The notes under the pieces are model-generated. The model did no database searches. It worked only from the letters and a program-made list of their open reading frames with translations, and was not told the origin of the DNA. The position numbers were made by a program, and so were the translations under genes. A stretch of DNA of 33,685 nt from Candidatus Omnitrophota bacterium. Lineage in GTDB: Bacteria > Omnitrophota > Gorgyraeia > JAHJTE01. Shown here piece after piece: positions 1 through 33,685 of this stretch. Every line of letters begins with the position of its first letter. The stretch's first letter is position 1. Where the stretch lies: assembly GCA_020058285.1 (NCBI GenBank), contig JAGVEL010000005.1, positions 1 to 33,685 on the forward strand, in the 5' to 3' direction.

Positions 1-109
1 AACCCATTAAAAACGAAGAAAGAATAGAGAAAAACGTAAAACCTCCGATACAAATTTCAATGAATGCAAAAGCCGTTGTACCTTTAATTTTATTGACAGC
101 TTTATTCAT
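1..109 (-). CDS. Possible N-terminus of a membrane protein, cut by the window edge
   Basis: Read leftward from an ATG at 109-107, the frame stays open to the window edge and gives 36 residues. It begins MNKAVNKIKG and continues into a hydrophobic stretch (AFAFIEICIGGFTFFSILSS), as expected for a first transmembrane helix. It would be divergent from the tRNA-Ala gene. No Shine-Dalgarno sequence is visible, which is also true of several genes here. The opposite strand of the same bases is also open and hydrophobic, but that reading runs into the tRNA, so I prefer this one. The family cannot be named from so short a piece. Confidence 0.35.
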   Translation of the reverse strand, partial: MNKAVNKIKGTTAFAFIEICIGGFTFFSILSSFLMG

Positions 110-121
110 AGATGTTATAGT
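93..121 (+). promoter_or_regulatory. Sigma70-type promoter of the tRNA-Ala gene
   Basis: TTGACA at 93-98 and TATAGT at 116-121 are separated by exactly 17 bp, a near-consensus promoter. The expected transcription start, about 128, lies just upstream of the tRNA 5' end at 133. The -10 box runs into a perfect 16-bp palindrome at 117-132 (ATAGTTTTAAAACTAT). Confidence 0.85.
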
Positions 122-132
122 TTTAAAACTAT

Positions 133-208
133 GGGGCTGTAGCGCAGCTGGGAGCGCGTCTCAATGGCATTGAGAAGGCCGCGGGTTCGACTCCCGCCAG
201 CTCCACCA
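133..208 (+). tRNA. tRNA-Ala (anticodon GGC)
   Basis: The 76-base sequence folds into a full cloverleaf. The acceptor stem GGGGCTG pairs with CAGCTCC and contains the G3:U70 wobble pair that is the identity element for alanyl-tRNA synthetase. The D stem is GCGC/GCGC. The anticodon stem TCTCA/TGAGA encloses the loop ATGGCAT, giving anticodon GGC. The T arm GCGGG/CCCGC carries the loop TTCGACT. Discriminator A and an encoded CCA (206-208) complete the 3' end. It reads Ala codons GCC and GCU. It has its own promoter directly upstream. No clear terminator hairpin follows. Confidence 0.97.
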
Positions 209-334
209 CTTCTTTAAGAACACCGCCTTCTTTGTAAAAATAATAACATCGCCCCCTGGTTTTGTCAATCTTTACCTAACAAGCAAAATTTTACCTATCT
301 ATTTGTTGCATACGAAGTTAAGTTTGTAGTTAAG

Positions 335-363
335 TTGACTTTTGTTTTGATTGTTGATAGAAT
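335..363 (+). promoter_or_regulatory. Sigma70-type promoter of leuS
   Basis: TTGACT at 335-340 and TAGAAT at 358-363 are separated by 17 bp. The predicted start near 370 gives a leader of about 25 bases before the leuS ATG at 395. The rest of 209-394 holds no gene I can support. Confidence 0.7.
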
Positions 364-394
364 TAAATGAATATTAACAAAACATTTTAAAACT

Positions 395-2845
395 ATGGCT
401 TGCGATTTTAAAACAATTGATGAAAAGTGGCAGAAATTCTGGCAGGAGAATAATACGTTCCGTAGCCTACCTTCTTCTGCTCATCCCAAATTTTACTGCC
501 TGGAGATGTTTCCCTATCCATCTGGCAAGCTGCATATGGGCCATGTGCGTAACTACACTATTGCTGACGTAGTGGCGCGGTTTAAGTGGATGCAAGGCTT
601 AAACGTTATTCACCCTATAGGCTTTGATGCCTTTGGTCAACCAGCAGAAAATGCCGCAATTAAAAACAAAACCGACCCAGCAGCCTGGACTTATAAATGC
701 ATTGATTGGATGCGCCAGGAGATGCGCCGACTTGGTTTTTCTTATGATTGGCAAAGAGAGATTGTTACTTGCGATGCCAATTATTACAAATGGAATCAAT
801 GGATATTTTTAAAGATGTTTGAGCGCGGTTTAGCTTACAGAAAACCGGCAACAGTTAATTGGTGCCCAAGTTGTGCTACAACCCTGGCTAATGAAGAGGT
901 AGTTTCGGGGGGCTGTTGGCGCTGCAAAGCCCAAGTAGAGCAGAAAGAACTAGAGCAGTGGTTTTTAAAAATTACTGATTACAAAGAAGCTCTTTTAGAT
1001 GATTTAAAATTACTAAACAATTGGCCGGCCAGGGTAATTAGCATGCAGGAGAATTGGATTGGCAAGAGCCAGGGTGTTGAAATATATTTTAAAATTAAGG
1101 AGACTGGAGAGACAATCAATGTATTTACGACGAGAGTTGACACTATTTTTGGCGCAACCTACATTGTGCTTGCACCAGAGCATTCAATTACGGTAAAGCT
1201 AAAAGACAAAATATCAAATTTAAAAGAGGTTGAGCTCTATATCAAAAAAGCAAAACAAAAATCAAGGACCGAACGCGTAGATGCCGCCCAGACAAAAAGC
1301 GGCGTGCAAATAAAAGGTATAACCGCGATTAACCCGGTAAATAATGAACAGATTACGATATGGATTGCAGATTATTGTTTGATGGAATATGGTACAGGCG
1401 CAATTATGGCTGTGCCAACTCATGACCAGCGTGATTTTCTTTTTGCCAAAGAACATAACCTGCCCCTAAGAATAGTTATCCAACCCCAAAACCAAGAACC
1501 GCTAAGTGAACACCAACTTAGCGAGGCTTATGAAGGTGATGGGATTCAAGTAAACTCTGGCCAGTTTGATGGCTTAGACAATAATCAGGCAAAGGTAAGA
1601 ATCGCCGATTGGATGCAGAGTACAGGTATTGGTAAAATTCAGACACATTGGCGCCTGCGTGATTGGCTGATATCGCGCCAGCGTTATTGGGGTACGCCTA
1701 TACCGATTATTTATTGCGACAGATGCGGTGTTGTTCCAGTACCGGATGATGATTTGCCAGTGAAACTGCCAGAGAAAATTAAGATATCTGGCGAACAAGG
1801 CTCTCCGTTAACAAAGGTTAAGGAATTTGTGAATACAAAGTGTCCAAAATGTAATGCTAAGGCCCTGAGGGACACTGATACAATGGCGACATTTATTGAT
1901 TCTTCATGGTATTTTCTGCGTTTCTGCTCTCCGGATTTTGATTCTGCGCCTTTTAAAAAAGAGGATGCCAAATACTGGATGCCTGTTGATCAATATATCG
2001 GCGGCATTGAGCATGCAATCTTGCATTTACTTTATGCGCGCTTCTTTACAAAATTTCTAAAAGACCTAAAACTAGTTGATTTTTCAGAGCCGTTCAATCG
2101 CCTGCTCACGCAAGGTATGGTGTTAAAAGACGGTATAGTGATGTCTAAATCCAAAGGCAATGTAATTGACCCGGACAGCGTGATTAATGAATACGGGGCG
2201 GATACGCTGCGCACTTTTATACTTTTTGCTGCGCCACCTGAGGTTGAGCTCGAATATAGCCAGCGGGCGATAGAAGGCAGCTGGAAATTCTTAAACCGGG
2301 TATGGACTTTAGTTTCGCAAATTAGTGGAACTGTAGTAGAAAAGTCTGAGAAAGATAAAATTTCAGCTTTACTACGCAAAACCCATCAAACCATAAAAAA
2401 AGTTACATCTGACTTGGAGAACTTTAAATTTAATACTGCAATTAGCAGCCTTATGGAATTGGTGAATGCAATCTATCAAGAGGTTGCAGATAATAAACGC
2501 AAAGATGCAGAAGTTTTTTTGGCGGTGAAGACAGTTGTATTATTACTAGCGCCAATTGCTCCGCATATCTGTGAAGAAATGTGGCAGATGCTCGGCGGAA
2601 AATCTCCTGTTTCCAAAGCTATCTGGCCGACTTTCGATGAAAATTTAATAAGAACTGAAACTGTTGCGATTATTATCCAGATTAATGGTAAATTACGCTC
2701 AAAAATAGATATAGAAGTTGATTCGCCAGAAGAACGGGTAAGAGAACTAGCGCTAAACGATGAGAAAATAAAAAATTGGCTTGGCGCTAAACAGATAAAG
2801 AATATAATTGTAGTTAAAGATAAATTAGTCAATATTGTAATTTAA
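395..2845 (+). CDS. leuS: Leucyl-tRNA synthetase
   Basis: This cytoplasmic class I enzyme charges tRNA-Leu with leucine using ATP. At 816 residues it has normal bacterial length. The HIGH-type motif is in [15 protein letters not shown] (about residue 42). The CP1 editing domain shows the threonine-rich [12 protein letters not shown] and the [10 protein letters not shown] segment with its conserved Asp. Zinc-type cysteine pairs occur at CPSC/CWRC and CDRC/CPKC. The KMSKS signature is present as VMSKSKGN, so the first Lys is Val. The C-terminal anticodon-binding region is complete. The ATG at 395 follows a good promoter but has no clear Shine-Dalgarno sequence. The HD-GYP gene follows after 13 bases, so the two are probably cotranscribed. 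Confidence 0.97.
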
Positions 2846-2858
2846 CAGAGAATTCAAT

Positions 2859-3692
2859 ATGTCCTATAAAAGTTCTATTGGCAAGGCAGTGGCAAATATT
2901 CTGGCCAACCAGGGATTTAAATTATGGGTGCTTATTTTTCTTTTCAGCTTGATTGCCTTAAGGCTTATCACAATTTTTTATTACCCTAAGACTGATATTA
3001 TATCTATTGCCTGGTCGCTAACCATTGCTTTGTTTTGTGTAGGTTATCTCTGGATTGCTGAATTAAGGGACCGGCATAGGCTGGAACGAATTAACCGTGA
3101 GTTAACTATTACTAAGGATATCTTAAAAGAAAGCGAACTGGACGCGATTATGGCTCTTATCTTGAGCCAAGAAGCAAAGGACCATTACTCCTATGGCCAT
3201 ACTAGCCGAGTGACCAAATATTCTGTTGAGTTGGCAAAGGAGTTGCGTTTGCCTGAACACATTGTTGATACTATTGAACGCGCTGCAAAACTACACGATA
3301 TCGGAAAAATCGGGATTAAGGATAGCATCTTATTCTATGAGGGGAGATTAAGCGAGAAGGATTACGAAGTGATTAAGACTCATCCGGTAAAAAGCGTAAA
3401 TATCTTAGAACCATTAAAATTCTTACAAGAAGAAAAAGGAATGATTTTACATCATCATGAAAGATACGACGGGAAAGGTTATCCTCAAGGCTTAAAGAAA
3501 GACCAGATTCCTTTGGGTGCGCGCATAATTGCCATTGCTGATTCTTTTGATGCGATGTCTTCAGACCGGGTTTATCGCAAGCAGCTGTCTAAGCAGGCAG
3601 TGATAAAAGAATTACAGGATAACTCCGGCACACAGTTTGACCCGCATTTAGCCAAGGTATTCTTATCGATAATTAACCGGTTTTATGATTAA
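2859..3692 (+). CDS. Membrane-anchored HD-GYP domain protein, probable c-di-GMP phosphodiesterase
   Basis: A 277-residue protein with two predicted transmembrane helices near residues 20-40 and 47-67, a short charged linker likely to be coiled coil, and a complete HD-GYP domain from about residue 95. Visible motifs are HTSRV, the metal-binding HDIGK, HHHERYDGKGYP (the signature HHExxDGxGYP) and IADSFDAMSSDR. Such domains hydrolyse cyclic di-GMP to GMP, often through pGpG. No classical sensory domain is seen; the N-terminal helices may form a small membrane sensor. The last 8 bases overlap the start of comEA, so translation is probably coupled. The target process is not shown; nearby com and pil-type genes make surface motility or DNA uptake plausible. 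Confidence 0.88.
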   Translation: MSYKSSIGKAVANILANQGFKLWVLIFLFSLIALRLITIFYYPKTDIISIAWSLTIALFCVGYLWIAELRDRHRLERINRELTITKDILKESELDAIMALILSQEAKDHYSYGHTSRVTKYSVELAKELRLPEHIVDTIERAAKLHDIGKIGIKDSILFYEGRLSEKDYEVIKTHPVKSVNILEPLKFLQEEKGMILHHHERYDGKGYPQGLKKDQIPLGARIIAIADSFDAMSSDRVYRKQLSKQAVIKELQDNSGTQFDPHLAKVFLSIINRFYD

Positions 3693-4029
3693 TCTCAGCC
3701 GGCAGGAAAGATTTCTTCTTTGGTTTTTAGCGGCCTTAATTTTGTCTGGCATTACTATAAATTATTTATTGAAGAAATTACCAGTTACCCGGACGTTCTA
3801 TAATTGTACACGCATAGAAGAACAAGCAAGGCCTATAGCCTTAGATTTAAATAAGGCAAGCCAGGAAGAATTAGAGCGTCTTCCTGGCATCGGCCCGGAG
3901 ATAGCTTCAAGGATTATTGAATATCGTCAAACACACGGTTCTTTTTCGGATATCTCTGGCTTAAGAGATATCCAGGGCATTGGTCAAAAAAAACTAGATA
4001 GTATTAAACAATATTTAATAATAAAATAA
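3685..4029 (+). CDS. comEA: ComEA-type helix-hairpin-helix DNA-binding protein
   Basis: A 114-residue protein with one N-terminal membrane anchor (about residues 11-29) and a C-terminal pair of helix-hairpin-helix motifs, LDLNKASQEELERLPGIGPE and DIQGIGQKKLDSIKQYL. This is the layout of ComEA, the periplasmic or surface DNA receptor of natural transformation. Short HhH proteins of this kind are widespread and not all are proven competence factors. A comEC gene lies about 1.4 kb downstream, which supports a role in DNA uptake. It overlaps the HD-GYP gene by 8 bases, which fixes the ATG at 3685. A 60-base gap separates it from glgC. Confidence 0.85.
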   Translation: MINLSRQERFLLWFLAALILSGITINYLLKKLPVTRTFYNCTRIEEQARPIALDLNKASQEELERLPGIGPEIASRIIEYRQTHGSFSDISGLRDIQGIGQKKLDSIKQYLIIK

Positions 4030-4089
4030 TTAGCGCACTTTTAGAAATAAAGTGATAAAATTATAATTGATACAAAACTAAAATAAAAT

Positions 4090-5310
4090 ATGGACCCATC
4101 AAAAATTATAACTTTTGTTATGGCTGGCGGAAAAGGAGAAAGGCTTTTTCCTTTAACCCGCGACCGGGCTAAACCAGCTGTGCCTTTTGGCGGCGTATAC
4201 CGGATTATTGATTTTTCGCTTTCCAATTGTCTGAATTCCGGCTTTCATAAGATTCATGTATTAATCCAGTATCGCTCAATTTCTTTATCGCGCCATATTA
4301 GATTAGGCTGGAATATTTTTGCCCCTCATTTAGGCAGCTATATAGATGTTGTACCGGCTCAGCATAGAGTCGGCGAGAGCTGGTATAAAGGCACGGCTGA
4401 TGCCATATATCAAAATATCTATATCGTAGAAAATGAGAAACCAGAGCACTGTCTTATTCTAGCTGGCGACCACGTATATAAAATGGATTATCGCAATATG
4501 GTCCGTTTTCACGAGGATAAGAATGCAGACTTTACTTTAGGCGTAGTCAGGATGCCAAAGGAAAAAGCTGCACATTTGGGCGTATGTGAAGTAGATATAA
4601 ACGGCCAGCTTGTTGGTTTTGAGGAAAAGCCCAGAAAGCCTAAAACTATTCCTGATGATAACAAGCAGGTTTATGCATCTATGGGAATATATTTTGCCTC
4701 AAGTGCAATAATCAAGGAGATTTTATCAGCAGATGCCGGATTAAATTCTAATCATGATTTTGGCCGGGATATTATTCCAACTATTTTTAAGAAGAAAAGA
4801 GTTTTTGCTTATGATTTTAATAAATATGAAAAGTATGGTGAATACTGGAGAGATATTGGGACTCTGGATGCTTATTACGAAGCAAACATGGACCTAATTC
4901 AAGTCACTCCGACATTTAATCTTTATGACCAGGAATGGCCAATAAGGACATTCCAGGAACAGTTCCCTCCGACAAAGACAGTATATGATGGCTCATGGGA
5001 TCCTTCGCGTAAAGGCGAGGCAATTCAATCTCTGCTATCTAACGGCGTGATTGTCAGCGGAGGAAGAGTTCTAAAATCAGTTCTCTCTCCGAATGTCCGG
5101 GTTAACAGTTTTTCGCTTGTTGAAGATTCTGTGTTGATGGAAGGAGTGGATATTGGCCGTTATGCCCGGGTACGGAAAGCAATTATCGATAAGGATGTCT
5201 TGATCCCTCAGCACATGGAGATAGGTTATAATCCTGGCGAAGATAAGAAGCGTTTCTTTGTTACAGAAAGCGGGATTACTGTTGTAGCTAAAGGCGAAAA
5301 GATATCTTAG
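4090..5310 (+). CDS. glgC: Glucose-1-phosphate adenylyltransferase (ADP-glucose pyrophosphorylase)
   Basis: It makes ADP-glucose from ATP and glucose-1-phosphate, the committed step of bacterial glycogen synthesis. The 406 residues span the nucleotidyltransferase domain and a C-terminal left-handed beta-helix. Family motifs are MAGGKGERLFPLTRDRAKPA, the substrate-binding GTADAIYQN, LAGDHVYKMDY, FEEKP, and YWRDIGTLDAYYEANMDL. Its length is close to the usual 400-430. The ATG at 4090 has no clear Shine-Dalgarno sequence. A TATAAT at 4062-4067 may be its -10 box, but the matching -35 (TTTTAG) is poor. No other glycogen genes are nearby, so the downstream pathway is not visible. A REP-like hairpin follows it. 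Confidence 0.95.
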   Translation: MDPSKIITFVMAGGKGERLFPLTRDRAKPAVPFGGVYRIIDFSLSNCLNSGFHKIHVLIQYRSISLSRHIRLGWNIFAPHLGSYIDVVPAQHRVGESWYKGTADAIYQNIYIVENEKPEHCLILAGDHVYKMDYRNMVRFHEDKNADFTLGVVRMPKEKAAHLGVCEVDINGQLVGFEEKPRKPKTIPDDNKQVYASMGIYFASSAIIKEILSADAGLNSNHDFGRDIIPTIFKKKRVFAYDFNKYEKYGEYWRDIGTLDAYYEANMDLIQVTPTFNLYDQEWPIRTFQEQFPPTKTVYDGSWDPSRKGEAIQSLLSNGVIVSGGRVLKSVLSPNVRVNSFSLVEDSVLMEGVDIGRYARVRKAIIDKDVLIPQHMEIGYNPGEDKKRFFVTESGITVVAKGEKIS

Positions 5311-5342
5311 GTATATCAATCCAGCCTCTTTAATCTAATCAA

Positions 5343-5384
5343 CCCTTCGACCCTGCTCAGGGTTGATGCTGAGCCCTGTCGAAG
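5343..5384. repeat. REP-like palindromic repeat
   Basis: CTTCGAC (5345-5351) and GCTCAG (5355-5360) pair with CTGAGC (5369-5374) and GTCGAAG (5378-5384). They form a two-part stem with a CCT/CCT internal loop. The CTTCGAC...GTCGAAG type recurs in weaker form at 33435-33466. Such repeats are common intergenic elements in environmental bacteria. This one lies between glgC and comEC and could protect or end the glgC transcript. Confidence 0.75.
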
Positions 5385-5399
5385 CATCAAAGCATTATC

Positions 5400-7004
5400 T
5401 TGAAATTAAGCTTTCCTCAAAGTCTAAACAAAATTAATATCCTGCCGGTTATTGTTATTTCTTTTATTTTAGGGATATATTGCCAGAGCCTATTTAATTT
5501 TAGTTTTCTTTTTTCTTGGATTTGTTGCTGCGCAGGCTTAACGCTATTGAAATTTTTCCTTTCCAATCCCGCGAAGTCTGTAATTTTCCTTATCATTACG
5601 TTTTTCTCACTCGGCCTGGCTACTTTAGCAAATCGCAACGCGCTAAACAATAATGATATTAGCCGGATTCTTAATAATCGTTCTGCTTACGTTACATTAA
5701 CCGGGACAGTTATAGGCAGCCCAGTATTGAGGAAGACCAGGCAAATTTTTACTATAAAACTTAAATCTGTGAGCCTTGCCGGGCTATCAATAAGTGCTAG
5801 CGGCAAGGTTCAAGTTAGCGTTAAACCGGGCGTCTCTGATAATATTAAATATGCTGATTACATTAAAATAAGCGGCAAGGTATCTAAACCATTTAATTTT
5901 AATTCTAAGCCAAATATATATAAAAACCGTTTTGATTTTTCTTTAATTTTTCGCCGACAGGACATATATTATGTAATTCACGTAAGCAAGGCAGATGATA
6001 TAGCTATCCTGGCACAAGATTCAACATATGGTTTTTTAAAAAATATAAATAATATAAGCGATAAACTTAATAGTTTGCTTTTTTCTTATCTTCCAACGGT
6101 AACTGCAACATTTTATTCTGCAATTCTTTTAGGCCGTAAAGAATCCGGTTATTTTCTACTGAACGATATTTTTGCAAAAAGCGGCACAGCCCATATATTA
6201 GCAATCAGCGGCATGAATGTTGGAATCATTGCCTTTATTATCATATTTTTTCTTAAGGCAATTGGTTTTAAAAGGCGTCTTCGGCTGATAATCACAATAT
6301 TGGCGCTCATATTACACTGTATTCTGACGGGAATGATGTCACCGGTCTTGCGGGCAACAATAATGGCAATCTTCATTATCATTGGTAAATTATCCGAGCG
6401 CGAGGTAGGCGTATATAACTCTCTATCCCTGGCAGCATTCTTGATGTTGCTTTTTGAGCCCCGTTATGTATTTGATATTGGATTCCAGCTTTCATTCTTG
6501 GCTGTTTTAGGCATTGTAAGTTTGAGCCCTGTATTTATAAAAATATTAACACATATTACAAAAGCCCAGGAATTAGCAGATTCTAATTTGCTGCTATATT
6601 CTTTGTTTAGATTTATTATTTTTACTTTTGCTGTTTCGTTTGCTGCCTGGCTAAGCGTAGCGCCAATAATTATTTATAACTTTAAAATAATAACGCCAGT
6701 AGCGCTTCTAGCGAATATCCTGATTGTTCCGGCAGTAACCTTTATTCAGGTGGTTGGTACTGTCTTTTTAATCTCGGCAATGATCTTTCCGGTGTCTGCA
6801 TTAGTGTTTACGTCTACTGCGGGAATGGCCGTAGCCATCCTGGTTAATATTGCCTATTTCTTAAGCCGCATTCCCGGGGCGTATTTTTATGTTGGTTTCG
6901 ATATTCCGCTTGTTTTTATACTCTCCTACTACTGTTTACTCATTTTTTGCATAGAATTATTACGCAGGAGACTTGAAGTTGTCAGGGTTGACAATACAAC
7001 TTAG
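5400..7004 (+). CDS. comEC: ComEC/Rec2-type DNA uptake channel lacking the beta-lactamase-like domain
   Basis: A 534-residue multi-pass membrane protein. The N-terminal part has early helices followed by the OB-like DUF4131 region (about 85-200). The Competence domain begins near the signature GTAHILAISGMNVGII (about residues 262-277) and continues through MSPVLRATIMA and FDIGFQLSFLAVLGIVSLSP. ComEC carries single-stranded DNA across the inner membrane during transformation. Many ComEC proteins are 700-800 residues with a C-terminal metallo-beta-lactamase-like domain. That domain is absent here; the protein ends soon after the last helix. The start is uncertain: TTG at 5400 is the best choice in frame and has no ribosome site. 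The comEA gene is nearby. Confidence 0.9.
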   Translation: MKLSFPQSLNKINILPVIVISFILGIYCQSLFNFSFLFSWICCCAGLTLLKFFLSNPAKSVIFLIITFFSLGLATLANRNALNNNDISRILNNRSAYVTLTGTVIGSPVLRKTRQIFTIKLKSVSLAGLSISASGKVQVSVKPGVSDNIKYADYIKISGKVSKPFNFNSKPNIYKNRFDFSLIFRRQDIYYVIHVSKADDIAILAQDSTYGFLKNINNISDKLNSLLFSYLPTVTATFYSAILLGRKESGYFLLNDIFAKSGTAHILAISGMNVGIIAFIIIFFLKAIGFKRRLRLIITILALILHCILTGMMSPVLRATIMAIFIIIGKLSEREVGVYNSLSLAAFLMLLFEPRYVFDIGFQLSFLAVLGIVSLSPVFIKILTHITKAQELADSNLLLYSLFRFIIFTFAVSFAAWLSVAPIIIYNFKIITPVALLANILIVPAVTFIQVVGTVFLISAMIFPVSALVFTSTAGMAVAILVNIAYFLSRIPGAYFYVGFDIPLVFILSYYCLLIFCIELLRRRLEVVRVDNTT

Positions 7005-7023
7005 CTATGATAAAGTTACAAGA

Positions 7024-7977
7024 ATGAATAGATATAAGAAAATTATCATTCTATTAATATTGTTTGCTTGTGCTTTTGGGGCGAGTGATGCTTATGCCTT
7101 CTGGATCTGGACCCCAGAGACAAAACGCTGGATAAACCCTAAATACAGCCCAAAAGAGAATTCCCAGTTACAGTTAATTGTGGTCCAGGAGAACTTTGAT
7201 AAGGGCCAGTATCCGATTGCCTTGCGCGAGGCGCAGAAATTAGTCAGTTATTTTCCGCGCAGCCGCGAGGCAGCAGAGGGCCAATACTATGTCGGGCAAT
7301 GTTTTGAAAAATTAAATAAGCCCTACGATGCATACAAGGCATATCAGCGGGCTATAGAGAAATATCCATTTTCAGAGAGAATCTTAGAGATGGTTGAGCT
7401 TCAATATAAAATCGGCGATGCTTTCCTGGAAGGTAAGGCAATTCAATCCTGGACCAATGTTTTGAGTGGTGAAGAGCCGCCTATAGATATCTTTAAGAGC
7501 GTTATCGATAATTCTCCTTACAGCAAATTTGCTTCGGCTAGCCAATATAAATTAGGCTTAGGCCTAATAAATTTTAAGCGGTTCTATGAAGCCAGGGACG
7601 CATTCCAGAAAGTTATTGATGATTACCCGCAGAGCGAGTGGGTAGAGCCGGCTAGATATCAGATTGCCGTAGTTACAGCCAAGCTTTCTGGCGGCGTAGC
7701 TTATGATCAAGGCAGTAGCGCCTCGGCGCGTCAGCAATTTGAGGAGTTTGTCAAAACCCATCCCGATGCCCAGTTAAGCCAGGAGGCAAAGGACAAGATA
7801 ACTAAACTTAAACAAGGGGAAGCGGAAAGCCAGTTCCAGGCAGCTGTGTTTTATGAAAAACAAGATGCTTATGAGAGTGCGCGGATTTATTATCAGAATG
7901 TAATTGATAATTATCCGGATACTATCTGGGCAGCAAAAGCCAAAGGGCGGTTATTAAAAATGGAGAAGAAAAAGTGA
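7024..7977 (+). CDS. bamD: BamD-like exported TPR protein (outer membrane assembly)
   Basis: A 317-residue exported protein built of tetratricopeptide-like repeats. I choose the ATG at 7024 because it starts a clear signal peptide (MNRYKK, then a hydrophobic core, then DAYA before FWIWTP). The longer frame from 6973 would overlap comEC and hide that signal. Repeats are seen in the segments around AEGQYYVGQCFEKLNKPYDA, the YKLGLGLINFKRFYEARDAF region, and the C-terminal YESARIYYQNVIDNYP. This matches the BamD/ComL family, which helps BamA insert beta-barrel proteins. A Cys at residue 16 is not in a good lipobox, so lipidation is uncertain. The next gene is lptE, another outer-membrane factor, overlapping by 4 bases (GTGA). 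Confidence 0.72.
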   Translation: MNRYKKIIILLILFACAFGASDAYAFWIWTPETKRWINPKYSPKENSQLQLIVVQENFDKGQYPIALREAQKLVSYFPRSREAAEGQYYVGQCFEKLNKPYDAYKAYQRAIEKYPFSERILEMVELQYKIGDAFLEGKAIQSWTNVLSGEEPPIDIFKSVIDNSPYSKFASASQYKLGLGLINFKRFYEARDAFQKVIDDYPQSEWVEPARYQIAVVTAKLSGGVAYDQGSSASARQQFEEFVKTHPDAQLSQEAKDKITKLKQGEAESQFQAAVFYEKQDAYESARIYYQNVIDNYPDTIWAAKAKGRLLKMEKKK

Positions 7978-8528
7978 TCTGGAGTAAGCGCATTTTATGG
8001 GTTTTATTTTTAGGTATTTTGTATTTTAATTTATCCGGTTGTGGCTATACAAGCCGGTCAAGTATTTATCCGGAAAACACAACCATCTTTATAAAACCGT
8101 TCGCCAATAAAATAGACATCACAAATGAAACTAGCGAATATAACCGGCTGATTAGCTATTTTCCGATGCTTGAGACTAAGGTAACCAATGCTGTTGTTGA
8201 CCGGTTCTTATTTGATGGCAACTTAAAAGTAGCTAAAACAGAAAATGCAGATTTAGTTTTAGAATCAGAGATTACTAGATATAACCGCGATGCCTTGCAG
8301 TATCAGGATGATAATGAGACAGTAACTGAGTACCGGGTAAGTATATTTATAAGTATGAAATTAGTTGATACTAAGACTGGCCGTGAAGCTTGGCAGGAGA
8401 ATAATTTTGCCGGCGAAACTACCTATTATATGCAAGGCCCCCGGGCTAAGAGTGAAACAGCGGCAGTTGCAGATGCGGTTGAGGATCTGGCGCGAAGAAT
8501 TGTGGAGAGAGTAGTCGAATCATGGTAG
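7974..8528 (+). CDS. lptE: LPS-assembly lipoprotein LptE-like
   Basis: A 184-residue lipoprotein with hydrophobic signal and lipobox LSGC (Cys at about residue 23) followed by the family-typical GYTSRSS. The body has the alternating fold typical of LptE (YPENTTIFIKPFANK, then KVTNAVVDRFLFDGNLKV, then ADLVLESEITRYNRDALQY). LptE sits inside the LptD barrel and helps place lipopolysaccharide in the outer membrane. The GTG start at 7974 overlaps the upstream stop as GTGA, implying coupled translation. Its presence is good evidence that the organism has an LPS-bearing outer membrane. The last 7 bases overlap the next gene. Confidence 0.82.
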   Translation: MIWSKRILWVLFLGILYFNLSGCGYTSRSSIYPENTTIFIKPFANKIDITNETSEYNRLISYFPMLETKVTNAVVDRFLFDGNLKVAKTENADLVLESEITRYNRDALQYQDDNETVTEYRVSIFISMKLVDTKTGREAWQENNFAGETTYYMQGPRAKSETAAVADAVEDLARRIVERVVESW

Positions 8529-9214
8529 GGCCAGATGTTCTTTTCATTAGCGGAAATGATGAGTTAAGCAAAGACAATAAGATTTCCCTCCTTAAAAAAG
8601 AATTTTCCAGCCAATGTTTGAATCTTAAAGAATTCAATATTGATGATCTAGACGCGAAAGTTTTAACCCTGAAGGATTTGCGCCATATAGTAGAGCGTTT
8701 GCCGTTAAAGGTAAAACAACGGCTTTTAATTATAAGAAATGTTGATTTTTTAAATGACTTGGCGGATAAGTATCTGGTTGAGGTTTTAAAAAATAAAAGC
8801 AGCTATTTAAGGATAGTTTTTTGCGCCAGGGAAGAGGAAGGCAAGGCTGCAAATAAATTAATAAGCTTTCTTCGGCAATCAAAGTCTGTTGCTAAAATAT
8901 TTTGTCGGCAGGAGCGTAAAATTCGCGTTTTTGACTTAGCCAGAAATATAGTTGATAGCTCTAATCTTGCACATTGTCTGGGCATATTGCGGCAACTATT
9001 GACTGATGGCAAGCAAGCACCGCAAATTTTAGGCGGTTTATTCTGGTATTGGAAGAATGTTTACGCCCAAGATAAGGTGCATATTCTAAGAAGTGATTTG
9101 GAGTTATTTCTGGAAACAGATGTGAGTATTAAGACCGGCAGGTTAAACTCTGATTTGGCCTTAGAATTGTTGATAGTTAAGCTTTACCAGCGGCGGCATT
9201 CATCATCAGGGTAA
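8522..9214 (+). CDS. holA: DNA polymerase III delta subunit-like protein (HolA), short form
   Basis: A 230-residue protein resembling the clamp-loader delta subunit. Visible features are an N-terminal Rossmann-like half (LKDLRHIVERLPLKVKQRLLIIRNVDFL and VLKNKSSYLRIVFCAREEE) and a helical C-terminal part (LARNIVDSSNLAHCLGILRQ, KQAPQILGGLFWYWKNVY, LELLIVKLYQ) of the type DLALELLIVKL. Classical HolA has about 340 residues, so this is shortened, mostly at the N-terminus. Delta opens the beta clamp within the clamp loader. The gene order lptE-holA-rpsT is seen in other bacteria and supports the call. It overlaps lptE by 7 bases, and its 3' end overlaps the 3' end of rpsT on the other strand by 38 bases. 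Confidence 0.72.
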   Translation: MVGPDVLFISGNDELSKDNKISLLKKEFSSQCLNLKEFNIDDLDAKVLTLKDLRHIVERLPLKVKQRLLIIRNVDFLNDLADKYLVEVLKNKSSYLRIVFCAREEEGKAANKLISFLRQSKSVAKIFCRQERKIRVFDLARNIVDSSNLAHCLGILRQLLTDGKQAPQILGGLFWYWKNVYAQDKVHILRSDLELFLETDVSIKTGRLNSDLALELLIVKLYQRRHSSSG

Positions 9215-9461
9215 ATTTCTTATGCAACCGCCCTTTTTTACGCGAAGCTGTTTTTTTATGGATTATCCCTTTTGCTGCTGCTTTATCCAATCTGGAGAAG
9301 GCTTTTTTCAAAGCAGCTAATAACTCTTGCCTTTTGTTGTCAGCCAAAAGAGCCTTAAATCCTTTAAGGGTTTTTTTAAGATCAGTTTTAATTTTTATAT
9401 TGCGTAGGCGTCTGGTTTTATCGGCGCGCAGCCTTTTTAGTGAAGCTTTTCGTTGTGGCAC
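9177..9461 (-). CDS. rpsT: 30S ribosomal protein S20
   Basis: A 94-residue, very basic protein with the S20 pattern: MPQRKASLKRLRADKTRRLRN at the start and KGIIHKKTASRKKGRLHKKF near the end. S20 binds the 16S rRNA 5' domain. The start is GTG (9461-9459), preceded by a strong Shine-Dalgarno AAGGAG at 9472-9467. It is the only complete gene on the - strand here. It converges on holA, with which it shares 38 bases, and diverges from murJ. Strong promoter and ribosome site fit its expected high expression. Confidence 0.96.
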   Translation of the reverse strand: MPQRKASLKRLRADKTRRLRNIKIKTDLKKTLKGFKALLADNKRQELLAALKKAFSRLDKAAAKGIIHKKTASRKKGRLHKKFTLMMNAAAGKA

Positions 9462-9496
9462 TTTTACTCCTTTTTACGGTTTATTTTAGTTAAGCA

Positions 9497-9525
9497 AATA
9501 TACCAAAAATAGAAATTTATGTCAA
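9497..9525 (-). promoter_or_regulatory. Sigma70-type promoter of rpsT
   Basis: On the - strand, TTGACA (9525-9520) and TATATT (9502-9497) are 17 bp apart. The predicted start near 9490 gives a leader of about 28 bases before the GTG at 9461. The -35 box overlaps the murJ start codon (9519-9521) on the opposite strand. Confidence 0.85.
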
Positions 9526-11111
9526 CCAATAATTTACATTCTGTTAAACACGCTGTTCTGCGCTCAGCATTCCTACTAGGAGGGCTTACGTTCCTCTCGC
9601 GGCTAACCGGCTTTTTTCGGGATGTAATAATCGCTTATTTTTTTGGCACAGGCGCGAGTATTCAGGCGTTTATTGTTGCTTTTCGCCTGCCTAATTTATT
9701 GCGGGATTTGGTCGGCGAAGGAACAACGAATACTACTCTTGTTCCGGTTTTTTCAAAATTGCTCGCCCAAAATCGCAAAGATGAATTTTTAAAGTTATCC
9801 CACTTTTTATTTAAGATTGTTATTATAAGTTTAGTTCTTATCTTGCTGGTTGCTGAGATGTTATCCCCGGTTCTCGTGCGGCTTATTGCTCCGGGATTTA
9901 TCGCAGATATTAATAAATTAGCGTTGGCTATACAACTTGTGCGCATAACATTCTTTTATATTTTATTAATCGGGTTAGTGGCATTCCAGACGGCACTACT
10001 TAATTCATTCAATGATTTTGCGCCTAGCGCTATAGCGCCAGTATTGTTGAATATCAGCTTGATATTCGGAGCTGTTTTTTCAGCCAAACTACTCAAAGAA
10101 CCAGCACTTGGCCTTGCCTGGGCAGTAATTGTTGGCGGCATTTTACAGGTTGCTTGGCAAATTCCTGCGTTAAATAGAAAAGCTATACTTCCCTGGAGAA
10201 ACTTTTTTGATTTTAAATTAGATCCTGGGGTTAAACTGCTTTCAAAGAGAGTGGGTAAGTTATTCTTGCCCCGCCTATTTGGTTCTGCGGTATACGAGAT
10301 CAATATTTTTGTTGATACAATATTTGCTTCCCTGTCTTTCCTTGTTGGCCAGGGTGCAATTGCTGCAATTTATTATGCCAACCGGATAATCCAGTTTCCC
10401 ATAGGTATATTTGCTTTTTCCATTTCCAGCGCTCTGCTGCCGCAATTATCAGGCTTGGCAGTAAAAAAAGAACGCTCGACGCTAATCGATAATTTTAGCT
10501 TTTCCATGAGAATAATTATGGCGGTGATGATTCCGCTATCAATATTCATCTGCATGAATGCTGTGCCAATAATAAAAATAGTTTTTCAAAGAGGTAAATT
10601 TAACGCATTTTCAACAGATATAACCAGCTGGGCTCTTGTTTTTTATGGTTTGGGTTTATTTTTCTTTGCCGCGGTTAAGGTTGTCCTGGTTTGCTTTTAT
10701 GCCCTTGAAGATACCCGCAGGCCAGTGGTGATTGCCTCGGTCTGCCTTTTAGTAAACATTATGTTAAATTTTATCTTAGCTATTCCGTTAAAAGTCGGCG
10801 GCCTGGCTTTAGCCAGCTCTATATCTGCGGCTTTGAATTTGATTCTGCTTTGCCAATACTTAAAAAGGCATATTCCGGAAATTGATTTTCGCCAGATTTT
10901 CGGCTTACCGCTTTTGAAAGTACTTTTAACCAGCCTGGTGATGGTTGTCAGCTTAGAGTTATCCCAGAGATTTTTGTTACTGAATTGCGCACTTGTCTTA
11001 AGATTATTATTTAATCTTACTTTAGCAAGTCTCGTATATCTAGGTGTAGGATTTTTATTGAAAATAGGCGAAATAAGAAATAGCTGGCAATGGATATCAA
11101 GGCGTTTTTAA
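9519..11111 (+). CDS. murJ: Lipid II flippase MurJ
   Basis: A 530-residue membrane protein of the MOP superfamily with about 14 predicted helices. It moves lipid II across the inner membrane for peptidoglycan synthesis. Conserved MurJ segments are FLSRLTGFFRDVIIAYFFG, AFIVAFRLPNLLRDLVGEGT, and FVDTIFASLSFLVGQGAIAA with YANRIIQFPIGIFAFSISSA. The length equals the usual 500-530. The ATG at 9519 has no visible ribosome site. It overlaps uvrC by 22 bases at its 3' end. Its first codons lie inside the divergent rpsT promoter, so the two may affect each other's transcription. Confidence 0.95.
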   Translation: MSTNNLHSVKHAVLRSAFLLGGLTFLSRLTGFFRDVIIAYFFGTGASIQAFIVAFRLPNLLRDLVGEGTTNTTLVPVFSKLLAQNRKDEFLKLSHFLFKIVIISLVLILLVAEMLSPVLVRLIAPGFIADINKLALAIQLVRITFFYILLIGLVAFQTALLNSFNDFAPSAIAPVLLNISLIFGAVFSAKLLKEPALGLAWAVIVGGILQVAWQIPALNRKAILPWRNFFDFKLDPGVKLLSKRVGKLFLPRLFGSAVYEINIFVDTIFASLSFLVGQGAIAAIYYANRIIQFPIGIFAFSISSALLPQLSGLAVKKERSTLIDNFSFSMRIIMAVMIPLSIFICMNAVPIIKIVFQRGKFNAFSTDITSWALVFYGLGLFFFAAVKVVLVCFYALEDTRRPVVIASVCLLVNIMLNFILAIPLKVGGLALASSISAALNLILLCQYLKRHIPEIDFRQIFGLPLLKVLLTSLVMVVSLELSQRFLLLNCALVLRLLFNLTLASLVYLGVGFLLKIGEIRNSWQWISRRF

Positions 11112-12340
11112 AAACTGCTCCCAATAAGCCCGGTGTTTACATCATGAAGAGTGATTCCGATAACATCCTTTATATCGGTAAAGCCGCAAACTTAAAAAAC
11201 CGCCTGAGTTCATATTTTCGCAAGACCGAGCGCTTAGAGCCCAAGATCAAAATTATGCTTTCCAAAATGCATAATATTGATTTTAAGATATGTTCAAGTG
11301 AGACAGAAGCGCTGATAATCGAGTCAGAACTGATAAAAAAATTTCGACCAAGGTATAATACCCTGGGTCGAGATGATAAAAGTTTTCCCTGGATAAAAAT
11401 TACTAAAGATGATTTTCCCCTGGTTTGCGTTAGCCGGCCAAAGATAAAAGAAGACGCGGTATTTATTGGCCCGTTTACCAGCGCTTATTTGTTAAGATTG
11501 GCCTTAAAATCATTGAGAGGAATTCTGCAATTCCGCAGTTGTTTTAAAATACCTAAGAAGGCATGCCTTAATTATTCATTAGGGCTTTGTCCGGCTCCTT
11601 GTATTTTTAAAATTAGCAAAACTGAGTACCAACACAATATTGCTAATCTGCGTCAGATTTTAGAAGGCCGCACGAAAAAAATAATAAAACAGCTGGCAAC
11701 TAAGATGTACGCGTTTTCTAGGGAAAGAAGATTTGAAGAGGCTGCAATTTTACGCGATCAAGTACAGGCTCTAGAAACCCTTTGGAAAGAAAATGCTGGT
11801 GCGGGCACAACCAGTGTCCTTTGGCAATTAAAAGCTATCCTAAACCTAAAACGATTGCCGCTACGCATAGAGGGCGTAGATATATCTAATATCGCAGGCA
11901 ATCAGAACGTAGGCTCTTTGGTCTCTTTTTACAAAACACTGCCGGATAAAGATCAATATCGACGATATCGGATTAAATCCGTAACCGGAGCTGATGATTA
12001 CAAAAGTATTTTAGAAATATTCCGGCGCAGATTTGAAAGGGTAAAGCAAGGCGAAATTGATAAGCCAGATCTGATAGTAGTTGATGGCGGCAAGGGCCAG
12101 CTATCGATTGCGAAAAGAGCGCTTAATGAAATAGGTTTAAGTTTACCAGTTATTTCAATAGCAAAAAAGAAGGAGCATATTTTTTTACCGGACAAATCAG
12201 AACCATTAATCTTACCTAAGGATTCGAAGGCGTTGCAGCTTATTCAACAAGTAAGAAATGAGGCGCATCGCTTTGCGCTCAAATACCATAGGCTGCTGCG
12301 CAAGAAGAATATGTTAAAAAGCAAAATTTATGAAAAATAA
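11090..12340 (+). CDS. uvrC: Short UvrC-type excinuclease subunit, lacking the C-terminal HhH region
   Basis: A 416-residue UvrC homolog; full UvrC is about 600. The N-terminal GIY-YIG nuclease domain is intact (PGVYIMKSDSDNILYIGKAANLKNRL at about 14-39, then ETEALIIESELIKKFRPRYN). A UVR motif follows (AFSRERRFEEAAILRDQVQA, about 207-226). The RNase H-like 5'-incision domain is present with VDISNIAG, QYRRYRIK, DDYKSILEIFRRR and PDLIVVDGGKGQLSIA, including both expected aspartates. The linker between UVR and this domain is short. The two C-terminal helix-hairpin-helix motifs are missing; the chain ends KSKIYEK. In nucleotide excision repair UvrC makes both incisions. It overlaps murJ by 22 bases and the next gene by 11. 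Confidence 0.88.
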   Translation: MDIKAFLKTAPNKPGVYIMKSDSDNILYIGKAANLKNRLSSYFRKTERLEPKIKIMLSKMHNIDFKICSSETEALIIESELIKKFRPRYNTLGRDDKSFPWIKITKDDFPLVCVSRPKIKEDAVFIGPFTSAYLLRLALKSLRGILQFRSCFKIPKKACLNYSLGLCPAPCIFKISKTEYQHNIANLRQILEGRTKKIIKQLATKMYAFSRERRFEEAAILRDQVQALETLWKENAGAGTTSVLWQLKAILNLKRLPLRIEGVDISNIAGNQNVGSLVSFYKTLPDKDQYRRYRIKSVTGADDYKSILEIFRRRFERVKQGEIDKPDLIVVDGGKGQLSIAKRALNEIGLSLPVISIAKKKEHIFLPDKSEPLILPKDSKALQLIQQVRNEAHRFALKYHRLLRKKNMLKSKIYEK

Positions 12341-12686
12341 GCACAAGAAATGCCGGATTAATGCTAAAATATATCCAGATAGAGTTGATGGACATTGTAG
12401 TATTAAACTGAGTTCATTTACTAAAAAAGTATTAAACGCTGTTTGTACAATACCCTTAGGTCAGACGCGTAGTTACAAGTGGGTGGCAGAGCAGGTTGGC
12501 CAGCCAAAGGCGATGCGTGCTGTTGGAGGGGCGTTAAATAGAAATCCTTTTCCAGTATTAATTCCTTGCCATAGGGTTATCCGCAAAGATGGCAATATCG
12601 GCGGCTATTCCCGCGGTAGAATTGAGAAAGAAAAGTTACTTAAGCTGGAGAAAGAAATCAGCTTAATTTGCAGGCACAAAACTTAA
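12330..12686 (+). CDS. ogt: Methylguanine-DNA methyltransferase (MGMT/Ogt-type)
   Basis: A 118-residue protein equivalent to the C-terminal DNA-binding and active-site domain of O6-alkylguanine-DNA alkyltransferases. The active site is in IPCHRVIRKDGNIGGYS, with the acceptor Cys in PCHR. The helix-turn-helix part reads SFTKKVLNAVCTIPLGQTRS and AMRAVGGALNRNPFPVL. The N-terminal RNase H-like domain of classical Ogt/Ada is essentially absent. The intact PCHR suggests true suicide repair of alkylated guanine; alkyltransferase-like proteins usually have Trp instead of Cys. It overlaps uvrC by 11 bases, so two DNA-repair genes are coupled. Confidence 0.9.
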   Translation: MKNKHKKCRINAKIYPDRVDGHCSIKLSSFTKKVLNAVCTIPLGQTRSYKWVAEQVGQPKAMRAVGGALNRNPFPVLIPCHRVIRKDGNIGGYSRGRIEKEKLLKLEKEISLICRHKT

Positions 12687-12715
12687 TTTTCTGACACAAA
12701 TTAGAGGGAAAATTT

Positions 12716-13789
12716 ATGTTAAGAATGCGTGATTTGTTTAAGATAATGATTGAAAAAGACGCCTCAGATTTAATATTGCGCGCTAATTCCTGTATCTGGA
12801 TGAGGATTCACTCTAAATTGGAAAAGATTGGCGAAGATTCATTATCCGTAGATGACGTAATGCGTATGGTCAATGACATAATTGACGATGATAAGCGACA
12901 AAAATTCGTAAAAACAATGAACGTTGATTTCGCTATATACCTTGAGGATTTGGGCCGTTTCCGGGCAAGCCTTTTCGTCCAGAGGAATTCTCCGGCAATA
13001 GTTGTCAGGCGTGTGCGCAACGATATCCAAACATTTGAGGAGCTCAATCTTCCAGCTGGAATCTTAAAAAAATTATCTGCTGAAAAACGAGGCATAGTCT
13101 TATTAACCGGAGCAGCCGGCAGCGGTAAATCCACGACTATTGCCAGCATGGTTGAATATATGAATAAGAATGTCAGCCGCCATATCCTGACTGTTGAAGA
13201 GCCGATTGAGTTCACTTTTGAAGATAAAAAATCAATCATAAACCAACGCGAGATCGGCTTGGATGTAAGCTCTTATGATGAGGCGCTCAAGCACTTTACT
13301 TACCAGAGCCCGGATGTGATATTTGTTGGCAATATCCGTGACCATAATACAATGTCTACAGCGATTACTGCTGCTGAAACCGGTGTTTTGGTATTAAGTA
13401 CGCTACATACGGTCAACGCTGTCCAGACAATTGAACGGATAATTAACTTTTTTCAGCCTTATCAGCATTTTGAGGTTAGGGCACAACTCTCAATGCTTTT
13501 GATCGGCGTTATATCTCTAAGATTAATACCGCGTAAAGACAGAACCGGCTGTATTCCGGCTCATGAAATAATGTTATTGACGCCGACTATCTCTCGATTA
13601 ATCCGCGAGGGAAAGGTTTGGGAGATAACCCCATTTATTCAAGAAGGCGAGATATTCGGCATGCAGACATTTAAGCAGTCAATACTTCAATTGATCCGGG
13701 ATGATATTATTTCAGTAGAGGCTGGCCTGGAATTTTGCGATAATAAGGATGAGCTGGAATTAGATTTAAAGGGAATTAAACGGCTCTAA
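12716..13789 (+). CDS. PilT/PilU-like type IV pilus ATPase with altered Walker B and Asp-box
   Basis: A 357-residue member of the PilT family of pilus-retraction ATPases. The N-terminal PAS-like domain (DLFKIMIEKDASDLILRANS) leads to Walker A GAAGSGKS at 132-139, where PilT usually has GPTGSGKS. The Asp box reads TVEEPIEF (E161-E162 instead of ED). The Walker B reads PDVIFVGNIRD with Asn206 where PilT has Glu (VGEMRD). The His box (STLHTVNAVQTIERII) and the C-terminal LIREGKVWEI and GMQTFKQSI segments are kept. With both glutamate/aspartate boxes changed it may be a weak ATPase or an accessory PilU-type subunit. A GAGGG ribosome site precedes the ATG. No other pilus genes are in the window. 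Confidence 0.85.
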   Translation: MLRMRDLFKIMIEKDASDLILRANSCIWMRIHSKLEKIGEDSLSVDDVMRMVNDIIDDDKRQKFVKTMNVDFAIYLEDLGRFRASLFVQRNSPAIVVRRVRNDIQTFEELNLPAGILKKLSAEKRGIVLLTGAAGSGKSTTIASMVEYMNKNVSRHILTVEEPIEFTFEDKKSIINQREIGLDVSSYDEALKHFTYQSPDVIFVGNIRDHNTMSTAITAAETGVLVLSTLHTVNAVQTIERIINFFQPYQHFEVRAQLSMLLIGVISLRLIPRKDRTGCIPAHEIMLLTPTISRLIREGKVWEITPFIQEGEIFGMQTFKQSILQLIRDDIISVEAGLEFCDNKDELELDLKGIKRL

Positions 13790-13796
13790 GTTTATT

Positions 13797-14907
13797 ATGC
13801 ATGAAGAATTTCTAACACATATAAATAAAATTAAAAGAAACCTAGAACAGCTGCGAGAGTTTCTTTGACATAGATAATAAACAACAAGTAATCCTTCAGA
13901 TTGAGCAAGGGATGCATAATCCTGATTTCTGGAAGGATTTACCAGCCGCAAATAAGAAAAACGTTGCGCTTAAGGAATTAAAAGATGCAGTTGATATTTG
14001 GGGCCAGGTCAACAGGCGAATCAAAGAGTTGGAAGACCTTTATGCTTTAGCCTCAGATCAAGACCAACAGATTTTAAACGAAATCAATTCCGAGCTTTCT
14101 AGGATTGATGAGCAATTACAGTTGTTGGAAACCCGCACGCTTTTTTCTGGTCAGTTTGATAAAAATAATGCTATTCTAAGTATTAACGCCGGCGCTGGTG
14201 GGACAGAATCCTGTGATTGGGCATCTATGCTTTTTAGGATGTATAGCCGCTGGGCGCAAATTAAGGGACTTATAGTCAAGGTTCTAGACATATTACCCGG
14301 AGAAGAGGCTGGGATAAAAAATATAACATTCTCGGTTAATGGCCAATATGCTTATGGCTATTTAAAGTCAGAGAGAGGCGTGCATCGTCTGGTGAGAATT
14401 TCGCCTTTTGATGCAAATAAACGTAGGCATACCTCATTTGCTTCTGTTGATGCGATTCCAGAGATTCAGGCGGACATAGAGATACAGATTAATCCTCAGG
14501 ATTTGCGTATTGATACCTACCGCTCTTCTGGCGCAGGTGGCCAGCATGTCAATGTTACAGATTCTGCGGTCAGGATTACACATATACCCACAGGTATAGT
14601 TGTCCAGTGTCAAAACGAGCGCAGTCAACATCAGAATAAAGCCGTGGCGATGAACATTCTGCGGGCCCGTCTTTATGAAAAGGCATTAAGAGAAAAAGAA
14701 GAAAAGCTTTCAACTGAACACTCAAAAAAGCAAAAGATAGAGTGGGGCAGCCAGATACGTTCTTATGTCCTACAGCCTTACACATTAGTTAAAGACCATC
14801 GCACTGATTACGAAACAGGAGATATTAATGCAGTGTTAGACGGTAAATTAGATAAATTTATGGAACACTTCCTAAAATGGAAGCTAATGTCCCGGAGTAA
14901 GGAATAA
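13797..14907 (+). CDS. prfB: Peptide chain release factor 2, expressed by +1 frameshift
   Basis: RF2 ends translation at UGA and UAA. The gene is in two frames: 23 codons from ATG 13797, then in-frame TGA at 13866-13868. A +1 shift at CTT TGA C resumes at GAC (13867-13869) and continues to 14907. The joined product is 369 residues, the usual RF2 length. The anticodon-like tripeptide SPF is at about 202-204 and the catalytic GGQ at 247-249 ([10 protein letters not shown]). A start at the downstream ATG 13912 would lose the N-terminal part, so it is not the real start. The frameshift is autoregulatory: low RF2 lets ribosomes pause at UGA and shift. secA starts 4 bases after the stop. Confidence 0.96.
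13863..13869 (+). other. Programmed +1 frameshift site of prfB
   Basis: CTT TGA C is the same slippery heptamer used by most bacterial prfB genes. It lies at codons 23-24 of the upstream frame. The stimulatory Shine-Dalgarno-like sequence is weak: GAGAG ends a few bases upstream rather than AGGGGG. Frame continuity on both sides is exact. Confidence 0.93.
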
Positions 14908-14911
14908 ATCC

Positions 14912-17800
14912 ATGAGTATATTTTCAAAATTGCTCAATTCAAACGAAAGAGCCGTAAATAGTATTTGGCCGATAGTAAAGCTGATTAGTGCAAAAGAGTC
15001 TGTTTGTGCAAATCTATCGGATAAAGCCCTTTGCGACAAGACAAATATATTTAAAGAATCAATAAACAAAAAATATAAGTTAATAAAAGACCAGCTTGAT
15101 GAACTTAAAGAAAAGATCCGCCAGGCAACATCTAACAGCGAAAAGGATAGGCTCAAGGTTGCCTTAAAGGAGATAAACAATACGCTTTTTGATGATTGCC
15201 TTGTTGAAGGTTTTGCTGTTGTTCGGGAAGCAGCCCGTCGGACAGTCAATATGAGGCATTTTGACGTACAGCTTTTAGGCGGTATTGTTTTGCATCAAGG
15301 TAAGATTGCTGAGATGGCTACAGGTGAAGGCAAAACCTTAGCCGCTACCCTGGCTGCATATATCAACGCCCTGACTGGCAAAGGTGTGCATATTATTACA
15401 GTCAATGATTACCTGGCAAAAAGAGACCGGGAGTGGATGGGCCCGATTTACGAATTCTTAGGCCTTTCCGTAGGGGTTATTCAACACGACTTAGATCCCC
15501 AGGCAAGGCGCAAGGCATATTCTTGCGATATTACCTACGGCACTAATAATGAATTCGGCTTTGATTATCTGCGCGATAATATGGTTATTGATAAAAATGA
15601 TTTGGTGCAAAGGCCATTCTATTATGCAATAGTTGATGAGGTTGATTCAATATTAATCGATGAAGCCAGAACCCCATTGATTATTTCCGGCGCAACTGAA
15701 GAATCCACAGAGAAATATTACCAGATAGATAGGATTGTCCCGAAATTAAAGGGCAGGATTATTACTGAGAAAGAGGAGGTCAAGGCAAAATACGAAGGCA
15801 CGGATTTAGGCAAAGGCTTTGATTATATAGTTGATGAAAAATTGCATACTGCAACCTTGACTGAAGAAGGTATCAGCCGCTGCGAAAATCTCTTAGGGGT
15901 AAAAAATATTTATGATGATATTGAAGGAATGTGGGTTCATCATATTATCTGTGCGCTAAAGGCCCATAAATTATTTAAACACGACGTACATTATGTCTTA
16001 AAAGAGGGCCAGGTGGTTATTGTTGATGAGTTTACAGGCAGGCTTATGCCTGGACGTAGATGGTCTGACGGTTTGCATCAGGCAGTAGAGGCAAAGGAAA
16101 ATGTCAAGATTGAGCGCGAAAATCAAACCCTGGCTACGATTACCTTCCAAAATTATTTCCGGATGTATGAAAAATTAGCGGGTATGACTGGTACGGCTTT
16201 GACCGAAGCGCAGGAATTCAAACATATCTATGGCCTGGATGTTATTTCTATACCGACGAATCAGTCGCTAATCCGTACTAATCATCCGGATGTTATTTTT
16301 CGCTCGGTGGAAGAAAAATTTAATGCCGTAGTTGAGGAAATCGATAGCCTTCACAAAGCCGGCCGGCCGATCTTGGTCGGTACTATTTCAATAGAGAAAA
16401 GCGAGATAATTTCTAATATGCTAAAACAGCGCGGGATAAATCATCAGGTCTTGAATGCCAAATATCATGAGTTTGAAGCCCAGATTATTGCCCAGGCAGG
16501 CAGGTTTAAAACTGTTACAATTGCTACAAATATGGCTGGCCGGGGCACGGATATAATTTTGGGCGGCAATCCCCAATATTTAGCAAAGGCCATTGTCCAA
16601 CAAAAAAAGATTGAAGATTATGATGCCTTTCAGCAAGAATATAAGAAAACTTTTGAGGAGCTTAAACAACAGACCGATGCTGAACATCAAAAGGTTGTTG
16701 CCGTGGGTGGGTTACATGTTATTGGCACAGAGCGGCACGAAGCCAGGCGTATTGATAACCAATTGCGCGGACGAAGCGGCAGGCAAGGAGACCCGGGCTC
16801 AAGCAGATTCTATGTGGCGTTTGAAGATGATCTTATGCGGCTTTTTGGATCAGACCGGATGATCGGCGTAATGAATACCTTGGGTGTGGAAAATGGCCAG
16901 GCAATAGAGCATCCTTTGGTGTCAAAATCTATTGAGGTAGCCCAACGCAGAGTAGAGGGCCACAATTTTGAGATTAGAAAACAACTACTGGAATATGATA
17001 ATGTGATGAACCGCCAGCGCGAAATCATTTACCAGCAGCGGAGGATGGTGTTAGATGGCGAAAATTTAAAAGAAGAATTCTTAACAATGATTGATGATTG
17101 TTTAGACCAAGGCCTTAGGCTTTATGCCACATCCGGCACTGCTGGGACTTTTGATGCTAGCGCTTGCCAGAATTGGCTAAAGGCAAAATTTGGCCTTTCT
17201 TTAGAGCTCAGTGAATTAGAGGCTAAATCCAGCTCAATTGATACTCTAAACGAGGAGCTATCTAGGCGCTTAGAGGAAATCTATGAGGAAAAAGAAAAAA
17301 ATATCGGAGCCGAGGCAATGCAATATTTAGAAAGAATGATACTCCTGCAGATTATTGATACTAAATGGAAAGATCATTTGTTAAGTATGGATAATTTAAA
17401 AGAAGGTATTGGGTTACGAGCTTATGGTCAGCGCGATCCATTAATTGAATACCAGCGCGAAGCATTCAATATGTTTTCAGCAATGATCGATGCGATTAAG
17501 GAAGAATCAGTAGAGTTTATTTTTAGAGTCCAAGCGCCCCAAGTAAAGGCAATGCGCGGAGTATTTACCTCTGTTCCACAAGAACTTATTCATAAAGAAG
17601 TGTCTTCTCTAGATGCAAAATCTATTAGCAGAGAAGAACAACCGGCTATGTCTGATACTGATTTTGATCAATCAAGCGCAGCAGTTTCTCCAATTAAGTC
17701 TCAAAGCCCCAAGGTCGGCCGCAACGATCCTTGTCCCTGCGGAGCGATAGACCCAACTACTGGTAAGCCAATCAAATATAAAAAATGCCACGGTAAATAA
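14912..17800 (+). CDS. secA: Protein translocase ATPase SecA
   Basis: A 962-residue motor that drives secretory proteins through SecYEG. Walker A is TGEGKT at about 137-142; the DEAD-type Walker B is [13 protein letters not shown] near 241-253. [12 protein letters not shown]-type segment [16 protein letters not shown], the helicase motif [16 protein letters not shown] and the [18 protein letters not shown]-like [19 protein letters not shown] are intact. A SEC-C zinc tail ends the protein: NDPCPCG, then an inserted segment, then KYKKCHGK. Canonical tails have 8 residues between CxC and CH; here there are 15. It sits between prfB and lnt with gaps of 4 and 2 bases. Confidence 0.98.
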
Positions 17801-17802
17801 CA

Positions 17803-19338
17803 ATGCAAAATTTTGGAATAGTGAATTTGTTATTAAGTATTATCTCCGGAATTTTGCTCGCCTTAGCATTCCCATGTTTTAACTTAAATCTGCTAGCCTG
17901 GGTTGCTTTTATTCCGCTTTTCTTTATTATCAATCGGGTATCCTGGCGCAAGGCATTAATTTACTCTTACATTAGCGGGCTGATTTTTTTTCTGATAAGT
18001 ATTTTTTGGCTGACTAATGTTACGGGTCTAGGCTGGTTTGTTTTATGTTTATATCTGGCAATTTATTTTGCCATATTTGGGTTGTCTGTCTGTTTTTTAT
18101 TAAAAACCAAACCCCGGTTTTTAGTTCTTTTATTAATTATTCCTTGCCTATGGGTAACACTAGAGCTTATACGTAGCCATCTCTTAACCGGATTTGGTTG
18201 GAATAGCCTAGGATACTCCCAATTTAAAAATTTAAATATTATCCAGATTGCTGATTTCTCCAGTGTTTACGGAGTATCTTTTCTGATAATTTTCGTGAAT
18301 TTTGTCCTTTGGATGATTATTCAAAGATGTCGCCAGAGGCTGATAAAAGATGCATTTTTACTTCTCGGTCTGCTAATTTGTTCTGTCTGGATAGTTTTTA
18401 GTTATAGTTCCTTACGTTTAAAATCAAGCCAAGCCGCTCTAGGCAAGTTTTTGCGTGTATCAGTAATCCAGCCGAACATTTCTCAAAACCTGAAATGGGA
18501 CCCCAGGGCCAGGGAATATATATTAACTACGTTAAGGGATTTAACCAAACAGGCAGCAAGAGATAAGCCGGATTTAATCATCTGGCCGGAAAGCGCTATT
18601 CCTGATTTTTTAACTGACGATCCGGATTCTTTTTTGGAAATTTTAGAATTCGCAAAAGAATTAAAGTTAAATTTATTAACAGGGGTTATTAAATATAAGG
18701 GCGATATTTTCTATAACAGCGCAATATTAATCAATTCGCGAGGCAGACTTGTTTCCGAGTACGATAAACTTCATCTTGTGCCATATGGCGAATACATACC
18801 TTTACGAAAATTTACTCCATTTTTTTTAGCGGCAGTAGTCGGCATTGGTGATTTTACTCCGGGTAAAGAATTTACTATTTTTGAGCTTGCTGGTAAGGAT
18901 CAGGTTAAATTTGCTGTTTTAATCTGTTTTGAAGATGCGTTTTCAGATTTGAGCCGTAATTTTACACAAAAAGGCGCTAGAGTTTTAATCAATATTACTA
19001 ATGATGCCTGGTTTGGGAAAAGCAACCAGCCTGAGCAGCATTTATCCCAGAGCGTATTTAGGGCTGTGGAAAATCGCGTTAGTGTTTTACGCTGTGCTAA
19101 TACCGGAATATCCGGTCAAATCAGCCCCAGAGGTCAAGTGGAAAATATTGTTAGCGGACCAAAGGGGGAGGAAATTTTTATCCCCGGATTTAAAACTTTC
19201 ACAGTTATTAATCAACCAAAGATAATTACAATCTTTGCTCGCTTCGGCGATTTGTTTGCTTATGTATGTTTTGCATTTTGCCTTATTTATTCGTTATATT
19301 TAAAAAAAGAAAGAATAAATGAAAAACCTCGAAGATAA
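17803..19338 (+). CDS. lnt: Apolipoprotein N-acyltransferase
   Basis: A 511-residue inner-membrane enzyme that adds the third acyl chain to lipoproteins. About six N-terminal helices precede a periplasmic nitrilase-type domain, and a final helix closes the chain. The catalytic triad is visible: Glu263 in WPESAIPDF, Lys322 in YDKLHLVPYGEYIP, Cys375 in VLICFEDAF. Length fits the family (about 500). It starts 2 bases after secA and overlaps the next gene by 20 bases. Its presence fits the lipoproteins encoded here (LptE). Confidence 0.95.
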   Translation: MQNFGIVNLLLSIISGILLALAFPCFNLNLLAWVAFIPLFFIINRVSWRKALIYSYISGLIFFLISIFWLTNVTGLGWFVLCLYLAIYFAIFGLSVCFLLKTKPRFLVLLLIIPCLWVTLELIRSHLLTGFGWNSLGYSQFKNLNIIQIADFSSVYGVSFLIIFVNFVLWMIIQRCRQRLIKDAFLLLGLLICSVWIVFSYSSLRLKSSQAALGKFLRVSVIQPNISQNLKWDPRAREYILTTLRDLTKQAARDKPDLIIWPESAIPDFLTDDPDSFLEILEFAKELKLNLLTGVIKYKGDIFYNSAILINSRGRLVSEYDKLHLVPYGEYIPLRKFTPFFLAAVVGIGDFTPGKEFTIFELAGKDQVKFAVLICFEDAFSDLSRNFTQKGARVLINITNDAWFGKSNQPEQHLSQSVFRAVENRVSVLRCANTGISGQISPRGQVENIVSGPKGEEIFIPGFKTFTVINQPKIITIFARFGDLFAYVCFAFCLIYSLYLKKERINEKPRR

Positions 19339-20881
19339 ACGATTTTGTTTTTATTCCTGGTGCGTAATATTATTTATGGCGTTTATCCTGATTTTGCGCT
19401 GGAACTGGACGCCGACATTTATTGATATATACTACCATCTTCTAGCCGCCATAAATTTTAAAAAAGCCGGAGGCGTCTTAGCAGTCTCTCTCTGGGAACA
19501 TGCACCTTGCGGCCGGCCACATTTATACCCACCGCTTTTGCATATCTTAATGCTATCGGCGTTAAAATTAAATATAAGTATTTTAACTGTAGCGCGTTTT
19601 TTTGAATTGATTAGCTTTCCCGTAGTTCTGGTAACTTTATTTATAACTATAAAACGTTTTTTTTCTCCGAGAATGGCGTTTTGGTCAGTATTAATATCAA
19701 GTTCGATGTATTCATTTTATCTTTCTTGCGTGGATTTTCTGGCAGCAAGTTTAGCGTTTTCCCTGGGGTTACTTGCATTTTACAGCCTGGAGAAGAAAAA
19801 AATAATTGCGGCAATAATTTTTATGAGTCTGTGTTTCTACAGCCATACAAGTATTTCTTTATTTTTCCTTTTGGCATTAATAATTTATAGCCTGTTTAAA
19901 AAAGAACAATTTAAGAACGCGTTGGCTGTTATTATTTTTTCAACGGTTATTTATCTACCTTGGTTAATTCACCAGTTGCGTTTTTTAGGGTTTGTAGATA
20001 TAAGCCGTGTTCAAGAAAATTTTCCGTTCGAACTAAATATTCTTGGGTTTATGTTAGCGGTTTTCGGCTTGGGCTTGGCGATAAAGAATAAACATAAATA
20101 TAATTTGGCGTTAATTTTTATGGTTGCTGTTCTGCCTTTTTTGCCGTTACGCTATAGATTTATCAGCGGACAGGGCATTCTCGGAGTAATATTACTTGCA
20201 GCGATTGCCTTGGATTATTTCTATAATAAAATTTGGCTTGTTGCGTTTAAACTTAAGCGCGCCTGGCCAGTTCTAATTTATATTTTAGCTGTTCTTTTGG
20301 GTTTATTTTTAGTTTCACCAACCGTAACTATTAAAAACTCTCAAGCGCAATTTAATCTATTTGGCTCAACCTATGCAAATATCTTCCCTGGCTTGGAAAC
20401 GAAAGGCAGGGATAATGAGATATCCATATATTTGCCCAAGGCATTCAAGCCTGTTTTTGATGTAGTGTTAGAGAATACCTTACCCGGAGATTTAATTACC
20501 TCAAATTTCGAATATCTGGCTGGTTTTATCTCGGTATTTACAGATAGAAAGACAACGAGCGCCATGTTATCGGAAATTAAGCCATTTAAAGAATTAAATC
20601 CTTTTAGATATGCAAAATTAATCATCTGGCTTAAAGATCCGCAAATGCTTACCTGGCAACCAGAGGCCCTAATCAAGGCATTAGATTTGACAAAAATAGC
20701 TGAAACCGAAGTTTTCTACATATACGAAAACCCCAATGCTAACATAATTTTAGCGAAAGATATCTGCGCAGGAGGAAAGTTACAATTAGGCTCTAAACCA
20801 ATTGTGCCGCTTGGAGTATGCTTAGGAATATTAATTGGCTTCAGCCTGATAGCCGGATTTGACCTGAGTAGGAAGGTTTGA
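19319..20881 (+). CDS. Multi-pass membrane protein, possible GT-C type glycosyltransferase
   Basis: A 520-residue protein with roughly 10-12 hydrophobic helices in the first 330 residues, a soluble domain of about 150 residues, and one last helix near 495-515. The first loop after helix 1 holds FIDIYYHLLAA, with an acidic residue (Asp36) before YYH, then GRPHLYPPLLHILML. An acidic motif in the first outer loop is typical of GT-C enzymes such as PMT, ArnT and STT3, which use lipid-linked sugars. I cannot name the substrate. The 3' end is followed by a promoter for the lpxL-type gene, and the gene overlaps lnt by 20 bases. Envelope context suggests glycan or lipid modification. Confidence 0.6.
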   Translation: MKNLEDKRFCFYSWCVILFMAFILILRWNWTPTFIDIYYHLLAAINFKKAGGVLAVSLWEHAPCGRPHLYPPLLHILMLSALKLNISILTVARFFELISFPVVLVTLFITIKRFFSPRMAFWSVLISSSMYSFYLSCVDFLAASLAFSLGLLAFYSLEKKKIIAAIIFMSLCFYSHTSISLFFLLALIIYSLFKKEQFKNALAVIIFSTVIYLPWLIHQLRFLGFVDISRVQENFPFELNILGFMLAVFGLGLAIKNKHKYNLALIFMVAVLPFLPLRYRFISGQGILGVILLAAIALDYFYNKIWLVAFKLKRAWPVLIYILAVLLGLFLVSPTVTIKNSQAQFNLFGSTYANIFPGLETKGRDNEISIYLPKAFKPVFDVVLENTLPGDLITSNFEYLAGFISVFTDRKTTSAMLSEIKPFKELNPFRYAKLIIWLKDPQMLTWQPEALIKALDLTKIAETEVFYIYENPNANIILAKDICAGGKLQLGSKPIVPLGVCLGILIGFSLIAGFDLSRKV

Positions 20882-20890
20882 ATTTAAGTC

Positions 20891-20920
20891 TTGCAAACAG
20901 TAATTTCAACGTGTTATAAT
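20891..20920 (+). promoter_or_regulatory. Sigma70-type promoter of the lpxL-like gene
   Basis: TTGCAA at 20891-20896 and a perfect TATAAT at 20915-20920 are separated by 18 bp. The predicted start near 20927 leaves only about 7 bases before the GTG at 20934, so the mRNA would be nearly leaderless, in keeping with the missing ribosome site. Confidence 0.75.
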
Positions 20921-20933
20921 CTTTTTCAATATT

Positions 20934-21869
20934 GTGGATAAAAAAAGTATTTCCAGAGCTGTAAAACATATTTTTTCCAGCCTTGCCTTGAATTTTTTCT
21001 TGATCCTGGCAGGTATAATACCCTTAGATTGGTTTTATAAGATTTCAAGGTGTTTAGGCAGGCTTGCTTATGTATTTGCAGCCAAGCATCGCAATATTGC
21101 CCAAGAAGGGTTATTAATTGCCTTTAGTGATAAATTAGACGCAAATCAGCGCAAAGAGATTATTATCAACTCTTTTCAGGAGACGGTTAGAGGCGCCCTA
21201 GAATCAGTAATCTTGCTTAAAAAACCTCGCGTTTTAAATAGCCGAGTCAGCATAAAAAATATTAAATATTTAGAGCAGGCTTTGGCCCGAGGTAAGGGCG
21301 TTATATGCGTTAGCGCTCATTTTGGGAACTTTATTCTTTTGGCAGCTCATCTTCAGATGTCCGGGTTTCCTACCGCGGTTGTTTTGCGGTCAATGCGCGA
21401 CGAAAAGATGGACGCATTTCTTTTAAAAAAAAGGCAGCAGTTTGGCATTGAGAGTATCTACACAAAGCCGCCAAAAGAATGCGTGGATAAATCCCTAGCC
21501 TTTTTAAAGAAAAACGGCGTAGTTGTCAATCTCTTAGATCAGAATTTTGGTTCAGGCAGGGGGATATTTGTGGAGTTTTTTGGCCGCCAAGCTGCAACAG
21601 CCATTGGGCCGGTTGTTTTGGCAATGCGTTCAAAGGCAGCCTTGTTACCAATGTTTATTGTTAGAAAAGAAGATAATGCTCAAGAGATAATTATTGAGCC
21701 AGAATTTGAGTTAGAGAAGTTGGAAGATTTTGACCAGACTGTGCAGCGTAATATTTCCCGGCTTACAAAGATTATTGAGAATTATATCAGGAATTATCCT
21801 GCGCAATGGAGTTGGATTCATCGGCGCTGGAAGAGCCAGCCGTCTGAACAGACGGTTTTTGAAGACTGA
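20934..21869 (+). CDS. Lipid A biosynthesis acyltransferase-like (LpxL/HtrB family), catalytic Glu not seen
   Basis: A 311-residue membrane-associated protein of the LPS lauroyl/myristoyl acyltransferase family, with an N-terminal hydrophobic helix. Family segments are VISAHFGNF-like VSAHFGNFILLA (His129), VVLRSMRDEKMDAFL, LLDQNFGSGRGIFVEFFGR and AATAIGPVVLAMRSKAALLP. The catalytic signature is normally H-x4-D/E (HxGNWE); here position +5 from His129 is Ile134. I recall related environmental proteins with HFGNFP, so this may be a distinct subfamily rather than a dead enzyme. It would acylate lipid A or another glycolipid on the inner leaflet. Start GTG at 20934 sits just after its promoter. 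The 3' end contains a terminator-like hairpin. Confidence 0.8.
   Translation: MDKKSISRAVKHIFSSLALNFFLILAGIIPLDWFYKISRCLGRLAYVFAAKHRNIAQEGLLIAFSDKLDANQRKEIIINSFQETVRGALESVILLKKPRVLNSRVSIKNIKYLEQALARGKGVICVSAHFGNFILLAAHLQMSGFPTAVVLRSMRDEKMDAFLLKKRQQFGIESIYTKPPKECVDKSLAFLKKNGVVVNLLDQNFGSGRGIFVEFFGRQAATAIGPVVLAMRSKAALLPMFIVRKEDNAQEIIIEPEFELEKLEDFDQTVQRNISRLTKIIENYIRNYPAQWSWIHRRWKSQPSEQTVFED
21840..21860 (+). terminator. Rho-independent terminator-like hairpin inside the end of the lpxL-like gene
   Basis: CCGTCT (21840-21845) pairs with AGACGG (21850-21855) around the loop GAAC, followed by TTTTT (21856-21860). It lies within the last codons of the coding region, before the stop at 21867-21869. 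It could end or attenuate transcription before the small membrane gene. Confidence 0.6.
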
Positions 21870-21897
21870 TACTATATTTAATCAGGGGGGCGTAATT

Positions 21898-22086
21898 ATG
21901 ACTGACGAGAGTTATAAAAAGGGTTTTAACACTGCAGTGAAGGTGATCTTAGGTTTGGTGCTAATCATTGTTGGGCTTGTAGCTATTGTTGCTTTCTGGT
22001 CTTCGGTCTTGACCTTAATAAAGGCAGGCATTGGATTTGTTTTTTTGCTAGCTGGCGCTATTACTCTAGCTTTGGCAAAAGATTAA
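21898..22086 (+). CDS. Small two-helix membrane protein, function unknown
   Basis: A 62-residue protein with a short charged head (MTDESYKKG) and two hydrophobic segments, about residues 14-36 and 39-58, separated by a lone Lys. I do not recognise a family. The ATG at 21898 is chosen because a G-rich ribosome site (GGGGGG at 21885-21890) precedes it; a longer frame from 21730 would be embedded in the lpxL-like gene in another phase and is unlikely. It lies 28 bases after the lpxL-like gene and beyond its terminator-like hairpin. Confidence 0.7.
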   Translation: MTDESYKKGFNTAVKVILGLVLIIVGLVAIVAFWSSVLTLIKAGIGFVFLLAGAITLALAKD

Positions 22087-22101
22087 ATTTTTTTAATAAT
22101 T

Positions 22102-22278
22102 ATGCTTAAGTTACGTAGATATTTTTTCACTGGCCTGGCAGACTTAATTTTTGTGCCCAAAGACGAGGTGATATTACCGGATATAACAATAGAGGAAGCG
22201 TTAAAAGTAATAGTTTCCGGCGGTGTTATTAATCCGGACGAAGGAGGTCAAATGAAGCCCAAAGTTATGGAACGATAG
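22102..22278 (+). pseudogene. Internally deleted DUF502-type membrane protein remnant
   Basis: A 58-codon frame joins two separate parts of DUF502 proteins. The start, MLKLRRYFFTGL, matches the N-terminus (normally followed by two transmembrane helices). The rest, FVPKDEVILPDITIEEALKV and then IVSGGVINP, matches the C-terminal end. The roughly 150 residues between, including both helices, are missing. The last 8-10 codons (QMKPKVMER) come from the inserted repeat copy 1. No ribosome site is seen. It is best read as a decayed gene whose 3' end was reshaped by the repeat. DUF502 function is unknown. Confidence 0.65.
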
Positions 22279-22476
22279 TGAACATAACTTTATTGGCTGA
22301 ATTTGACCCAGCACTTATTTTACAAAAAAAGACTATTATTTATAAACAAGAGTTTTATCTTAAAAAATTACGTAAATTTTGATTATAAACCTGGCAGTAA
22401 AATAAGTGCTGGGTTTAATTCGCAGACGCTTCGCTATAATTTATGTCACTTATGCTCCATAAATTATCTGCTCATT
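22246..22476. repeat. Three-hairpin interspersed element, copy 1
   Basis: 231 bp with three hairpins. Hairpin 1: AAAGTTATG (22261-22269) with CATAACTTT (22283-22291), extended by AGCC/GGCT, loop GAACGATAGTGAA. Hairpin 2: a perfect 17-bp stem, CCCAGCACTTATTTTAC (22307-22323) with 22397-22413, around an AT-rich 73-base loop. Hairpin 3: ATAATTTATG (22436-22445) with CATAAATTAT (22458-22467). It ends TGCTCATT. An 11-bp direct repeat, AAGGAGGTCAA, flanks it at 22241-22251 and 22478-22488; the right one is the ribosome site of the next gene. Left and middle parts are nearly identical to copy 2. Confidence 0.85.
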
Positions 22477-22491
22477 AAAGGAGGTCAATAT

Positions 22492-22953
22492 ATGTTAAGG
22501 AAAATTTCGTTTATATTAATTTTTACTATTTGTTTTGTTGTGGCAGCTTATGCCCAGGAACAAGCTTCGCAAGAGAGTAAGCCAGCCCCAGCAACAAATC
22601 AGGTCAATATAATAAGCGAGAAAGAACCTTCTCTCGATGAAGAATTAATGAAACTCGAGCCAGAGGAATCTAATGGTACAGGACAAGCAGACTTGCAATG
22701 GGTTTGGGGAGAAATCACAGCGGTTGATTTAGTAAATAGTAATATAAAGGTAAAATTCCTTGATTACGGAACCGACGGCGAAAAAGAGGCGCAATATTTC
22801 TTAAATAAAGATAGTCAACTGGAAAATATTTCTTCAGCCCAAGAAATTAAGGTTGGGATGAGCGCAGGCATTGATTACTCTATAGACGCTGAAAATAAGT
22901 TTATAATAAAAGCAATAAGCGTTGAGCAGGCTAATCCTCCTGTTGGACAATAA
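22492..22953 (+). CDS. Exported protein of unknown function
   Basis: A 153-residue protein with a signal peptide (hydrophobic core about residues 5-19, likely cleavage after AAYA, before QEQ). A low-complexity Glu/Pro/Ser-rich linker (about 22-60) precedes a compact domain of about 85 residues containing LQWVWGEITAVDLVNSNIKV and LDYGTDGEKEAQYFL, which looks like an all-beta OB-like or DUF5666-like fold. I cannot assign a function. The ATG at 22492 is fixed by a perfect ribosome site AAGGAGG (22478-22484). A longer open frame upstream only reflects the open phase of repeat copy 1. Confidence 0.75.
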   Translation: MLRKISFILIFTICFVVAAYAQEQASQESKPAPATNQVNIISEKEPSLDEELMKLEPEESNGTGQADLQWVWGEITAVDLVNSNIKVKFLDYGTDGEKEAQYFLNKDSQLENISSAQEIKVGMSAGIDYSIDAENKFIIKAISVEQANPPVGQ

Positions 22954-22997
22954 TCCATAAACATTCATAAGTTTAAGCGTTTATTCAATAATCGACA

Positions 22998-23519
22998 ATG
23001 AAAATAATTCTAAATTTTTTAAAGAACATATTAGTTTTGGCAGCGATTGCCGCTGGTGTGTTTTTAGTTTTTAATCAGATATGGTTTTTAGACCGCCGTC
23101 CATTTGCTTCTCCGCTGGATAAAAATATAAAATTAGTTGTCCGGGCTGATCTATATGGAGACGGCCATTTTGGGGCTCGGCGAAGTGGTGCCCGGAAACA
23201 TAATGGCATAGATTTAATGGCGCCAGTTGGTACTGATGTGCGCTCAGTTAAAAGCGGTTGGGTAGTAGCCGCGAGAGAAGCGCGGGGTTTTGGCAAATAT
23301 GTAGAAATTTACCATGGCCAGGGTTTGATTTCAATCTATGCCCATCTTGATGAAATAAATGTCAATGTACTCCAGCGTGTCAGGCAAGGACAAGTAATCG
23401 GAGCTATCGGTAAAACCGGCAACGCAAATCACCGGGCAATACTTCCCCATTTACATCTGGAACTGATACAGGATGGCCAGTATTTGGATCCAACTCCGAA
23501 ATTACTACATCGTTCTTAG
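22998..23519 (+). CDS. M23-family (LytM-type) peptidoglycan endopeptidase
   Basis: A 173-residue protein with an N-terminal membrane anchor or signal (about 7-26) and a LytM-type M23 metallopeptidase domain. All zinc ligands are present: His68 and Asp72 in HNGID, and His153 in the HLHLE motif (His151-x-His153). GYAH-type core is seen as IYAHLD. It should cut peptide cross-links in peptidoglycan from the periplasmic side, though some members only regulate amidases. Length is near minimal, with no LysM or coiled-coil region. It starts 44 bases after the exported protein and ends 2 bases before the HAD gene. Confidence 0.9.
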   Translation: MKIILNFLKNILVLAAIAAGVFLVFNQIWFLDRRPFASPLDKNIKLVVRADLYGDGHFGARRSGARKHNGIDLMAPVGTDVRSVKSGWVVAAREARGFGKYVEIYHGQGLISIYAHLDEINVNVLQRVRQGQVIGAIGKTGNANHRAILPHLHLELIQDGQYLDPTPKLLHRS

Positions 23520-23521
23520 TT

Positions 23522-24175
23522 ATGGAACAGCTTTTCTTAGGTAATATAAGGTTAATAATTTTTGATTTGGATGGAACACTGGTTGACGCTTATCAGGCAA
23601 TTAATAGCAGTTTCAATTTTACAATGCGCACCTTACATTTGCCGCAGCCAAGCACACGCCAAATAAGGAAAGCAGTCGGCTGGGGAGATAAGCAACTACT
23701 CGCTCCATTTGTGCCCGAGGGATTGTTATCAAAAGCCTTAAAAATTTACCGCATCAATCATAAACTTAGTTTAACCAAGAAGTCAAAATTGTTGCCTAAA
23801 GCCAGGGAGTTATTAACCAGATTATCATCTAAATACACATTAGCCATAGCCAGTAACCGGCCAACAGAATTTTCAAAAATTTTATTAAAAGCATTAAATA
23901 TAAACAAATATTTTGCTTTTCTGCTTTGTGCGGATAAATTGGATAGGGGTAAACCTAACCCGTTGATTCTTAGAAAGATTATTAAGCATTTCAAGGTTTC
24001 GGCTCGGCAGGCATTGTACATTGGAGATATGGCAATTGATGCCCAGACAGCAAACCGGGCTAAGATAAAATCAATTATTGTTACTACCGGCTCAAGCAGT
24101 CTTTATGAAATTAAGAAGGAAAAGCCTTTTAAAATAATATCTAACTTAGGTGAGCTAACTAATTATATTAGTTAG
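23522..24175 (+). CDS. HAD-superfamily phosphatase, phosphoglycolate phosphatase-like
   Basis: A 217-residue HAD hydrolase with all four motifs: IIFDLDGTLVDAY (nucleophile Asp15 and Asp17), IASNRPTEF (motif II), RGKPNPLIL (motif III Lys), and YIGDMAIDAQTANRA (motif IV). The alpha-helical cap between motifs I and II is of the Gph/PGP type. Likely substrates are small phosphate esters such as 2-phosphoglycolate; the sequence does not fix it. It starts 2 bases after the M23 gene, so the two form an operon. Its last codons form half of a 12-bp hairpin. Confidence 0.88.
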   Translation: MEQLFLGNIRLIIFDLDGTLVDAYQAINSSFNFTMRTLHLPQPSTRQIRKAVGWGDKQLLAPFVPEGLLSKALKIYRINHKLSLTKKSKLLPKARELLTRLSSKYTLAIASNRPTEFSKILLKALNINKYFAFLLCADKLDRGKPNPLILRKIIKHFKVSARQALYIGDMAIDAQTANRAKIKSIIVTTGSSSLYEIKKEKPFKIISNLGELTNYIS

Positions 24176-24178
24176 CTC
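24152..24178. other. 12-bp hairpin across the stop codon of the HAD gene
   Basis: GAGCTAACTAAT (24152-24163) and ATTAGTTAGCTC (24167-24178) are perfectly complementary around a three-base loop. No T-run follows on the + strand, so it is not a classic terminator. It lies just upstream of the ribosome site of a tiny basic gene and may stabilise or punctuate the mRNA. Confidence 0.7.
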
Positions 24179-24194
24179 AAAAATGGAGGTGTGT

Positions 24195-24275
24195 ATGGGC
24201 AAACGTCATCGCAGAGGAAAGCTTTCTTGGCGTTCAAAGAGAGCAAATAAAGGCAATAAACCCTGCCGCGGCTAA
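24195..24275 (+). CDS. 26-residue highly basic peptide, unknown
   Basis: A short frame of 26 codons starts MGKRHRRGKLSWRSKRANK and ends in NKPCRG, with 12 Arg/Lys residues. It has one of the strongest ribosome sites in the window (GGAGGTG at 24185-24191, just before ATG 24195). Its stop TAA shares an A with the uppP start codon (TAATG), implying translational coupling. The MGK-rich, RGK pattern recalls the tiny ribosomal protein bTHX, but the match is not good enough to name it. Nucleic-acid or ribosome binding is an inference from charge. Confidence 0.7.
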   Translation: MGKRHRRGKLSWRSKRANKGNKPCRG

Positions 24276-25096
24276 TGATACATCGCTTTTTTATATTAGG
24301 AGCAATCCAGGGATTGACGGAATTTTTGCCTATCAGTAGCTCAGGCCATCTGGTAATATTCCAGAAAATATTGCATATTGCCGAGGGTGATGTAGGCTTT
24401 GATATAATCGTGCATTTGGCGAGCCTGGCTGCAGTGATTTTCTTCTTCAAGAAAGAATTAGCGAGTTTACTACGCAGTGCCCTAAGCTACGCAGTAAATG
24501 TTTTAGCCAATAAAACTTTTAAGCCAGACAGCCAAAACAAAAATAATTTAAAAGTAATTCTATTTATATTTTATGCAACTCTTGTTACCGGAATAATCGG
24601 TTTTGTCTTTAAAGATTTATTTGAGAAATTATTTAGCTCAATTAAGGCCGTAAGCCTAAGCCTGGCAATTACAGGCGCAGTGCTTTTTATGACCAGGTTT
24701 AAGCTAACTAGTAAAAATCGCCACGAAGATAAATTAGGCGTCTGGGATGGTTTGGTCGTTGGTTTTGCTCAAGGTCTGGCTATTGTTCCAGGTCTTTCGC
24801 GTAGCGGCTTAACTATTTGCGCTGGCATTTTTTCAGGCATTGAGCGGGCTCTAGCAGTGCGGCTCTCATTCTTATTATCTATACCGGCAATCATCGCTGC
24901 AGCTGTTTTTAAGATAAAAGACTTAAATTCTTCAAACATACCCTTAGGGTATCTATTCATTGCTTTTATCAGTGCGTTTATTTTTGCTTTTGCTTCTCTA
25001 AAAATTTTGCTGGTAGTTGTGCAAAAATGCAAGCTTCATTATTTCGCTTATTATTGTTGGTTACTTTCTATAATTGTTTTTCTATTTGTAAAATAG
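24275..25096 (+). CDS. uppP: Undecaprenyl-diphosphatase (BacA type)
   Basis: A 273-residue membrane enzyme that dephosphorylates undecaprenyl diphosphate so the lipid carrier can be reused for peptidoglycan and other envelope polymers. Family signatures are QGLTEFLPISSSGHLVIFQ and PGLSRSGLTICAGIFSGI, with the catalytic Glu and Arg/Ser residues in place. About eight helices and normal length. The ATG overlaps the stop of the 26-residue peptide. The TAG stop (25094-25096) is immediately followed by repeat copy 2. It fits the cell-wall theme with murJ and the M23 gene. Confidence 0.96.
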   Translation: MIHRFFILGAIQGLTEFLPISSSGHLVIFQKILHIAEGDVGFDIIVHLASLAAVIFFFKKELASLLRSALSYAVNVLANKTFKPDSQNKNNLKVILFIFYATLVTGIIGFVFKDLFEKLFSSIKAVSLSLAITGAVLFMTRFKLTSKNRHEDKLGVWDGLVVGFAQGLAIVPGLSRSGLTICAGIFSGIERALAVRLSFLLSIPAIIAAAVFKIKDLNSSNIPLGYLFIAFISAFIFAFASLKILLVVVQKCKLHYFAYYCWLLSIIVFLFVK

Positions 25097-25319
25097 GTCA
25101 AATGAAGCCCAAAGTTATGGAATGAAATGAACATAACTTTGTTAGCTGAATTTGACCCAGCACTTATTTTACAAAAAAAGACTATTATTTATAATAAAAG
25201 TTTTGTCTTAGAAAAATATATAAATTTTAATTTTAAGCCCGGCAGTAAAATAAGTGCTGGGATTAATTCGCACTAATAATTTACGTCATTTTTCAAATTC
25301 CGTAAATTATGTGCTCATT
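25096..25319. repeat. Three-hairpin interspersed element, copy 2
   Basis: 224 bp, from the uppP stop codon to 5 bases before the MazG-like start. Hairpin 1: 25111-25119 with 25132-25140, loop GAATGAAATGAA. Hairpin 2: the same perfect 17-bp stem as copy 1 (25156-25172 with 25245-25261). Hairpin 3: ATAATTTACG (25276-25285) with CGTAAATTAT (25301-25310). Its left and middle parts follow copy 1, but its last 61 bases (25259-25319) are identical to copy 3. Confidence 0.85.
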
Positions 25320-25323
25320 CAAT

Positions 25324-25623
25324 ATGAAAAAATTAAATATTAAACAACTAATTAAGCTTTGTCATAAGATAGCCAGAGAAAAAGGGTTTTGGGATAGCGA
25401 GCGCAACGTTGGTGAAATGCTGATGCTCATTGTCACTGAACTTGCCGAAGCAATGGAGGCTTATCGCAAACAAGATAAGGAAAACTTTAACGAAGAAATT
25501 GCCGATACGTTTATCCGGCTTTTTGATTTAAGCGGTGGGTTAAAAATTGATGTCGAAAAAGAGATTATGAAAAAAATGAATAAGAATAAAAACCGGCCGT
25601 ATAAACACGGGAAAATATGTTAA
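25324..25623 (+). CDS. MazG-like nucleotide pyrophosphohydrolase
   Basis: A 99-residue all-alpha NTP pyrophosphatase of the MazG/dUTPase-like group. The metal-binding pattern ExxE...ExxD is visible in TELAEAMEAYRK and FNEEIADTFIRLFDL. Such enzymes hydrolyse (d)NTPs to monophosphates, cleaning the pool or modulating alarmones; the true substrate is unknown. I prefer ATG 25324 to ATG 25309, because the earlier one lies inside the conserved tail of repeat copy 2. No ribosome site is visible. The gene is alone, enclosed by copies 2 and 3 of the repeat, like a cassette. Confidence 0.82.
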   Translation: MKKLNIKQLIKLCHKIAREKGFWDSERNVGEMLMLIVTELAEAMEAYRKQDKENFNEEIADTFIRLFDLSGGLKIDVEKEIMKKMNKNKNRPYKHGKIC

Positions 25624-25818
25624 ATGAAGGCATAACTTAGCGAACGATAAGTGAAGCTAAGTTATTTGCCTGAATTTATCCCGCCCTTTTGGTGATGATA
25701 TTTACCACTAGCTGGCGGGAAAAATAAGGAAATTTTATTAATTTAATCCAAAAGGGCGGGATTAATTCGCACTAATAATTTACGTCATTTTTCAAATTCC
25801 GTAAATTATGTGCTCATT
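25621..25818. repeat. Three-hairpin interspersed element, copy 3
   Basis: 198 bp, beginning at the stop codon of the MazG-like gene. Hairpin 1: AGGCA plus TAACTTAGC (25628-25641) with GCTAAGTTA...TGCCT (25656-25671), loop GAACGATAAGTGAA. Hairpin 2: ATCCCGCCCTTTTGG (25678-25692) with 25748-25762, 15 perfect pairs, extended by GAATT/AATTC. Hairpin 3: 25775-25784 with 25800-25809. Stems 1 and 2 differ in sequence from copies 1 and 2 but keep pairing, while the hairpin 1 loop and the flanks CTGAATTT and AATTCGCA are kept. Confidence 0.85.
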
Positions 25819-25830
25819 AAGAGGTGTCAA

Positions 25831-26283
25831 ATGTTAGAAGAAAAAATCTTTGAGGATTTTAAGCAGGCGATGAAGGATAAGGACAAATTACGCTCTTCGA
25901 TTCTTAGCTTTGTGCGTGCGCAGTTTAAAAATGCGCAGATTGAAAAAAGAAAAGATAAACTAGATGATACAGAAGTCATCACGATTTTAAAAAAAGAAGT
26001 CAAGCGCCACGAAGAGGCAATTGAACAGTTTAAAAAAGGCAACAGAGAAGACCTGGTGAAAAAAGAATCTGACGAATTGGTAATTATTAAGACATACCTG
26101 CCTGCTTCTTTAAGCGATGAAGAGCTTAAAGATTTAGTTAATCAGGCTTTAGTCGAATTTCCTCAGGCAACAATTAAGGATATGGGCAATATTATGAAGA
26201 GAGTTTTAGAAAAATCAGCTGGCCGGGCTGATGGAAGTAAGGTGAGCCTTTTGGTCAAAGAGGCTTTAACCAAAGCAAAATAG
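25831..26283 (+). CDS. yqeY: GatB/YqeY domain protein
   Basis: A 150-residue YqeY-like protein. Family features are IFEDFKQAMKDKDKLRSSIL, EVITILKKEVKRHEEAIEQF, ELVIIKTYLPASLSDEEL and DMGNIMKRVLEKSAGRADGS. The fold resembles the tRNA-binding tail of GatB; a link to tRNA amidation or tRNA binding is commonly proposed, but function is not settled. ATG 25831 is chosen over an upstream GTG at 25810 because GAGGTG (25821-25826) is its ribosome site. It starts 12 bases after repeat copy 3 and begins a run of closely packed genes. Confidence 0.93.
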   Translation: MLEEKIFEDFKQAMKDKDKLRSSILSFVRAQFKNAQIEKRKDKLDDTEVITILKKEVKRHEEAIEQFKKGNREDLVKKESDELVIIKTYLPASLSDEELKDLVNQALVEFPQATIKDMGNIMKRVLEKSAGRADGSKVSLLVKEALTKAK

Positions 26284-26292
26284 GCGCATTTG

Positions 26293-26511
26293 ATGCAATT
26301 AATTAAGGTAAGGGTAATTACAAAAGCAAAGATGAATAAGGTTAAGCAAGATGGGAAAAATTTTAAAATTTATACCTCTGCATGCCCGGAAAAGAATAAG
26401 GCAAATAAATCAATCAGAGAGTTATTAGCAGATTACCTTGACAAGAAACCTTCCCAGATAAGTATTGTAGAAGGCCTGCACTCTAAACTCAAAACCATTC
26501 AGATTAACTAA
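26293..26511 (+). CDS. DUF167/YggU family protein
   Basis: A 72-residue protein with the YggU pattern: a beta strand (LIKVRVITKAKMNKVK), the central CPEKNKANKSIRELLADYL equal to the usual PxxGKAN segment, and the ending IVEGLHSKLKTIQI equal to GxxSRxK. Its function is unknown across bacteria. A TTG directly precedes the ATG; I take the ATG at 26293. It lies 9 bases after yqeY and 4 bases before the next gene. Confidence 0.85.
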   Translation: MQLIKVRVITKAKMNKVKQDGKNFKIYTSACPEKNKANKSIRELLADYLDKKPSQISIVEGLHSKLKTIQIN

Positions 26512-26515
26512 AAAA

Positions 26516-27544
26516 TTGGCACAAACTAATCAGAGTCCTAAAGTAAAAGCAGTTATCCTGTTGTCCGGCGGCCTGGATAGCACTCTGGCTGCTTATTTAA
26601 TGCAAAAACAGTCAATAGACTTAATTGCCTTAAATTTTATTAGCCCATTTTGTTTATGTAACAAAAAAGGCGGCTGCGCTCACGGAGCAAGAGAGATTAG
26701 TAAGAATTTAAATCTCGAGTTTGTAACCATTGATAACAGTGATGAGATGCTGGAGGCTGTAAAAAAACCTAAATATGGTTACGGATCAAATATGAACCCT
26801 TGTCTTGACTGCCGGATTATTATGCTGAAAAAAACCAAAGAATTTATGAGCGAAATCGGCGCGTCCTTTGTAATTACCGGAGAAGTGCTGGAGCAGCGGC
26901 CAATGTCCCAGAAACGCCATTTATTGCGTTTGGTTGAGAAAGAATCCGGTTTAGAAGGTTTGATCTTACGGCCATTAAGCGCTAAAATGCTAGATGAGAC
27001 AATACCTGAAAAACAGGGATTGGTAGATAGGGCGCAGATGCTTGATATTTGCGGCCGGAGCAGAAAGGGACAGATTGAGCTGGTTAAGGAGTTTGGAATT
27101 AATGATTATCCTTGTCCGGCGGGGGGCTGCTTGCTTACTGATCCGAATTTTTGCCGGAGATTAAAAGATTTGATGAAGTATAATGCGCAATTTACACTAA
27201 ATGATGTGTTGCTCCTTAAATTAGGCAGGCATTTTAGGCTAAATCCAGAATTAAAATTAATTGTCGGCAGGAATGAATTAGAGAATTCATCGCTGCTTAA
27301 TTTAGTAAAATCCGGAGATTCTGTTTTTAGGCCAAAGGAGGAAATTGCCGGGCCCACGGCAATAGCCAGGGGCAAAATGGTTTGTCAAGACAGGCAAATG
27401 GCAGTAAACATTGTTAGCCGTTACTGCGATAAACTAGAGAACGAACCCACGCAGATTATTGTCGAGGATAGTCAAAATAATACGGGAATTACGCTAGAGA
27501 GCCCCAGGGTAGAAGAAGGCTTAATAGAAAAATTAAAAATATGA
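26516..27544 (+). CDS. PP-loop ATPase, tRNA 2-thiouridylase/ThiI-like
   Basis: A 342-residue PP-loop (ATP pyrophosphatase) protein. SGGLDST (17-23) is the ATP-binding loop. NPCLDCRIIMLKK gives a CxxC pair, and GEVLEQRPMSQKRHLL, LRPLSAKMLDETIPE and PCPAGGCLLTD are hallmarks of a widespread family annotated as MnmA- or ThiI-like. These enzymes activate uridine in tRNA for thiolation; the C-terminal part here differs from MnmA, so the exact nucleoside is unknown. TTG at 26516 seems to be the start, without a ribosome site. It sits beside an Nfu scaffold, LarE and a cysteine desulfurase, which fits a sulfur-transfer role. Confidence 0.82.
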   Translation: MAQTNQSPKVKAVILLSGGLDSTLAAYLMQKQSIDLIALNFISPFCLCNKKGGCAHGAREISKNLNLEFVTIDNSDEMLEAVKKPKYGYGSNMNPCLDCRIIMLKKTKEFMSEIGASFVITGEVLEQRPMSQKRHLLRLVEKESGLEGLILRPLSAKMLDETIPEKQGLVDRAQMLDICGRSRKGQIELVKEFGINDYPCPAGGCLLTDPNFCRRLKDLMKYNAQFTLNDVLLLKLGRHFRLNPELKLIVGRNELENSSLLNLVKSGDSVFRPKEEIAGPTAIARGKMVCQDRQMAVNIVSRYCDKLENEPTQIIVEDSQNNTGITLESPRVEEGLIEKLKI

Positions 27545-27556
27545 TGGAGGTTCATT

Positions 27557-27778
27557 ATGCGCGAGAAAGTTGAAAAGGCACTTGAAAAGATTCGTAAAAT
27601 GCTTGCCAATGACGGCGGGAACATTGAATTAGTGGATATTACTGAAGATGGCATTGTTAAGGTGCGCCTAATCGGTGCATGTGCCGGCTGCCCAATGTCA
27701 ACTATGACTATGAAGAACGGGGTAGAACGCATTTTAAAACAAGAAATCCCCGAAGTAAAGGCAGTTGAAGCAGTATAG
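27557..27778 (+). CDS. NifU C-terminal domain (Nfu-type) Fe-S scaffold
   Basis: A 73-residue single-domain Nfu protein. The cluster-binding motif CAGC (Cys42 and Cys45, in GACAGCPMSTMTM) is intact. A dimer can hold a [4Fe-4S] cluster and pass it to target enzymes. A good ribosome site (GGAGG at 27545-27549) precedes the ATG. The gene lies between the PP-loop gene and a small zinc protein. Likely clients in this window are BioB and LarE, which need or may need clusters; this is inference. Confidence 0.93.
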   Translation: MREKVEKALEKIRKMLANDGGNIELVDITEDGIVKVRLIGACAGCPMSTMTMKNGVERILKQEIPEVKAVEAV

Positions 27779-27786
27779 GAGCGGCC

Positions 27787-28029
27787 ATGGACAAATGTCC
27801 GGGTAGAGAAAAGAATTTACGTGCAAAAATTGTTAAATGCCCGTATTGTAAATACGCTATAGAGTTTTTTTCAGATGAATTAAAGCGGAATTGCCCAAAA
27901 TGCAAAAAAGAGGTATTCCAGGAGAAACTGCCTGCTTGTATCGACTGGTGTAAATATGCCAAGGAGTGCTTAGGTGATAGGCTTTATAAGGAATTAGGAA
28001 TGGATGTATGCGATAAAAAGAAAAAATAA
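27787..28029 (+). CDS. Small cysteine-rich zinc-ribbon protein
   Basis: An 80-residue protein with 10 cysteines. It begins MDKCPG and holds a rubredoxin-like zinc ribbon (VKCPYCKYAIEFF and NCPKCKKEVF) and then CIDWCKYAKECLGD. The same order (CPG, CPxC, CxxC, CxxWCxxAxxCxG) is found in short proteins near Fe-S and sulfur genes in other bacteria, where function is unproven. It may carry zinc or an Fe-S cluster. It starts 8 bases after the Nfu gene and ends 7 bases before larE. Confidence 0.78.
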   Translation: MDKCPGREKNLRAKIVKCPYCKYAIEFFSDELKRNCPKCKKEVFQEKLPACIDWCKYAKECLGDRLYKELGMDVCDKKKK

Positions 28030-28036
28030 CCCGCCG

Positions 28037-28852
28037 ATGAATAAACTTATCTCTAAAAAAATAAAAAAACTAGAACTTACCCTTATCAAAATGGATAAGG
28101 TGTTAATTGCTTTTTCTGCAGGAGTGGACAGCACCTTTTTATTAAAACTCGCTGTAGACCTGTTGGGTAAGAATGCACTTGCCGTGACTGCCTGTTCTGT
28201 GACCTATCCTAAAAAGGAGCTAGAACAAGCCAAAACGATTGCCAAAAATTTAGGCGCGCGTTTAAAAATTATACATACAAGTGAATTAAAAACCCCCAAA
28301 TTTTTACAAAATTGCCCAAAGCGCTGCTATTACTGCAAAAAGGAATTATTTAAGAGGTTAACACAGATTGCCGAAAAAGAAAAAATTAAATATATCCTAG
28401 ATGGTTCTAACCTAGATGATAGATTAGATTTTCGCCCGGGAAATATTGCTAAGCAGGAATTCAAGGTTCGTTCACCCCTAGCCGAATCAGGGTTTACAAA
28501 GAAAGAAATTAGGAATTTAAGCAAAGTATTTGGGCTCAATACCTGGAATAAGCCTTCTTTGGCTTGCCTTGCTTCGCGTGTTCCTTACGGGAAAAGAATT
28601 TCTCCAAGAGTTTTACGCAGGATAGAGAAAGGCGAACAATATCTGTGCAACCTAGGGTTTGATCAGGTGAGATTGCGCGATTACGGCAACTTAGCCCGGA
28701 TTGAAGTAGAGAAGAGTAAAATTAAGCAGTTAATCCATCCTCGCCTTAGATATAAGGTAATAGACAGGCTAAAAAACTTAGGTTATAATTATGTCACTGT
28801 GGATTTAGATGGTTATAGGACTGGCAGTATGAACCTTAGCAAGATTTATTAG
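28037..28852 (+). CDS. larE: LarE-type sulfur transferase with CxxxCxxC
   Basis: A 271-residue PP-loop protein of the LarE family, which inserts sulfur into the nickel-pincer cofactor of lactate racemase-type enzymes. The ATP loop is SAGVDST (27-33). The Cys that donates sulfur in LarE is present as Cys177 in SLACLASRVPYG. An extra CPKRCYYC motif puts cysteines at 93, 97 and 100. LarE forms with several cysteines can carry a [4Fe-4S] cluster and act as catalysts instead of being consumed; this protein fits that type. I take ATG 28037, because 28004 overlaps the preceding gene. No larA, larB or larC is in the window. Confidence 0.85.
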   Translation: MNKLISKKIKKLELTLIKMDKVLIAFSAGVDSTFLLKLAVDLLGKNALAVTACSVTYPKKELEQAKTIAKNLGARLKIIHTSELKTPKFLQNCPKRCYYCKKELFKRLTQIAEKEKIKYILDGSNLDDRLDFRPGNIAKQEFKVRSPLAESGFTKKEIRNLSKVFGLNTWNKPSLACLASRVPYGKRISPRVLRRIEKGEQYLCNLGFDQVRLRDYGNLARIEVEKSKIKQLIHPRLRYKVIDRLKNLGYNYVTVDLDGYRTGSMNLSKIY

Positions 28853-28862
28853 GGGTGAAAAA

Positions 28863-30023
28863 ATGGAAAGAGTATATTTTGACTATGCGGCTACAGCGCC
28901 TACTGATCCAAGGGTAATTGAGGCAATGAAGCCTTATTTTTTTGATTATTTTGGCAATCCTTCAAGTTTGCATTCTTTTGGCCAGGAGGCCCGTCAGGCA
29001 ATAGAAAACAGCCGCGCTAGTGTAGCGCAATTCTTAGGCGCCAAGCCAGAAGAGATAATGTTTACTTCTGGCGGCACAGAGTCTGACAATACAGCCTTGT
29101 TTGGCCTAGCCCAGGCCCTTGAACCAAAAGGAAACCATATTATTATTTCAAATATTGAACACCACGCAGTGCTTGAGCCGGCAAAGATTTTAGAAAAAAG
29201 CGGGTTTAGTGTTAGTTATATCCCTGTAGATAAACAAGGCATAATTGACCCACAGGCTATTAAGAAAATTATTTCTCCGAAGACAATTATTATTTCAATA
29301 ATGCACGCGAATAATGAAATTGGCACTATCCAGCCGATTGCTGAGATTGGCGCGATTGCCAGAGAAAAAGGCGTAATCTTTCACACTGACGCAGTGCAAA
29401 CTGTAGGCCATATTCCAACAAAGGTAGATGATTTAAAAGTAGATTTACTTTCTTTGTCCGCACACAAATTCTACGGGCCAAAAGGCGTTGGTGCTTTATA
29501 TATCAGAAAAGGAACGCGCATAAGCCGTTTTTTGCATGGCGGGGACCAGGAAGCAGGTAAAAGAGCTTCCACACATAATACGCCGGGTATTGTTGGTTTA
29601 GGTGAGGCGCTAAATTTATGCAGCCCATTTTTAGAAAAAGAAGCAAAAGAGCAAACAGTGTTACGCGATAAAATTATCAAGACTATCCCGGAAAAAATCC
29701 CGGATTGTTTCTTAAACGGCCACCCAAGTAAACGACTTCCGAACAATGTTAATTTCTCTTTTAAATATATTGAAGGCGAATCGATTATATTGAATTTAGA
29801 TATACTGGGTATTGCTGCATCAACTGGTTCTGCCTGTACTTCAAGCAGTCTTGAGCCGTCGCATGTCCTTTTAGCGTTAGGCCTAACCCATGAATTAGCC
29901 CACGGCTCTTTGAGGCTTACAATTGGCCGCTGGAGCAAAATTAAGGATGTTGATTATCTATTGGAGCAGTTGCCAGCGATAATTGAGAAGCTGCGTAAGA
30001 TGTCGCCGCTATATCCGGGATAG
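28863..30023 (+). CDS. nifS: Cysteine desulfurase (NifS/IscS family)
   Basis: A 386-residue PLP enzyme that takes sulfur from cysteine. The N-terminal FDYAATAPTDPRV, the PLP-binding Lys202 in SAHKFYGPKGVGALY, and the catalytic Cys325 in STGSACTSSSLEPSHVL are intact. The long active-site loop with SxGSACTS puts it in the NifS/IscS group. It is likely to supply sulfur to the Nfu, LarE and PP-loop proteins encoded just upstream. A ribosome site AGGGGTG precedes the ATG at 28863. It ends 14 bases before birA. Confidence 0.95.
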   Translation: MERVYFDYAATAPTDPRVIEAMKPYFFDYFGNPSSLHSFGQEARQAIENSRASVAQFLGAKPEEIMFTSGGTESDNTALFGLAQALEPKGNHIIISNIEHHAVLEPAKILEKSGFSVSYIPVDKQGIIDPQAIKKIISPKTIIISIMHANNEIGTIQPIAEIGAIAREKGVIFHTDAVQTVGHIPTKVDDLKVDLLSLSAHKFYGPKGVGALYIRKGTRISRFLHGGDQEAGKRASTHNTPGIVGLGEALNLCSPFLEKEAKEQTVLRDKIIKTIPEKIPDCFLNGHPSKRLPNNVNFSFKYIEGESIILNLDILGIAASTGSACTSSSLEPSHVLLALGLTHELAHGSLRLTIGRWSKIKDVDYLLEQLPAIIEKLRKMSPLYPG

Positions 30024-30037
30024 ATTTTTATCGAAAC

Positions 30038-31000
30038 ATGAATGAGAAAATATTAGAATACTTGCGTGCCGGTGAGTCTTACATCTCGGGTGAAGAATTA
30101 AGCCATAAATTAGGTATCAGCCGCGCAGCAATTTGGAAAAACATTCACGCACTTGTTGATCAGGGTTATGAGATAATTGCTGTTCCTCATCTTGGTTACA
30201 AACTGTTAAATGTCACGCCTAAGCTCCTGCCTCAAGAAATATCTCACAAGCTTAATACAAAATTTATCGGTAAGCAGGCTGTTTATTTTGAAAGCCTTTG
30301 CTCAACTATGGATAAGGCTATGGAGTTGGCCTTAGCTGGTGGCGAACAGGGCTTAATAGTAGTTGCTGAAACTCAAACAAAAGGCCGGGGAAGGTTAGGC
30401 CGGCAATGGCTAAGCCCAAAACATAAAGGAATTTATTTTTCCCTTATCCTGCGGCCGAAGATAATCCCCCAGCAAGCCTCAGTGCTAACGATATTAATTG
30501 CAGTTTCGGCGATTGAGGCAATTCAGACAGTAACCGGTCTAAGTCCAACGATAAAATGGCCCAATGATATTATGCTTAATAATAAAAAAATTGGCGGCAT
30601 ACTTGTTGAAATGAATGCGGAGATGGATATGGTTAAGTTTATTATCGTGGGTATGGGCATAAATGTTAATTCATCTAGAGCATCTTTATCCCAAAATGCT
30701 ACTTCACTAAAAGAAGAAACCGCTCAGGAGGTTAATCGGCTTTTGCTTTTGCAGGAGATTTTAAGGAAGATTGAGGCAAATTATTTAGAGTTTAACAAAG
30801 AAGGGAGTAGTAGCGTCTTAGAGAAATGGCGTAAATTTACCTCTACACTGCATTCGCGCATAAAAGTGACCTGCCAGAAAGAACATATTGAAGGCGAGGC
30901 AGTGGATATTGACCTCGACGGAGGATTATTGATCCGTAAAGATTCGGGATTCATTGAAAAGGTTATGACCGGAGATGTTGTATCTTTAAGGAATATGTAA
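30038..31000 (+). CDS. birA: Biotin-protein ligase and biotin operon repressor BirA
   Basis: A 320-residue bifunctional protein. The N-terminal winged helix-turn-helix (SGEELSHKLGISRAAIWKNI) marks the repressor type. The catalytic part has GRGRLGRQWLSPK (biotinyl-AMP loop), TIKWPNDIMLNNKKIGGIL and a C-terminal SH3-like cap. It attaches biotin to carrier proteins and, with biotinyl-AMP bound, represses biotin genes. An operator-like site overlaps its own stop codon just before bioB, so BirA probably controls its downstream neighbours. It is the last gene of the sulfur run. Confidence 0.95.
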   Translation: MNEKILEYLRAGESYISGEELSHKLGISRAAIWKNIHALVDQGYEIIAVPHLGYKLLNVTPKLLPQEISHKLNTKFIGKQAVYFESLCSTMDKAMELALAGGEQGLIVVAETQTKGRGRLGRQWLSPKHKGIYFSLILRPKIIPQQASVLTILIAVSAIEAIQTVTGLSPTIKWPNDIMLNNKKIGGILVEMNAEMDMVKFIIVGMGINVNSSRASLSQNATSLKEETAQEVNRLLLLQEILRKIEANYLEFNKEGSSSVLEKWRKFTSTLHSRIKVTCQKEHIEGEAVDIDLDGGLLIRKDSGFIEKVMTGDVVSLRNM

Positions 31001-31026
31001 ACTATTAATATTTTTTAGGTTGACAA
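30995..31026 (+). promoter_or_regulatory. Predicted BirA operator
   Basis: ATGTAAACT (30995-31003) and GGTTGACAA (31018-31026) are inverted half-sites 14 bp apart. They differ from the known TTGTAAACC / GGTTTACAA operator at two and one positions. The right half covers the -35 box of the bioB promoter; the left half covers the birA stop codon. Confidence 0.75.
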
Positions 31027-31048
31027 TACAAATGGGCCAAAATATAAT
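31020..31048 (+). promoter_or_regulatory. Consensus sigma70 promoter of bioB-bioF
   Basis: TTGACA (31020-31025) and TATAAT (31043-31048) are perfect matches with a 17-bp spacer. The start would be near 31055, leaving a leader of about 29 bases with the ribosome site AAGGAG (31075-31080). The -35 box is inside the BirA operator, so bound BirA should block RNA polymerase. Confidence 0.88.
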
Positions 31049-31068
31049 TATATTTGTGGCCCCTTTTT
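31034..31068 (+). terminator. Terminator-like dyad overlapping the bioB -10 box
   Basis: GGGCC (31034-31038) pairs with GGCCC (31058-31062) around a perfect 16-bp palindrome (31040-31055), followed by CTTTTTG. A transcript coming through birA could fold and stop here, while the bioB transcript starting near 31055 could not form it. Confidence 0.6.
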
Positions 31069-31083
31069 GTTTATAAGGAGAGT

Positions 31084-32052
31084 ATGCAAAAAATTGTTCA
31101 AAATTTAGCGGATAGAATTATTGCCGGAGGCTTAATCGAATTCGGCGAAGCCGAGGGATTACTCTTGAGTGCAGATTTAGAGTCTTTGTTTTATCAGGCG
31201 AATAGGATTCGCGAGCATTTTCGGGGTAAAAAAGTACACCTGTGTTCAATAACCAATGCAAAAAGCGGAGCATGTAACCAAGACTGTAAATTCTGTGCGC
31301 AATCTATCAACCATAAGACTAAAATTCCAGTTTATTCGCTTATTGAACCAGAAGAGATGTTAAGCCGAGCAAGAATTGCTTTTCAAAATAAGACTGAGAG
31401 GTTTTGTTTGGTTACAAGCGGCGGGAGTTTAACAGATAGCGATATAGATAAGATTTGTATCGGTTTAGAGCTTATCGGGCAAGAATTTCCTAATTTAAAA
31501 TTAGATGCTTCTTTAGGAGCTTTGACTAAACAGAGTTTAGGCAAATTAAAAAAAAGCGGCTTAACGCGTTATAACCACAACCTAGAGACTTCAGCTGATT
31601 ATTTTTCCAAGATTTGCACAACGCACTCTTTTAGCGATAGGCTGGCTACAGTGCGCCTGGTAAAAGACGCTGGCTTAGAAGTCTGTTGCGGAGGCATATT
31701 TGGTTTAGGAGAAAGCCAGCTTGAGCGCTTAAAATTTATGTTCACTTTGAGAGAGTTGGATGTTGATTGTATCCCAATAAATTTACTTAATCCTATTCTT
31801 GGAACGCCTTTGGAAAATGTATCAGCGCTTACACTAGACGAAATTTTTAAATTAATTGCTGTTTGCCGGTTTATCCATCCTAAAAAAGAGATTAAAATCT
31901 GCGGCGGAAGGCAAGCTATCCTAAAAGATAAGCAATCAAAAATATTTTCTTGCGGAGTAGACAGCATTATTTTGGGTGATTACCTGACCACTCCTGGAAG
32001 CCCAGCCAGCGTAGACCTAGAAATGATACATAGCTTGGGTTTAGATATATGA
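31084..32052 (+). CDS. bioB: Biotin synthase
   Basis: A 322-residue radical SAM enzyme that adds sulfur to dethiobiotin. The [4Fe-4S] motif CNQDCKFC gives Cys64, Cys68 and Cys71. YNHNLET and VCCGGIFGLGE hold further ligands for the [2Fe-2S] sulfur donor, and CGGRQA the conserved Arg. ATG 31084 is chosen because it follows AAGGAG and gives the normal length; a longer frame would begin upstream of the predicted transcription start. It overlaps bioF by 4 bases (ATGA). The cluster genes upstream could serve it. Confidence 0.97.
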   Translation: MQKIVQNLADRIIAGGLIEFGEAEGLLLSADLESLFYQANRIREHFRGKKVHLCSITNAKSGACNQDCKFCAQSINHKTKIPVYSLIEPEEMLSRARIAFQNKTERFCLVTSGGSLTDSDIDKICIGLELIGQEFPNLKLDASLGALTKQSLGKLKKSGLTRYNHNLETSADYFSKICTTHSFSDRLATVRLVKDAGLEVCCGGIFGLGESQLERLKFMFTLRELDVDCIPINLLNPILGTPLENVSALTLDEIFKLIAVCRFIHPKKEIKICGGRQAILKDKQSKIFSCGVDSIILGDYLTTPGSPASVDLEMIHSLGLDI

Positions 32053-33224
32053 GTTTTGACGCAAAGCTCGCCAGTATTTTAGAGCAAAGAAAAAAACAAA
32101 GTCTTTTTCGTTGCCCGTATACCTTAGAGGGCCCTCAAGATAGTATTATTGCGATTAATGCTAAACAGTTCATTAATTTTTGCTCTAATAATTATTTGGG
32201 CTTAGCAAATGACCCTCGCTTAAAACAAGCAGCTATAGAAGCAGTGAAGAATTTTGGTACGGGTACTGCCAGCTCGCGTTTAATCTGCGGTACAACAACT
32301 TTGCATAAACAATTGGAAGAGAGTATCGCTAAATTTAAACATAGCCAGCAAGCTTTAGTTTTTAACAGCGGTTATGTGGCAAACCTGGGCATAATTTCCA
32401 GCCTAATGGGGAAGGACGGCATTATTTTTTCTGACCGGCTTAATCATGCGTCTATTGTTGATGCGATTCTCTTAAGCCGCGCTCAACTTGCCAGATATAA
32501 TCATAATAATCTAGAACATTTAGAAGAATTGTTAAAAAAGCATAAGCAGTTCAAGCAAAAATTGATTGTGACGGATACAGTGTTCAGCATGGATGGAGAT
32601 ACTGCGAATTTAGTTGGGATTGTTGAATTAGCCAAAAAATATGATTGTTTGCTGATGATCGATGAGGCTCATGCAACAGGCGTGTTTGGCGCAAATGGAG
32701 CAGGCTTGGCCGAGGAATTAGGCGTTTTGGATAAAATAGACATTCAGATGGCTACTTTAAGCAAAGCCTTGGGAAGTTTTGGCGCTTTTGTCTCTGGTAG
32801 TAAAAACTTAATCGACTACCTTATAAATGTTAGCCGGCCGCTTATCTATACAACGAGTTTACCGCCAGCAACGTTGGCTGCAAGCTTACGGGCATTGGAG
32901 ATTATTAAGAATGAGCCAGAGCGCCGCAAGAAACTCTGGGATAACATAAAATTTTTTAAGGAAAATTTAAAAAGTATTGGCCTGGATTGCCCTAAGAGCA
33001 ATTCGGCGATTATTCCCATACTAACCAAGGAAAATAAAATAACTATGGAGTTTAGCCAGAAGTTGTTTAATAGAGGTATTTTTATTCAGGGCATACGGCC
33101 GCCAACAGTGCCTGAAGGCTCAGCAAGGTTACGCCTGACAATAACTGCGACTCATACTCAGTCGGATTTAGAGCAGTGCTTGGAGGCAATTAAAATAAGT
33201 GCAAAAGAACTTGGGTTGGTGTAA
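32049..33224 (+). CDS. bioF: 8-amino-7-oxononanoate synthase
   Basis: A 391-residue PLP enzyme that joins pimeloyl-thioester and alanine, the first ring-building step of biotin synthesis. The family pattern is FCSNNYLGLANDP, GTASSRLICGTT, FNSGYVANLGI, DEAHATGVFG and the PLP-binding Lys239 in TLSKALGSFGAF. 2-amino-3-ketobutyrate ligase is a close paralog, but the four-base overlap with bioB makes BioF far more likely. bioA, bioD and a pimeloyl pathway are not in the window. Confidence 0.93.
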   Translation: MSFDAKLASILEQRKKQSLFRCPYTLEGPQDSIIAINAKQFINFCSNNYLGLANDPRLKQAAIEAVKNFGTGTASSRLICGTTTLHKQLEESIAKFKHSQQALVFNSGYVANLGIISSLMGKDGIIFSDRLNHASIVDAILLSRAQLARYNHNNLEHLEELLKKHKQFKQKLIVTDTVFSMDGDTANLVGIVELAKKYDCLLMIDEAHATGVFGANGAGLAEELGVLDKIDIQMATLSKALGSFGAFVSGSKNLIDYLINVSRPLIYTTSLPPATLAASLRALEIIKNEPERRKKLWDNIKFFKENLKSIGLDCPKSNSAIIPILTKENKITMEFSQKLFNRGIFIQGIRPPTVPEGSARLRLTITATHTQSDLEQCLEAIKISAKELGLV

Positions 33225-33229
33225 ATAAG

Positions 33230-33398
33230 GTAAATGGGTCCTGCCAAAGTTTTTATTCGCAGGAACGTTCGCTTTTGCCCAGCGCGCAAAAGCTCACTCG
33301 GTTTGGCTTCCTCGCTCGTCCTCGCACTTTGTGCTCGGACACCATGCCCGCTCGTTGCCTCTACGTCCTGCTCATATCAAACTTTGTCACCCATTTAC
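33230..33398. repeat. Structured inverted-repeat element 1 (cloverleaf-like)
   Basis: Nested complementary segments form a branched structure. GTAAATGGGT (33230-33239) pairs with 33389-33398. CAAAGTTT (33245-33252) pairs with 33379-33386. GCAGGAACGT (33259-33268) pairs with ACGTCCTGC (33363-33371) with one bulge. Inside are the hairpins GCTTTTGC/GCAAAAGC (33271-33293) and TCC..GCAC/GTGC..GGA (33319-33339). A 62-codon frame runs through it (33234-33422), but nothing about it looks protein-like. It is more GC-rich than its surroundings. It could be a non-coding RNA or a non-autonomous mobile element. Confidence 0.65.
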
Positions 33399-33420
33399 TA
33401 TAGAGTAAGTATGGAATACT

Positions 33421-33489
33421 GAGCGAACGAAGGCCTTCGATTATGCTTAGGCCGAGTGAGTCGAAGTACTAAAATCGTGATCTTCGCTC
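33421..33489. repeat. REP-like repeat within a GAGCGAA/TTCGCTC inverted repeat
   Basis: GAGCGAA (33421-33427) and TTCGCTC (33483-33489) enclose CTTCGAT...GTCGAAG (33435-33466). The inner pair is a weaker relative of the repeat at 5343-5384. Confidence 0.6.
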
Positions 33490-33554
33490 AAAAATTGCCA
33501 GATTCATTTTGTTAATAGGTACGTGAATAATTAATTGCGATGGGATTTGTGAGC

Positions 33555-33682
33555 GTGCATAAGAAATTTTTTGGCAAATGTCTGCCAGGAATTACGGCGC
33601 GCGAGTGGCGAAACTGACCGAAGGGAATTTCGCCAAACGAGCGAGACGTAAACCGCAGCAGACGGCAAAAGATTTAGAGCAC
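33555..33682. repeat. Structured inverted-repeat element 2
   Basis: Nested pairs: GTGC (33555-33558) with GCAC (33679-33682); AAATTTTTTG (33564-33573) with CAAAAGATTT (33666-33675), one wobble; GTCTGC (33580-33585) with GCAGAC (33658-33663); and an inner hairpin TGGCGAAA (33606-33613) with TTTCGCCA (33628-33635). I see no open reading frame worth calling in 33490-33685. It may continue past the window edge. Confidence 0.55.
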
Positions 33683-33685
33683 AGC

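Follow-up and report, generated by a model that had tools for sequence, protein, structure and literature searches.

Results

The window analyzed here, a 33,685-nucleotide stretch of DNA from a Candidatus Omnitrophota bacterium, contains three copies of a structured repeat. The first-pass annotation had described these copies as three-hairpin elements; all three were recovered at the positions it had given, with a shared architecture, although hairpins 1 and 3 proved to be one unit type in inverted orientation. Each copy thus comprises two ~60-nt hairpin units, in inverted orientation to each other, on either side of a variable palindromic center.

In copy 1, the left unit (22246 to 22308, plus strand), which reads GGTCAAAT-GA-AGCC...GGCT-GA-ATTTGACC, was detected by the structural scan and the covariance model (DNA fold z = -6.3). 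The center (22307 to 22413; inverted repeat I10) lacks an open reading frame (ORF) and has arms of family a (CCCAGCACTTATTTTAC ... GTAAAATAAGTGCTGGG), which are shared with elements bearing a GIY-YIG gene, and the right unit (22414 to 22479, minus strand) has an enlarged bulge (covariance model, 43 bits; z = -3.2). Copy 2 consists of a left unit found by both searches (25096 to 25157, plus strand; z = -6.2), an ORF-less center of arm family a (25156 to 25261; inverted repeat I17), and a right unit (25262 to 25322, minus strand) detected as direct repeat D3 and by structural scan, covariance model, and DNA fold. Copy 3 starts with a left unit (25620 to 25679, plus strand; structural scan, covariance model; z = -5.5), whose TTAA provides the stop codon of a MazG-like ORF. 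Its ORF-less center (25680 to 25760; inverted repeat I2) belongs to arm family c (CCCGCCCTTTTGG ... CCAAAAGGGCGGG), whose arms also flank a GIY-YIG gene at another locus (L318), and its right unit (25761 to 25821, minus strand) was found as a direct repeat and by both searches (z = -5.9). A small ORF is situated between copies 2 and 3. No relatives were obtained when a small neighboring ORF was used as a query for related loci.

The right units of copies 2 and 3 show 100% identity across 61 nt, up to TCATT, whereas their left units and centers differ. As previously noted from the sequence, stem 1 and the center stem of copy 3 are unlike those of copies 1 and 2 and still pair fully (inverted repeat I2; structural scan), and stem 3 of copy 1 carries a C-G to T-A change.

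The unit stem contains two tandem G.A/A.G mismatches and a conserved 2-nt bulge, owing to which a bulge-free version of the structural scan gave no matches. With the bulge allowed, five units were found in the window and none in 10 first-order shuffles, so that the motif is far above chance there. When folded as single-stranded DNA, the window units had z values between -3.2 and -6.3; the value for the whole of copy 3 was -9.5. Across the unit alignment, double changes occurred at 15 of 20 pairs with almost no G-U (49 of 2,415 cells), and the covariation score was 0.541, compared with 0.153 for shuffled and at most 0.092 for slid alignments, in line with the earlier proposal that structure is under selection. 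The hairpin foot over 315 units was TTNAATGA; it is not the GTAG (or CGTC) tetranucleotide of REP/BIME elements, and GTAG occurred in none of the 315. Outer and inner arms paired over at least 5 bp in 84% of units and in 18% of shuffled ones; part of the outer arm may derive from the target.

The covariance-model search proposed in the first-pass annotation detected ~77 units in the 1.24-Mb host genome; of the 193 Omnitrophota genomes searched, 126 carry units. All 31 unit pairs in the host were convergent, none divergent, and at least six arm families were represented. Host copies are intergenic and frequently lie just upstream of a ribosome-binding site, next to differing genes. Most ORF-less copies are ~150 to 230 bp long, have the same units and arms as full elements, and outnumber the latter in the host. 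The family had gone unrecognized on first reading, and Rfam likewise returned no match at gathering or permissive thresholds. None of the three outcomes named at the outset as fatal to the claim (absence of copies from relatives, absence of covariation, or a known IS/MITE end) was encountered. A phage source was rejected, since an exact-pattern scan of viral contigs (viral_contigs) gave 0 matches.

Full elements of ~380 to 450 bp, present in many genomes, consist of a hairpin unit, a center arm, a single gene for a GIY-YIG protein of ~78 amino acids, the complementary center arm, and an inverted hairpin unit; no other ORF was found in the elements. Such genes lay between strong units on both sides at 13 loci and between one strong and one weak unit at 4 more. 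Among controls, 1 of 30 best generic GIY-YIG genes per genome was bracketed by units, as were 0 of 30 Y1 transposases. A link to GIY-YIG genes in general, taken as the best PF01541 gene per genome, was rejected, and unit linkage is limited to the element-borne subfamilies. The element-borne proteins belong to the GIY-YIG superfamily, scoring 39 to 66 bits against PF01541 (Pfam GIY-YIG; cutoff, 22.6), with the catalytic Tyr, Tyr, Arg, His, and Glu invariant. With a pN/pS of 0.14 to 0.32, the nuclease is under purifying selection; two of the ORFs are broken.

The arms enclose the gene exactly, a layout found in genomes from several families and more than one class. When mapped on the nuclease tree, the center arms required the fewest possible changes, a value reached in 0 of 200 shuffles, although this congruence could reflect linkage alone. 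ORF-less copies in the host bear the arms of nuclease-bearing elements. The host assembly contains a nuclease gene of family a on contig C21, with a 77-residue product; none for its other arm families was found there, and some relatives likewise carry arm families without a matching gene. Nuclease matches above threshold occurred in 22 of 193 sampled genomes, a count obtained with subtype a as the query, so that subtypes distant from it are underrepresented.

Comparison of two congeners (G045 and G050) with flanks 93 to 99% identical revealed that elements, including a nuclease-bearing one, differ by presence or absence. Clean insertions are among these differences, and a 10-bp target duplication was also observed; many differing sites, however, represent replacement rather than clean insertion. 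Copies swap modules at fixed sites, as seen in this comparison and between copies 2 and 3 of the window. A 17-bp direct repeat surrounds one element in another genome (G034), whose contig C14 encodes an element-borne GIY-YIG protein of 79 residues. Duplications were seen at three sites (5, 10, and 17 bp) and were not clear for most copies; a fixed-length target duplication is not supported.

Discussion

We consider it probable that the three window copies are nonautonomous members of an Omnitrophota family of minute mobile DNA elements in which an element-encoded GIY-YIG nuclease acts on DNA hairpins to move or convert the elements. The family is apparently undescribed, as no account of GIY-YIG hairpin elements was found in the open-access literature (subscription papers and preprints being outside the scope). 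From the sequence evidence, we infer that the nuclease is the mobilizing enzyme and probably drives the spread of the family.

The GIY-YIG protein would recognize its own element through the center arms, the hairpins, or both, probably in single-stranded or extruded form, and would nick or cut at the element and at targets resembling the element end (AATGA/TCATT). Repair or copying would then insert a copy with a target duplication of varying length or, as in homing, convert one copy into another. The inner arm GAATTNA may serve as a guide by pairing with the end or target TNAATGA (AAT with ATT plus the tandem G.A), comparable to the guides of IS200/IS605, and the C21 nuclease encoded in the same genome could act in trans on the window's family-a copies. 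Tentatively, and with rather less confidence than we place in the family itself, we suggest that an autonomous element of ~0.4 kb, among the smallest known, mobilizes REP-like hairpins with a ~78-residue single-domain GIY-YIG protein and host repair, selects AATGA-type targets with an internal guide arm, and sustains ORF-less populations across the phylum.

Alternatively, another enzyme might move the hairpin elements in trans, the GIY-YIG gene being a homing-type passenger or parasite in the element center. The great excess of ORF-less over nuclease-bearing copies fits such an arrangement, as do the disparity between genomes with nuclease matches at the threshold used (22) and those with units (126) and the presence in the host of one nuclease gene as against six or more arm families. 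Nevertheless, we regard this as unlikely, given the exact framing of the gene by arms across families and classes, the lack of a second ORF, and the absence of Y1 transposases from the host and from the vicinity of units; besides, the subtype-a query undercounts distant nucleases.

REP/BIME (REPIN) elements are spread by the Y1 (HUH) transposase RAYT, and they resemble the present family in their short palindromes with stem mismatches, their arrangement as inverted pairs separated by a linker, their many copies per genome, their intergenic location, and their nonautonomous members (PMC8266576, PMC2817692, PMC3733652, PMC3116915). The host copies share the high number, inverted pairing, and intergenic position typical of this class, the conserved mismatches and inverted pairs of short hairpins recall BIMEs (PMC8266576), and 32 of 39 relatives encode PF01797 proteins. 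In contrast, the foot here is TTNAATGA rather than GTAG or CGTC, the ~60-nt unit has two tandem G.A motifs, the linker is a palindrome with subtype-specific arms, and the enzyme, encoded within the element, is of the GIY-YIG rather than the Y1 type. Since PF01797 is absent from the host assembly (93% complete; 77 units) and from another unit-containing genome (G008), and none of 30 Y1 genes, sampled at one per genome, had a unit within 1.5 kb, spread by RAYT is improbable.

Structured noncoding or cis-regulatory RNA spread by duplication is more improbable still. Strong covariation and intergenic copies, often just before a ribosome-binding site, would suit it, and the first-pass annotation had offered structured RNA or single-stranded recombination sites as possibilities. 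The latter remain plausible as substrates; RNA became less likely because G-U pairs are few and because, with inverted units, one hairpin of any transcript would show the conserved GA/GA whereas its partner would show TC/TC. Variable neighboring genes, the nuclease ORF in the center, and the absence of an Rfam match also speak against it. Strong covariation in this family thus probably stems from DNA rather than RNA structure.

The attC sites of integrons are folded sites with a covarying stem, an unpaired spacer, and extrahelical bases. Although the unit fold resembles this anatomy and a small ORF separates copies 2 and 3, an attC-like role in an integron system, a comparison raised on first reading, is scarcely credible, because units are inverted pairs round a center rather than direct repeats after each cassette, the only two tyrosine recombinases of the host are encoded on contigs that lack units, and nuclease genes lie inside unit pairs. 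Same-orientation units at one locus (L196) had suggested an integron array, which was rejected as they sit between ordinary genes.

Returning to a nuclease-driven mobile family, GIY-YIG homing endonucleases, stand-alone or intron borne, spread probably via cutting and repair, with copies converted at fixed sites. The present elements share the catalytic domain, the probable cut-and-repair spread, and the conversion at fixed sites, whereas their ~78-residue protein is a single domain without a separate DNA-binding domain, and its gene lies between hairpin ends and inner arms, at many sites per genome, alongside abundant ORF-less copies. In homing, the nuclease cleaves alleles without the element and causes it to be copied into them; what was observed here is presence or absence of elements and conversion of copies. 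IS200/IS605 and the PATEs of Haloquadratum are similar in having hairpins close to their ends, a short target motif, a possible pairing with a guide, and many ORF-less derivatives (PMC3119063). These elements rely on TnpA (Y1) or TnpB, however, and IS605-type insertion, like that of PATEs, produces no target duplication (PMC3119063), whereas here one end is an inverted copy of the other, the host has no Y1 gene, and 10- and 17-bp duplications occur, albeit in few events. Penelope-like retroelements (PMC3846280) likewise combine mobility with a GIY-YIG endonuclease and make short duplications of the target, but they are eukaryotic and have a reverse transcriptase, which the single ~78-residue ORF of the Omnitrophota element does not encode. 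Among proteins of solved structure, those nearest in sequence to the element-borne one are the structure-specific GIY-YIG nucleases UPF0213 and SLX1 (PDB 1zg2, 1ywl, and 7cq2), which are cellular and not known as parts of mobile elements; SLX1 acts on branched DNA.

On the best reading, the family would be a new class of minute mobile elements, and stand-alone GIY-YIG nucleases would join the enzymes that move hairpin-ended DNA. This would also provide a minimal two-part system (a 78-residue protein and ~60-nt hairpins) testable in vitro. The covariation, being probably of DNA origin, calls for caution in RNA discovery pipelines. Furthermore, nuclease-driven movement would account for a phylum-wide repeat family without RAYT, and it bears on how REP-like repeats without a dedicated transposase spread, such as the CGTC repeats (PMC3733652).

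Architecture and folding of the window copies

The three elements proposed in the first-pass annotation were confirmed at 22246-22479, 25096-25322 and 25620-25821 (copies 1, 2 and 3). They have one common layout, namely, a hairpin unit, a central palindrome and an inverted hairpin unit, such that hairpins 1 and 3 of each copy are one unit in opposite orientations. Read in its own direction, the unit runs TTNAAT, GA, 4 bp, 10 bp, GA loop GA(A), 10 bp, a 2-nt bulge, 4 bp, GA and ATTNAN, with CCC adjoining on the inner side. The stem therefore has a tandem G.A/A.G mismatch at two positions. A structural scan detected 5 units in the window versus none in 10 first-order shuffles, and single-stranded DNA folding gave z scores of -3.2 to -6.3 for each window unit and -9.5 for the entire copy 3. 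The left and centre stems of copy 3 differ in sequence from those of copies 1 and 2 with pairing kept, as had been noticed earlier. Among right units of the GAGCAGAC...GTCTGC type, some have an extra small hairpin where the 2-nt bulge would be (window 22414-22479 in copy 1; C66:3350, C24:15661 and C62:22352 in the host genome, G000). Elsewhere in the window, CTTTGAC at 13863-13869, upstream of the prfB open reading frame (ORF) at 13912, is the site at which programmed +1 frameshifting usually takes place in release factor 2.

Covariation and distribution of the units

We scored 43 units from the host and related genomes against the stated structure. In this alignment, 95.7% of cells were paired, double changes occurred at 15 of 20 base pairs, and the covariation score was 0.541; shuffles scored 0.153 and slid structures no more than 0.092. 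The annotation had proposed a selected structure, as in structured RNA or single-stranded recombination sites; the covariation upholds selection, and the structured-RNA option is disfavored by few G-U pairs, inverted symmetry and the absence of an Rfam match. One-sided G-U changes were almost absent (3 of 859 cells), and G-T, at 49 of 2,415 cells in 121 covariance-model-aligned units, was rarer than other mismatches; as the structural scan and covariance model are biased to well-paired units, these low counts are no more than suggestive. Besides, any one strand of an element has GA/GA in one terminal hairpin and TC/TC in the opposite one. The scarcity of G-U and G-T pairs and this inverted symmetry point, suggestively, to pairing in DNA rather than RNA. 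The units matched no Rfam RNA, in line with the family having gone unrecognized at first.

Further copies were abundant. A covariance model search of the 1.24-Mb host assembly found 77 strong units; at least 31 pairs of them are close and convergent, none are divergent, and a number of units are solitary. Units were also found in 126 of 193 genomes sampled across the phylum Omnitrophota. In an exact-pattern scan of public genomes, 71 of 80 contigs among the matches listed were from Candidatus Omnitrophota, and no IMG/VR sequence matched this pattern. Thus, the host is a member of Omnitrophota, and the repeat is an Omnitrophota family as far as the searched collections show. At one locus (L196; JAHJGZ010000164.1, 2893-7655), six same-orientation units are spread over 5 kb among ordinary genes. 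Those inspected are each followed by a short palindrome and lack a partner, so a single unit with its centre may be a separate mobile form.

A GIY-YIG nuclease inside the elements

In the host pair at C21:552-938 (locus L017), the 263-nt centre encodes a 77-aa protein, which Pfam assigned, together with that of a second case (L022 of genome G034), to GIY-YIG catalytic domains. A search with one such protein gave 31 places in 22 of the 193 genomes searched. Strong units directly flank the nuclease ORF on both sides at 13 loci by the covariance model (L305, L306, L307, L309, L310, L311, L313, L318, L325, L327, L328, L329 and L333), and at four loci (L308, L312, L332 and L334) the unit on one side is strong and that on the other weak. 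Ten weaker nuclease matches without units form a separate subgroup. In controls, a unit lay near the best GIY-YIG gene in 1 of 30 genomes (one gene per genome) and near a Y1 transposase at 0 of 30 loci. The association of the family with a GIY-YIG gene is firm. The start and stop codons lie within or adjoin the centre arms, implying a whole element of about 380 to 450 bp. Across 12 element-borne proteins, the GIY-YIG motif shows no change at its tyrosines, arginine, histidine or glutamate, and pN/pS is 0.14 to 0.32; in-frame stop codons in L312 and L333 imply that some copies are non-functional.

The element-borne nucleases split into subtypes, each with its own centre arms (CCCAGCACTAATTTT in family a, CACACCCAGC in d, CACACCAATT in e, CCCGCCCTTTTGG in c and CCCCCACCACTTTTG in f). 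Arm labels on the protein tree, whose branch support is modest, required the minimum possible changes, a value reached in 0 of 200 shuffles, and two subtypes coexist in G034 (a and e) and G058 (d and e). Linkage alone could explain this congruence. ORF-less host copies bear the arm families of nuclease-bearing elements; window copies 1 and 2 belong to family a and copy 3 to family c, and from their arms they are best read as non-autonomous forms. In the host assembly, a nuclease-bearing partner was found for family a only. The arm family CCCTCACCTTTTTAGG is a frequent ORF-less centre in the host (C5, C15:24874, C40:36363, C46, C49 and C62:22352), and no nuclease-bearing copy of it was found in any genome examined.

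Mobility and module exchange

G045 and G050, two genomes of one genus, are 93 to 99% identical over the compared ribosomal-protein operon, with differing elements. A GIY-YIG-bearing element lies between the L29- and S17-type genes in G045; G050 lacks it, with some 40 bp of different sequence in its place. The insertions at L381:3037-3288 (flanks 94% identical; one TCATT in the empty site, two in the filled site) and L380:6829-7099 are clean. At L400:5606, G050 has a single copy of the target ATGAAAGTAA and G045 has one on each side of the element, and a 17-bp direct repeat flanks the G034 element L352; a clear target duplication was not seen at most copies checked. Resolved targets hold AATGA-like sequence or its complement, resembling the element ends, and several are at start or stop codons.

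In G045, elements occupy almost all gaps between successive ribosomal-protein genes (L355, C106, about 650-3180), and the L29-type gene takes new C-terminal codons and its stop from the left end of an element. Units with a centre hairpin and no partner lie in or beside tRNA genes at L268 (G000:C70:14836-14894) and L033 (G020:C56); in the former contig, ATGCGCCTGTAGCTCAAA, the tRNA gene start, is present on both sides of the insert. Further differences between G045 and G050 are insertions of other palindromic repeat families (AATTCCAAATCACAAAT..., TTCGTAAATTCGTA...), unrelated to the unit model (L370:11967-12214, L381:4459-4723 and L371:16883-17151).

Modules are exchanged as well. Window copies 2 and 3 have right units identical over 61 nt and different left units and centres. 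At orthologous G045/G050 sites with flanks 96 to 99% identical, the centre has been replaced, together with the right unit at L392 and with a hairpin loop at L390, as would be expected if cuts within copies were followed by repair or conversion from other copies.

Proposed mechanism and relation to known systems

The GIY-YIG nuclease is the probable mobilizing enzyme. It would nick or cut AATGA-type targets as well as the arms or hairpins of its own element, and insertion or conversion would then proceed through host repair. In 84% of 315 units, the outer and inner arms pair over 5 bp or more, versus about 18% with inner arms shuffled, and L400 and L352 suggest that the outer unit bases are partly target derived. 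If so, the inner arm might act as a guide, for which the guide sequences of IS200/IS605 (PMC8266576) are a model.

Among known systems, attC sites were ruled out, as the units stand in inverted pairs and the host's two tyrosine recombinases are on contigs without units. RAYT-type REP sequences were likewise rejected: the foot lacks GTAG, the host assembly has no Y1 enzyme, and none of the 30 Y1 loci was near units. Penelope-like elements (PMC3846280) share target duplications and a GIY-YIG endonuclease, but the hairpin element encodes no reverse transcriptase. In its working, the family most resembles a hairpin element of the REPIN or IS200 kind that uses another enzyme or, alternatively, a homing endonuclease carrying its own hairpin ends. 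An open-access literature search found no description of such elements, which is not proof of absence. The hairpin family is real, selected and mobile. It appears to be new as an element class, a rating that would no longer apply if the nuclease were a passenger, and its parts, the nuclease fold and the REP-like hairpins, are of known kinds.
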